From contig CM074705.1 in the NCBI GenBank assembly GCA_037367355.1, forward strand, positions 1,736,001 to 1,800,000: a stretch of 64,000 bases of DNA, written 5' to 3'. The notes under the pieces are model-generated. The model saw nothing but the letters and a program-made list of their open reading frames with translations. It made no database searches and was not told the origin of the DNA. This DNA is from Neoscytalidium dimidiatum (taxonomy: Eukaryota > Ascomycota > Dothideomycetes > Botryosphaeriales > Botryosphaeriaceae). Made by a program: the position numbers and the translations under genes. Shown here piece by piece: positions 1-64,000 of the stretch. Positions within the stretch are counted from its first letter, which is position 1, and the number at the start of each line of letters is the position of its first letter.

Positions 1-36
1 AGAGCATATGTGAATAATTCTACCCCGTCATAACTC

Positions 37-3000
37 TCAAGGCTCAACATTAAACTTCATCTTCACACCCATCGACGCAAGCTCGACGTCCAGATACCTC
101 AGCACGCCCGGCACGGCGACGACAGTGACATCCTCGCCGCCAGTCCAGCGCATGCCCTGCGCGTCCTCCCAAATCTCGCTCTTCGGCTCCCAGCCCTCGG
201 CCGGGTGAGCGCAGCGCCTGCATCTGGTGATGGCGCCGCTGCCGCGCTTACCGCGGCCGTAGCCGTTGACCGTAGGGGCGGTGCTGAGGAAGGAGCCGCA
301 CTGGCGGCACAGCCAGGTCTTGGTGTAGTCGGAGCAGTTCATGAGGCGGTCCTGCAGGAGGTGGGCGGTGCCGTGGGCAAGGAGGGCGTCGCGCTCCATC
401 TCTCCAACACGGATACCACCACCCTTCTTACGGCCCTTGATGGGCTGGCCGGTGAGGGCGTTGTTGGGGCCAGTGGTACGGACCTGGTACTTGTCGTTGA
501 CCATGTGACGCAGGCGCTGGTAGTAGACGACGCCGATGTAGATGTCGGCGTGTAGCTCCTCGCCCGTGATGCCTGAGTACATGGGTTCGTTGCCGTAGTA
601 GTTGTAGCCGGCTTCCTTGAGCTGGTGGCCGAAGTAGTCGACCGCCGTGTTGCGCTCGTCGAATCGGAACGGCGTGCTGTCCTGCGCTAAACCGTGCAGC
701 GCGCCGGCCTTACCAGCGAGCGACTCGACGAACATGCCAATGGTCATACGGGATGGGAAGGCGTGGGGGTTGATGATGACGTCTGGCTGCATGCCAGACT
801 CGGAGAAGGGCATGTCGACGCATGGCCATTTCTGCGACATAACACCCTTCTGCCCGTGACGCGAGGAGAACTTGTCACCAATGACCGGGGAACGCGGGAC
901 ACGGATCTTGATGCTCACGGCCTGGAGTGGCTCGGCACCACTCTCCGACCCAATGATGCGGACCTCTTCGATGAAGCCGATTTCATCGTCCTTGTACTTC
1001 TCGAACGAGGTTTGGCCATCCTTGTTGACATATTCATCCCTGGACGCGTCGTAAGTCACAGTGTGATACGCACAAATGATGTCGCCTTTTTGCAGCATTG
1101 TGCCGATATGTGGCAAGCCATCGTCGTCAAGTTTGAGACGCCAGTCTGCCTTGACAATACTGTCCGGAGCGAAACCAAAGAGCTTGGAGACTCTCTTCGT
1201 TCCCTTTGTCCTGGAACCTTCGTTGAGGTCAATCTTTTTGGTTTTGTAGATGGTACCGTGACCAAAACCGCGCTCATGTGCTGACTTGTTGATAATCATA
1301 GCGTCGTCCATGTCGTAGCCGGTGTAAGAAATGACAGCGACGACAGCGTTCATTCCATTAGGGAAGTTGTCCAGACCGTATTCGTTGTGCAGGGGAGCAC
1401 GGACTACTGGCGTCTGACCCGTCTGCAGCCTGTAGGTCTTGTTGTCCGTACGGTACGCCATCGCAGTGCCAGGTGTACCCATGGATTGTTTACCCATCTG
1501 GCATTGGTACATGTTACGAGGGGATTGGTTGAAATCAGAGAACGGAGTCTGATTGGCGACGATAGACAGAATGTTCGTAGGGTCGTACTCGACATGGGTC
1601 GAGTCTCCAGAGATGATCTCAGGCTCTGTGACGGCAATAGACATGTAGGGCTGCTCGAAAGGACCGACGTAGTCAAGGCCATCCAAGGGCAGGTACTTAA
1701 CAGGTCTGTATAGCCTAGCAGCCTGACTGAACATGTATACACCAGGGTATTGACCGCCATTCGACAACGGAATGTAGCCAATCTCTAGCTCTTTCGGTAC
1801 GTTGTGACTGCCCTCGACTTTCCAGTAGCGAAGCGTATCGGTTATGACCTTTGCTTGCTTGGGAGAGCAGAACCCAAGAATTCGACCGTCAAGCTGAACG
1901 ACGATGCTGTCATCAAGCAGTGCTGATGAGACGTTTGATATTCCGAGTTGGGCAACAAGACCAGGAATAGCGGATGCGTTCAAGTCTGAGGTGGCGATCT
2001 TACACTTGTGTGCAAGATGATTGAGCAAACCGCAAGGACTACCATCAGGGGTATGCACAGGGCACAGGAATCCCCAACTCTCCGGCAAAAGCTTTCTTAC
2101 CGTTGTCGTCTTCAACTCAGCGAAGAAACTACCTCTGTGAACCATGCGGAAGTGACTGATGAACCGGTAGAAATTGATCTTCTCAGCCACAACGGTATAA
2201 CCGGAGGTTTGCTGCAGATCGAGGCCGCTGGAACTGACCAGATTTCCAGTAGAGAGGAAGTACTCCATGGCGTTACCGAGGTTTTCGTTTGTCCTTCTCA
2301 CGATCTTAGGGACGAAATCCTTCTCGAATTCGGGGTCGACAAAACGGTGTCCAGTATTCCTGCACCATTCCGATGTCACAGCACGGATTGACATTAACCA
2401 GTCCTCAATCTTCTCCTTCAGGATCATGCCGTACAGAAAACCTCCGAGAAGCAGCTCCTGGGATTGACAGCTATCAGGGTTGTCGATCGCGCAGGTGCCC
2501 TCGACAAGTGCATAGAGCTTCTTGATCATGAAGAGAAGCATCTTGAACTTGTCGGCATCCTGACTCTCGGTGACGTCTGAAGAGCCGAGGTGCGGTAGGA
2601 CGATTTTACGCAAAAATTCAGTACCAGCGTCCTCGTCAGGCATATCGTCAGGCACACCCAGCACGACTTTGAACTTGCTGCCGAGATATGCTCGTGTCTT
2701 TGCCCTGCTATGAATTCCGTACGCCTTGTACGTTCTTAGAAGCAGTTCCACACGGTCGGTGACGAACTGCTTCTCTGCCAGGCCCTTGGATCCAGCAACT
2801 CCAACCAAGCCTTCGAAAATTTCCCGGTCATTCGTCTCAACCAAGGCCTTCAAGATCATCATTACAGGAATGAGGTACTCGTTTTTCCTCCACGAAAAGC
2901 GGAAGGTGACATTTCCGTCGCTGAGGTAGTGGAGGACGTTGGTTTGGGAGGTCTGGTCGGGGCGGACGGAGCGGATCTGGATACCGAATTTGGTGTACGA

Positions 3001-3718
3001 CTGCCCACGATTCTGGAATGAGGGACGAATGATAGCCATTGGGAAATTCCTTTTGCCGACAATGAGCATACGGATGAGCTTCTCAATGCCATTTACAATG
3101 AAGTAACCTCCGAGCTCCTCCGTCTCTTCCTTAGCATTGACGAGCTGAGCAGGAGTCAAACCCTCGAGGTGGCACTTATTTGTCTGGAAATTGTCAGCGG
3201 CAAGGATAGCGCATAGTCAGCTTTTTTCAACGCACCCTGAGCATGATGGGGACTTGACCCAGCTCACGGACAGACTCCTTCCAGTCGCCATTGTTGACGC
3301 GCCACTCTAACCTCGCCCGCAGCTTTCCTCTGTATGTAGCGTGCCTCTCGCGGCACTCTGAAGGTAGTATATTGCGGCTCGACCCCAAGGCATACTTGTT
3401 GCTAGCTGGGAGGACGGCCTTCTCGAGGTATACGTCGCGGACGCGAACGTTGAGACGATTGCGAGGTCCGGCGGTGTTGATATCACCATCGAGGAAGGTC
3501 TTGGTGCCAATGTCCTTGAGACCGTGCTCCAGGATGCCATTCTTCTCGAAAATGGCATTGAAGGAGTGGATGTGCGGCTCGATGGCAGCGGCCAGCGACG
3601 GGTATGCGGTGTGGTCGGTGGGCGGGTTCTGGAAGAGCTTGTGGCGACGCACCGTGTCGTAGTCGGTGCGCCAGGCGGTGTCTGTCTTCGCCCTTCTCTT
3701 GGGGTGCGAGGGCGCCAT
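37..3718 (-). CDS. RPA135: RNA polymerase I second-largest subunit (Rpa135/RPA2)
   Basis: Beta-like subunit of nuclear RNA polymerase I, which transcribes rRNA genes in the nucleolus. Two exons: 3718-3236 and 3183-37, with a 52-nt intron 3235-3184 (GTGCGT..CAG). The join restores the family motif TNKCHLEGLTPAQL. The product is about 1209 aa, close to the roughly 1200 aa usual for the family. Visible landmarks are the lobe/fork region with GFLCPVHTPDGSPCGLLNHL, the active-site region GYDMDDAMIINKSAHERG, the hybrid-binding GDKFSSRHGQKGVMSQ, and a C-terminal zinc ribbon with CRQC and CRRC pairs. The ATG at 3718 (GCCATGT on the plus strand) opens MAPSHPKRRAKTD. It is divergent from ARL8, with a 735-bp gap between start codons. 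Identity is secure; only the exact first Met could differ. Confidence 0.96.
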
Positions 3719-4453
3719 GTTGGAGGCGCGATTCTTCTCGTCTGACGAGGCGAGCGATGCTGGCTGGCGCGAGCTGTGCGCTTCGGCGAGCGGCTTGTCT
3801 GCGCGGGACAGGGAAAAAAAAATAAAAATGGGAGGCGCTGTCTCGGAGCTACTGCAGGGCGCTCCCTCGCATCACACTTGCGGGCTCGCGGGTCTCGGGA
3901 ACGGGGAAGGGCAGGGCAAAAAGAAAGTTGCGAGATGCCGCTGGCAGGCGTCGGCCTAGAGAGTTTGGCGGCCGCGAAAAAATGTCGACAGCAGTGGCAG
4001 TTTGCGCGCTCGGACCGCAGGCCTGGCGTCGCTGCAGCCGTGCCCGACCAGGGATTGGGCCGCACGCTCTACCGCCCACTCGAAGCGGTTTAGCAGATCG
4101 GCTTCCCGCAACAAGACTCCCAGACGCTGCACCACCTCTCTCGTGCACATGCGGCGCCGTGGATTTTGCCCTTGTATCCTCCGTCTCCCGCCCGGCCGCC
4201 ATCACCGTTGCAGCTTCTCACGACTCGCCAGCGTGCGCGGTGCTAAAGGGGCAGCTCTCGTTGATTTCTATCTAGCTTAACCGCCGTGCCCGCAAGGCAG
4301 ACAAGGCCCCGCATCCCAGGAACCCTAGACTGAGCTCTTCACGCGCCTCGGGCCCTTCCGCAGCTATTCACTACCCACCCGTAACGGACTCACGCCTCCG
4401 CCGCGAGACCAGAGACCAGCGACCAGCGACAGCAGCACCCTCGCTCCCCAACC
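3719..4453. promoter_or_regulatory. Divergent promoter region RPA135 / ARL8
   Basis: A 735-bp stretch lies between the start codons of RPA135 (minus) and ARL8 (plus). It is GC-rich, has an A-rich run near 3815-3830, and becomes pyrimidine/CA-rich toward the ARL8 ATG, as expected of a fungal 5' leader. No credible coding frame is seen. Promoter function is inferred only from the divergent arrangement. Confidence 0.4.
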
Positions 4454-5555
4454 ATGGCCGGCTTCTTCAGGCGCATCTACGACTGGCTGCTGCGCCTGTT
4501 CTGGTGAGTGCGCGAGCCCGTCCTCACATATCCATCGTGCCCGTCCGTCATCATCACCCATCGTCGCCTGCACCGCGCCGGGCCCTGCCTGGCGCCCCTT
4601 CTGCCCGCCGTGTGCGCCGAAAGAAACCGTCTGCAGCTGCCAGGCACCGTGCTGACCCGGCCGCATCGGCCTCCGCAGGGCGACCGAGATGGACATCACC
4701 ATGATCGGCCTGCAGAACGCGGGCAAGACGTCGTTGTTGCGAGTTCTGGCGGTGAGTATCTACCCTTTCGGGGCCGGCCCGTGCAACGTCGCGCTGGATT
4801 GCTGGGCCTGCCTGGATGGCGCTGGACGCTTGACGCTGACGTGACCAGGGCGGCGAGTTTACCATCGAGTGCGTCCCAGCTCTCTCCTCTGCGCCGCGAT
4901 GGGATGGGATGCATCCAGTTGCGCCGCAGCCTGCGCCAATTTTGCACTGACCAGTTGTGTGTCCAGCTCGATTCCCACCGTGGGGTTCAACATGAAGCGA
5001 GTCCAGAAGGGCCATGTGACCCTGAAGTGGTATGTATCGCAGGGATCTTCCTCTAGACCGTCATGTGCCAGCCCCAAAAAGCATCGCTTTGGTCGACGTC
5101 GCGAACACGAGATAGCACCAGGCCGAACCATTTGCTGATTCTGTTTGCAACTTCTCAGTTGGGACCTTGGTGGTCAGCCCAGGTTCCGGTCCATGTGGGA
5201 GCGGTACTGCCGCGGGGTCAACGCCATCGTGTAGGCTCCTCGACGGTCGCATTTTGCGCACGCTTTGCTTATCGACTGCAGATTCATCGTGGACTCGGCG
5301 GACAAAGAGGCACTCCCCGTCGCGCGCGAGGAGCTGCAGTTGCTGCTGGAAAAGCCCGCGCTAGAGGGCATCCCGCTGCTCGTGCTGGGCAACAAGTCCG
5401 ATCTCCCGGACAAGGTCTCGGTCGATGAGCTGATCGAGGCGCTGAACCTGCGCTCCGTGTCGCACCGTGAGGTGAGCTGCTACGGCATCAGCGCGAAAGA
5501 AGAAACCAATCTGGACGCCGTCCTGCAGTGGCTGATTGCGCGCTCGAGCAAATAA
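4454..5555 (+). CDS. ARL8: ADP-ribosylation factor-like GTPase ARL8
   Basis: Small GTPase of the Arl8 subfamily; in animals it positions lysosomes and acts on endolysosomal membranes. Six exons: 4454-4503, 4679-4751, 4849-4868, 4967-5029, 5159-5230 and 5282-5555. All introns have GT..AG ends and the phases join cleanly into 183 aa (the family is about 186). The N-terminus [17 protein letters not shown] is an amphipathic membrane helix of Arl8 type, not an Arf myristoylation start. Nucleotide-binding motifs are visible: GLQNAGKTS (P-loop), [11 protein letters not shown] (switch I), [19 protein letters not shown] (switch II), LGNKSDLP (NKxD) and SAKEETN. Exon 3 is only 20 nt, so gene finders could miss it. 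Saccharomyces cerevisiae lacks ARL8, whereas filamentous fungi keep it. Confidence 0.94.
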
Positions 5556-6447
5556 GCCTCGGGCGCGGCGATGCGGTTTGTTGGATCTTGACGACTATGA
5601 CGACGACTTCTCTCATGCCTATGCTACCATCAATACGGCAGTCAGCTTTATACGATATGCGTTAACGAGACACGACATGATGGAAAGACGAAAGCAAAGG
5701 CTAGCAATGGCCGCCCATTTTTCTCTTTTTCCTCTTCTTCTTTTTTTTTTTTAAGTTTTCCTTGCACGGCAGCGTAACATCTGCATTCTTTCTGGACCCG
5801 TTTTATTACCTTCTTCTTCTCTGATGCGCGCCGAGGGCAACCTCGTCGGCGGTTGATTACTTTTCTGTGGCTGGCGGCTGGAGGAGAGGATTGGAGGCGC
5901 CTTTCCTGGTGTAATTCGTGTATGTCTTCCATATAGTTCCTTGACATGGCTTTGCGTAAGAGGGCAGCTCAAGCAACAAAAGGGAGGCGCTGAGGCGCGC
6001 CGGTCATGGGAGGGGGTCGGTTTCCAAGCTCGAGGATATCCATAGTCGCGGAATGCCAGAGACAATCTCCTTTGGTGCAGCGTGAGGGAATGCGGGCACA
6101 GTGTCGCCTTGCTGAGCGGGCAATTGGCAGCGCGACAATTGCAAGCCGTGGCAAGAATGTGAAAAGGCAAAAAAAATATCGCGTGGGCTAAGCTAGCAGC
6201 AGTGCGCGACGAATTGAACATATTTCAGCGCAGAGCTCCAGGGCCTCATGCAATGCCAGCGCATCACCCCGAAGGGGCTTAGTGCACCGTCGGTGGCCAC
6301 GAGCTCGCGGTGCGCCCAGCTCGTGCGAAGGAACAAACAGCTGCTTGCGCTGACACTGACACGTCAAGGCGGCTGAAACATTTGAGCAGTCGAGCGTCAC
6401 GTTGCCCTCGCAGCTGCGCATTCGCTCCCTCCTCTTGCTCTCCCTCA

Positions 6448-6478
<31 letters not shown>
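6448..6478. repeat. (CGC)n trinucleotide microsatellite
   Basis: About ten uninterrupted CGC units are visible in the ARL8-IMP3 intergenic region. It creates proline or arginine runs in spurious reading frames. Confidence 0.9.
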
Positions 6479-6479
<1 letters not shown>

Positions 6480-7251
6480 ACGCCGCAGCCCTCCCCCCGA
6501 CGCGCGCAAGGGCTGGCTGACCGCGCCCCCCAGCCAGAGGAGAAAGCCGTGGTACGGCGGGCGCGGCAGCGTGTTTCTCTTGGTTGCGACCGGGCTGGCG
6601 TACGGCAACAAGCGACAGGCTTCCCCGGACGAATGAGCTGCGGCTGCGAACCAGAACGCCGGTCGACCCAAGCCCAGCACGGCTAACCACCGACAGGCCA
6701 GGCCCCTCGACTGACGTCGTTCGGCGTCGTCTGGGAGGGAGGGGGGCAGACGGAGCAGACGCCGCTGCTGCTGAAACATGTCGTGTCCGCTCCACAGAGA
6801 TCTCGAGAGCCGCTTGCGGTTGCCCTGCTCTCTCTGAAACACGCATCTCAAATCTGCTTGTGGGAAGGCCGGCGCCGTCTCCCTGGGCTCGTCTAGTCAT
6901 GCTTTGACTGGCATAGAGCCGACTGCTGGATCTCGGCATGCCCCTTGAGCAGCATTGCCCGCTGGACCGACGGTTGACCAGCGGAAACACTTCCGGACTG
7001 CATTCGGTATTTGTCTGGAGAGGATTTCGACGGGGGCTCGGAGTCAAGTGCATGTCCAATTGGGACATCACTCGCAGAGCAGCGGGAGACAAGCCGGATA
7101 GGGACTGTGTCACAATCCATGCATCTGTCGCCCAAAATAAGCAGTGAGAATTTCTTTTATCGCGAGCTTTCTGCGTGAAAAGAATTGAACCATCAAACGG
7201 CCTTCAGGCGCTAGCGAGCTTTCAGGGTTGCGGCTCTTCTGTGGTGAACCA

Positions 7252-7263
7252 CTTATCGATAAG
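7252..7263. promoter_or_regulatory. Perfect 12-bp palindrome upstream of IMP3
   Basis: CTTATCGATAAG reads the same on both strands and lies about 100 bp upstream of the IMP3 start codon. This position suits a dimeric transcription-factor site. The function is inferred from symmetry and location only. Confidence 0.25.
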
Positions 7264-7365
7264 GGAATTTTCGCGCGGGAACAATTGCATCTCCGCCTTC
7301 GCCGCCCTGGCGCCCACAACCACCTTGTACCCCAGACGCACCGCGTACGCGCGCCGACAGTCACC

Positions 7366-7994
7366 ATGGTCAGAAAGTGTGTAAGCTCTGCAAGCGTGCA
7401 AGATGAAACGGCCCGCTAATTCAACTTCCGATCTTCAGACTCCGCCACCATGAGGCAAAACTGTTGCGCAAGGTGGACTTCACCACCTACAAGAGCGATA
7501 ACAACCATCGCGACGCCGCCGTCATTCGCCGTTATGCCATCCAGAAGCCCGAGGACTACACCAAGTACAATCGCCTGTGCGGCAGCCTCCGCCAATTAGC
7601 CCACCGTCTCGCAGACCTCGATCCCTCCGATCCTGTCCGCCTCAAGCACGAGAAATTATTGCTGGAAAAGCTGGAAGACCTTGGTATCCTCAGCACCGGC
7701 ACCGGGTCGCGCAAGCTCAGCGACGTCGAAAACAAGGCCACCGTGTCTGCCTTCGCACGTCGTCGCCTGGGTGTGGTGATGACGCGCCTACACATGGCCG
7801 ACACTGTCCAGGCTGCCATCAAGTTCATCGAGCAGGGTCATGTGCGCGTCGGCCCCGAGGTTATCACCGATCCCGCCTTTCTAGTTTCGCGCAACATGGA
7901 GGATTTCGTTACCTGGGTCGACTCGTCCAAGATCAAGCGGAACATCCTCAAGTACCGCGACCAGCTCGACGACTTCGACCTTGAGAGGGCATGA
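7366..7994 (+). CDS. IMP3: U3 small nucleolar ribonucleoprotein IMP3 (uS4-like)
   Basis: Component of the Mpp10-Imp3-Imp4 complex of the small-subunit processome. It helps U3 snoRNA pair with pre-rRNA in the nucleolus. Two exons: a very short first exon 7366-7376 (MVR plus two bases) and 7439-7994, with a 62-nt intron using the donor GTGTGT. The join gives [18 protein letters not shown], matching the conserved family N-terminus; the product is 188 aa (family about 184). The S4 RNA-binding domain carries [18 protein letters not shown] and [18 protein letters not shown], followed by the hallmark [15 protein letters not shown] near the C-terminus. It is distinguished from ribosomal protein uS4/RPS9 by this C-terminal block. 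A stronger-looking donor (GTAAGC) lies 4 nt downstream but would break the frame. Confidence 0.94.
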
Positions 7995-8687
7995 TAACAC
8001 CAAGGAGAATCACCTTACGAAGGAGACTGTGCATTTGCAGGCGTCTGGCGTAGTACATACAGGGGCCAGGGAAAAAAGAATCTCGGAACACTGGAAGTTT
8101 ATTCTACATCAATTCAAGGAGGCGCAGATACCACAGGAGCGCTGTTTGCATTACATTAATTTGATTGCCAGCTCTGCTCATTCACCACTGCTCTTTTCTT
8201 CTTCCAAAGACCCCACCAACACCGCCTCATCTGGGAAAGTATTTGCACACGTTGCAAACACTACGGGAGCCAACCTGCACCCTGATTCAACCTATCTGGC
8301 CTCAGAGTCCCTTTGCCTAATCTGCCTGCTTCTCGTGAAATAGTAGTCCTGGATTCTTGAGACCAAGATGATTCGAGGAATCATGAGGTTCCTGTTTCAT
8401 GTGCTGATCGTTTAACCCCAATACGGCACGGGGTCATGGCTTCTTCACCCAATCCTCACACCACCACGCCAAGCGCGGTGTGCTCCGACACGTCGCTTAC
8501 GCTCCAGCCCCCGAATCCTAGCGGTCCTCCATCAAGCCTTCTCGTTTGATCTTCTCGTCCCAGAAGCGAAGGAAAACCATCTATTTCGGCTCTCCTTGCA
8601 AAAGCTGAGACGCTGCACTATAGTACAAAATGCCACGCTTAAGCCTTGAACTGTTTCGTTTCAAACTTTTCCGGTGCAACGACGTGA
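7995..8687. other. Intergenic region IMP3 to CorA-like gene
   Basis: About 0.7 kb. It holds the IMP3 3' flank and the presumed promoter of the CorA-like gene. No RNA gene or convincing coding frame was recognised. Confidence 0.45.
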
Positions 8688-10984
8688 ATGACGATGTTTG
8701 ACGCGCAGCGGCGGAGAACCATCAGAGAAGCCTTGTGGAGGCCCTGGAGGCCAGGACGGTCGAAAGAGCATGAGAATCTATTGCCTTCCTTACAATCCAT
8801 CCAGCACGAGAGGTTATCTACCAGAGAAGAAGACATCCAATTTCTGGAATTTTGGAAGTATGAGGACGTACGCACTCTGTGGCCTTGATGGAGCGCTTTA
8901 CCTACTCACGTATGGTCGTCTAGTCCGATACAGCCCAACCGGGAGTCAACTGCTTCGCCGGCATCATCCACGACGACCATGTCGCAGACTGGCTGGACCA
9001 GAGGGGTTCATTTGCCCTGAATAAATCCAGCCCAGATCGTCCTGTCGTTGGGGGGATCAGGATCCTTATCTGTGAGCAGCGGGGAAGTGATCCTCTGGCT
9101 TTCCCCATCAGCAGAGACTCATACCTGCGTATGGAAAAACATTTCCGCCTCGACCCCGCTACGCTTCCATACTTCAAGAACAGCGGCTATAGTTATGCGT
9201 GGCGACACAACACTATTGGAGGCCGTAATGTGCTTGGTAAGTTCCGTCTATTAGCCTCTACGTCACCAAGTACAAAAATCAGTTGGTCTTGGCCCAGATC
9301 CACGCATTCGTACTCTTTCCGGTACAGAGCATTGAAGCACTGTATTCGAAAGGCCACCACCAGCATATCCTTACCTTCATAACCACATTGTTATGCACGT
9401 GAGGATTTTAATCCTATAGTCGATAGTTCACTCCCAACAGAAGACAGCCGTCACTGACTAAGATATTGAATAGTCCTCATATGCAAACCGCCGACCACCT
9501 CATCCCTCCCCGCCGCCGGCCTCTCTCTTACCCACGACTTCAACACCTCCACCACAACCGCCTTCCTCTATGGCCCGAACCTCCTCTCTTCCCCAGCCAC
9601 CATCCGCCAAACACGCGCCTACCCAACCAGCCCCCTCCACGTCCCACAGGTCCCTCTCCTCCGCGAACTCCTCGAGCAATGTGCATCTCTCTGGGCGCAC
9701 CCGCTGCTCCTCCCGACGGCATTATGCGCAATCGGAGTCGAGCGCACGCAGGCATTTTGCGGGATGGAACTTGAGGAGAGGTTTGGGGAAGTAGAGGGGG
9801 GTTTTGGGGGGAGTGAGAAGAAGGGTGCGGAGGCGATGACGAGAGAAGTGAAGGCTTTGGCCACGGAGGTGGCGGGCGGGGCACGGGTAATTGCCTGGCT
9901 AGGTCGGTATGCCAGTGCTCTGGCGGAAATGGTTGAGAAGGTGGAACAGTCCTGGGAGGTAGGGAATGAAGAAGGCGCGCATGAGGTAAGGAGTATGGTG
10001 GGGCAATTGGCGATGGCGGTTGGGAGTTTGGAGGAGGATGTGAAAGTACTGAAGGGAAGAGCGGACTTACTGGTCGACTCTGTGAGTGTCCCCTATCCAC
10101 ATCGTCTTCGTCGGGCGTGGGAAACCATGTTGGCTAACAACGGTGAAAATTCCCAGCTGCGAAACTCCCTCACCCAGACCACCAACCTCCTCGCAGCACA
10201 ACTGACCGCAACGGCCACTCGTGACGGCGCATCCGTTAATACCATTGCCCTCCTTACTACGCTCTTCCTACCAGCCATCTTCGTGGCCGTAAGTCTCACC
10301 GTCACCCTCCCCCCCACTTCCACCTATCCACCCACCCTCCCAATCACTAACCACAAGCCTCTCCCATATCCACAGACTCTGATAACAACCTTCACCTGCT
10401 CCACCCACACCAACCAATCCGCCTCCGCCTCCACCTCCGCCTCCCCCTCAACCAACCCCCTCCTCTCCAAAAACCTCCGCACCTACTGGTCCACCGCCAT
10501 CCCGCTCACCCTCCTCCTGCTGCTCGCCTGGCTCTTCTGGCGCGCCCGCGCCTCCAAGCTCTTCGCCGCCGCCTACGCCGCCATCCTCGCCGGCCGCGAC
10601 CCGCACCGCCCCTCCCCGCCGCCAAAAACCCCGTCGGCGCCCGCGCAGCTTGCAGCGCCAACGTCCACCGCGACTGCGATCGCCGCGTCGACGGTGGCTG
10701 GCGTGCCTGGTATGCCGGGGGTGGGCGGCGGCGGCGGCGGGCAGCAGCAGCGCGCGAAGGAGCGGGGCGGGGAGGATGAGGGGAGGGTGAGGGAGAGGAA
10801 GGGGAAGGAGGGGGTTGTGCCGGAGATGGCGGCCGCGGGAGGGGCGGTGCCGGAGAAGAGGAGGAGGATGAGCTTTTGGCCGACTGGGCCGTCGGGGGTG
10901 TCGGCGCCGGAGGCGGCCGGGTGGAGGGGCGGGAAGAGGCAGGAGAGGGAGGGGCACCAGGAGGATGTGGAGAGGTTGGTTTAA
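8688..10984 (+). CDS. CorA-like membrane protein (fungal Mg2+-transporter-related family)
   Basis: Proposed five-exon model: 8688-8867, 8924-9236, 9474-10081, 10157-10288 and 10376-10984, with introns of 56, 237, 75 and 87 nt and consistent phases, giving about 613 aa. The cytosolic N-terminal part includes REEDIQFLEFWKYED, PGVNCFAGIIHDDH and HFRLDPATLPYFKNSGYS, blocks I associate with fungal CorA-like proteins. The signature before the membrane is RNSLTQTTNLLAAQL, then TATRDGASVNTIALLTTLFL leads into TM1; TM2 is STAIPLTLLLLLAWLFW. The canonical CorA GMN loop motif is not present between the TMs, so ion transport is unproven. The tail is low-complexity, rich in P, A, G, R and E. The 5' end and the long second intron are the least certain parts. 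Confidence 0.75.
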
Positions 10985-11455
10985 GCGGAACGGGGGAGAC
11001 GGTTGTAAAGTGAATGGGCGAATTATGGCTGAGTGGACTTATTCGTCGTGGTGCTTGGATTTGAGTTGCTCACTGGCTGGAGGCTTTTTTTTTTTCTTTT
11101 CTATTCGTTCTGTTCTTCTATATACCCTGCTCTGGCTAGTAATTGTTATTGTTTGCTCATTTGTTGCGAGCTGCCTTGAACCATTGGATACCAAGGTCAA
11201 TGCCAGTGGTGATGCGTAACGAAGCTCTGTGGTCCCAACTTGCAAATTATGTGGAGGATTAGTCCACAAAGACTTGCATAAATTTGTCGTCTCAGTATCA
11301 TTATGCGCATAAAAGCGTTGTGTTTGGGTATCATAGTGTGGCCTTTTGTTTCCTACATCATCACATGAAAAACCTACGACACGGCGACCTGGAGTTTGCG
11401 CTTCCGGGGCTCAACCCGCTCAGATTCCTTTTCAATTACCTCACTTCCACCGCGA
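10985..11455. other. Convergent 3' intergenic region
   Basis: About 470 bp between the convergent CorA-like gene (+) and the WD40 gene (-). A T-rich tract near 11086-11102 resembles a 3'-UTR element. No gene is seen. Confidence 0.5.
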
Positions 11456-12851
11456 TCACCCTTCCGGCCTCGAAATGGCGGCTTGTGGTTCATGATCCAT
11501 CCTCCAAATCCTGATCGTCTTGTCTAAACTCCCGCTCACAATCCACGGCTCAGTTGGGTGGGTGTCAACACTGAGTACAGGACCGTCGTGCCCATCCAGT
11601 TTCTGCATGATGTTTTTGCTGGAGCAATCCCAGAGGAAGATACTTCCGCACTCACTGCCGCTGGCAATGAAAGCTGACTGGTAAGGCGGTGTGCCGTATG
11701 TTCCAAATGCGCCGTTGAGACTGTACTTGCTGTTTTTATGGCCCTGGTACGTCTTGACGCATTTGCCCTTGCCAGTCACGTAGTCCCACAATCTGATTGA
11801 CGAGTCGAGGGTCCAAGCCAGGATGTATTTCCCGTTGGGTGAGAAGCGGACAGAGGTGACGGGGGCGTTATCTTCGTGGACGAGCGTGCGGAGGCATTGG
11901 CCTGTGGCGGTGTCCCAGACACGTCTGGCAATCTAGTCAGCATCGCAGTTGGAACGACAGGGCAGAAGAGAGAATTGCTCACATTAGCCCATCGCTAGAG
12001 CAACTAACGACCATGGTCCCGTCTCGCACAAAATCTACGCCACCAACCGGATCTGAATGCGCGGGTAAGGACTTCATGACGCGTGCAGTCCGGATGTCCC
12101 ATAGAAACACGGCTTCATCGTAGGAACCGCTGACAATTATGTTGCCCTTGGGGGAGATCGCGAGCGAATAGATGTAATTGTGGTGGCCTTCGAAGGGTAC
12201 AGACAGATCTTTGCCAGTTATCGCGTCCCATAACCTAATGTACTTGTCGTCGGAGCCAGAGGCAAGAATGCGGGAGTCCGGTGCCCAGGCCAAGGTGGAA
12301 ATACCAGCCATATGGCCTTCGAGAGTGTGCTGGATTTTACCAGTCCGCGCATCCCAAATCTTGATTGTAGCATCGGCAGCTGCCAGGGACATGTTAGCAA
12401 ATGCGATAACGCACGTTTCCAAAGCGCGATCTCGGGAGCGAAAGACGCAAAGGGCGCGCAAAAGGGGTAATAAGCTCTCTCACGCACAGGAACTTGCTAT
12501 CCAGCGGCCATCAGGCGAAAACTTGACGCACGACACGCCTTTCTTGTGGCCGCAAAGTTTCAGCTTCGCCCGGTAGCGGAGCTCGGTGGGCTTCTCGGGC
12601 AGGTCCATACTGGGCGAGCGCTGTCTGATGGGTGAGCGAGAGCCGGAACGCGGCGAGCGCGACCTCTCTCTTGACATTTCCCGAGGCGTGGCATCGAGAC
12701 TATCTTCGTCTCTATAGTGGTGTGCGGCTGGGCGCTCGGTGAGCTGGTAGGTAGGCGACGCGTCCAGGAAGGACGAGCGGTCGTGCGGAGACTCGATATA
12801 GCCGTCTTCGGAGCGACGTCTCTTGGGCGAGCGGCCATTGAAATCCGCCAT
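11456..12851 (-). CDS. SWD3: WDR5/Swd3-type WD40-repeat protein (COMPASS subunit)
   Basis: WD40 beta-propeller related to human WDR5 and yeast Swd3, a core of the Set1/COMPASS histone H3K4 methyltransferase in the nucleus. Three exons: 12851-12488, 12379-11983 and 11924-11456; introns of 108 nt (GTGCGT..CAG) and 58 nt (GTGAGC..CAG). Phases join cleanly to 409 aa. The N-terminal ~95 residues are a Ser/Arg/Pro-rich tail (RERSRSPRSGSRSPIRQRSP). The propeller follows with CGHKKGVSCVKFSPDGRW, TIKIWDARTGK, YIRLWDAITGK, VFLWDIRTARV, IRVWDTATGQCLRTL, IRLWDYVTGKGKCVKTYQGH and the last blade ending KTIRIW. The WDTATGQCLRTL and HPTEPWIVSGSLDKTI blocks fit WDR5. I chose the ATG of MADFNGRSPKRRR at 12851; an in-frame upstream extension exists. 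Orthology to Swd3 is inferred from repeats, not by phylogeny. Confidence 0.88.
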
Positions 12852-13053
12852 GTTGTCTGAACTGGGCGTGTTTGTGTTGTTGGTGGGAGCGGGCGCGCAA
12901 ACATGCGCTGAACAAAAGGGTCGGAGAAGGCTCGCGTCGTCCGCCGACACGCGCTGTCAATTCCGCCCTGACATCACCCCGCTAGCTGGCGAGAAAGCTC
13001 AGGGCTCCCCCCTCACCGACAAGTGTGCAGTTCACCACACAATCACCGCCGCA
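12852..13053. promoter_or_regulatory. Short divergent promoter SWD3 / ISC1
   Basis: Only about 200 bp separate the two start codons, so the genes must share promoter DNA. The assignment rests on layout; no specific site was identified. Confidence 0.45.
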
Positions 13054-14605
13054 ATGGACGCCCACGTTTCCGACGAAGCTCCCAAGCACATTCGCATCGT
13101 CAGCCTCAACTGCTGGGGTCTGAAATACCTCGCCAAGTTCCGCCACGAGCGTCTCTCTGAAATCGGCCGCCAGCTCGCAGCCGCCTCTCCGCCCCCGGAC
13201 ATCATTGGCCTGCAGGAATGCTGGACCAAGCAAGACTACGAATCCATCCGTGATACTCTACGTGAGAAGCTGGGATTGCAGTACAGCAAGTTCTACTATA
13301 GTGGCATATTCGGCGGTGGCCTCGTCATCATTTCACGATGGCCCATCGAGGAGACCAGCATGGTCCGCTATCCGCTGAACGGGAGGCCCACTGCTTTCTT
13401 CCGCGGAGACTGGTTCGTCGGTAAGGGCGTTGCCTGCGCCAGGATTCGCTTCGGCAAAGGAAAGAAGGATGTTGCTGAGGTCTTCTGTACGCATGTGAGT
13501 CTTTCGTCACCACACCGCCAGTTGCCCGGTTGAGAGGGAAAAAACTGACGCAGGCACACAGCTGCACGCCCCGTACGAACGGGAGCCCAACGACTCGTAC
13601 ATCTGCCACCGCACCGCACAAGCTTGGGAAATTGCAAAGCTCATGCGTGGGGCCGCCGAGCGAGGCCACCTGGTCATCGGCTTGGGTGACTTCAACATGC
13701 TTCCGCTATCCCTTGCTCATCGGCTCATCGAAGCACACTCCCCCGTTCGAGACGTCTGGCGTATTAAACACCCCGACTCTTCCATTGGTGCTGCCAAAGA
13801 CGAGGTCGAGCAGAGGCGTGGGAGACCTATGCCCACTGCAAAGTTCAACATCATCGAGAACGGAGCAACGTGTGACAGTGCCCTCAATACTTGGAGATGG
13901 AACGAGACGCATAGGAAGCGTCTGGAGAAGGGACTTCCAGTGACTGTTGAGGACACGGTCGAGGATCCAAGGGCAAAGCGCCTAGACTACATATTTTTCT
14001 CGTGCGGTGAGAGCAGCCCCTCCGCTAACCACGACACGGAATGGGTGCTCGACACAGTGGATGTAGGCATGACACAGCGGCACCCCCAGTTACGCTGCTC
14101 CCTCAGCGATCACTTTTCCGTCGAAGTGACCATCAGGCGTGCTGAGAATTCGTCCCCACGCACTGCGGCCTCTGCGTCGTCCCAATCCCTGTACACAGGC
14201 ACCTCAGTTCTGCCCGCATCTACATACGACGAGATCCTTGCCATGATTCACAAGTATACAGCCCGAGAATACCGCCAGAGGCGCCTCCGGCTGGGGCATT
14301 TCGTTGGCCAGCTGCTCGTCGCCATCGCATGCCTCGTCGCCGTGTGGTGGAGCCCCCGCAACTTCGTGTCCTTCATTTTGATGCTAGTGAGCACGCTAGG
14401 CCTGGCCGCGGGCGTTGTCGACGGCCTGATCGGCGGGCTGTTCGTCGGAAGCGAGCTCCGCGCGCTCAAGGAGTTCGAGTGGGAGATTAGAAACGCGCGG
14501 GCGGCGGCCGAGGGCCGCCCGGCGGAGCTATCCAAAGCGGTGGAAGATGAAGCAGTTGAGGAGGAGCAACCGCATCAAGAAAGCGATACGGCCGATGGGG
14601 TATGA
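13054..14605 (+). CDS. ISC1: Inositol phosphosphingolipid phospholipase C (Isc1 / neutral sphingomyelinase family)
   Basis: Mg2+-dependent hydrolase that splits complex inositol sphingolipids to ceramide; in yeast it is membrane-bound at ER and mitochondria. Two exons: 13054-13494 and 13562-14605 (67-nt intron), 494 aa. The DNase I-like endonuclease/exonuclease/phosphatase fold shows its catalytic landmarks: SLNCWG near residue 15, IGLQECW (metal-binding Glu), GGLVIISRWPI, CTHLHAPYE across the splice junction, GDFNMLPLS, KRLDYIFF and SLSDHFSVE (catalytic Asp-His). Two C-terminal hydrophobic segments (around residues 390-410 and 412-440) match the tandem TM anchors of the nSMase/Isc1 family. 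The acidic tail ends EEEQPHQESDTADGV. With the delta-8 desaturase at 38-40 kb it is the second sphingolipid gene in the window. Confidence 0.93.
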
Positions 14606-15249
14606 GAGAGTTTCAGTTTCTTCCAAGTTTCCTCCTTTTATTTCTCTCTTCTTTTTCTGGGAGATGGACTCAAAAAGCTGGAGACACTTCCGTTGTTCTT
14701 GATTTATGGGAGATGACGTTTTACCAACACACGAATCTGCTTGTTGTTTCTAGTTGGGACGCTTGCACACGGGTCGAGGCGCGACGATGCATGCAGTTGC
14801 TGCGGCGATATTGCCACGACGGATGCGTGAGGGCTACAGGAAGCTACGCCCGCGACGGCCATCCTCCGAGGAAGCAGGGCTGGGCGTGTAGTCGGCGAGT
14901 TTTACGTCTGTGATTACTACACATGGCAAGAAAGAGAAGGAGAGGGCGAGGGGCAGGGGGGAGGAGATGGGCGGACGAGGGTCACCGTGGACGGGCACTA
15001 CGTTTCCATCCGGTCATGTCCGGACGGCAGATGCAGGCTGTTGCAGGACGTTACAGGGGAGGACGCAGCACGGGAAGGGTGTTAGCAGAAGCGCAAGGCA
15101 AGCAGGCGGAGGCAGCCGGCAGGGCGCTGGTCACGTCGGGAGTAGAGTAAGAACCGGGCGAAAGGTCCGGGTAGCGTTGCGAGCCGTGCCGTGGGTAGCG
15201 CTGCCGTGCCGTTCGTGGCTGGCTCCGGCGGCTGCAGTACTGGGTCTTG

Positions 15250-15330
15250 CATATACATACACATACACATACACATGTACATGTACATACACATGCACAT
15301 ACACACTTACATACATACACACGCATGTGT
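15250..15330. repeat. CA/TA-rich microsatellite (ACATAC-type units)
   Basis: Imperfect repeats of ATACAC/ACATGT units alternate purine and pyrimidine for about 80 bp. Alternating tracts of this kind can adopt Z-like DNA; here they mark non-coding sequence and generate spurious Cys/Val or His/Thr frames. Confidence 0.85.
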
Positions 15331-18300
15331 AGCGCATGCGAAATATGGGCGGTCGGCTGCGGGATTGTGCGGCTGGGAGGACATGCGGTCCAGCGGCGGC
15401 AGGTGGTCTGGTGGATGTTCAGTCGGGATTGAGTGGTTTGTGCAAGATTGACTTCCCGCTCCCGCCCGCCCGTTGCTAGCGCCGTTTTGCATGGTGTCTG
15501 GTCGCCGTCATGGATTCCTTTTCCTGATACCTGTTGCATGCATGTTGGGTTGCACGCGGCATTCGAGATGGTGGAGATTAGATTGGAGATGTTGACAGAC
15601 ATGTGAGATTTCGCTGCTGCTCTAGGGCTTTTTCCGCTTCCCGCTTTCCCGCTTCCCGCTTCATGCTCATCCTGTGCCGCCTGCCAGGCCTCGTATTGCA
15701 TATGTATGCGTGTATGTATGCAAGCACGCTGCGCCACAGATCAGCGTGACAACAGAGACCCGGCCCTGGCTGCTGCAGTCGCCCCTTCACCTCTTCACCC
15801 TGCCTGCGGCGCCGTTTGATCAAATGCCGGCCAGGGACCAGGGGAGTCGATGAGTAAGTGACGCGTGAAGGAGGGGAACAGCTGATTGCCAGACCAGGTG
15901 GTGGGATTGTCAGCTGCAACTTGGCAAGCGGTTTGCTCCTGAACACTGCATGCTGCATCCATCTCTGGTTGCCGCACGCCGTGCCCTACATTGATGCTGC
16001 TGGACGGCGTTTCCGGCGAACGGCCACGGCTGCTACCGTGGTACATCAACGGCGGCAGCAGCCAGCACAAGCACTGGGTTCGGCCGTCCATCACCAGCGG
16101 ATGACCGTGGTTTGATGCGCCTGCTCCCTTTCCATCCCCGGCTGCTGGAGCAAAGCGTCTGCAGTGCTTTTCGCGCCCGCGTTGCCGACCCCCTGTTGTG
16201 CCCCGACGCCCCTCGCGATCGATGTCGGCGGCGAGTCAACGGCGACGGCCATCAGAGACATCTCACGGCCTCAATGAATCGACCATCAAGAAGCACGGAG
16301 CCTCACGGACGCAGATAGAAAAGCATTGACGGCTTCCTCAACTCCTTCCGTTCACACCACCCGCCCGCGCGCCCCGGAGGCCGTCCGCAATGTCCGTCTC
16401 CTCCCCAAGTGCCGCAGACTGCCCCGGCATCTACTTTCCCTCGAAACCCAACACTGGCACTGGTACTGGCACTGGCTTGCGCATGCCAAATCCAGAGGCC
16501 GCGTACGCACCCTGCCTCTTGTTCCTTGGAAAAGGCCACGCCCCCGGCTCCAGCTCTTTTTTTCTTCCCCACCGACCGGACATGGGGTTGAGTGGTCCCC
16601 GCCGGCACCACGTCCGAGATTCACCATCTCTCCGATTCACACACAGCGCGTAGAACCCTCTGAGAGGCACACGTAGCCCTGCCAGATCTCAGCTTGCTGC
16701 GCCGCTCCGGACCCCACACGGCCAACCTTCCCTCCCCTGCCCTCGTCGATAAGTCCCGATTACACAAATCTTCATTTTCGCGGCCTGGGCCGTTGAAGGT
16801 GCGTGCGTCCCAAACGTCCCAATCCGACCAAGGACGCGTGAGAAGGAGAGAGAGTGTGTGTGCTGCGGCACAGCAACCTCATCCTTCCCCCAAATATCCA
16901 CCAAGGGTGGATTCCTCTGCCCGGGACAGCCGTATTGCGTTATGCGGGCTCAATAAACTGCGCGATAGCCGAGTAAGATCTGCCGTGTGCCTCTGTGTCT
17001 TCTGGTTCCCCCCTGCCTGCGCTTTTCCTGCCCTGACCTGACCTGCCCTGCCCTGCCCTGCCCGTCCTCCTCTTCCTCTCTGTCTTACTCTTCCATTTCT
17101 TTCTCCACTTTGCCGGATGGAAAGGGCGCGGTTGCTGCGGCTTGTGCGCTCTGCGGGCCCCGCTCGCTCACCACCCCGCCCCGCTGTCAAATGGGCGCGT
17201 GTGTGCGTTGTGCTGTACGACATACGCCGTTGTGGTGCTGATCCGCGCACCCACCCACTCATCCCCCATCCCTTTCTCGCTCTTCTCTGCATCCACCACC
17301 GGCCATTCTGGTGACCGGTGCCTGAGCTGAATGCACAGCCAAATCTACCCATTACTCGTGCATCAAGGAAAAAAAAAACGCTTATCCAGGCGCTCTCTCG
17401 CCGTCGGCCGCATGCGTGGCTTGAACACCGCGTGCCAATCCCCTGTCGCACGTCAGAAGTGATAGAGAGAAAAATAAAATGTTCAACCACGCAGAAGCCA
17501 CAAAGCCCGCGTCGGGGGAATTTTCTCTCTTGAAAAAAAAAAAGAAAAAGAGGCTTACGAACAGCCCGCCTCGCAAGACACGATCTAATCCAAGATCTCT
17601 CCAACAACCCATGGTTCCACAAGGCAGAGCGAGAAGGGGAGAGGAGAGGGGATGCGACCCCGGTGAGCTGGCTTACATACAGATGGCGGCGTTCTCGGTC
17701 GCCATAGAACCCTCCCGGGATGCCGGAAAGGAGCTAATGCAACAGCAACATGCAGTCTTTTCTCCCTCTTACACCCACCCACCAACGCTACTGCTGCTGC
17801 TGCTGAGGTGGCGGTCTTAGGCCTCCTCCAGTCCCCGTCTCTTCCACCCCCCTTTAGCTGCTTGCGCCATCGTGACAGATACAAGACGCATGTCCCTCCA
17901 TCTCCATACGCCCACACTCACCGCAAATCTGTCGGAAGGCATGGTTGGCTGGCTGGCTGAGCGTCCCGATAAATCCGTCATCGTCGTCATCCGTTCATCA
18001 CCTCCCACTCTCACGCAAACCTACGTACCTGCCTTCCCAAAACCGAAGATGCATCATATGAAAGTCTTTCGTATATGCCATGTACAACGCCCGCGCCCGC
18101 GCCGCAAAGGGAGATCATGTACAGAACTGTGCCGCCACCGTCATCGTTGTGATATCGCGCGCAACGTTGCTGCGTTATGTGTTGTCCACAATATACGCAT
18201 CTGTTCACGCCCATTTAGCCGAGTTCAACGTTCCTGCTATTGGTTCATCCAAACGGGTGTGCATGCCAGGGGCCAAAGTGAAGACGCGAATGAACAGTAC

Positions 18301-18435
18301 GAACGCTCGATCTCGCAGGAAATATACGATGGATAGGTTCTGCAGAGGTTCCAAAACCTGCCCGGAGACGCATTCCGACGCTGACGAGGGAAGGAGGCCG
18401 ATTGGAAAAGGGATTGGTATCTGCGCGATAAGTAG

Positions 18436-18525
18436 TTTTTTTTTTTTTTTTTTTCATATAATCGGGATAGACGTGAATAGGATCCCTTTGTATCATCATC
18501 ATCATCATTATTATTATTATCATTT
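18436..18525. repeat. T19 homopolymer followed by an ATC/ATT triplet run
   Basis: A run of about 19 T at 18436-18454 is followed at 18495-18525 by ATC repeats grading into ATT repeats. This simple-sequence DNA lies in the gene-poor interval. Confidence 0.85.
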
Positions 18526-20787
18526 CGTTGTGTGACCAGGAAACGACATGAAGTTTCTGTTGCTGACGTGCGTCTATACGAGAGGATCGGAGTGCGTCTG
18601 TGTCCGAGTCCCGCAGGTCGGCAATGCGGCGGTAAGCGGCACATAGAAGGCAGGCGAAGAGGAAGGAGAGGGGGCCGACGTAGGACATCTCAATGTCTCA
18701 TGCCGCACGTTCGCAAAGACGTGATGTAGGTAGCAGGGGAAAAAGGGTCCAATGTCTTTATTAGTCGGGATCGCTGGACCGACCGTGTAGGCGGCCTCAC
18801 CGCAGTCCTCGATATTCCCTATTTGGCCAATGTCAGCTCTTTATGGCTAGAGATCGTGTACTCAACGGTGATGGTAGATGCGCGAATATTGTAGCGGTGT
18901 CAAGTCCAACTAGAGGAGGACTCCACTGTTTGGGTACTGGACCGGCAGTGGAGACGGGTGCGGTGGTCGCTTGTACCCATATGGGGTCCGCGATCATTGC
19001 GCATGTTTGAATGGGTAGTCTAACGGTCTCTTCAGTGAGGCCTTTTCCTTTTGCAGCGACAGTGGCGTCGACACCGGGCTTTTGCACGGTGGCGACATGA
19101 AGATCCAAGTCCTCCCAAAAGAAGGTCGGTGTAAGGGCATGGAGACGGTTCTCTCAAATGTAATGTGCGTCAGGACGATAGCCAGGGAGAGGTACCAAAT
19201 ACACGTATTGTTTTTGTCGTTCCATTTGATATGTAAACCTGATCCGAACACATAGGCGCATTTCCTTTCCTTCCTGCCAAATCACAAGGCATCCAAACAC
19301 GTATATAGCAGGCATTGGAGATAGCCAACCAGCCTCTTGCAGCTCAGCCAAACCGTCTAATAGATAGGGCGAAGCGTCGTTGGAACCAAAAGTAAGAAAG
19401 ATCGTTCTGGCCCAAGCCAGAAAAGAAGGCAAAAATCGGCTGTTGCAGACGCGGATTAGTCGAGATTTGCCACAACCCCATGGTGCCACAATTGGACCTT
19501 TTTTCCTCTTTAGTGATCGATCGCCGTGTCGTGTCTTTTGTCGGCCGTTTCATGAATTCGAGTCAACCCGTGCCGTTTCACCTGGAAAATGTCCCCGAAA
19601 TATCTGCAAATCGCGACTGCTTTTTTGGATCCCCAGCCATGCTCGCTCTTTCTTGTCCCCCCACACACAGCCCACACGAACGGATTCCTCCGCGCAACTT
19701 TCCAGACTTCGCAACCGCAGAAAAAAAAAAAAGATATCACCTGGCGTTTCGGTACCGAATCCCACGAGATGCGCATCGGTGAAAGCCGAACGTTCTTGTC
19801 CTATGCGTATTTTGCCGAGGCATGCGTAAGCCCACACAGTGACCAGGGTTGCGGTAGCAGGAGTGCGTCGAATAGAGAGCCTCAATCCAGTGGTTGAGGT
19901 GACGAGCCGGAGATGCCGGGGCATGGGTCATGTCCGTCCGAAAGTACTCCACGTGGATCCTGACAAGCCCTTGTTTTTTTTCTAGTTATCGGCGACCCGC
20001 ATTTTGCCGTTTTCGCCATGTCGGCACTTCGACATGTCGAAATTCAGACAAAATCAGCGGTGTCGGCGGGGCAGAGGGAGCCCCTCCTGCAGCTTCCTCC
20101 CCAAGAAAAAAGCTGCTGCGTCCGGACACGAGAGAGGTGAGAATCGCCTCTCGGCTGGCCTGCGGGAAAATGAGCGGCCGGGGGACCACGAGGAGAGAAA
20201 GCAGATGAGAACGAAAACGTTTCTTTTCCAAAGAGACGACGGAAAGAGACTCTGAGAGGAAAGTAGTGACGAAAATACTTAACACCGGAGTAAATGCCAA
20301 GACAGCGCTATCCGCCCAGAATATAGATCACATGAAAAGATGATGCTGGTGGAAAAAAACGAGGCGCATGAATGATGCGATTAGAAGGGAAAAGAAAAAG
20401 CAAAACGAAAAGCCGAGAAGGAACCAGGGCGCCACGCAACTATGCATGTTAAGGGACCACGAAGGCGCAGAGACAAGGCGCGATCGTGAAGGCCACAACA
20501 GAGCCCCCAGGGATACTTAGATCGGGTATATGTTGCTGAACATGATGGCATGCATCAAAAGGAAACAGACAGATGGCCAACGGTTGCACGCGCCTCAGCG
20601 CTGCAGCAGGGCTGCAGAGCAGGGTTTATGGACGGGAGCGAAAGCGAGGCGAGGCGGGGAACGCCACGGTGACAGCCTCTCTGACTGATTGTCTTCGCGT
20701 GCCCCTACCTCAAGAAAGTGATAAGCATGGCCTGATTGACGGGTCTCGACAGCCTCAACGTCGCTCTCTTCCGATTGTAGAATTAGA

Positions 20788-23700
20788 CTATGTCCCAAAT
20801 GAGGCGTCCACCGAAGCTGGATCCGATTTCTCGCCATTCAGGCACTTGAGCGTGTTCTCCAGAATCGCGACGTCTACGCGCAGCGTTGGCGAAATGGGCA
20901 CCAAACGGCGCAGGAACCTGATGGTGCGCTCAACAAGCCCGATGACACGCGTATGCGGAATAAGGTCGCGCATCCACGACTTGCGCACCGCTGCTAAGAC
21001 GAGACAGTTGCCGAATTGCCTGCCCGGCCGCAACGTCAGCATACCCTTGCAGAAGGATTGTTCTAGGCTGGACTTACGCATGAGCCGTGCCGAAAATATT
21101 GGTGACGATTAATCGCTGGTTGGCGTTCTCAATGCCGTCAAACGCGATAGTGCTCTGGATAGCAGACTCAACGCAGCGCTTGCTTGCCATCATGACTTTA
21201 TGCCAACTTGCCTTGGACAGCGAGTCTGATACCAAACTCTCGGAAGGGTCGGGCGAGTCGTTCTCGTCGGCTGGCGTGAAGCCGAACTGCTTCATCAAAA
21301 ACGTAGGAGCAGGGTTGGTGTGAATAGCCCAGTGGAGGATCGGTCTCGTGATGATGTATCTCGCACCGTAGTACTTGGCGCGCATGCGTGCCTTGTTAAT
21401 ATCATCCGATGGCTCATCAGAGTCATCCCACTGAAGCCATGCCGGGAGCGTCTCCCGCCATCCTTGGAGTTGCTCCTCAAGCATGTCATCGCGTATGGCA
21501 GCCCAGAAATTCTTCTTTCGTCCTTCTGCGTTTCATCAGCACAGTACAAAGCACCTCTAAAATGAACATCTTACGTTTGCTGTATAGAGCCAGATGAGTC
21601 CGATTAAGAATCTTGCGGAGTTGGATCTGGGCCGAATAGTACAGCCAATTCATCTCCTCAGGCGGATCCAACGGCAGCTCGGGATATATCTGGCTTGGTA
21701 GACCTATACGCTCCTCGTCCTTGGAAATTCCGCTCGGCCTAAGGTGACTCATTTCGGCCAAGATATCACTAAAGAATTAGCAGTTGACCACGAGATGGCT
21801 TTAAAGAAAATTGTAACAAACCTCTCAAGCTGCAGGCATGTCCAGTACAAGAACTTGATGAGATTCGTCTTGCGCCGATCCACGCCACTGGAAACTCCCG
21901 GAGCGACCTTCCTCAGGTCCATGCTGTCCGACACGTCGGGCTCCGGAGCATTAGGCAGAAGCGACTCCTTGTCTCTGCTGGAAAGTCAGTGCTAGTTCAA
22001 CTAGAGACTGGATAGAGGTCCTTACTTGTCAATCAGGACGCCACAAACTCTACACGCATAACAAATCCAACCCCAGCTCTCTAGAACCCGTGCCAATTGA
22101 CCCATGTAAAGACATGCAAGAACGCCAGCCTGTCCGTGGGAGAGATCGTTGCCGCCGTGGACTGCACCGAGTATTTCCACTGCGTAGGCATAATAGGCGA
22201 GGCCTGGAGTAATATCCATATTCCTTGCCGCGGTTTCCCTCCTTTCGGAGGTGGGGACCTGCTCTGTTGACGGTCTTCGACTCATGAGACGGGCTCCGTC
22301 AATACCAGGAGAGGGAATGCTCGCAAGCGTTGAATGAGATGATGCAGGCGAGGGCTTGATCGTAGCGGGAGGCGAGTCCATTGATGGCATCTGAAGAGAG
22401 CTACCCACAACCGTATTTGGACCTCCCAAGGGACCAGGAAGATGTGTCTTATGCTCACAAATCCTTCCCAGAGCGAGCACCAGGAGGACAATAGCATTGC
22501 CAATCGTCCGCTCTATGTGATTCCCTCTGCTGGGTGGAGTTCCGGGCTCTGGACCCGAGACGGGGCCGTTGTTTGACCTCTTCCTTTTGAGAGGGACTGC
22601 AGGATAGGTGTCCGGCACGGCGAAAGGAGATCTCGCGTTGTAATTACTTGCATCAGGGCTGTAACGTTGGATGAACTTCTCAACCATTGATGCCAGTCTC
22701 TCCTTGTCCAAAAACGGCTGGAGTGGATGCATATGGCTTAGATAGCTGTGATGTAAGCGTCTCACAGTCCGAACATCCAATTTCAAGGTACCATCAGGAT
22801 TCAGACCTCCCCAATTATTATGCGGGTCTGAGCGGTGGATCTCTGCTCCGGTGGGTGGCGCTGTAAATCCAATTCCCCAACTGTTGGTTCCAGGTGAAGG
22901 CGCGGGGGTGCTGACTACATCTTCTTCAGTACCTTCTGCTGCCGGACTACCACCATGTGCTCCGTCATAGAGGTCTTCGCCTTCACCTCTACCATAGAGC
23001 TTAAGTAATCCTCGGTTCTCTTCCTGCTCTCTCGGATAATTCGTTCCGCCGGGGATCACGTCTTTAAAAAAGGGCTGCATGGCTGACCAATCCATCAACA
23101 TAGTGTGGGCGGCGGTCGTGTGGTCGGCGGGTAATGTGATTTCGGCCTCGAAAAAGTCCGGGACCTGCGCGTGCTTCGGGCCGATTGTCTGGGCAGCGTC
23201 GGGAGGCAGAGAGTACTTGGGTCCGGACAGAGCTTTAGCCGCAGTAGTCGGCGGCTCGGACGACGTTTTCTCCCTAACTGGATCATAGGTACTTCCCTCA
23301 GCTTCTTCTGCTACAGCGGGCGTTGGCGCAGGGAATTGGTCCGATGGAGTCGAAAGCGTACCCTCTCCATTCTGATGGCCCCGGAGCTGACGCTCTATTC
23401 TATCGAGGCGGCCCGGAATGGACGCAAAGTTTTCCATAAGCAAGTTAACTTTCGTCGCGATGTCATGCAGCGTTCGATCTTGCCTGAAATTCCGGTGAGC
23501 ATGCCGCCAAAAGGGCGGTGAGGGTAAAAGAGGAAGGGGGAAAAAAAAATCAAGGCGGCTTACTTGGGCGGCGGCACTTCCTTGTACTCGCATTTCAAGC
23601 CAGACTCGCGGCAGAACTGGCATGGTCGTGCCTCGTCGCACTTCTGCTTGCGGTTGCGGCAGTTGTTGCAGGCCTGGAGGTGTAGTGTGAGTGTGACAGA

Positions 23701-24404
23701 GAGCGATATGGGTGCTGGGGGAGATAGCATACCTGCACGGCGCGCACTTGGCGCTTGCGGCCTGCACCAACGTAGTCGGCAGCCTGGCCATAGACACCTG
23801 GTTGAGGGTAAGGTGAGGGGTGATAGCCCTGGGTCGGACCCATCGGGGGTGGGCCATTGTAGGGATTGTGATGATTTGCTGGGGGAGGGTAGGGAGCCGG
23901 CGCAGCACCATTCATGTGGGGATCATGATTGGGATATGCGCCGGGATGGTGGCCACCATGGTCCATTGGTGGTGGAGGTGGAGGTGGATGCTGCTGCTGG
24001 TGAGGACCTTCGGGCGGAGGGGGACCAGAGGCGGCGAGCTGGCGCGGGCGGGTGTCGATGGGCGAGGGCTGGTTGGGATTGCTGGGCGGACGCGACAGCG
24101 AGTCCACAGAGTAGGACCTCGACGGGATGGTTACGGGCGGGGCATTGCCTGGACGTTGGTTCGGGTGCTGGCTGAAGTTGACGGGCTCAGGCAGGGCGCG
24201 TGGAGCGCGTGGACCGAGAGGCGTGCCCGGGACGGAAGGCGGATGTGCCTGGATTGGCGGTGGCGGCAGCGTGTTGGGAGGGTAGGCGGCGGGGGGAGGT
24301 GCTGGTTCGTGATACCGGGCAGGCGGTGGAGGAGGCACAGAAGAGTGAGGAGGGTAGTGAGTATCCAAACGGGGACGTTTGACGTCTGGACCATCGGCTT
24401 CCAT
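20788..24404 (-). CDS. Zn(II)2Cys6 fungal transcription factor
   Basis: Nuclear DNA-binding regulator of the Gal4-type class; target pathway unknown. Seven exons: 24404-23733, 23673-23564, 23483-22026, 21977-21822, 21768-21575, 21525-21078 and 21019-20788. Introns of 59, 80, 48, 53, 49 and 58 nt all have GT..AG ends, and phases sum to 1089 aa. Residues 1-215 are Pro/His/Tyr-rich. The binuclear cluster starts at the exon 1/2 junction: ACNNCRNRKQKCDEARPCQFC plus RESGLKC, i.e. C-x2-C-x6-C-x5-C-x2-C-x6-C. A basic linker and a predicted coiled-coil dimer element (LHDIATKVNLLMENF, RLDRIERQL) follow. The middle-homology part spans exons 3-7 (LRTVRRLHHSYLSHMHPLQPF, YYAYAVEILG, GQAGVLACLYMGQLARVLESWGW). 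The exon 4 acceptor is a CAGCAG tandem, giving two in-frame variants. I do not recognise the orthologue. Confidence 0.87.
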
Positions 24405-24711
24405 GCTTATGTTGGCGCAACGGTCGTGGCCATGCGCGCTGAGGCCCGATGTTCAGATAGACACGACAAGAGACAATCTATGGTGCGGACGACGGAGGAA
24501 GACTGCCGAAAGCTTCCAGCAAGTCAGTCTAGAGAAGGGAAATGAGAGGCCCAATGCGCGTCATAGCTAACAGGTCGCGGGCAAGGATCTGGCTCTGGCT
24601 CGATCAGCGCCAAGCGAGGGGAGCAGCTGCGACGAGGGCGAGCAAATCATGCAACTCTTACTCGCAACACACGAGAGGGCGAGGCTGTGCTTGGGGCGGG
24701 CGGACGGACGC

Positions 24712-24740
24712 GTAGGGTAGGGTAGGGTAGGGTAGGGTAG
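24712..24740. repeat. Interstitial (TAGGG)n pentamer array
   Basis: Five to six head-to-tail TAGGG units lie about 310 bp upstream of the Zn2Cys6 start codon. The GGG triplets are spaced by TA and could form a G-quadruplex. The unit is one T short of the usual fungal telomere hexamer TTAGGG, so it is not a typical interstitial telomere. Confidence 0.85.
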
Positions 24741-24952
24741 GACTGAGGGCAACGGCGGAGGAGCGAAGACCGAGGAAGGGCCAGACGTTGTGCCGGAGGC
24801 CAGGCGGGAGAGGCAGCTCTTACCATGGAGCTGGAAAAGCCTGCTTCAAGGGGGCGATCAGACGGTTGGCGATCATGGAAGCTGAGGCAAAGGCTTTCTC
24901 GAAGACAGCGCGCGCGCACGCTCGGAGCTAGAGGCGCGCAGCGGCAGCGGTG

Positions 24953-24953
<1 letters not shown>

Positions 24954-24987
<34 letters not shown>

Positions 24988-25048
24988 TTGGGCTGGGCTG
25001 CTGCTGCCGGCGCTGGAGCTGCTGGAGCTGCTGGAGCTGCTGGCCGCT

Positions 25049-25081
<33 letters not shown>
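24954..25081. repeat. GGC and CTG triplet-repeat block
   Basis: A (GGC)n run (about 24954-24986) is followed by interrupted CTG/GAGCTG units and a near-pure (CTG)n run (about 25050-25081). It is non-coding in my reading. Confidence 0.85.
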
Positions 25082-27086
25082 CGGTCGCGGTCGGGGAGGG
25101 GCCTGGGACTGGGAGCGAGCCTGAAGCGCCGGACGACGCGCGCCCTCTCTCTTGTTGCGGAGATCAGGAACAGGCAAACGCGTCGGCGTGCGAGCTGGGC
25201 CAAAGCGGTGCCGGCGAGAGGTTGGGCGGACACGGCGGGCAGCGCACGACTCAAGCTCGCGATGGAGCTCTCGAGCGCTCGCTTGAGCTTCCGCGCTGGG
25301 CGAATCTCCGGCCGCAGGGCGTTGCGCCAGGCCCAAACCCGTGGGCTGGGAGCTCGCCAGCGCTGGCCGTGTCTTCGCCTGCGCATTACTCTACCCAGTC
25401 CGCCTTCGATGCCCGCGCGCGCCCGCCGCGAGGCTGCACTTGCTCCCGGCGCAGCGCCGGCTCCGGCACCAGCATCAGCTCCAGCTCCAGCTCCAGCGCA
25501 GCACCGCGTCCGAGCTGCGTCTGCTGCGTCTGTGTCTGCGCCTGCGCCTGCGCCTGCTGCTCGCCGCCTCGCCATTCCGGTACGCCCATTGCACACGCTG
25601 CCCGCTGCCCGCTGCCCGCTGCCCGCTGCCAGCTGCCCGCCGTACGCCCGCCCTGCGATGCGATGCCCGGCGCTACCCTGCGCTGCTCTGCGCTGCACCG
25701 CACCGTACCGCACCGCACGCACCGACGGCCGCCTCGGATCTGGTCGGCAGCAAACAGCGGTGACGCGAGCACAACATCCGACTCTCGAAGTCTATTCAGG
25801 CGGTCAGCGCGCGCCCCTATCGCAAAGCGCGCGCGGGCCGACTTTGGGCGAGCAGGCCGTTCCTGGCCGCCGTCGACAAGGGCAGGGCAGTCTCGTGGCG
25901 GCGCGCGCGCGCTCGTGTGCACGTCGTCGTGGCGGCCCAACGACGCTATCGCTGTCATGTCAGGCTCAAGCGCGCCATTGCCCGTTTGCTACTAGCCGCT
26001 CCACCCCGTCATCAGCGCGCTCGCGCGCGCCGGCTGCAGCGCTCCTGGAGGCCTTCTGGCCACCACCCTCGGTCAGTCATGCGCACGCCCGCCGCGCAGG
26101 GGAGGCCGCCGTTTCGAAGCATCGCGCTGCCAGCCCACCACAGCCGCGCCAGGGGTCGTGACGATCCTGTCCCGGCCGCGCGCGCGCGCCCACGCCCGCC
26201 ATCGCCTTTACGCATCTCATCAATCTTGCTCCAGACAATTTAACGCCAGACGATCCGCCACCAATTGCTGATGTGCGAGCCGGGACTCGGGAAGAAGCGA
26301 AGGCCGCCCTTGCTGCAGCGCACGCATCGGCTCCAACACTGCGAGCGGGCTAGCCGGCGGCCGGCCGTGGGCGCTGCGACTCCAGCGTCCGCCGGCGGCG
26401 CCAGCGCCAAAGCCAAAGCCAAAGCCACGCCACGTGCTACGGCTCGTCTGCCAGGCCTGCCATGCCTGCCAATGCCTGCCACGCCCGGGGCCGGCGCTCT
26501 AGCGCGCAGCTGATGGCACAGATGGGTTGACTTAAGCTTAGGAGCTACACCCTCTGCGGTGCGCCTTGGCGGCCACCCACGCAGCACCACCGCATCACGC
26601 GGGTCCGCTCAGAAATGAGCAGTACCGCTCCGCCGCCGTTCTCTGTCCCCTCGACCGCGGCCATCCTTCGCCCGCCGGCTGCGCGCGCTGATTCGCTGCG
26701 AGCGCGGCCTGAGGTTGCACAGCGCGCTGCATGGACAACGGCCGCCGTGCTGCAGATCGCGCGCGGTGAGCTTCTGCTGGCCTTCACAGGCTCGCCGCCG
26801 TCACACGACCTCGATAGTCCCGGTCTGAGTTGTCCATGCATACGCTCGCTGCGACCGCCTTTGTGGCGACGCTGGCGACGAGTCGGTGATATTTGCTCTG
26901 GCCTGCAGTGTAACTGCTGAGGCTCTTCTGCCAGCGCCCTTACCCGGTTCAGAAGTGGGGAAGGTCCAAGGCCGGCCAGATAGACGAGACGCTTCTCCTT
27001 GCTTCAGATTGAATCAGCGCCCGGCAGATTGTGCGCAAAACGGCGACTCAGCGCGCCTCTATGTCAGACACATGCTCGTCCTCGCG

Positions 27087-27128
27087 CCTGTCGTGCCTGT
27101 CGTGCCTGTCGTGCCTGTCGAGCCTGTA
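27087..27128. repeat. 9-bp tandem repeat (CCTGTCGTG)
   Basis: Four consecutive units, the last with one change, plus a partial copy, lie in non-coding sequence upstream of the P450 gene. Confidence 0.8.
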
Positions 27129-28876
27129 GACGAGCGTTCCCCTCCCAGGCCCCCGCCTCCGACGCCCGGATCCAAGCTGCAGCCCTTCCCAGCCCTCCCA
27201 GCGCGCCTCGAGACTCGTCGAGATCTGTCGCGAGTCGCGGCCCGCATGTTGCCCTGCTCACCCCCGTCACGTGCCTGGCACTGCATCGAGCATTATCTCC
27301 GAGCAATTTGCTTTTGCTGCCGTGCGAAAGACGATCAGAGAGGGCCAGCAGAGCCCAATTACGTTTGGCATTCGACTCATGCTCATGGGCCCTCTGCCAA
27401 CGGCGTCGTCGCGAGGCAGAGGCCGCAGCGCTGCCAGAGAGCCTGGAGGGTACGAGAAAAACCTGTTCTCGCCGTTGCGGCGCGCCCCGGACGGTGTGCA
27501 TACCACAGTAGCGTAGCACGTTGCGGCCCGCGGGACGGCAGGAGGGCAAATTCTAACGGCCTTCTGGCGGGCTTCCGTGCTTGTTTTTTTAATAGCATTT
27601 TTCTTTTCGCGGCCACTGGCTGCCAGTTTCCCGGCTCCGGCGCGCACGCAGCCTCACTGTTTGCACCCCTGCCCGGGCTGGCCAGCAGCAGCCGATGTTT
27701 CTGGAGCTGCTCGTCCTCAGTCGCTGCCTCAGGCCGCGCTGTGCAACCACCTCCGCGTGCTGCTGCCAGCCGTGATGCGCGCCGCAAATCGCTGTGCCGG
27801 CCGGTCGGAATGTCAATAATGCAGGCGCAGCTCAAAACGATCCGCGATCAGCCTTGACAGCCAACACCGTGCGCCCTGAATAAGAGCACGCCGTCTTCTC
27901 GTCCATCAGCAGCCAAAAAGCAAATCAACCCCAGACCCCTTTTGTCGCAGAGGGTTGTATGCGCCGTAGCTACACATCCACGCCGCCGCCGTCGCGTGCG
28001 GCGGCGCGCGTGCGCTGCCGGAGCTGATACATTCGACTCCTCTCCAGCCTTTGCACGCCTTTCCGCTCGCTTGCGGTGCTATCCGCGCCTGCTGAGTGGC
28101 TGCGCGCGGCGAGCGCACGGGAGGGCGGCAGCAAGAATGGGCTGATGTGCCGTTCCATTCACGTTTCTCACACTCTAAGCTGCTGGTCGCTGCCTCGGAG
28201 AAAAGTGTTTCGCGGCCAAACCGGGGTGGCGAGCTTGCAGGGCACCAACCTTCGTCGAGCTGTTGAAGCCTTGGCCAGACAGAGGAAGCACCAAGATGGC
28301 CTTTTCCGACAATCCGAACTTGCCTAGGGCGCAAGGCCGTACCGGGGTACAGCAGCCTAGCGCGGTGCATGCCGGGCGAGCAGGGCGGCCTGCAACGGTG
28401 CTGATGACGTCCCGTGAGCATGCTAGTCCAGGACGACAGTGCACCTTCAAACATTGAGATACTAACAAAGATTCTCCACAGGCTCGACTGCTACCAGCCT
28501 GCTCCGAAAGTCTCTCACATATGGGCGTGGCGTGCTAAGATGGAACTGCTCTTATAACCGCTGGCGTCTGGGATTAGCCGCAGAGAACGTCTCGTTTGGC
28601 GGACAGTATCCCTGGCGGCGAACGTCCCCTAGCGGCGCGCAAGCGCATCCCCGCCGCTGTCCTTGACGTGGATTGACGTCGCGGCTCTCTCTCTCTCTCT
28701 GCTGTCTGCAACCAACGACGACCAAATCGAAGCCCTCTCGTCGTAATTACCCGTCTGTTCTCGTCCAACTGACTTCTTCTTCATTCTTGTCAATTTCCAC
28801 TTCTTCTTGTCCAGGGTGATCCCTGACGGCTGGTCCGCAGAGTCGATCCTCCTCTTCCCCCTTTCCCGCCACCAAT

Positions 28877-30892
28877 ATGCCTTCAGCGCTTCTCGTCACG
28901 TTGGCCGTCCTTGCGGCGCTCTATCACGTGAACCTCTATAGATGCCTTGCCGCAAATATTAGGGCGGCCAAGAAATCAGGCATTCCGTACATTGTGCTTC
29001 CGTGGAACAAGTTCGGCATATTCTGGCTGCTTACTGGTGACCGCTTGTACCCCTTCCTTGACAGGCTGCCGAAGTCATGGACCAAAAGCTGGCTCCCATT
29101 TCTCCGTATTGAATGGCTATACGAGGCCAAGTATGAGCCCTTCAGGCGCTTTGGAAGCGAGGCCGTCCTGGTCTGCTCGCCCGGCGAGAAGCACCTCTAT
29201 GTGGCCAACCCGGAGGCCATAGTCGACATCACGACCCGTCGCCTCGACTTCCCCAAGCCATTGGAGGTGTACAAGACTCTGCAGCTTTACGGCGAGAACG
29301 TCGTCGTGACTGAGGGACAGCTGTGGCGCCGCCATCGCAAGGTCACGACGCCGTCGTTCAGCGAAAAGAACAACCGCGTCGTCTGGGACGAGAGCCTGCA
29401 ACAGTCCCAGGCAATCCTTATCCATTGGACCAGCGGCCACAGCTCGAGTCCAACGCTGCATGAGATGGATGCCGACATGATGAGTCTGAGCCTGCACATC
29501 ATCAGCAAGGCAGGTTTCGGTGTGCGCTGCCTGTGGCCCCACGAGGAGTCTGCAGGTGTGGAAGGGCAAGACGAGCGCTTGACCAGCAGCAAGCCGCCGC
29601 CCGGTCACACCATGTCGTACAAGGAGGCCATGAGCAAGCTGATGAAGAACGTTATTTGGATCCCCATTTTGCCGAAGTGGCTTCGCGGTAAGCTCATTCG
29701 TCCATGTTCTGTGGGGTCACTGCCTTCACGTGCGATGCTGATCCTGTTTTCCCAGATGTCCTGCCTTTTGAGGGACCGCGGACGGCGTCAGTTGCGTATG
29801 ACGAGTGGGGCATGTACATGAAGGAGCTGTATGAGATGAAGAAGACCCACATACGCGAGGGACGGACGACTGAAGGACTGGATCTTCTCGGTGAGATTGG
29901 ATCGCATGTGATCTCCGCGCCGCCCTCTCAGCTAACTAATGGCGTCAGGTTCTGTCATGAGAGGAGCCGGGATCACGGAGAAGACCCTAAGTGGAGCCGA
30001 GCCCCAGAACCAGCAGCTGAGCGATTCAGAGATTTTGGGGAACGCATTCATCTTCATTCTAGCTGGCCACGAGACCACCGCCAATGCAATGCACTTTGCC
30101 CTCGTGCTGCTTGCATTGAATCCGCACAGCCAACGCCGTTTGCAGAAAGACATCTCCGACGCCGTCGGCGAGCGTCCCGTTTCACAATGGAATTACGATG
30201 AGGACCTGCCGAAGCTGCTGAATGGAATGCCAGCCGCAGTCGTCTACGAGACGCTCCGCATGATACCCGCAGTGGTGGGGATTCCCAAGCGGACGCCAAA
30301 GGACAGCCCGCAGCCATTGACCGTCGACGGCCGCAGCTACGTGGTACCTGCAGACACGCTTATCTCCATAGACACGCCCGGAGCCCACAACAACCCCAGG
30401 TACTGGCCAGCTCGGCCCGATATATCGGCATTGCCGCCGGGAGATGAGCTCGAGCAGTTCAAGCCAGAGAGATGGATGGTGGATGAAAATAACCAACCGC
30501 TGGTCAATGGACATGGAGCAGAATCTGGCAAGGCACCGCAGCTGTTCAAGCCCGCCCCCGGCGCGTTCGTGCCTTTCAGCGAGGGCCACCGCAGCTGCAT
30601 GGGCCGGCGTTTCGCTCAGGTGGAGAGCATCAGCATCATCGCAGCGCTCATGCAGACGCACAGCGTCGAGCTGGCGGTGGATGAATTTGCCGATGACGAA
30701 CAGGTCGCGGGGATGCCGCGCGGAGGGCCAGAGCGCAGGGAGGTCTGGCAGAAAGCTGCGGACAGAGCCGCCAACGTGCTCAAGAACGGGCTGGGGACCA
30801 TCATCACGCTCCAGATGCGGACGGGGCACGTCCCGCTGCGCATCGTTAAGCGAGGAGAGGAGCGGTTCTTGTTTGATGAGCAGCGGGCGTGA
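28877..30892 (+). CDS. Cytochrome P450 monooxygenase
   Basis: Haem-thiolate monooxygenase, probably ER-anchored; substrate unknown. Three exons: 28877-29687, 29756-29890 and 29949-30892; introns of 68 and 58 nt, the second with a CTAACTAAT branch region. The product is 629 aa, longer than the roughly 500-550 aa norm. Residues 1-20 form a membrane anchor (MPSALLVTLAVLAALYHVNL). Conserved P450 elements: C-helix WRRHRK, I-helix AGHETTAN (about residue 353), K-helix ETLR (about 416), the PERW region, and the Cys-ligand loop PFSEGHRSCMGRRFA with Cys near 532. No biosynthetic cluster partners are adjacent (TyrRS follows). The extra length lies in the F-G region and after the haem loop. CYP family cannot be assigned by eye. 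Confidence 0.92.
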
Positions 30893-30956
30893 TCGTGCAC
30901 GGCGAAGAGGGCGGCTGTGTCCTGCGTCGAAGCGCGCTCTCGTACTCGGGCTGCTA

Positions 30957-30962
30957 AATAAA
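30957..30962 (+). terminator. AATAAA polyadenylation-type signal after the P450 gene
   Basis: A canonical AATAAA hexamer lies 65 nt after the stop codon. Fungal polyadenylation tolerates variants, so this is supporting rather than decisive. Confidence 0.45.
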
Positions 30963-31819
30963 GGCGCTAATTGGAGAAATACAGCACATAGCCGCAGGCG
31001 AGGTGCCTGTTCTGTCTCCGTCTTTACTGTTTCTGCGCGAGGCTGTTTGAAATAGAGTGCCTCGTCAAAGAGTCCTGCGGCTCGGGGGGGGCTCGAGGGT
31101 CGATGTTAGATCTCCATTGTATGCAGGACCCGAGATACCCTAGCGAGACCGTTGAAGCTACGGAGTAGCTCCGCCTGGGACCAGGATTGGGGTACGGGCG
31201 TAGAAGACTGATTTGGAAGAGTCGCGAGAGCTGGCGTCAGTGACGCGTCTGACCGCAAAGTGGTCAAGCTTGTACACGTATCTAAAACAGATGCACTGCA
31301 GATCAACGGTTTTAAGCGAGGCAGCTCTATGATAACGGCATGTGAACATTAATGACCCTGAAGAATCGGACATGGGCAGTGTCCAAGCATTCATCAGGTC
31401 TTCCAGCCGAAGAGCATGATGGATGCTGTCACGAACAGTTGTAGGTGCGCTCGCTGAGAGCTGCACAAGCGACGTTCTGTGTAACTAAGCGGAATTGCTC
31501 CGGTAGCTAAATCCGCTGTCACTTTCCCCAATGGTGCGGTCACGTGCTCAGCGCCGAACAGTCACGTCGGCCAAGTAAGTAGGTAGAGGTAGAGTCATTT
31601 CAGCTGAACTCAGGAAAATAATCCGCCACCACTCCTCCCACGCAGCGATCCTCAGTCGAGCGCTCACCCTCCCCGCGCGTCTCCAGAGCCTGTAGCGCCG
31701 CGCCCGCTACCATCTTGTCGCCGCCTGGCCTTCAATTGTTGCGAGTCGAAAAAAAAAAACAAAACAAAATCCGTTGTCGGCCGACACCGCGGGGTAGAAC
31801 CAGCCCCACCACAACTACC
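30963..31819. other. Intergenic region P450 to TYS1
   Basis: About 0.85 kb. It has a short G8 run near 31085 and the TYS1 upstream region with a CACGTG palindrome. No supported gene was seen; a 102-codon minus frame at 31158-31466 has no recognisable feature. Confidence 0.45.
31541..31546. promoter_or_regulatory. CACGTG E-box upstream of TYS1
   Basis: A CACGTG palindrome lies about 275 bp before the TYS1 start codon. It is a binding core for bHLH factors in fungi. The regulatory role is inferred from motif and position only. Confidence 0.3.
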
Positions 31820-33147
31820 ATGGCAGACACAATGAGCACAGAGGCGAAGCTGGCGCTGATCTATGAGAATCTCCAAGAGAAGCTCAACCCGGAGATTCTG
31901 GAGGAGGTTGTCAAGAAAGGTGACAGGCCGCTCAAGATCTACTGGGGCACTGCGACTACTGGCAGGCCGCACTGCGGTTACTTTGTGCCCATGCTCAAGA
32001 TCGCGCAGTTCCTGCAAGCCGGCTGCCATGTCAAGATCCTGCTGGCCGATATCCATGCTTTCCTAGACAACCTGAAGGCACCCATTGAGCTGGTCAACTA
32101 CCGCGCCAAGTACTATAAGTTCGTCATCACCGAGTCGCTCAAGGCTGTAGGCGTTTCGGTCGACCGCCTCGAGTTCGTGCTGGGAAGCGAATACCAGAAG
32201 AGTCCGGACTACATGATGGACCTGCTGCGCCTGAGCACCATGACCACCGAGCACGACGCGAAGAGGGCAGGTGCCGAAGTCGTCAAGCAGACGGACAACC
32301 CACTGCTGTCGGGTCTGATCTACCCGCTGATGCAAGCTCTGGACGAGCAGTATCTTGACGTGGATGTGCAGTTTGGCGGCGTCGATCAGAGGAAGATCTT
32401 CGCGCTCGCAAAGGAGGCGCTGCCGAAGTTGGGCTACAAGGAGAGGGCACATCTCATGAACAGGATGGTGCCCGGTTTGCAGGTGGGTTATGGCTTTCCG
32501 TTGGGTGCCATCGAGCACGTCAATTACTGTTCGGGGCTAGGATGCTAACGCAACTGGTACTCCAGGGAGACAAGATGTCCTCGTCTGATCCTGACTCGAA
32601 GATCGATCTGCTCGACGGACCTGACGCAGTCAAGCGCAAATTGAAGAAGGCATTTGCGGAGCCGCGCAATGTCGAGGGCAACGGCCTGCTTTCATTCGTC
32701 GAGTACGTGCTGCTACCCGCAGGCGCGCTAGACGGTGACAGGCCCACTTTCACAGTCCAGCGCCGCGAGGGGGAGCCGCTCGTTTACACCGATGCCGAGA
32801 AGATGAAGGAAGACTATGCCGCCGATGTTCTCACGCCGCAGTCGCTCAAGTCCGGTGTCACTGATGCTATCAATAAGCTTCTTGCCCCCATCCAGGCGGC
32901 CTTCAACGCTTCCGAGGAGTGGCAGGAGATCGAGAAGCTCGCTTACCCCCCGGTTGTCGAGGAGAAGAAGAAGAAGGACAAGAAGGTTAAGAACAAGGGT
33001 ACGCGCTACCCTGGTGGCGCTAAGACTGTCGAGGCTCAGCCTGATGGCAGCGTCGAAGGCAAGGATGCCCAGGAGGTCAGCGTCGGCAAGAGCGCTGAGG
33101 AGGCGCTAAAGAAGCTGGACCTGGCGAAGGAGGAAGTCAAGTCATGA
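31820..33147 (+). CDS. TYS1: Cytosolic tyrosyl-tRNA synthetase
   Basis: Class I aminoacyl-tRNA synthetase charging tRNA-Tyr in the cytosol. Two exons: 31820-32482 and 32566-33147; 83-nt phase-0 intron (GTGGGT..CCAG) with a GCTAACG branch site. 414 aa. The HIGH-equivalent signature is [14 protein letters not shown] (about residues 42-55). [22 protein letters not shown] and [13 protein letters not shown] form the tyrosine pocket. The KMSKS-type loop [17 protein letters not shown] begins exon 2, immediately after the splice site (about residue 222). A Lys-rich C-terminal extension ([14 protein letters not shown]) is followed by an acidic/basic helical tail. The first ATG ([11 protein letters not shown]) has CACCATGG-like context; a second Met five codons on is possible. 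Confidence 0.95.
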
Positions 33148-33955
33148 TTGTGTGATGATACCCATGTTCTGGGGTTGTGCGTCTGAAGCCAGGGCATCAC
33201 GAGGCGTTGTCGTTATTTCCGGCTTCAAGAAAAGTCAAAAGAGCAGATCTCTTTACGTATTTGGTTTTTTGAAGGGAACATCTTCTCCAAAATTCGAAAG
33301 TTCTAGACACAAAATATTCTCATGACATTATCTATCGGCCCCCTCAATGCTATGCTGAGTGGCTTGCATGAGAAGAGATAACGACGCCGGCCGTTGAGAC
33401 GTTCAGGCATCAAGCCGTCAGGCACCGCTAAAGCGGCACGTTAGGCAGCATCATCCCTACCCAAACCCTCCAACTCGGCTTCTCCGCAAAAGCCTCAGAT
33501 CCTTGCCGGAGCGTTCTCCGGGTACAAAGGGTTTTGAGGCTGAGAGGACCGAGGCGTTCTGGAAGAGATTTGACAATCTATTCCTACGTCCTATGAAACT
33601 CTCACGTTGGGCTTTCTTCTCTCCGGCACCTTGCTGGTTATTTCCGGCGCTATTAGTGAATATTGAATTCTTAACCATCTGCGTAGCGAGGTCTCGTGTA
33701 GAGAGCCGCGACAACCGTAAGGATAGCGTGCGTAACTCTGGTACGTGGCTAGAGTTCGCGTGGAAGAAGTACCCGTGTTCCGTACAGATTGTCGACTTAT
33801 CGTCTTTTCCCGTATGCGGTAATTCGCGCTTCATGTTGCGGCTAAAAAGGGGACACCGAAGGCTCCAAGCCCGAGACAAAAATTATAACGTTCCCACAGG
33901 CACATCTTTCCTGTCCACGCAAGCTGACGACGGCCACTCAGCGGGAAGGATGCGA

Positions 33956-34396
33956 TTACTGTCCCCGGCGTATTGCTCCTTGTAAGGCACAGCGCGGCAC
34001 GGTTTGCCAAATGCAGTATGACTGAAATACAGACACACCTAGACCGGGCCATCCCCTTTCCCTTTCTTCCCCCGGGAGTCGATCAGAAGATCGCGCATGA
34101 CATACGGCAGATCCGACGTAGCATGCGGCGAAGTCGAGAGGAGGGAGAAGGGAGCAGGGAGAAGGGAGCAGGGAGAAGGGAGGAGGGACGGAGGGACGGA
34201 GGACGAGCGAATAATGGGAAGGATCAAAAGCCTTCGGACCCTTACCCCGTTCCCCGGCGGAGAGCTCCATTTCCCTAAACGCCAGCCATCCCAAAACCAT
34301 CCCCCCACCAACGCCCAATACCCCCATCTGTGCCACCCATGCCGCATACTGCTCACGCACCCGTCTACCAACCCCCGGCTTTTCTTTTGCCATCAT
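33956..34396 (-). CDS. Candidate small single-TM protein, unidentified
   Basis: Starting at ATG 34396 (or the adjacent ATG 34393) the frame encodes a basic N-terminus KEKPGVGRRVREQYAAW, one strongly hydrophobic Gly-rich segment (MGVLGVGGGMVLGWLAF), then EMELSAGERG. The pattern suits a small organelle-membrane protein. After that point the frame enters a pyrimidine-rich repeat and becomes Pro/Ser/Leu low complexity, so an intron starting at a GTAAGG donor right after GERG is likely and the real 3' end is unknown. I do not recognise a family. Confidence 0.28.
   Translation of the reverse strand: MMAKEKPGVGRRVREQYAAWVAQMGVLGVGGGMVLGWLAFREMELSAGERGKGPKAFDPSHYSLVLRPSVPPPFSLLPSPCSLLPPLDFAACYVGSAVCHARSSDRLPGEERERGWPGLGVSVFQSYCIWQTVPRCALQGAIRRGQ
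34138..34196. repeat. Purine-rich tandem repeat (AGGGAGAAGGGAGC units)
   Basis: About three 14-bp units grade into GGGAC/GGAGG units. The plus strand is almost pure purine, favouring triplex or G-quadruplex structures. On the minus strand it is a polypyrimidine tract, possibly inside an intron of the small candidate gene. Confidence 0.8.
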
Positions 34397-35720
34397 GCCC
34401 TTCGTCTTCAGCTCCTGCGGCACTGCCAAAACCTGTCGAGCCGCTGTCGCCACGGCTGGCGCTATGCGGCAGAAAGAGAATCCGCCAAGGTACCTACGCA
34501 CGGCATTGACCCACTAGCTCACTTCACATGTCCCCTCGACACCCTAGCGCAAACCCGGGAGCCGCACCTGGTCCACGCCGCTTCTTTTCGAGAAGAAACA
34601 TCCTTCGATCATCCCCCGGGATTGATTCGCCAGCCTAGCGGCGGCAGGCGGGAGAAGGAGAATCATCACACGTCACAGTGCGCGTGCGGGAAAAGTCAAA
34701 AATCTGGTTCTAGCAGTAAGACCAGTGTTTTACCATAGCCTAGGTGCCGATATCGATTGTCCAACAGGGATTCACTAAGTAGCCAAGTTTTTCGCCTTGC
34801 GCTCACCTTATCCGCCCTCTTTCTGCAGAAAACATACGATGTGCGCGCGGGACGTCGTTGGTTGTGCGCACGCATAGATCCGAGCGTGCACCTTATGACC
34901 CTATCCTGCTGGTTCTGACCGGACGTATACCTCTTTCGGGGAAAATCTCTACGGCGGGGAGATGGCGCGAGGATGGTTGCGTTGCAGACGTGAGGACGGC
35001 TCAAGCTTTGGTTCAGAATGGATGACGCTGAAGGATGCTTTCCGATTGCCGCAATCGAATGACTTGCAGTGCTGCCACGAGGGCGAAGGAGTGGGCGGGA
35101 GTGGCTGCCTCGGTATCTTCGCGGTCTTGGTCGAGTTTGTTACTTCAGGCTACCATCTACTCCGTAATGAAAGCTAAATCTTTCGATGCCCGCCGAGCTC
35201 GCTTGTCAGGAGGGCCTTGATCTTAGGATTTCTTAAACCGACCGAGTTCGAAGATAGCGCACGGTACGATTGCCGTGGAGCGGGGCATAACGAAGCAACG
35301 AAGGTAATGAGGCTAAGTGAGGCGGATCCGCAAGGCCATTTGGTTGCTACTGGACTTGGAAGCATACGCTCAGACAACTCTCTCGGCGAATCTCAAACCG
35401 CCGGCCGTCGAGATGAGTCTTCCATTCACTTACGAGTCAATTGCGCAAAGGCTACGATGTTGAACTCAAGAGACAAATGGGTAGAACCCTCTTTTCCTTT
35501 TCCCTGTAGTGCAATCGAAAGCCTGCGTGTACTCCGACGACCTGCCGTCTAAATGTTTCTGCGTTCTTTTTCCCTTTCTGGGGTATTGCGTTCCAGGCAG
35601 AAAAAGCAATTATCAAAACATCCCAATAGCTTAAAACTAACGTCCATCAGGACGCATCCAACCATATTGCCATCTTTTGAGCTCCAGCTACTCCATGAAC
35701 CTTTCTCTAAACGCCAGCTC

Positions 35721-37481
35721 TCACGCGAGCTTCAATCCGTTCTCTTCTGGCTTAAACCACTCCTTCAGCAAATCCTGCAACACCTCATCCGCGCCCTTCT
35801 GCGCCTCCTCTGAGGTAGCCGCGCGACACTCGATGTACAACTTGATCTTCGGTTCCGTGCCGGAACCACGAACGGTAAAGCGCACATCGCCATCCAGCTC
35901 ACATGTAATCATCTGGCTGCTTTTGTCGACTGGCAACTTCGGCACGCCATCCTCAGTAGCGGAGTCGTAGCCCACAGTAAGATCCCGCCAACGCAGGATC
36001 TTGCGCGCACCTACTGTCTCAGGATACGGTTCGGCGAGAGCGCGAATAGCGTCGAAGACAGTATTGGTGGTCTCAGGAGATGGAGAAACGAGGTAAGTGT
36101 TTGCGTCCTCGAAGTTGCCGTACGTCTTGTAGAGGGATTGGAGCTTCTGCCAGGGTGTCAGGCCCTCTTCAGTAGCCCAGCGAGCTGTGGCGGTGAGGAA
36201 GAAGGCGGTTGCGCTGACCGAGTCCTTGTCGTGGACGACTGAGGGAACCATGTAACCAAGAGCCTCCTCGTATGCGAAGCGCACGTCGTAGCCGGCAGCC
36301 TCAAGATCCAGGCCGATGTTGCCGAGCCATTTGAAGCCTGTCAGCGTCTCCTCGAACTTGAAGCCCTCGATATCCGCCATGGTGGACAGCATCCGAGAAG
36401 ATACCGCGGACGCAAGCATGGCGAGCTTTTCCAGTGGCTTGTCTTCCGGGTAAGTTGCCAGGATGTGAGAGGCCAGAAGCACGCCGACTTGATTGCCTGT
36501 GAATTGGTGCCATTTGCCGTCCACCTTTTCAGCTACGGCCAGACGATCAGCATCAGGATCGCTGGCGATGATCAACGTGCTCCCGACTTCGTCAGCTTTC
36601 TTCTGGGCTAGATCCAGAGCACCTTTCTCCTCCGGATTGGGGAACTTGACGGTGGGAAATTCCGGATCAGGCTTTGCTTGGGCTTCGACGACGTGCATCT
36701 TGTCTCCAAATCCAAGGTCCTTGACAGCTTGGGTCATGTAAGGCAGACCGACTCCGTGCATGGGCGTGTAGACGAACTTCAGGCCATCAAAATTGGGGAG
36801 CGGTTCATCTTCTGGAACTGCAGAGTATCTGACAGCTCTGAAATAAGCATCCCTGACGAGACCCAGGGCACCTTCGATCAGCAAGCTTCCTTCGTCGACT
36901 ACTGAGGTGTCCCAAGTTATAGGCTCCAGGTTCTGCTCGATCGCCTTGGCAATTCCAACGTCATGCGGAGGAATAATCTGGCAGCCATTTCCCCAATACA
37001 CCTTGTAGCCATTATCCTGGGCAGGGTTGTGGCTTGCAGTGATCATGATGCCAGCAGCAGCAGCCAATTCACAAACACCGAAAGGAACTAGAGGGGTGTG
37101 GACGTTCTCCTCGTACCACCACACCCGAATGCCTTTGGCGACCATTGCAGCGGCAGTCAGCTTCGCGAACTTTTCGGAGTTGTGGCGGGCATCCCTGCCA
37201 ATGACGACGCCGCGATGCTTGACGTCAGGGACGTTCTCGAGGAGATAGGCGGCCAGGCCCTGCGAAGCCTGGATGATGGTCAGAGAGTTCAGTCGCGAGA
37301 AGCCGGCCTGCATGGCAGCGCGCAGGCCGGCGGTGCCGAAGGCAATGCGCTTTCTCAGGCGCTTCTCCAGCTCCTGCTTGTTGCCGTGGACCAGGAGCTT
37401 GTATATTTCATCACGCGTGGAGGGGTCCCGGTCCAGGCGAAGCCACTCCTCGGCGAGCTTCTCTATCGACGGCTGAGCCAT
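35721..37481 (-). CDS. PGM3: Phosphoglucomutase/phosphopentomutase (PGM2/Pgm3 type)
   Basis: Alpha-D-phosphohexomutase superfamily enzyme of the PGM2 branch, which in yeast (Pgm3/Prm15) and animals acts mainly as a phosphopentomutase interconverting ribose-1-P and ribose-5-P. Intronless, 586 aa from ATG 37481 (GCCATGG context). Catalytic phosphoserine loop ITASHNPAQDNGYKVYWGNG; entry motif RIAFGTAGLRAAM; metal-binding DPDADRLAVAE; sugar-binding loop ALGYMVP; and phosphate-binding RGSGTEPKIKLYIECRA near the C-terminus. The length and GTAGLR motif separate it from classical PGM1 and bacterial PGMs. The frame stays open about 55 codons upstream but has no ATG there. It is divergent from the desaturase. 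Confidence 0.93.
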   Translation of the reverse strand: MAQPSIEKLAEEWLRLDRDPSTRDEIYKLLVHGNKQELEKRLRKRIAFGTAGLRAAMQAGFSRLNSLTIIQASQGLAAYLLENVPDVKHRGVVIGRDARHNSEKFAKLTAAAMVAKGIRVWWYEENVHTPLVPFGVCELAAAAGIMITASHNPAQDNGYKVYWGNGCQIIPPHDVGIAKAIEQNLEPITWDTSVVDEGSLLIEGALGLVRDAYFRAVRYSAVPEDEPLPNFDGLKFVYTPMHGVGLPYMTQAVKDLGFGDKMHVVEAQAKPDPEFPTVKFPNPEEKGALDLAQKKADEVGSTLIIASDPDADRLAVAEKVDGKWHQFTGNQVGVLLASHILATYPEDKPLEKLAMLASAVSSRMLSTMADIEGFKFEETLTGFKWLGNIGLDLEAAGYDVRFAYEEALGYMVPSVVHDKDSVSATAFFLTATARWATEEGLTPWQKLQSLYKTYGNFEDANTYLVSPSPETTNTVFDAIRALAEPYPETVGARKILRWRDLTVGYDSATEDGVPKLPVDKSSQMITCELDGDVRFTVRGSGTEPKIKLYIECRAATSEEAQKGADEVLQDLLKEWFKPEENGLKLA

Positions 37482-38086
37482 GGCAGGCGGGATGTTCGGG
37501 AGGGATGCGCAGCGGACCAGATTCCTAGCTTTTCTGGGATGTCTTACTGATTCAGGGCGGGGGAGGAGGGGTGGTGTTTGTTTGCGGCGAGCGCGGGGGA
37601 AAGGGTGGGTCCTGGGTTTTTCTTCGGCAGGCGGGCAGGAGGGCAAGATGGAGCGATGTCTGCAGTTGTCACCTGCGATGCGCGCCGATCTCGAGCGGGC
37701 TGAATAAATACCTGGGCTGATGGAGACCCTGCAATCACGCGAGAGATAGAAACTTCTACGTCGTTGGATAGCAGCTCACCTATGCGCTCTGGTGCAGGCG
37801 CAGGCGCAGATACTGCGGGCCGGGAATGCAGTAGCCGTGCTTGGCCGACACTCCTAGGGCGGAGGGCAAACGAGCGACGGAGCCGCAAGAGCGCGACGCC
37901 ACGCAACGTGGGTAGTGAGCGGAGCAGTGGTGGAGCGAACCACAGTTGTGCATCTGCCTACCATCTCCTGACCGATAAACCCGCCACCGCCCTCCGCGAC
38001 TCGGCCGCCCCAGGCCCCAGGCCCGCGCCCACCTGTCGCAGCAGCTAGCTGGGCCGCACGTTAATCCGGCGCCCTGCTATCGGCTA

Positions 38087-38133
<47 letters not shown>

Positions 38134-38232
38134 CAACTCTCGTTCGCTTCACCATGCTCGCTGCTTAGTCGCTTTCTTGTTGATCTACCGTCGACTTTTG
38201 CGTTCGCCCGCATTCCACCAACCTCGGCCGCA
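37482..38232. promoter_or_regulatory. Divergent promoter region PGM / delta-8 desaturase
   Basis: A 751-bp interval between divergent start codons. It contains a long CT microsatellite about 105 bp upstream of the desaturase ATG. Promoter role inferred from layout. Confidence 0.4.
38092..38127 (+). repeat. (CT)n microsatellite in desaturase 5' leader
   Basis: About 18 uninterrupted CT units on the desaturase coding strand. CT-rich tracts just upstream of the start are common in fungal core promoters, so it may affect transcription start. Confidence 0.9.
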
Positions 38233-40002
38233 ATGTCGTCCTCCGCATCGAGCCAAGCCGCGAGCCGCAAGGACCGCGTCTTTACCCGCCCAGAAATCGA
38301 AGCGCTGATTGCCGAAGGCCGACATATCGTGATCGTCGACGGCAAAGTCCTCAAGTGCGATGCCTGGATGAAGTACCACCCTGGCGGTGACAAGGCAATC
38401 AAGCACATGGTTGGCAGAGATGCAACCGACGAGGTCACCGTGTACGCTCTCAATCTGCTGCCATTGACCCGCGGCGGAGCTTGCTAACATCAGACCACGC
38501 CCAGTCTGCACTCGCCCGAAGCTAAGCAGCGTATGAAAGCCTACCAGATCGGACGCATTGAGGGTCGCTGGTTCAACTTCGTGCCGCCAATTCAGGGTGG
38601 AAAATTCCGGTCCAAAGCGGAGCTCGATGCACTCAAACCGGAGACGTCTTGCCCAGATCACGACGACGACGATTCCAGCCAGAATAGCTCTAACGCCTCG
38701 CCCATATTCGAGCCTGCCGACAACGACAGCGTGAGGCGCCGTAGAAATGACAGCACTTTCACCCGCGCGTCCTCGCCGACCTCCGTTTCCTCCGTCGAGC
38801 TAGAAGAATCGGAAAAGAAGCCGAAGATGTCTTTCCTCGACATCAAGACACAACAGGAAATTTCGCTGGACCTTGACCAGTATCCGCCGCTAAAGCCTGA
38901 GGTGCAAGATGAGATTGTCCGCAAATACCGTGCTCTGGATGAGAGAATTAAGGCCGAAGGTCTGTATCAATGCAGGTACTCGTCCTACCTGATTGAGCTC
39001 TCCCGATACTCCACCTTCTTTGCCCTGTTCCTATATTTTCTGCATTCCGGCTGGTATTGCACCAGCGCCTTCTTCCTCGGCTGCTTCTGGCACCAACTTG
39101 TCTTCTCTGCCCATGATGCTGGCCACATGGGTATCACCCATGACTTCCATACAGACACCGTCATTGGCATTGTCATTGCCGACTTCCTCGGCGGTCTCAG
39201 TCTAGGCTGGTGGAAGCGTAACCATAACGTTCACCATATCGTCACGAACCACGCAGAGCATGACCCGGACATCCAGCACTTGCCCTTCTTTGCCATTTCT
39301 CACCGCTTCCTCGAGTCCCTCAGATCCACGTATTACGACAAGGTGCTGCAGTACGATGCTGCTGCAAGGTTCTTCATCCGGTTCCAAGATATGCTCTACT
39401 ATCCAGTGCTTTGCTTCGGTCGCTTCAACCTGTACAGGTTGAGCTGGGTATATCTTCTCGGCGGCCAGGCGCCCCGTCGGGGCCCGGCGTGGTGGCACAT
39501 GTGGCTGGAGATCGTCGGTCAGATCTTCTTCTGGTACTGGTTCGGATATCAGACGGTGTATAAGTCGATTCCGACCGGGTGGGACCGCTTCGCATTCGTC
39601 ATGGTCAGCCATATCGTGACGATGCCCGTGCACGTGCAGATCACGCTGTCGCACTTCGCTATGAGCACTGCGGACCTGGGTGCACATGAGAGCTTCCCTC
39701 AGAAGATGCTGCGTACTACGATGGATGTTGATTGCCCAGAGTGGCTCGACTTCTTCCACGGAGGCCTTCAGTTCCAGGCCATCCATCACCTCTACCCCCG
39801 TATCCCACGCCACAACTTGCGCCGCGCGCAGCGCCTGGTTATGGAGTTTTGCGATGACGTCAAGATTCCTTATGGCTTGTATGGCTTCGCCGACGGCAAT
39901 AGGAAAGTCATCGGTCGTCTAGGTGATGTGGCTAGGCAGGCGACAATTCTCGCAGCATGCCAGAAGAGCATGGTTGAGCGTGGTGACTATGGCGTGCATT
40001 AA
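38233..40002 (+). CDS. Delta-8 sphingolipid (glucosylceramide) desaturase, cytochrome b5 fusion
   Basis: Front-end desaturase that introduces the 8(E) double bond into the long-chain base of ceramides destined for glucosylceramide, in the ER membrane. Two exons: 38233-38441 and 38505-40002; 63-nt intron (GTACGC..CCCAG) with GCTAAC branch site; 568 aa. The N-terminal cytochrome b5 domain has the haem motif YHPGGDKAI (about residues 49-56). The membrane desaturase domain has three His boxes: HDAGH (about 271), HNVHH (about 310) and QAIHH with the front-end Gln (about 493). A Ser/Asp/Glu-rich linker of about 110 residues separates the domains. An alternative in-frame splice (GTGTAC to CATCAG) is possible but puts the branch site too close to the acceptor. 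Saccharomyces cerevisiae lacks this pathway. Confidence 0.93.
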
Positions 40003-40358
40003 GCGACGAATGATTTTGAATCTTTGATCATCATAAAAGGAGATAGAACGACTCGATATCTTGTAGAATATGACATATTTAAGCACCGCTCCAGCTCATC
40101 CAGCTTATTCATGCGGCCTTTTCTCTCCAAGCCTTGGCAGCTCTCGTTACAATGAAAACGAAAATCAATCATAACTCTTTTCGATGCAAGCGTAAGCAGT
40201 CCATGTATCAGCAAAACCTCATTCGCCAGTCCATGTAATTGGCAACGCAACAAACAAGCGCCGACAACCACTCTAGCCGCTAACCACCCAAAAAGGGAAG
40301 AATAAGAAACATGAGTTTAGGCCTCCGACACCTCCCCCTCCCAACCGGAAGCTGACAG
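40003..40358. other. Convergent 3' intergenic region
   Basis: About 350 bp between the convergent desaturase (+) and DUF3445 (-) genes. AT-richer; presumed 3'-UTRs. No gene seen. Confidence 0.5.
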
Positions 40359-41970
40359 CTACCATGGATACTGCCTGACCTCATCCTCCTTCTCCAGATC
40401 CAGGCCGTTGGCGAGCTGCTCCTCGTGGCGCTTGTCGAGGTACTCGAGCAGGACCTTCTCGTAGCGCTCCTTGCCCTTGTACGACGAGACCTCCCCGTTC
40501 CAGCTGCGGATGGCCGAGGCGAGGCGGCCGGGAACGTACGGCTCGTCGCAAATTTCGGTGATGGGGTGGAAGTAGGTGCGGATGGTGAACACGACGCCGC
40601 CGGAGCGGGGCAATCTATTTCGTTATCAGCCAAACGCTGTCAGAAATACCAACGAAAAGGAAAAAAAAAAGGGACCTTCTATTTTGGGCAAAGAAGTACG
40701 GGAAGGAAGGGATTGGAACGGGGCTCTCTCGTCTCTCACCTCCTCAAGCTCTGCCTCTCGCTCCTGAAGAAATGGTGCTCGATGGCGCGGTCCTTCTCGG
40801 CGGAGAACCAGCCGATGGTGCCCTCCTCGCCGTCCTCGGGGCCGATGCTGTAGCTCCACGCGAGGTCCTCGTCGACCTGGATGAAGTAGTTGTTGCGCAC
40901 GACGGGGTTCTCGGGCTTGACGCGGCGGAAGAAGTTCATCATGCCCTTCTCGAGCTTGCTCTTGTACTCGGGCACGTTGCCGCTCGTGTGGATCTGCGAC
41001 AGCGGCATGCCCAGCTTGTCCTCCAGCCGCCAGAAGCCCGCGAGCAGGATCGCGCCCGCGAGGAGGTAGTACTGGCCGTCCTCCTTCTCGAACATGATGG
41101 CCAGGTCGTCCTGGACCTGCCGCGCGCACATGGCCATCGGGTCCTCCTTGAGCGGCCGCTCGACGATGTTCAGGCTCTCGCCCGTCGCCAGGTTGTCCAT
41201 GCCGACGGCCGTCTTGCGGAAGAGCGAGGGGTAGCGTTGCGGGAGGTAGTCGCACAGCTCCTCGAGCAGCTCGACCGCGCCGTCGTACGCCTCGGGCGTC
41301 GTGTGGTAGAGCTTGGACGCCCGCGGCGAGGCCAGCCGCTCGGCTTTCTTCGCGTGGAAGCTGAGGTAGTGGTTGTCCAGCTCGATCCACTCGTTCCAGT
41401 TCATATTGCGCAGGCCCATGGTCGTGTTGTACTTGGGCCCGTAGCGGAAGGGCCGGTACGGACGCGGCTTGCTCTCCGTGACGGACCAGTTGGGGTAGGG
41501 CTCCGCGGCGGGGCGTTTGAAGTCTGACGGTACCCAGACTGTTACGATTCTCGGGCGTTAGTAGGGCTTTTTTTTTTTTTTTTTCCGTCTAACTCTGTGT
41601 GCTTTACACAGGAAATGCCAAAAGATCGAACGTGTAAATTCTTGATTTTTTCTCTTTCCGTTCCTTTCTTCTCTTTCCGTTTTGAAAAGGATTGCCCTCG
41701 GAGACATAGTGTGTACTCACCTCCTGGTGGACGATCAACTTTGAACTTGCTCGGTTTCTCGAGGTCTGGGGACCGTGACCGTGCTGGTGCCTTGCTTGAC
41801 TTGAAGCGACGAAGAATCAAGACAGATGCCCAAATGAACGTCGAGGCGGCGAGTGTGATGTAGATGAGTGGTCTTGGATTGTCCGTAACATATTGTTGGA
41901 AAGCGTGCGAGGCGGCTTGAGCATGTGCAGAATTGCATGCCTCTCTGGCGCGCAGCTTGATGGTCTCCAT
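40359..41970 (-). CDS. DUF3445 / haem-dependent oxidative N-demethylase-like protein, membrane-anchored
   Basis: Three exons: 41970-41721, 41538-40740 and 40617-40359, with unusually long introns of 182 nt (with a T16-17 run) and 122 nt (with an A10 run); 435 aa. The N-terminal part has one TM helix (PLIYITLAASTFIWASVLIL, about residues 26-45). The DUF3445 domain follows: FRYGPKYNTTMGLRNMNWNEWIELD, LYHTTPEAYDGAVELLEELC, YLPQRYP, EDGQYYLLAGAILLAGFWRLEDKLG, HTSGNVPEYKSKL and NYFIQVDEDLAWS. Bacterial members of this fold are haem oxygenases acting on N-methyl groups. The fungal substrate is unknown, so the function is inferred from family only. The ATG gives METIKLRAREACNSAH. A CACGTG lies about 25 bp upstream. 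Confidence 0.85.
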
Positions 41971-42449
41971 CGTTGCACAGCTGTGACACGAGAACACGTG
42001 CTTTACGACACGAGTCGAATGGCGGAAGAGGGGAAGATCAAAAGGATTGGAATTTCTGTAGTCTCTCCTCCAGGAAACACCAAGAGGACAGCAAGTGGGT
42101 TATGTAGCTAACATTATATGGCTGGAGAACAGTAAGGTGGTTGGCCACATCTGCTAAAAGTCCCGGGAACGCCTCAGACGATAATAGAAATTGTTCCCAC
42201 GGTCGCAGCGATAGCCCGCTGTGGGGTTGGGGTTATCTCTATCGACTGGGGTCGCTGGAGTCGGGGTCGTTTTTCCCGTTGTGGTAAAGTGGGCCTCCGC
42301 GTGTGACGTGCACAGGGATCGCTCACGTCCTCGGCGTACCGCTGGGCCTGCGCCGCCCTCTGCCGAACCCATGCCGCCCCGGTTGTGCCGTCTTGAGGAA
42401 AATCATACACCATCTTGCGCTTGTTGAGAGCCTGGAATCACTGCATGCT
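41971..42449. other. Intergenic region DUF3445 / ALG9
   Basis: About 480 bp between the DUF3445 start and the ALG9 stop, both on the minus strand. It must hold the DUF3445 promoter and the ALG9 3'-UTR. No additional gene seen. Confidence 0.45.
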
Positions 42450-44364
42450 CTACGCCGAGTCTCCTGATGTCGATTTGCGGCGGAGCAAGCAGTATCTTCC
42501 CCACTTCCTGCGGTGGCGTTCTGGGACGAATGGTAGGTCTGGCACCCATCCCAGTCTGCCCAGAGTACTCGTTGCCGCCGTGTCGAGGAATCTGTCACAC
42601 TTGACTACCTCCCAATTCTCAACATCACCGATGTAGTCTGGCTCCAGCGCAGTAGCTGTCCAGCTCGGCAATGACGAGTCCACCATGAAAGTGCAATGAT
42701 CGACGTCGGTCTGCCACGTGGTTAGCCAACGGATATCCGCCAATTCTGAATCCCAACTCTTACGTATTTTCCAGGGTCCTCTTTGTTTTCATCGTTCATA
42801 CCAGAGGGAATTAACCAGGCACCAGGGAAAAGCCCAAAGCCAACGTTTGCCTCGCTGAATTCTCCAGGCAGGAGACCCGAGAACTCGCTCTTAACAAACT
42901 TTGCCCTGACGCCTTTGGGCAAGAAATACGAGGAGGGAAATCGGTACCACTCTTTTCCCAGGCAAACAGTGTCGCCTGGCTTTGATACGCCAGGCTGGTG
43001 TAAAGGCTCGTACACCCTGAGTGGCGCAGAGTATGCTGTCGTCACACCGAGCGCGCGCCATACTCCAACATCGATCGCGCCCATAACAACGAGAACAACG
43101 ACGCCAAGTTTCAACTTGGCTGGAATCTTGCCGACTAGCTCGCGTGGATCAGAGGATCCAAAATATGCGAGGAGAATGTGCAGCGATATAGCAGAGTTCA
43201 ACGCCAGGAAGGGGTAGACTGGGTACATGAAGCGTTCTTCCTTGTGTGGTTGAAGAGTGAAGATGGCAAGCCAGAGATAAAATGGCGAAACGAAGACGAT
43301 GCCCCTCAATATGCTCTGTCTTGTTGCCGACTGCTTCCGGAACAGCTGGTTCAATACTTGCAGTGGCATCGCGGCAACAGCGAGAATAAACCAGACGTTG
43401 AAGTTGAGGACAAGGTTCCGGACATAAAAGTGCCAAGGCTCAGTTCCATAGATATCGGGACCCTTCCCAGGACCACTGAAAACATTGTAGAGAACGATGT
43501 TCAGCGGCACACATACTAGCTTCCTGTAGAAAAAAGAGTTAATTGACTCTGAGAGGACCTGCCTGTACATTAGCCGAAAGTAAGCTCCTGCGTGACAGCA
43601 AATACTGACTAGAACACAGATCGACCTCACAGACCCGTCGAGGAATCTCCTGGCGGTATCGTAGAGGGATCCTGTCTGCACAGCGAGGAACAGCTCCTCT
43701 GCAATGAATGGCAGAACCAGGACAGATGCAAACGGCCAGCCGAGGATGCCTCCCACAGCGAACCAAAAGATGCCTGTGGCTGTTCTCAGCCCGCCCTTCC
43801 AGTCCATGAAGGCCGAGACGCCTAGCATATTTGTGTACATGGCAAAACTCGAAGGGAGATATGAGGTTGACGCGTAGAACATGCCCGGGCTGAAAACCAT
43901 GGCAACGAGGAAGAATATAGCGATTCTCGGGTTCAGGGTCCTCGCAATGGTGGAGAAGAGTCGTGTCTCACAGCAAGCACAGAAGAAGCCGAGTACAAGA
44001 CGCAAGAAGTAGAATTGGGTGATTTTAGAGCTGCGTGGCAGAAGCCTAGCCACTGACGCTATCGCGGCGTGGATGCCAGCGTAGGTCCAGCTCCTAATAG
44101 CATACTCAGGCGAATACTCCCAAGTTTGAAGGCCATATTTGTGGTCCAGGTAGTGGGTGGGCTCGAAGAAGTTGAAGACCTCGTCGCAGTCTTGGATAGG
44201 AGCGTACAGGGCGGAGAGGATGTGGGTACCGCAGAAAAGGTAGAAGGCAACCACAGGATTAAACTCGGGGGCTGGCCTAGCAATGGTCAGTGGGAGGTTG
44301 GAGCTGGTCAATTGGGAAAGGACGGCGCGTACTTTTTGGCTTTTAGCGCAGCCTTCGGGGGCAT
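42450..44364 (-). CDS. ALG9: Dol-P-Man alpha-1,2-mannosyltransferase ALG9
   Basis: ER-lumen mannosyltransferase adding the seventh and ninth mannoses to the lipid-linked oligosaccharide for N-glycosylation (GT22). Three exons: 44364-44333, 44276-42764 and 42710-42450; introns of 56 and 53 nt; 601 aa. The 32-nt first exon encodes MPPKAALKAK and joins to KPAPEFNPVVAFYLF. The family motif QDCDEVFNFFEPTHYL with HEDE-like loop residues lies near the N-terminus, followed by QTWEYSPEYAIRSW, about 8-10 hydrophobic segments, and PHKEERFMYPVYPFLALNSA. The C-terminal lumenal tail has GMNDENKEDPGKY then TDVDHCTFMVDSS, ending in CLLRR. Divergent from NAF1 with only 204 bp between ATGs. Confidence 0.93.
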
Positions 44365-44568
44365 GATGATGGTGTTGTCGCAATTGAAGGCACAAGCGTG
44401 GCATCACCCAACAAATGCGGGCGCGCAGGCCACAGCCGGCGTCATAGGGCAATCGCGCGCTCAGATCATCCGCGAGCCCGCGCGCAAAATTTCCCAGGCG
44501 CAGACGCTGCTCGTCTTCTTCGAGCCCGCCGCCTCCACCTGCTTTCGCAACCGTTCTTCGTCACGAAC
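44365..44568. promoter_or_regulatory. Short divergent promoter ALG9 / NAF1
   Basis: 204 bp separate the two start codons. GC-rich with repeated GCGCGC motifs at about 44431-44434, 44456-44460 and 44480-44485. A shared core promoter is inferred from layout. Confidence 0.45.
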
Positions 44569-46560
44569 ATGTCTTACCAAGGTGGCATTCCGGGCCTCGG
44601 CCTGCTCAGCTCTAACCAGCTTCAACCTGTTTCTTCTGTTGAACAAGACACAAAAGAGAACCTCGCGCAAACCCCTCCGACTTCCGACCTAGCACCTGCG
44701 ACCAAGGCCGAACATGCGCTGGACGAATCCACTGCTTCCAAAGCCACCGATCATACCTCAAATGTGCACAGTCTTGGTCAGCAACTCGAGGAGAGTACCC
44801 TGCAGACTGCCGAGACTGCCAGGCAAGAACCGTTAATTGTCGAACCCAACGATTCCGAGACAGAGAATGCCAGGAACAAGCCAGTGAGGATGGAAGCCCA
44901 GGATGACATGGAAATAAAAGGAAAGAAACAAGGCGAGGACGCTACAGTGGGTGAAGATTCCGCTCCTTTGGCAAATGCAGCCGGCGAAAACGGAGAGGCT
45001 CCCGTGACGAACGGCGGCGGCGACATGCTGGAGCGGAAGCCAAAGCTAGATGCAGAGTTCTTAGAAGCTGCCGAAGCCAACAAGAGAAATCCGAATGCTG
45101 AATGGCAGTTTGACTCCTCAGATGCAGCAGAAGCGTCTGACGAGTCCGATACCTCCAGCGACACATCTTCTGAGGAAGAAAGCGATGATGATGAGTATCC
45201 TCTGCTGGATCCTGCGGAGCAAGCGCGTATCCTGATGCAGGAAGAGTACGGCGACGAAGACGGTGGCAAAGGCACTGGGGCTCAGCTGCGCACCGCGAAC
45301 GAACTGGTCGAGGAAAAGATCGAGAAGCCCGATGTCACTGTAACTCCGGACATGACGATCACCGAGTTGGGGAACGTGGAGAGCATCGTGGATAACATGA
45401 TTCTCATCAAGGCAAACACTTCGGGCGAGTACCAAGTCCTTGAGAGCGGCTCAGTCCTCTGCGGAGTCGACCGCACTGTTATAGGTGCCGTCGCCGATAC
45501 ACTGGGCAGAGTTCAAGAACCTCTCTACACCGTGGCTTTCAACAACGGCGAGGAGATCAGGGAAGCCGGGCTCTCCAAAGGAACGACAGTCTACTATGTC
45601 AACGACCATTCTACCTACGTCTTTACTCAACCTCTGAGAAACCTGAAGGGCACTGATGCCTCGAATCAGTTCGACGAGGAGGTGGGCGAGAATGAGATTG
45701 AATTTTCTGACGACGAGGCGGAAGCGGAGTACAAACGCCAGATGAAGCAGAAAAAGCGGGCCGCACATGAAGAGAAGAACGGCGCTCGTGGTGGTGGCAA
45801 GTCAAATCAGCAACAGGCATATACTGGTGCCTTGAGCTACGACGACGATGGTACAGACATGTACACGCCCATGAAGCGGCCAGACGATTTGCATCGCCAG
45901 ATGATGGGTCAGGGTGGCGCCCCGATGGAGCAGCAGCCCGGTTCTTACAAGCCTCACCGTGGAGGGCGTGGAAAGCGGGGAGGACGTGGAGGGGGCGGAG
46001 GTGGCCGCGGAGGTGATGCCGGGCAGCATTCGGCAGGTTTCCAACAAAGCCAGCAGGCCCCACCTCAGACGCAAACACAATCGCAGCAACCATTCTCTTT
46101 TGTTCCTCCTCCGCCACAGATCAACGCATCGTATCCGCAGCAGATTTCTTCCCCCTTCCAGTTCAATAGCCCGCAAGCATATGCGTGGCCACAGAGCACC
46201 AGCTCACCCTTCACGTTTGGAGCAAACCAGCCTACCGCACCGCCCTCAAATGTCCCCGCTGGTAGCTTCGTGAATCCTGCATTCTTCCAAGGACAACAGC
46301 AGCAGCATCCATATGGTGGCCAGATGCCATACCAGGCTCCTCAGCAACCAGCTTTCACGCCTCAGTGGACGCCTCAGCAGGCTGCTGATGCGTGGCGTAT
46401 GGTCCAGGCTATGGCAGCAGCACAAGCGGGCGCAAACAATGGCCACGGCCAGAGCGAGACGCAGGCCCAAAACCAGCAAACCGGAGCTAACAGCGCTGCG
46501 GCGATTCAAGAACTCCTTAGAAATCTCAGCAACCAGAACAATGGGGCCGGACAGCCGTAG
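44569..46560 (+). CDS. NAF1: H/ACA snoRNP assembly factor NAF1
   Basis: Nuclear assembly factor that binds dyskerin/Cbf5 and loads H/ACA snoRNPs before being exchanged for Gar1. Intronless, 663 aa from ATG 44569 (MSYQGGIPGLGLLSS); an upstream in-frame frame opens only with GTG. The N-terminal half is acidic and Ser-rich, with a stretch of alternating Ser/Asp/Glu near residues 180-205. The Gar1/Naf1 core is at about residues 254-350: TPDMTITELGNVESIVDNM, VLESGSVLCGVDRTVIGAV and GRVQEPLYTVAF. It is followed by EIEFSDDEAEAEYKRQMKQKKR, an RGG box (HRGGRGKRGGRGGGG), and a Gln/Pro/Phe-rich tail typical of fungal Naf1. Confidence 0.92.
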   Translation: MSYQGGIPGLGLLSSNQLQPVSSVEQDTKENLAQTPPTSDLAPATKAEHALDESTASKATDHTSNVHSLGQQLEESTLQTAETARQEPLIVEPNDSETENARNKPVRMEAQDDMEIKGKKQGEDATVGEDSAPLANAAGENGEAPVTNGGGDMLERKPKLDAEFLEAAEANKRNPNAEWQFDSSDAAEASDESDTSSDTSSEEESDDDEYPLLDPAEQARILMQEEYGDEDGGKGTGAQLRTANELVEEKIEKPDVTVTPDMTITELGNVESIVDNMILIKANTSGEYQVLESGSVLCGVDRTVIGAVADTLGRVQEPLYTVAFNNGEEIREAGLSKGTTVYYVNDHSTYVFTQPLRNLKGTDASNQFDEEVGENEIEFSDDEAEAEYKRQMKQKKRAAHEEKNGARGGGKSNQQQAYTGALSYDDDGTDMYTPMKRPDDLHRQMMGQGGAPMEQQPGSYKPHRGGRGKRGGRGGGGGGRGGDAGQHSAGFQQSQQAPPQTQTQSQQPFSFVPPPPQINASYPQQISSPFQFNSPQAYAWPQSTSSPFTFGANQPTAPPSNVPAGSFVNPAFFQGQQQQHPYGGQMPYQAPQQPAFTPQWTPQQAADAWRMVQAMAAAQAGANNGHGQSETQAQNQQTGANSAAAIQELLRNLSNQNNGAGQP

Positions 46561-48528
46561 GTCGGCAAACGGTACGTATGAAACGTTTTGTACAGTTCTT
46601 AAATGTCGCCCGGCAGATGACAGGCGACTCCCGTCTGATTTTGCTTCGAGGACTGTCACTGCATCAGCCGTGTGGTTGTTTTGCAGTTGCTCCTTTTTCG
46701 GTATCATTTTCATCAACATATCATGCCTGAATCTGCATGATGACAGCAGAAGGGTGATCTTCTTGGACCAGCCTGAGTTCAAACAATAGTCTGGATCTTC
46801 AAGTGCCGAAGGTCGCTATCGAGACCCCGCTGATACCGACTGCATCATTGCTCCACGGGGCATGCATGTCTGATTGTTGTGAGATTCGGTCGGCGCCCTG
46901 TACAGGATTGCATCTTCTCCTTTCTGCTCTTGCTTGTTGCTTGTGCCATTTGGTGGAAAATGCCCAATTCAAAAAGCGGACTGCCTATGCTTGCGTTTGT
47001 GGAGTTCCGGTGGCGACAATGGAGAAAATGGATGTGCTTTTGGGGTCATCTCGAAAACAACGAGCCCTCAAGCCACAGCGATGGCTTCTGGATGACGGAT
47101 GGCTCGTTCTAGTTCTAGTTCTAGCCAATAGCGGCCATGCATCCTTCGCGAAAGTGGCAAATTGGAGATTGAGATCTTCCATGTGCAATGTGCAGCGTGG
47201 GCGTACGGGGCTGAACGTGGTGGTACTCGCTCGTGGTTGGTGTGACAGCGTGGTCAACTCCGAACTTTTTACTGTTCGAGTAACTGCATGTCAGCAGCGC
47301 GCAGTACGTCGCCCCGCGGAAACGGGACAAAAGCGGCAATATCTGAGACATGCCAATAGTCAAGAACGCGAGCAATGGCACCCCGTCTCTTTTGCAGCTG
47401 GGGCTCACCCGATGCAATGGGGCTCGACGGCAGAGCAAGGAGGAGGATGGAGTGATCGACCTAACGCAGAGGCCAAGCTCAGGCGCGGGCATGCGAAACG
47501 CAAGCGCGCGCCGCTTGGTTGGGCAAGGGAGGGTCGCCTTGGACCCGGCAGTTGGGCAGATCCGAAACAGCGAAGGGCCGTTGCAGGCCCGCCGCGCTCT
47601 CCAAATGAGTTGAGCTTCTGCAACAACTTAAAGTCGACATCATGACCGCTGGGTTGCTTTCCAGCACCAGGCCGATGGCTCGGACCACGCCCCCAGCAGT
47701 CGAAGGTTCGCACAGGCGCCGAGCAGGGCCTTAGTCAGGGCGACAGCCCCCCCAACCAGCCTATTCTTGGCCTCTTTGGCTTCGCTTAATCTCGCCCGGC
47801 GCCAGCCATCAGAGATGTGCCTGGCGCACGTCGACCACTCACAGCTGCTGCTTTCTGGGCCGCCAGCCGGACATCCTTCCCGGACCTCGCCATCATCCAC
47901 CCCCTCCACAATTTTGCTGCTGCTGCGCCGCGCCCCAGGTCGTGTCATGCGCCGCAGACAGGGTTTCCTTCAATGCGCCTGCCGCTCTCCCGCGCTGTCG
48001 CGCGCTGCTGACTGGCTGCTGCTCCGCTGAGGGCGTGAGCGTATTGGCAGGCACGGCTCATGACCAACTTCTGGAATCGGCCGCTTGGCTGCCCTGCCTG
48101 CATGGTTGCATGGTTGTGTGCCGCTGCGTTTCATCCTGCGCGCCCAACTGTCGGTTTTCTGGTCCGCTGTCATTCTGGTTTTTCTCTTCTTCCCCGGCCC
48201 GCTCTGTCTGTGTCTCTACACTTGCTCCTACACGTTTGAAGATCGCCCGTTGTCTTCAAGCTTTCCTGTGTCACAGTCCCTGCATACCGTCGCTCGTTTC
48301 TGCACGTCTTACCTGCATCCTGGCTGTCAGCCCCCTCCCGATTCGTCGTTTCCTGACCTCTGTTTTCGCTGGCGTTGAGACAATCGCCTTGAGGTGCTAC
48401 AAACCGGAAGAGACCCATCCATTCTGACGTTTTTCCTTTTGCCTTTCGGCCTGTTTCGAGCCTTGGGAAACACTTGAGCGCTTCGTCCTCACCAGTCATT
48501 CGTTATTTTGCCCAGACCTCCATTCATC
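46561..48528. other. Intergenic region NAF1 to GPI protein
   Basis: About 2 kb. It has a long stop-free frame (46803-47645, plus) that opens with GTG and lacks any domain, and a pyrimidine/TGC-rich run at about 48.1-48.5 kb that looks like the long leader of the downstream secreted-protein gene. No gene is called. Confidence 0.45.
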
Positions 48529-49437
48529 ATGAAGTCCGTTCTCCTGATTGCTGGCGCATCTCTGGCCCAACTCGTCCTGGGCACTCCTCTCGAGAACATC
48601 CTCATCGCCCGCACGGACGATTCGTGCGGCACCAACCTGCAAGTCTGCAACCCGCCAGGCGCCTCCGCCGAGAAGCTCCCCGCGCTCGGCCCCGATCTAT
48701 CCGGTCTATACCTGTCTCTGCTCGACTCGGTAAAGGGCATCAACTTTAAGACCAAGCGCACCTCCTCTCCCCACGCACGCAGCAACACCCCGTCCTTCTG
48801 CTGCGCGACCGGCACCTCCTGCCTCACCCTCTCGACCTTCTCCGTCCCCTTCTGCTACGACAAGTTCACCACCAACTTCCTCTTCCCGGACGGCTCCTCG
48901 GGCACCATCCATACCGGTGCCTTCTCGTCCCCGGACGGCGCCTCCGCCGACCTGCTCTCCGGCGCTTACACCAACGGCTCCGCCTCCGGAAACCTCTACG
49001 CCGCCGACGCCGCCGCCCGCCCCAACACCGCGACCCTCAGTATTCCCCCGCAGTACACCGCAAGCGGCGTCGGCAGCGCCATCCCCCTCACTGCGCTGGG
49101 CACCGTCGTCGTCGTCACCACCACCGTGCGCGAGACGCTCGTCGGCCCGACCACCATCCCCGCATCCACCATCCCCGGCACCACGGTCGTGGGCAGCACC
49201 ACCAGGCCCGATAGGGTCGTCCCCGCGACCACGGTCTCGGCGAGCGGGACCGTGGAGACGCATGAGACGATCATAACCGTGACGAGCTCGGTGGCGAGCG
49301 CGACGGGTTCGGCGGCGGCGGCGTCTGCGTCGGCGTCGGCGTCGGCGACAGGCGGTGCGGGCAGAATAGGGTCGGGTGCAGGCGCTGGTGCGGCCGTGGC
49401 GGCAGCCGCCGCGGCGTGGGTCGTGGGGGTGCTGTGA
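48529..49437 (+). CDS. Secreted, GPI-anchored Ser/Thr/Ala-rich protein
   Basis: Single exon, 302 aa. The signal peptide is MKSVLLIAGASLAQLVLG, with cleavage predicted near residue 18. A small Cys-containing domain (about residues 25-125) has six Cys: SCGTNLQVCNPPG, SFCCATGTSCLTLS and VPFCYDKF. It is followed by a Thr/Ser/Pro-rich stalk (TTTVRETLVGPTTIPASTIP) suited to O-glycosylation. The C-terminus is small-residue rich and hydrophobic (AGAGAAVAAAAAAWVVGVL), fitting a GPI-attachment signal. No enzyme domain is recognised. It may be a cell-wall or surface protein; an effector role is only speculation. The pyrimidine-rich leader suggests strong transcription. Confidence 0.85.
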   Translation: MKSVLLIAGASLAQLVLGTPLENILIARTDDSCGTNLQVCNPPGASAEKLPALGPDLSGLYLSLLDSVKGINFKTKRTSSPHARSNTPSFCCATGTSCLTLSTFSVPFCYDKFTTNFLFPDGSSGTIHTGAFSSPDGASADLLSGAYTNGSASGNLYAADAAARPNTATLSIPPQYTASGVGSAIPLTALGTVVVVTTTVRETLVGPTTIPASTIPGTTVVGSTTRPDRVVPATTVSASGTVETHETIITVTSSVASATGSAAAASASASASATGGAGRIGSGAGAGAAVAAAAAAWVVGVL

Positions 49438-49573
49438 GCAGCGGTCTGGGGAATGCGGTCGAATGGGTGTTGCTTTGAAATTCCGTGTGAATGTTCAATG
49501 ATTGTTTCTGGGCATGTGGATACGTTTCGGTGGATTCTCTTCGCCCCTCGATCCTCATTCTCCGGACCTCATG

Positions 49574-49574
<1 letters not shown>

Positions 49575-49606
<32 letters not shown>
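49575..49606 (+). repeat. (CT)n microsatellite
   Basis: About 16 uninterrupted CT units in the 3' flank of the GPI-protein gene. Confidence 0.9.
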
Positions 49607-49611
<5 letters not shown>

Positions 49612-50716
49612 CCTTGCGAGGAGCCTTCGTTTATCTTTATCTGTCTTTAATTTTACAGATGTGTATTTTTGAGCTTGTTAAGCTTGGTTAGTCGAGCTTC
49701 AACATGAGAGAGAGGAGAGGTGGGAGAGGAGAGGAGAGAAGGGAGAAGACTACTGAATATAATGTTTTACGATTCTCTATATCATTCTCTAGTCTCCTGG
49801 ATGCGTGATACGTGAAAAGACGCTAGGAAAGAAGGAAGAAGAAGTACGCTGGTGGGCTGGTGTCGAAGACGTACATCGGTGGCGTAAGATGCGTCAGCTG
49901 ACATCGGACTCACTACTCAGTTTGGGAATGCGCCTATGAACTGCCTCTCTCATTCTCTGAGGCCCGTATACGTTGCCGGTCATGTTGTCAGGCTTTGCCT
50001 AATCAGGTAATGGCAGCAGCCTCCGAGAACTCTTGGAGAACGTTGTTGGCAGGCGCTATCCCTCGTGAGAAGCATATACCAGTATTCGTGGGCAGCGCCA
50101 GCTTGGAATACGGCTGTGCCTATTAGATGGGCTGACGGGCAGGCTTGAACTCCGGCTGTGGCTGGGAGTAGAAAATCAGATGGCTGAGGAGAATCCGTCA
50201 TGACTGTGAACATTACTATGACCGTTCGCATATTCGCATGGAAAAGTTGAGCCGAAGAATGCCAGACGACGTCAACTTCTGTATCTTATAGGGCTTTGTC
50301 TGGGACACGGGAGGAATGCACCACGCTGACACTAAGCAGCGAGGCTATTTAGGCTGGCAAGAGTATCCGGACGACACACAATGACCAGCAAATGCACACA
50401 TAGTCAGCCACATGCACTTGGAGCATTATTATCAGCTGTCGGGTAATACCAAGGACCAAAATTCGTTCTCTGCCATGGCGGTAGCGTTGACTGTCTCTCT
50501 CTGCGATCCCTGTAAGGGCGCTAAGTCGCAGCATTCGTTGTCTGCTCAGACAAAGCCTCCTCGATCAAGCAGTATGCTTGATAAAAGTAGTACATGACCA
50601 ATTTGCCCATACTCCATGCGCCATCTGGAACGATGTCAAATTCGCCTTAGCCGCATAGTAACCACCTTTCTGTTCCACTACGCACTCCCAGAGGAGTCGA
50701 CGTGGAATGTCGCTCG

Positions 50717-50923
50717 TTAAGCGATGTGCCGGGAGATGACCCTGGGAGCATACGGGATGTAGTCCGTGTGATGTGAATGTCTGCGGTGATGGTGGTAATC
50801 GTCATCTGAGTAACTGGAAGCGGAATCGGAATGGTCCGAGCGAGGATGGTCGTCGATGTTGCGGAGACAGAGCAGAGCGCCAACGACGATGAGGAAGGCC
50901 CTGATGCAGGAAGGCTCAGGCAT
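50717..50923 (-). CDS. Candidate small His/Asp/Ser-rich protein
   Basis: A 68-codon ATG-initiated frame. The N-terminal hydrophobic segment (CIRAFLIVVGALLCL) suggests a membrane anchor or signal. It is followed by a polar tail rich in His, Asp and Ser (SDDDYHHHRRHSHH). No family recognised and no splice support, so it may be spurious; a metal-binding tail would be consistent with the composition. Confidence 0.28.
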   Translation of the reverse strand: MPEPSCIRAFLIVVGALLCLRNIDDHPRSDHSDSASSYSDDDYHHHRRHSHHTDYIPYAPRVISRHIA

Positions 50924-51102
50924 GGCTCCAGGTGAAGGCAGCGGTTGAGGTGAAGTTCAGGTGAAGGCTTCTTGCTTCAAAAATCATCAGTTTTAGGAAG
51001 CTGAAGCGACGAGCCAGATAATGCTATCCCTCTTACCGGATACGGAGGAGTAAGGCCGCCAAAACGCATGTGTTTCTCGCTGAAGGGGTATAGGGATGAG
51101 GT

Positions 51103-52255
51103 TCAGTTTGCGTCTGCCTGGCCGAGCTCGTCCCATGTAACTGGTGTAGCACTTTCCGTAGTTGGCTCAGCGCCTGACAGCTCATTCCTCAACGGGCTGT
51201 CATACGGTTGTGCGCGCCTTGCCCTCCTTCGAACCGTTGTGCCTCGTCTATTTGTCACCCGGCGAGCTCGTTTGTTTGGCGACGGATTCTTGATTGAGCC
51301 CCCCTTTGGGCCTTGTCTGGGACTTCGCGGGCTGGGCGGATCGCTTCCATCTTCGGTGATGAAAGTATAGTCACCAACTCGCTCGGGGCTGGGAGACGTC
51401 ACGAAAGTCCGTTGGCCTTGAGTACCGTCGTCCTCTCCAGCTCGCAAGTTGCTTCCCCGACTCGTGTAAGCCGTCGGCTTCACCTTGTCCTTCTCGCCAA
51501 GTCGGGCTTTTACAGCGCTCAGCCTCTCCAAGAAGCTTGCTTGCCGCTTCTGGGCACGTGTTGCATGCTCTGGAACAGGGAACTTTACAACCTCCATATT
51601 CTCCGGGTTCTGGATGGGCGCGAAGGCATGGCTGGGGCCGGGCTGAGCTTGCTGCAGCCTGCTTTGACTCGATTTCGGCTTTAATTTCGCCTGTTGAGCA
51701 ACCAGGCGCGCAGAGCTTGCTCCGACGAGCTCGAAAGAACCACCAAGTTTGCGCAAGGGTTCGGCGATCCGGGCGTCCCGGTCTTCCGGCGGAGGTGGCC
51801 TCGCAAAGAAGAGGTCCGTGCCAATTGTCGATGCCCAATGGCAACTGTATATTTGGCCCTGGTACGAGACGATGGGGTTATCGTCGTGGAGCCCCACAAT
51901 TTGGATGCGGTCCTGTTCTTCGGGCTCGGGTGTTTGCTCCTTGTGTGATGTTCCATTCTCTTCTGCCGGATCTGGGGTGTCATCGTGCTGTGAGAGCTGC
52001 TCGTCGTCCTTCTCTTTGTCCTTGTCTGCTTCGTCGTCTTCGGCAAAAATGTCGTGTTCGAGGCGCACGAAGCCTTTCTTGGACGACAGGGGCGTTATCC
52101 GCGATGTGAGGTCGAGGGTGACGAAGAAATCCTGGTGGATCATTCAGCCTTCTTTCCAAATGCGGTCCCCAGCTCCCACGCTATACCTGTGTCTCTGTTT
52201 CGCTGTACTCGTATTCCCATTCGTTGGCTTCTGCGCCATTCTGTGTGGTAGTCAT
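51103..52255 (-). CDS. TFIIIC triple-barrel-domain subunit (tau55/Sfc7/TFIIIC subunit 6-like)
   Basis: Subunit of the RNA polymerase III factor TFIIIC, which recognises tRNA gene A/B boxes. Two exons: 52255-52187 (23 codons) and 52131-51103, with a 55-nt phase-0 intron; 365 aa. The N-terminus EWEYEYSETETQ joins DFFVTLDLTSRITP across the splice site, and IVSYQGQIYSCHWASTIGTDLFF completes the characteristic triple-barrel domain of fungal tau55-like proteins. An acidic insert (EDDEADKDKEKDDE) lies within it. The C-terminal half is disordered and basic (RARRVTNRRGTTVRRRARR). The identity rests on the YEYSETETQ...FYVTLDL signature; the exact subunit name is inferred. Confidence 0.82.
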
Positions 52256-53763
52256 GGCGGAGGCTAATTGTGAAAGAAGCGGATTCGGCCAGGCAGCTGC
52301 AAAATCAAGGTATGACCGGGTCGTGGGCAGAAGCGTAAAAGGTGGAAAAGTCAAGCTTGCCGCTATCACTCATAGTGCGTGACGGTCACGGTGGTGCAGT
52401 GCGATGAGCGAGCGAGCGGCAGCTCTGTCGGAAATTTTACAGCAGCGGATCTCGCTGGGCAGATGCGGCGAGATTCCGGGATTGCGAGTACCGTTTCGCG
52501 CGGGAGTCGAGCGGCGTAGTGCTGCTGTCGCGTCGCGCAGCTGCAGACGACGGTATAGAGAGGCGCTGAGGTGCGGGAGCTCCGGCGCAGGGCCAGACAG
52601 AGGAGAATCTTGGGGTGTCGCAAGTCGCGACAAGCTACGACCAAGCGGCGCCGATCTGTCGCTAAGCGGGGCGGACGGCCGCGAAGGTGCGCGGGCCAGA
52701 GCCGCAAGCCCCCGTGACGTAGCGCTGAGCGCCAGTCGCCCTCTAGTGTAGGGCTGATCCGCGGCCGCCGTCTCTTCCGCCATCCATGTGTGAGGAGCTG
52801 CGCTGGCCGTCGTCGCGCCCCTCGCACGACCAGCGCTCTCTTTTCTGTCCCAGGCCCCCAAAGCATCGCGGATGCTCGCGGCTTCCCATCATCCTTCCGT
52901 CAGACCCGGCCCGCGCCCAATCGCCCCGCATCACAGCATTGACCGTCCACCCGCAGCTGGTCTCGCCGACGATAAGCAGCAACTGAGTCCAGCCCGCGGT
53001 GTCCGAGAAAGCGCCAGCGTTGCGCTGTCTGATGCGTCATCACAGCGGCCACCATCCATACCACTCTTTGCCTCCCGTCCGGTGTCCATTCCGCCTCGCC
53101 GTTTGTCATCTCTGCCCTGTGCTCTAGCCACTCGCGCCCTTGCTGCCTGCCAGGCTTAAGTCCGTCGGCACGCGATCCGCTCACACCTCACGCGCCCCGC
53201 CGTCCATTCACGCTGCAGCGTGCGGGCCATGCTTGCTGCCGATCATCCGAAGCCTTCCATCACTACCACCTCTGGACTTTTCGGAATTTGCTTGATCCAC
53301 TCTCCGAGCTTCTAATCGTCGTCCGGCATACTCGGACGACCGAGAATTCTCACGCCAAGCCCAACTCGGCCGGATCCTCTTACCTCACACCAGTAAACAG
53401 GCCCATGATCACTTACACAATCGTCCAGAATCGGCTAACCTCCGCGTGCTCTCTCTCTTAGTGCCCGTGCTATCAAATCATGGCGGTCAGGCACCGCTCG
53501 TACTTCTTCCCCCGGTGCCGCATACCGTGCCGCCCGCTCCTCTCTTTTCTCACTCTTCCGCCCTCCTCCATTCGTTCAGACCCGAGTCGGTAGCTAGCCC
53601 TACCGCGTCTTTCGTCGACATCCCCACGCCTCTGGTAGACGTTCCGCAACAGGATTGCCACCCTCGTCTGCAAGCAAACATCAACTCTCCTCCAGAAGCT
53701 CCCGCACAGCACGAACTTTCAGTTCCAAATACCAAAGAGCTTACAAATACCACCGAGGCGCAA
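52256..53763. other. Divergent region TFIIIC subunit / Vps62-like
   Basis: About 1.5 kb. GC-rich proximal to the TFIIIC gene, then C-rich leader sequence. A frame open from 53446 runs in phase into the Vps62-like ORF without an ATG and follows a TCTCTTAG acceptor-like site at 53461, so an upstream exon is possible. No other gene. Confidence 0.4.
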
Positions 53764-55469
53764 ATGAGGAGAGGCAAACGCCTTGGGGTTGCTCTTGCAT
53801 CAACCTTCCTCAGCTTATTCACTGTCTCTCAAGTCTATCAGCATACTCACCACCAAGGTGGCTCCGAGGGACTGGAAGAGGGAGAGTGGATCGCGAGTTC
53901 TCGATCATGGATGGAAAGGAAGACCTGCCAGTGGTTTGGTTTCTGCGGCATCACACATTTGAACCGATCCAAATGGGTAAACAAATCCCACACAAAGGCA
54001 AGCGGCGGCGCTCAAGAAGCCCTCACCAACCACGACCATGTCTTTGATTTAAGCGATTTTTGGACGAGCGGCAAGTCGAGGCCCGAAGACTGGTCGGAAG
54101 ATGAGCGCGCTCTTCGCGAGATACCCAAATACGTGCTGGACCACGCCCCGCTTATGCACCTCTTTTCCGGTGAACAGTTTTGGCCATGTGATATCGCAGA
54201 CCACCTCATCCACACCACTCCCCATCTCAATTATACACCACTCCAGGCCAAGTCAGACCATCCCAATCTCACAAATCTTGACGAGCTCAATGACTTCGGT
54301 CGTTTTGTCTACCTCCAGAGCGACGATAACGTGGAGGAACGCCCAGCATGGTTAGGCGGCGAATCTAATGTGCCGACAAAGCCAGACGGGGAATACGACG
54401 ACGATGATGATTGGGCGCGTTATCCAGATTGGGACGGACGTGTGGACGGCGATCTTCCTGATGAGCACGATAGACCGTGGTATGAAGCCGGCATTGGTGA
54501 CACCAAGGATAAGGGTGGTGAGCGCCCGAATCCTACAGCTCCCAACCAAGCAACTCCCACAGATACCGTTGAGGGCGAAGAATTGGTCTATGAGGACGGA
54601 TATGAGCCGCCAGTAGATCGTGAACCTCGTATGACACGCCGCACACTGGACTGGACCGCGGGAAAAAAACATGGCAGCCCTGGAGGACGCAGTGATGCAC
54701 CTGCTGTGCTGGTTGTCATAGATAAGGGCCATGGTGTTGTAGACGCCTTCTGGTTCTTTTTCTATAGTTACAATCTCGGCAATGTTGTCCTGAACGTGCG
54801 GTTCGGCAACCACGTAGGTGATTGGGAACATACCGTTGTGCGCTTCCACCATGGAAAGCCGAAAGCTGTGTTCTTCAGTGAACACAGCTTCGGTGAGGCC
54901 TACGCCTGGGAGGCAGTTGAGAAGATAGGGAAGAGAGTAAGTACATTCGCGTCTGGCTATCTACGTAACATCGTTAGACAACTCAAACTGATCTTGACCA
55001 GCCCGTCGGGTACGTGGCAACCGGTACTCATGCACAGTATGCCACGCCAGGAACACATTCTTACATTCTCCCTTGGGGCCTCCTTCACGACATCACTGAC
55101 CGCGGCCCGTTATGGGATCCCGCGCTCAACGTTCACAGCTATACCTATGATTACCAAGGCGACAAGTTGAGGTCGTCAACCATCACGCCTTATGCACCCA
55201 TTGAATGGTTTTACTTCCAGGGTCACTGGGGAGACAAGTTCTATCCTCTTTCTGATCCGCGCCAGTATCGCTTTGCTGGTCAGTATCACTACGTCAATGG
55301 TCCTCTCGGGCCGAGGTTCAAGAATTTGGGCCGCAAGAAGGTGTGTCAGGGCAATGGAGAATGCATTATCAAAAACTTTATTGGAGGCAAGAGGGCTAAG
55401 AGGTGGGCTGGAAGCGGAGAAGGTGAGGAGATGAGTCCGGAGGATGTTGCACGGTTGAACTTGGAATAA
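53764..55469 (+). CDS. Vps62-like (DUF946/TDA6 family) vacuolar-sorting-associated protein
   Basis: Family linked in yeast to cytoplasm-to-vacuole protein targeting; the biochemical role is unclear. Two exons: 53764-54936 and 55002-55469; 65-nt intron (GTAAGT..CCAG); 546 aa. The N-terminus MRRGKRLGVALASTFLSLFT is a short basic stretch plus a signal-anchor helix. The conserved C-terminal domain includes FWFFFYSYNLGNVVLNVRFG, NHVGDWEHTVVRFHHGKP, FFSEHSFGEAYAW, PVGYVATGTHAQYATPGTHSY, GPLWDPALNVHSYTYD and GHWGDKFYPLSDPRQYRFAG, the Vps62 hallmark. The central region is acidic (YDDDDDWARYPDW). The start was chosen as the first in-frame ATG; the open frame continues upstream about 105 codons. Confidence 0.88.
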
Positions 55470-57950
55470 ATACCATTGGGTAGAAATCCGAATCGAAGAG
55501 CTGGGTGTAGGAGGAGAGTAAGACGTCACGTATGATTTGGAGGAAGGTGAGATGATTAGGGATACGAGATACGAGCTTTTTCTTTTTTTTTTTTTCTTGC
55601 AGATACCACAGACGCTCCTTCGCATATTTTCAAGATGGAGTTTGGGAAATGGCGTATTGATTGATTGATTGATTTTCCTTGTTGGGAAGGCAGTCACAAA
55701 ACATAAAAGCTTGTTCTTGTGAACTGTGCCTCTTCCATTGGGTAGGATCGGCGTACCGAGCATGTAGTTGGAGCGGTCTATGCTCCAAATCGAGACATTA
55801 AGTCTGAGGACATATCAGAGTGACGGATCAGTGACGGAATGCTCCACAACCAAGGGCCATACAAGTCTTACTATCAAGGCTTGAGTTGGTCTATCTTAAC
55901 CACAACCCTTGACTAGGCACAATTGTAAAAAAAGAAAAATTCTGCTAGATCTCCAAATGAACGGATGGTTGGATAATTACTTCAATTTGAGCCCTTCCCG
56001 TGGTCACCTACCTGAAGGATCCAACTAGAGAGTAACCTGCGGCACAATAAGCGCCGCTCACATGGCTTCGTCGTGTTCTTTAACAAGATCCTCCGTTACC
56101 ATTCTATGCAAAGTGATAAAATCCATATTGTGCGATCTCTGACTGATGGTTCGAATAGCAGACGGCACGATTAAGCTTCGAGGTGAGCCGGTGAGGATTC
56201 GATTAGCGTACCAGAGTAGAGACATTGGGGGAAGTAGAACCGAGCACAACTGACGTCTTATCCGAGATCGGTGGTTAGGATCTTCCATTATCAAGTCGTA
56301 GTCGACATCAGACACGGAAGGAGTGTGCAAAGCCTCCTTGAAGGCAAGTCTGGTACGTATATTGTATCCGAAAAACCTCGAGCAGGGGCAGGAAAAGCAA
56401 AGCGTGCTATACATCAGGCCTCAACCATTTTGCTTTTTATTTTGAACGCAAGATGATCAGGCACATCTCACGAGACACCCTCCATGTTTGCCTTGGCTGA
56501 CGTAGCCTTCCTGCGAGCTTGTTTGTGAGGCGAAAGGTATGTTACTCGGGGAGATGTGCGAGGGGCGGCAAACCTTAGTCAGTTTCCCTGCGCTCTTTGC
56601 CCTTTAATCTCATCTCGACTCCGTGTTGCCAGTCCGCCACGCGGGCAGAGGTTTTGCAGGCGCAAGAGCCGCAAAGGTCGTATTATATCAAAGCATGCGG
56701 ATTGAGGTCAAACGGGCATTATCCGACGGGAGATGGACTTTTACCCACCACGTGCGTCGGATACCATTTATGTCGTGTGCCAAGGGCAGCCACTTACCGA
56801 TCCCGTCAACTCCCGAGCAAAGGGAGCGAGATCGGGTATCTGATACCCATGCGCAAGTCCTCTTTCCCTCCAAAGATAGCATCCCTCGGGGTTGAGGGAC
56901 AATCCGGAAGGGGGGAGCCAGATACATCAGCACGTGGGGAGGGATGGAGAAGCTTGTATTTCTGATTTCCAACGTCCTGGATTCTAGAATAAGCGGGCAG
57001 CAGCATGGTCGGCAAGCAGCTTTTCTCGAAGGCGCGAACACCCGTCATTTGCTGCGCGGGCATGAGTCACTGCAGCGCAGCTTGCATTGCATCGCATCGA
57101 CCAAGGATGGCGGAAGCGATTGCGTGAGCGAGCACTAAGCCCGGCCTGCCCCCGAGAAACCTTCGAAGGGAGGGAACGGGAGGAACGGGAGTCTGAGGCA
57201 GCGCGATATAGCGCCGACTTAGGTAATTGACAGAGCGGAGGAGGCAAAGAAGGCCAACGGAAGCGCGATGACACGGCATTTTCAAGACGGACTTGCTGTA
57301 AGCTGCTACTTCGGCGCCGCTTTCTGGCCAGCCACATAACACAATCAACACAAGGCCACCGAGCTCCACCGGTTTCGCTGGCCGCCGGCGGGCATCGATG
57401 AGCATCTATGGCGGTAAGGCGGCCTGTCCGTTTTCGGGGATATGCAGACTTGGCTCCTGTTGCTCCTCGCCGCCCGCCACGCTCGCCCTGGATCATTAAT
57501 GGAGCAAAGGCACGCAGCGGTTGCGCGAGGGTTCGACGACGGGCGGCGGACGGGCGGCAGCAAGTCTGCCTCAGACAGTGAGCTGGCAGGCCAGCCCCTG
57601 CGCAGGCCCTGAGCGACCCTGCCAGTCCTGAACTCATCAGCCCTATTAGCACGAGTCGAGGGCGGTGGCCGGAGTTCAGGCCGCGGGCGCGCGTGCCCTC
57701 GTCTCGCTCGACTGGGTGCTATGTGGTCGTGAGAGATTTGTTCGCTCACACGACCACCCGTGTCATTTTCGTGGGACGCGGCAGTGGGGCAGTTTCGCGT
57801 TGCGCAATGTAAGGGAGACGTGGTGGGGTGTAGTCGTGGTGCTGGAGCCAAAACGACAGCAAGCCCCTGGGACGACTGGGGGCGCATTGGAGGGGATACG
57901 GAAGGAATGCGGGGTAGACAGATAGGGCGGAGGAGGGATGCGGTGCTGGA

Positions 57951-57981
<31 letters not shown>

Positions 57982-58901
57982 CGGCGAGACGCGCTGGCTC
58001 TTGGGAAGGGCGGGCTGGGCTGGTGTTGCTGGGATGGGAGCGGCAGGCGACACGCGGGCGGGCTTGGGACGAAACGCTCGCGCAAAGGTACGTACCTCTT
58101 GCGAGAGAGTCATCGCTGCGCAGCGGCGAGGTCGGAGCGACGTTTGGCGTGCATGCGAGGGAAGTATCGGGCCGCCGAGTGGGATTGCGCGCAGAGGGCC
58201 GCAGGCCGCAGGCCGGGTTGGGCGCAGGGCGCAGCTCGGCCTTATCGTCATCATTATCCATATCGCGGCGCAATGCTAGGGAGGCCAGAGACACGTCGAG
58301 CCAAGGTGCATATCACACGCCCGGACGCCCATTTCAGCCGCCTGCATCCTTCCCCAACGCTCCCAAAGCCAGATATACCGTCTCGCTGCTCTGCGCACCT
58401 CCGCGACCCAGGCCAGCCCAAGCTCGTCCTCTGCGACCGCCGTGCGCTGCGACGCGCGCCCTCTTTGTCCCGCCCGGATCGACGCTTCATCCCGCCGCCC
58501 TAGCGTCACTAGCGCCGAGTTGCGTAGCAGGCAAGCTACAAGGTCACCGGATACGCCCTCTCACGACCCTCTCGCGACCGTCTGCCTTCCAGCCCAAGCC
58601 CTGTTTGCCTGCTCTACACCGCAGCCGCCCTCCTGTCCGCATTGGGGCCGGAACTGAGCAGGCGCCCCAGCCTTACTCATCCTCTTGCTCATCCATACCA
58701 TACCCCAGTCCGCTCCGGTCCCGCAACCTATACGACTATCACGCAACCTCAACCTCCCTCCGCTCCGTCCTCTTTATCCCTCTCCCGACCTAGTGCGCCT
58801 CCTCCTCCTCCTCCCCACGCAGTCACCATTCTCTTTGCTTTACCAGCCTTTCGACTTCTGTTCCCTTCGCCCGAGCCCTACCTCACCGTGTGCACCGCTT
58901 C
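55470..58901. other. Intergenic region Vps62-like to conserved unknown gene
   Basis: About 3.4 kb. The left part (55.5-56.6 kb) is AT-richer and contains a T-rich tract, a short GATT repeat (about 55652-55673) and a weak 118-codon minus ORF. The right part (57-58.9 kb) is GC-rich with GCTGGA/GCTGGT units (57946-57980) and then a C/T-rich leader running into the next gene. No other supported gene. Confidence 0.45.
56058..56414 (-). CDS. Candidate 118-aa hypothetical protein or gene relic
   Basis: ATG-initiated frame ending DLVKEHDEAM. Includes DVDYDLIMEDPNHRSRIRR and a moderately hydrophobic stretch (LCSVLLPPMSLLWYANRIL). Composition is protein-like but no domain is recognised, and it sits in an AT-rich stretch that could be decayed sequence. 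It might be one exon of a larger gene. Confidence 0.3.
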   Translation of the reverse strand: MYSTLCFSCPCSRFFGYNIRTRLAFKEALHTPSVSDVDYDLIMEDPNHRSRIRRQLCSVLLPPMSLLWYANRILTGSPRSLIVPSAIRTISQRSHNMDFITLHRMVTEDLVKEHDEAM

Positions 58902-60770
58902 ATGGCCTTCCAGCAGCCGCAGAGGCCGCGGCCAACTCGCCCTCTCTCCTTCTCGCAGCCTGCCCAGCAGCAGCCCGCAGAGCCCGCGCCCGTATCGCCG
59001 CAACGCAAGCACTCTATCGTAGAGTCGGAGGAATGGGTCCTCTTCTCGCCTTCCGTGGATGGTCGCACACATACGACCTCGACCGAGCGGACGCCCCGCA
59101 CGGCCGGCATTTCGCAGCTGAGCGACTTCGGCTCCCTTGAGACCGCAGCAAGATCCGAAGGTGACGAAGAGCGCGACGACGATGACGATCTTACCTGCCA
59201 GCGCACAGACCCCGAAGATGAGGGCGATGCTGAGACGCTAGACAGCCTAGACGATGGCCTCCATGCGTTCCATGAGCCCTCACTAAACGCGCAACAAATC
59301 GGAGAAAGCAGTCAGACCGTCTTTCCGACCCATGACGGTCTCGGCACGTTCCCGGTGAACAGTGCCGCGGTGCAGGAACAATTATGGCAGTTCGAGAGAT
59401 ATAATGCTAGCCCCAGGAAGACGAAAGTTGCAAGGAGGAGGTCTAGCGTACAGAGAAGGTTAGATTCGCTTGAAGAGACGGAAGCATTTGAGCATGATGA
59501 AAGGCGGGAGCGGATCGAGCGGTGGCGGCTCGAGCAGAGTCGTGCTCTGCTGGAGGAAATAGAGAGGGAGACCAGGAGACGCAGGCGTATGAGTCGAGCA
59601 AGCATTGCAAAGTCGACCGCTGGTAGTGTTGTCGGGGAAAGCAGCAGGGCCACCACTCAACCTGGACCATCTGCGACTGAGGCCACCCGGCTTGGCGCTT
59701 CGAATGAAGACTCGACGGAGAGCGAATCGTTCTGGCAGCGCTTCACCCGTCGTGTCATCCGCGATCTGATGGGCATAGACGAGAATATCCTTTCTGTAAT
59801 CTTTGGTGAAGCATTACCGGCAGAGGCATCCGCCGGTCCCTCAACATCCATGGCGGACCCAAAGGACATCCTGGCTGCGGCAGCTGCTGAATCGGGAAAC
59901 AACCCATATCCTGGAGAATCTTGGGAGCACCGGTTGCTTGAGCGCATCTCGCGTGAGCTTGGCATTCTCGTCAACCAACTTTCCGAGCACCCTGGTGCAT
60001 TCACTACTTATCTACGGACGCAAGAAACCCCTACCTACGCTGGGCTCCCCTCCACCAACAATACCGCTACTCGAAGACAAAGCATTCCGGCCTCTACCCC
60101 TGGCGCCACTCCTACGTCCGCACAATCTCAGTCTATCTCCAACATCAACTTCGCCCCGACTGTTCCCCCTCAACCTACATCGTACAGCGAAGCTTCTCTG
60201 TGGGGTATCGAAGAAGAACCTGAGCCAGAGCCCGCCCCGTTCGGTCCTGCTGACGCTGCCACCCAGGCCCAGCATGAGCGCGAGTATTGGGAACGTGATC
60301 TGGACGTGAAAATGGTTTTTAATTTCCTGAAAGAGCGCTTTTCCTCCCGCCCGACGTCGCCCGTCAACGGGCGTTCTCCCAACCGGAGAGACAACGGCGA
60401 ACCGTTTCAGCCCAAAAACGCCGACAGCTCTGCCGGCAGCCAGGAACGCGCAGCCTTGATCCGCCAACACCATCCCCTCACTAGCCGCAACCTGCCCACT
60501 TCTTCGGGCCCGGGAAACTCTGAGCTCACGTCGTCACGTCCAGCCCCCAACGCGACGACGACCATCACTGTCCCCGTTCCAATGCCCGTCAGCAGGGCCA
60601 ATCTGCAGCGCTCTCGTCTGAGCAACAGGAATGCCGGTTCCAGCTGTGCAAGTCAGAGCACACGCAAGAGCAAGCGAAGTGGCAGCAGCAGGAATTATTG
60701 GGACCTCGGTGGTAGCGTTGGAAGCGGGCCTGCTGGCGCGCCCGGAGCTGCTACTTGGGGTGAGGTTTGA
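58902..60770 (+). CDS. Conserved hypothetical fungal protein, largely disordered
   Basis: Single exon, 622 aa from ATG 58902 (MAFQQPQRPRPTRPLSF). Mostly Ser/Pro/Gln-rich. Recognisable blocks are ESEEWVLFSP near residue 45, an Arg/Glu-rich coiled coil at about residues 178-232 (RRERIERWRLEQSRALLEEI), a short folded segment SFWQRFTRRVIRDLMGIDEN followed by ERISRELGILVNQLSEHPGA, and near the C-terminus EREYWERDLDVKMVFNFLKERF and NYWDLGGSVGSG, ending WGEV. The isolated hydrophobic or aromatic blocks in a disordered chain suggest a scaffold or regulatory protein. No catalytic motif or TM helix. Function unknown. Confidence 0.82.
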   Translation: MAFQQPQRPRPTRPLSFSQPAQQQPAEPAPVSPQRKHSIVESEEWVLFSPSVDGRTHTTSTERTPRTAGISQLSDFGSLETAARSEGDEERDDDDDLTCQRTDPEDEGDAETLDSLDDGLHAFHEPSLNAQQIGESSQTVFPTHDGLGTFPVNSAAVQEQLWQFERYNASPRKTKVARRRSSVQRRLDSLEETEAFEHDERRERIERWRLEQSRALLEEIERETRRRRRMSRASIAKSTAGSVVGESSRATTQPGPSATEATRLGASNEDSTESESFWQRFTRRVIRDLMGIDENILSVIFGEALPAEASAGPSTSMADPKDILAAAAAESGNNPYPGESWEHRLLERISRELGILVNQLSEHPGAFTTYLRTQETPTYAGLPSTNNTATRRQSIPASTPGATPTSAQSQSISNINFAPTVPPQPTSYSEASLWGIEEEPEPEPAPFGPADAATQAQHEREYWERDLDVKMVFNFLKERFSSRPTSPVNGRSPNRRDNGEPFQPKNADSSAGSQERAALIRQHHPLTSRNLPTSSGPGNSELTSSRPAPNATTTITVPVPMPVSRANLQRSRLSNRNAGSSCASQSTRKSKRSGSSRNYWDLGGSVGSGPAGAPGAATWGEV

Positions 60771-62774
60771 ACACATTCGTTCTTAAAGAGCAAGAGGATG
60801 CAGAGTAGATGAAGATTTTCCTGGGTGGTGATGAAGCATTTTGTTGTGTTTCTTGTTTCATTGGCAGTAACGATACCTATAGAAGGGTCGGGCGAGTAGA
60901 CATCTCTCCTCCCTTAGACGTTGGCAAAGGACTCAATGTAGGATTTACGGCAGGTTTCGTTTTCTCTCTTTGGGAGCATCAGGTTACTATTATTACATAG
61001 ATGGATGGGCAAGCGAGTTCGTTTTCGTTTCTGCTGTTATTATGTTTTCTCCTTTCCATGATATATCCTGTGGGATTCTTGACGGATTTGATTTTGAATA
61101 TCCTCGTCTCCCCTTGTACGCTTCTATTCTTCTCCTCTTTTATCCAATTTTATGGATTTGATTTTTTTTTTGTTTATATTGATTTTTACTGTTTCCCGAC
61201 CGCTGGATACCACGTGTTATGCGAATGATACATGTAGAGCATACAAATATGCATATTTTCTATTCGGATCCGCATGGGAATGGAAAGGGCTTCAATAATC
61301 ACTCCTACGTACCCACTCTGACTTTTCTCGGAGAGATTATTTGCTGAACCAAAGTCAGGGTATTTGACAGGCAAGCGTCCTTCTGGCGCTAGGAGCAAAC
61401 GTGTCGCGTGTTGAGGACGCCAACGCTTATGCACGCCGTGGCGTCATCGATCATGCCGCGCACTTGTTTAGCGTGCCAGCTGCGTGATTGTAAGGTTTGT
61501 TGCAACATCCTTGCATGTTTCGTCCAGCGTGTGGCTAAGCTTGCTGGATGGAGCTTAGTGGGGAGGTTTGCTGGGCTTTGAGGGTATGAGTACGGGATGT
61601 GGGGTGAGCGTTGCAACAACGGCTGTTGGATGAGGGTGATTCCCGTGGTTGTCTTCCCACGAAATATTTGGTGCGTTGAATGGGAACGAATCATTTTTCC
61701 GCCGTAGACATCACTATCCAGATCATGGAACCCGCTATCCACGGGTTTCGCTTGCACCCCTGCCATTGATGGGATCTTCCGCGAGCAAACTCTGAACCCA
61801 AAGATACGATGAGATTATGCAACGGCTAGGCCGGATGGGCAGCAGCTGGAGCGGCTGTGTGGACGGGAGCGTCATTAATGTCGTTGAACATTCACATCTG
61901 GATTACTGCTTCAATTCCGTGTGTGCACTGCTTGTCTGTTGATGCATCACCTTTAAACCTGAATCCATATCTACTTCTACTCATCCTCATGTTGAAAATA
62001 ATGCCCCTGATGTTTGGCCTATCAACAATAAGAAACGTCCATGTTTCTCAACATCACCCGCAGCTGTGGGTGCTCCGATCACCATCTTTGCGCCTTTTTT
62101 TTTTTTTTTCTGACGTTGAGTGTCTGGCCTTTCCGCGAGCATTGTTCTCCCCCCGTAACAGAGCACCCGTGGGTCCGTGACGCGGATTCTGGAAAACGGG
62201 AGAAACACATGCGGGGTCAAGCACCCGCGGAGAATTTCGGGTGCAGGAGGATTTTTCCCGTGCGTCGCAACCACCGTATGTGTCGCACTCTTCCCCTTCG
62301 CTGAAGCAGGTGGGGAACTTCTTGAAGCGGGCCGTGGGTAGGTAGTTGCTTCTGCGACAGACACGCGAAAACATAGAAGTATCCCCGCAAATTATTGACG
62401 TATCATCGCTACACGTCCTGCCAGCATTCAGCTGAGTGAGATGAACGGTTATCGAGACGGGACGCGAGAACCCTCAAATTTCTTATGGACTTAGTTGAGT
62501 CCCTGCGAGAGAGACGCAGTTGATTGCATTGAAGTGAACGTGTGTTGCATGCATGCCATTGTCACGCACGAGAAGCTTGAGAAAGGCCGGGCTCTCGATA
62601 ATTGAAATAGGAAGTGCAAGTGTGTGCGAGAAGTCATCCAGACGTAAACACTCTGCATATCTAGGAGCACATTAACTTATGTACCTACTCTCACGTTGAC
62701 CAACCCGCTGCTTGGTACTACCACAACTGCTGATACAATACATAGAACTTAATTGTTCAAATTATTCTCAATGA
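60771..62774. other. AT-rich intergenic region
   Basis: About 2 kb. AT-rich, with T runs near 61159-61169 and 62097-62110. Short frames only. A weak minus frame at 61987-62374 has no recognisable domain. Nothing supportable. Confidence 0.45.
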
Positions 62775-62927
62775 GCGCCGATGGTGTAATGGTTAGCATT
62801 AATGCCTTCCAATCTCGTGGTTCCAACTACAATATTCGTCAGCATTAGATTCGGGTTCGGTAAGTTTCAAAGTTCGAATTTTGAAGAGTGCAAATTCTAA
62901 CAAGTATGAAGATTCCCGATCGGCGCA
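62775..62927 (+). tRNA. tRNA-Gly (anticodon UCC) with two insertions
   Basis: Acceptor 5' strand GCGCCGA (62775-62781) pairs with TCGGCGC (62920-62926). The A box matches TGGTGTAATGG. Anticodon stem AATGC (62801-62805) pairs with GCATT (62842-62846), loop CTTCCAA with anticodon TCC at 62808-62810, which fall exactly at tRNA positions 34-36. Insertion 1 (62812-62840, 29 nt) follows position 37, the canonical eukaryotic tRNA intron site. The T stem is TCGGG (62851-62855) with CCCGA (62915-62919). The T loop TTCG/ATT is interrupted after position 57 by insertion 2 (62860-62911, 52 nt), beginning GTAAGT, containing TTCTAAC and ending AAG. Removal of both gives a 72-nt molecule (counting A73) with a full cloverleaf. 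A T6 terminator follows. It could be a functional gene or an interrupted pseudogene; the exact boundaries favour the former. Confidence 0.85.
62860..62911 (+). other. Spliceosomal-type intron within the tRNA-Gly T-loop
   Basis: A 52-nt insertion with donor GTAAGT, branch-like TTCTAAC (branch A at 62900, 11 nt before the end) and terminal AAG. Length and signals match the protein-gene introns in this window (49-108 nt typical, CTNAC branch sites). Precise removal restores GGTTCGATTCC, the T-loop and B-box. Spliceosomal processing of the tRNA is inferred, not shown. Confidence 0.6.
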
Positions 62928-62941
62928 TTCAATTAAAGATC

Positions 62942-62947
62942 TTTTTT
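62942..62947 (+). terminator. RNA polymerase III T6 terminator
   Basis: Six T residues begin 15 nt after the discriminator base of the tRNA-Gly gene, the expected Pol III stop signal. Confidence 0.7.
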
Positions 62948-63251
62948 CCATTCCGTCTCTGTATTCGAGTGTTTGAAATTTTCTTTTTTTTTTTCAAACC
63001 CCCCTATCTTTTAACCTTTAGCTAGACTCTTTGTAAGTTTTTAACATAGCTGCTGTTAAACATCTGGAACCGGCTCATTGATCCTGATGGAAAGAGTGTG
63101 TTGTTGTCCCTATCCTCGGAGACCGGCCTATCAGCAAATTTCGTCAAATGATCGAAATGACGGGGGTCTCGAAGTCCGGTGCCCTGGATCGAGCGCGAGG
63201 AGGGATTGAATCAAATAATGCGGGTCTATCATAGGTATTTTCCGACCTTAC
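62948..63251. other. Intergenic region downstream of tRNA-Gly
   Basis: About 300 bp, AT-rich at the left with a T9-type run near 62985-62994. It separates the tRNA from the 3' end of the minus-strand gene at the edge. Nothing recognised. Confidence 0.45.
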
Positions 63252-64000
63252 CTAGCAAAGTACCTTGAATACCGGCTTTCCGCAGACGATGTTAGCCGGA
63301 CCTGGCACCGGCTGAGCATTGAGAAGCTCTGGAAGGCCGTCAACACAATCAACGCCGCCGACAGCCTTTGTATTCCGCTTGATCTTACGCTCCCGTGAGC
63401 GCTCCAGTTCCTTATTCACGTAGCCCTTCCAATCAGTTTCAAACCACCCATCTTCGACCTTCAGGCGCTTGTATTGGGGACCGGAAAGATTCTGAGCTGC
63501 TAACTAATGTGACGCTCCCAACTCTTTCCACTTGGTATATTTCGTCGAGTTCTTGCAATAGAGGCACGATCAGCCCATTGATGAATCTTGTTGGTGTTGT
63601 AATTTCATGCGACGCTCCCAACGGAGTTTGTGTAAATAGAAGGTCCCCTCCAAATGGCGGTTAAGGCTCGCTTGGCTGGCCCAAACCTTAGTCCTGTTCT
63701 TCTCAGATACCGTCTCATCTTTTGCGCACGTTGGACAAGTTGTATGACTCTTACTCCAGGGTCCACTGTAGCCTGTGAGAGCGTTACTGATAACATTCTG
63801 CATGAACAAGGTAGCAAAGTTTTTGGATGAAAAGCTGGACGGGATTATCTATATCGCAGCAATCATGATCCAAAAGCATGACGTGAACCTAAGCTTACGT
63901 GGTCATCCTGATCCCCAGTAGACTCCTCTTCTGGGTGAAGAAGGAGGACACCCCAAATATCACTACGGCGAGCGCTGTCCACGATGTCTTCGTAACCATC
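63252..64000 (-). CDS. Unidentified spliced gene, 3' part, running off the right edge
   Basis: Minus-strand coding-like segments: 64000-63899 encodes GYEDIVDSARRSDIWGVLLL then HPEEESTGDQDDH, ending at a GTAAGC donor. An ATGCAG acceptor at 63798 opens 63797 onward with GYSGPWSKSHTTCPTCAKDE and ASLNRHLEGTFYLHK; this frame stops at 63570. A further open stretch of about 85 codons down to a TAG at 63254-63252 reads YKRLKVEDGWFETDWKGYVN then KELERSRERKIKRN and VDGLPELLNAQPVPGPANIV; it follows a TTAGCAG acceptor-like site, so another intron is likely. CPTC and nearby His suggest a zinc-binding element. No family assigned; a decayed copy is possible because of the intervening stops. Confidence 0.4.

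Follow-up and report, generated by a model that had tools for sequence, protein, structure and literature searches.

The locus at positions 62,775 to 62,927 of the window, meaning the whole 64-kb stretch of DNA analysed here (C11:1736001-1800000 of a genome of 43.76 Mb in 40 contigs), raises the question of whether a nuclear tRNA can depend on the spliceosome for its maturation. According to textbooks, introns of nuclear tRNAs lie at 37/38, and a dedicated endonuclease removes them. The first-pass annotation had proposed that this tRNA-Gly(UCC) gene holds one intron at that site and a second, mRNA-like one in the T-loop. The present analysis, which is based on sequence comparison, indicates that several nuclear tRNA genes very probably contain major-class (U2-type) spliceosomal introns outside 37/38, in transcripts made by RNA polymerase III (Pol III) and spliced by the spliceosome.

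The claim that all arms of the tRNA pair only when both 62812-62840 and 62860-62911 are taken out was borne out, with exactly these coordinates, by ARAGORN runs with and without the inserts. No tRNA was called in window positions 62701-63000 when unedited or when only the first insert was removed. Removal of the second insert, with introns allowed, gave tRNA-Gly(tcc) interrupted from position 38 by an intron of 29 nt (62812-62840), in agreement with the proposed 37/38 location of the first insert, and removal of both gave a 72-nt tRNA-Gly(tcc) with all arms paired. Every feature ascribed to the second insert was likewise recovered, including its position in the T-loop after nucleotide 57, the initial GTAAGT, the internal TTCTAAC, the terminal AG and the length of 52 nt. 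Rfam gave no match in the 64-kb window at gathering thresholds. The gene is organised as follows:

62775..62811, + strand: exon 1 of tRNA-Gly(UCC), nucleotides 1-37 (ARAGORN), with the A box starting at T8 (62782)
62812..62840, + strand: 29-nt canonical tRNA intron at 37/38, of the tRNA-endonuclease type (ARAGORN i(38,29)), the boundaries of which may shift by one base
62841..62859, + strand: exon 2, nucleotides 38-57, ending in the T-loop with GGTTCG
62860..62911, + strand: 52-nt spliceosomal-type intron between T-loop G57 and A58 (removal test, signals and tRNA-Asp empty site)
62860..62865, + strand: 5' splice site GTAAGT (read in the sequence)
62871..62881, + strand: B-box-like element AGTTCGAATTT within the T-loop intron, a candidate substitute for the split exon B box (PWM score 8.61)
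62895..62901, + strand: branch-point-like TTCTAAC, the presumed branch A being 62900, 11 nt before the intron end
62910..62911, + strand: 3' splice site AG (read in the sequence)
62912..62927, + strand: exon 3, from A58 to the discriminator base
62942..62947, + strand: T6 run, candidate Pol III terminator (sequence reading)

Ten inserts of the same kind were found in the genome, distributed over five isotypes, Gly(UCC), Asp, Arg(CCU), Phe and initiator Met. This list is a lower bound, given that scores from the tRNA family search cover 63 of 1020 first-look candidates. T-loop inserts are also present in a tRNA-Asp(GTC) gene on contig C6 (51 nt) and in a tRNA-Arg(CCT) gene, L033, on contig C1 (54 nt). 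A targeted search for tRNA-Phe recovered five matches, three with an insert at 30/31 and two without, and all five also hold a 37/38 intron of 28-39 nt. The search for initiator tRNA-Met, which used a pattern able to catch uninterrupted copies as well and allowed up to three mismatches, recovered four matches, every one of which is interrupted at 24/25. The six tRNA-Asp matches comprise one relic without a T-arm, four copies with an intact T-loop and the copy with the T-loop insert, that is, one of the five with a full body. Genuine 37/38 introns accompany the extra inserts in the Gly, Asp, Arg and Phe genes, and removal of the extra insert yields a tRNA call with the correct anticodon in nine of the ten cases (ARAGORN). 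Two loci are degenerate copies: the initiator tRNA-Met L075, whose insert starts with GCGAGA and lacks CTRAY and whose acceptor stem contains a mismatch, and the tRNA-Asp L081, which has lost its T-arm.

Three further genome-wide patterns, all of which require both GTAAG and CTAAC (present jointly in four of the ten known inserts), added nothing to this set. After insert removal and ARAGORN, no new case was obtained from GTAAG..CTAAC..GGTTCGA (3 matches, control 5) or AGTGG..GTAAG..CTAAC (33 matches, control 52), and the sole case from TAGCTCA..GTAAG..CTAAC (3 matches, control 6) was the tRNA-Phe gene L069, already known. Scans of viral and genome contig collections returned eight matches, six in archaea-titled records and two viral, with none in fungi, and none of 28 further matches in viral contigs resembles an initiator tRNA.

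The survey also produced observations on other tRNA loci. A conserved trailer, AAGGA..CCTT, followed by a hairpin, lies directly 3' of the tRNA-Phe genes L068, L069, L070 and L071 and, more weakly, of L067; the hairpin stems covary (CCAGT/GCTGG, CCAGT/ACTGG, CCAAT/ATTGG), and the hairpin mostly precedes a T-run, such that a structured 3' RNA may form part of the tRNA-Phe transcript. Locus L060 was called Tyr(ata) by ARAGORN, although its body and a G3-T70 acceptor pair suggest, by eye, Ala(AGC) with an intron of the 37/38 type. An AT-rich, organelle-like tRNA set is repeated at an offset of ~176.9 kb on the 308-kb contig G000:C40, which probably represents a large mitochondrial genome in partly dimeric form.

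The signals of the extra inserts are those of mRNA introns. Eight of the first nine, which measure 51-61 nt, start with GTNNGY, contain CTAAY, the A of which lies 11 or 12 nt from the end, and finish with AG, and the tRNA-Arg insert (54 nt) starts with GTAGGC, contains CTGAC with its A 11 nt before the end and finishes with CAG. The full signal set is found in nine of the ten when the branch motif is read as CTRAY and in eight when it is read as CTAAY, and all ten have the 3' AG. By comparison, GTNNGY..CTRAY..AG is present in none of 24 anticodon-loop introns (called at 33-39), these being the 28 intron rows minus four in which ARAGORN had spanned an insert of the new kind. Four mRNA introns of the window, anchored by homology, provided the reference:

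3184..3235, - strand: RPA2 intron, 52 nt, GTGCGT..CTGAC..CAG (tblastn P0121/P0123/P0124)
29688..29755, + strand: cytochrome P450 intron, 68 nt, CTGAT (read against homologue P0241)
29891..29948, + strand: cytochrome P450 intron, 58 nt, CTAAC (read against homologue P0241)
32483..32565, + strand: tyrosyl-tRNA synthetase intron, 83 nt, GCTAAC (homology-anchored)

All four have the form GT..CTRAY..CAG, with CTRAY 10-17 nt before the end (the RPA2 and P450b introns hold two CTRAY each, and the values 10 and 13 were taken). Their lengths of 52, 58, 68 and 83 nt, against 51-61 nt for the ten inserts, agree with the earlier statement that the T-loop insert matches the neighbouring mRNA introns in size and grammar. 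Introns predicted de novo were rejected as a reference, being too weak a signal (15 candidates in 223 kb versus 4-11 for six decoy branch motifs); two of the 15 candidates fall in tRNA-Phe genes, and the window alone gave six versus 0-3 for four decoys. Among the proteins of the window, phosphoglucomutase (PGM) shares 93% identity with an unnamed protein, 92% with Neofusicoccum parvum, 91% with Lasiodiplodia hormozganensis and 90% with Diplodia seriata, while the best named relatives of RPA2 and the cytochrome P450 are from Diplodia, followed by Macrophomina for the P450. These similarities place the genome in the Botryosphaeriaceae or very close to that ascomycete family.

The bare T-loop junction pattern, GGTTCGGTN{38,68}AGANTCC, is at chance level, with 12 matches genome-wide versus 13 for the reversed pattern, and insert removal turns three of the 12 into tRNAs, namely Gly(UCC), Asp(GTC) and Arg(CCT) (ARAGORN). 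The splice signals were assessed by a remove-and-call procedure, in which stretches of 42-80 nt with GTNNGY, CTRAY 8-16 nt before the end and AG were excised before ARAGORN was applied. In 240 kb of nuclear sequence, which consists of the window, tRNA loci and other loci, is enriched in tRNA loci, includes the loci already known and is not a random sample, 310 candidates led to ten tRNA calls spanning the junction. Nine are true and correspond to the nine inserts with the full signal set; the tenth is spurious and lies at the 3' end of a tRNA-Arg (L015) that is intact as it stands. With four sets of decoy signals, the 306, 226, 249 and 256 candidates from the same 240 kb produced no tRNA.

These data bear on the possibility that the endonuclease removes the extra inserts as tRNA-type introns at non-canonical sites and that their likeness to GT..CTRAY..AG is coincidental. 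Non-canonical introns in the D and T arms are known in nucleomorphs and Cyanidioschyzon, according to the accessible text of a review (PMC4090602), the Gly, Asp, Arg and Phe genes do contain endonuclease-type introns as well, and the Asp insert has the best bulge-helix-bulge score of the set, reached by 22 of 300 shuffles. None of the ten inserts, however, scores clearly above 300 shuffles for a bulge-helix-bulge, and in nine of them the best score is reached by more than 100 of the 300 (177 of 300 shuffled introns equal the Gly insert). The Gly T-loop insert differs from an endonuclease-type intron in both respects, as it lies at 57/58 rather than 37/38 and has no bulge-helix-bulge that stands out from shuffles. 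A cut by the endonuclease is made very improbable by these scores and by the occurrence of the spliceosomal set in nine of ten inserts as opposed to none of the 24 anticodon-loop introns. A T-arm mimic of the expected form was absent from the nine inserts in which it was sought, and self-splicing introns were rejected, 51-61 nt being too short on general knowledge.

Additional evidence for a spliceosomal intron comes from tRNA-Asp. In the genes L077 and L078 the body is the same, the 37/38 intron differs in one base and the 3' flanks begin alike; what otherwise sets the two genes apart is precisely the 51-nt GT..AG T-loop insert. L077 is a natural empty site for the tRNA-Asp T-loop intron. The 5' site, the branch site, the 3' AG with the length, and exact joining together with an empty site are all in accordance with a U2-type intron. 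Intron gain is the simpler reading for tRNA-Asp because four of the five copies with a full body lack the insert; the pair suggests a recent and precise gain in a tRNA gene, with loss as the alternative. A DNA search of the same genome with the Asp insert found only the insert itself and no recognisable donor. For ten pairs of same-site inserts, identity is 3-8 letters above the shuffled mean, and in three pairs, Gly/Asp among them, it exceeds the maximum of 50 shuffles by one or two letters. As shuffling also destroys the shared signals, these values point to little in common beyond them; a common origin of same-site inserts is possible, and the identity test does not prove an independent origin for each site.

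It may also be supposed that the interrupted genes are dead or dying, with inserts that are never removed and other copies doing the work. In the accessible text of the same review, a eukaryotic tRNA gene that has a non-canonical insertion and is one of many synonymous copies is presumed to be a pseudogene (PMC4090602), uninterrupted copies exist here for tRNA-Asp (four) and tRNA-Phe (two), and degenerate copies do occur, as seen in the initiator L075 and the Asp L081. Such decay is plausible for single Asp or Phe genes and possible for Arg, but it is not plausible for tRNAs of which every copy found is interrupted, as is the case for the initiator and for tRNA-Gly(UCC). Further intact copies of the latter, named beforehand as the finding that would tell against the proposal, were searched for in the 43.8-Mb genome; one match was obtained at up to three mismatches, namely this gene, and a copy more divergent than the three mismatches that the search reaches is possible. 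Insert removal restores a tRNA with the right anticodon in nine of ten cases, and codons GGA and GGG are in use, with seven and one occurrences, respectively, in the PGM gene of the window. We consider it very unlikely, on this evidence, that the inserts as a group sit in defunct genes.

Functional genes with T-loop introns would face a promoter problem. The T-loop sequence serves as the B box of a Pol III promoter, which is broken in two by an insert at 57/58. Scored with a matrix built from 14 distinct B boxes of the genome (training scores 9.9-16.6), the exon B box of tRNA-Gly falls from 16.6 when joined to -0.1 when interrupted. Both the Gly and the Asp T-loop inserts contain a B-box-like 11-mer at intron position 12. 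The Asp 11-mer, CGTTCGAATCC, scores 12.25, a value reached by none of 2385 window tiles; the Gly 11-mer, AGTTCGAATTT, scores 8.61, which is reached by 26 of 2385 window tiles and is below the weakest training box (9.9). None of the seven inserts located in other arms scores above 3.04. No B box was found in the tRNA-Arg T-loop insert (-2.98, with 2012 of 2385 tiles equal or better) or in the 200 nt 3' of that gene (2.27, the median of 200-nt tiles being 3.24). A candidate replacement B box is thus present in two of the three T-loop introns, those of Gly and Asp, and we infer it to be functional there. Compensation is not a rule, as the tRNA-Arg T-loop intron without a B box weakens promoter compensation as a general principle; the missing tRNA-Arg B box counts only against that principle, and the intron reading itself is favoured by the tRNA-Arg case together with the decoy control. 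Visual inspection of 55 upstream regions, that of Gly included (51 taken from ARAGORN calls and four placed by hand), revealed no motif distinguishing the Gly gene.

The split promoter leads to the suggestion that the inserts are spliceosomal introns, but that the functional precursors are read-through transcripts of RNA polymerase II (Pol II) and not Pol III products. The usual substrates of the spliceosome are Pol II transcripts, the B box is split by the T-loop introns, and the Arg gene has no visible substitute. B-box-like elements in two of the T-loop introns and T runs downstream of the Gly, Asp and Arg genes oppose this, as does the U6 gene of fission yeast, a Pol III transcript with an mRNA-type intron according to the accessible text of PMC10484740. 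Pol II read-through appears very improbable. The Gly T-loop intron itself contains a T4 run, and partial premature termination there is possible, since 17 of 48 tRNA 3' flanks of 60 nt have no T run longer than four (15 with T4, two without any); on the other side, the tRNA-Gln(TTG) body has the same ATTTTGA as the Gly intron.

As a separate observation, the U6 gene of this genome (L065, C5:1524025-1524126) is intronless and is followed ~14 nt past its 3' end by a B box, CGTTCGAATCC, identical to the Asp-intron 11-mer.

If the inserts are spliceosomal introns in Pol III transcripts, RNA polymerase III would transcribe the interrupted tRNA gene, the spliceosome would release the GT-AG intron in lariat form and, in Gly, Asp, Arg and Phe, the tRNA endonuclease together with the ligase would take out the 37/38 intron separately, such that single tRNAs with both kinds of intron would need both machines. 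The earlier suggestion that this tRNA may need endonuclease and spliceosome together thus gains support from the signals (nine of ten versus none of 24), the decoys and the tRNA-Asp empty site. Where the B box is split, TFIIIC may use an intron-borne B box, as in Gly and Asp, and tRNA-Arg would have to rely on its split B box or on another element. Translation would depend directly on splicing, because every initiator copy recovered and the single tRNA-Gly(UCC) gene recovered are interrupted. In a broader sense, this fungal lineage is likely to have nuclear tRNA genes in five isotypes, these initiator copies and the Gly(UCC) gene among them, that are obligate spliceosome substrates; introns would keep arriving in tRNA genes, and some of those that break the promoter would bring or keep a substitute B box. 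Spliceosomal introns appear to have entered nuclear tRNA genes, essential ones included, repeatedly, and the process is probably still under way.

If this is correct, tRNA precursors can serve as spliceosome substrates, a Pol III promoter can withstand an intron or even relocate into one, intron gain becomes observable in a 72-nt host with exactly known boundaries, and the start of protein synthesis is tied to splicing capacity. The first-pass annotation knew of no previous description of a spliceosome-dependent tRNA, and none was found among the listed titles and abstract openings of openly licensed PMC papers, none of which reports spliceosomal introns in nuclear tRNA genes. The search for non-canonical introns in tRNAscan-SE 2.0 is described, in the accessible text of its paper, for candidates from the archaeal model (PMC8450103), and such genes may therefore have been missed or filed as pseudogenes in other fungi.

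Several known systems share part of this arrangement. Canonical 37/38 introns of nuclear tRNAs coexist with the new introns in Gly, Asp, Arg and Phe but occupy another site and show the splice consensus in 0 of 24 cases. Spliceosomal introns have been reported in rRNA genes of some fungi, and these are likewise mRNA-type introns in a non-coding housekeeping RNA, although the polymerase and the class of RNA are different. The tRNA introns of nucleomorphs and Cyanidioschyzon merolae can lie in the D, T or anticodon arm, and some tRNAs hold two or more of them; the non-canonical tRNA introns of Guillardia measure 3-24 nt and are attributed to the splicing endonuclease, as far as the accessible text of the review describes them (PMC4090602). 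The genes described here resemble those of nucleomorphs and C. merolae in having introns in non-canonical arms and more than one per tRNA, but unlike the 3-24-nt introns of Guillardia their inserts are 51-61 nt long, with spliceosomal signals and no clear bulge-helix-bulge. The U6 introns of Schizosaccharomyces reportedly contain a B-box match, going by a title of Frendewey from 1990. In fission yeast, the mRNA-type intron of the U6 snRNA gene lies near catalytic nucleotides, according to the accessible text of PMC10484740. The present genes agree with fission-yeast U6 in combining a Pol III RNA, an mRNA-type intron and, in Gly and Asp, an intronic B-box match; they differ in that the host there is a spliceosomal RNA, whereas the hosts here are tRNAs of five isotypes in a genome whose own U6 gene is intronless.
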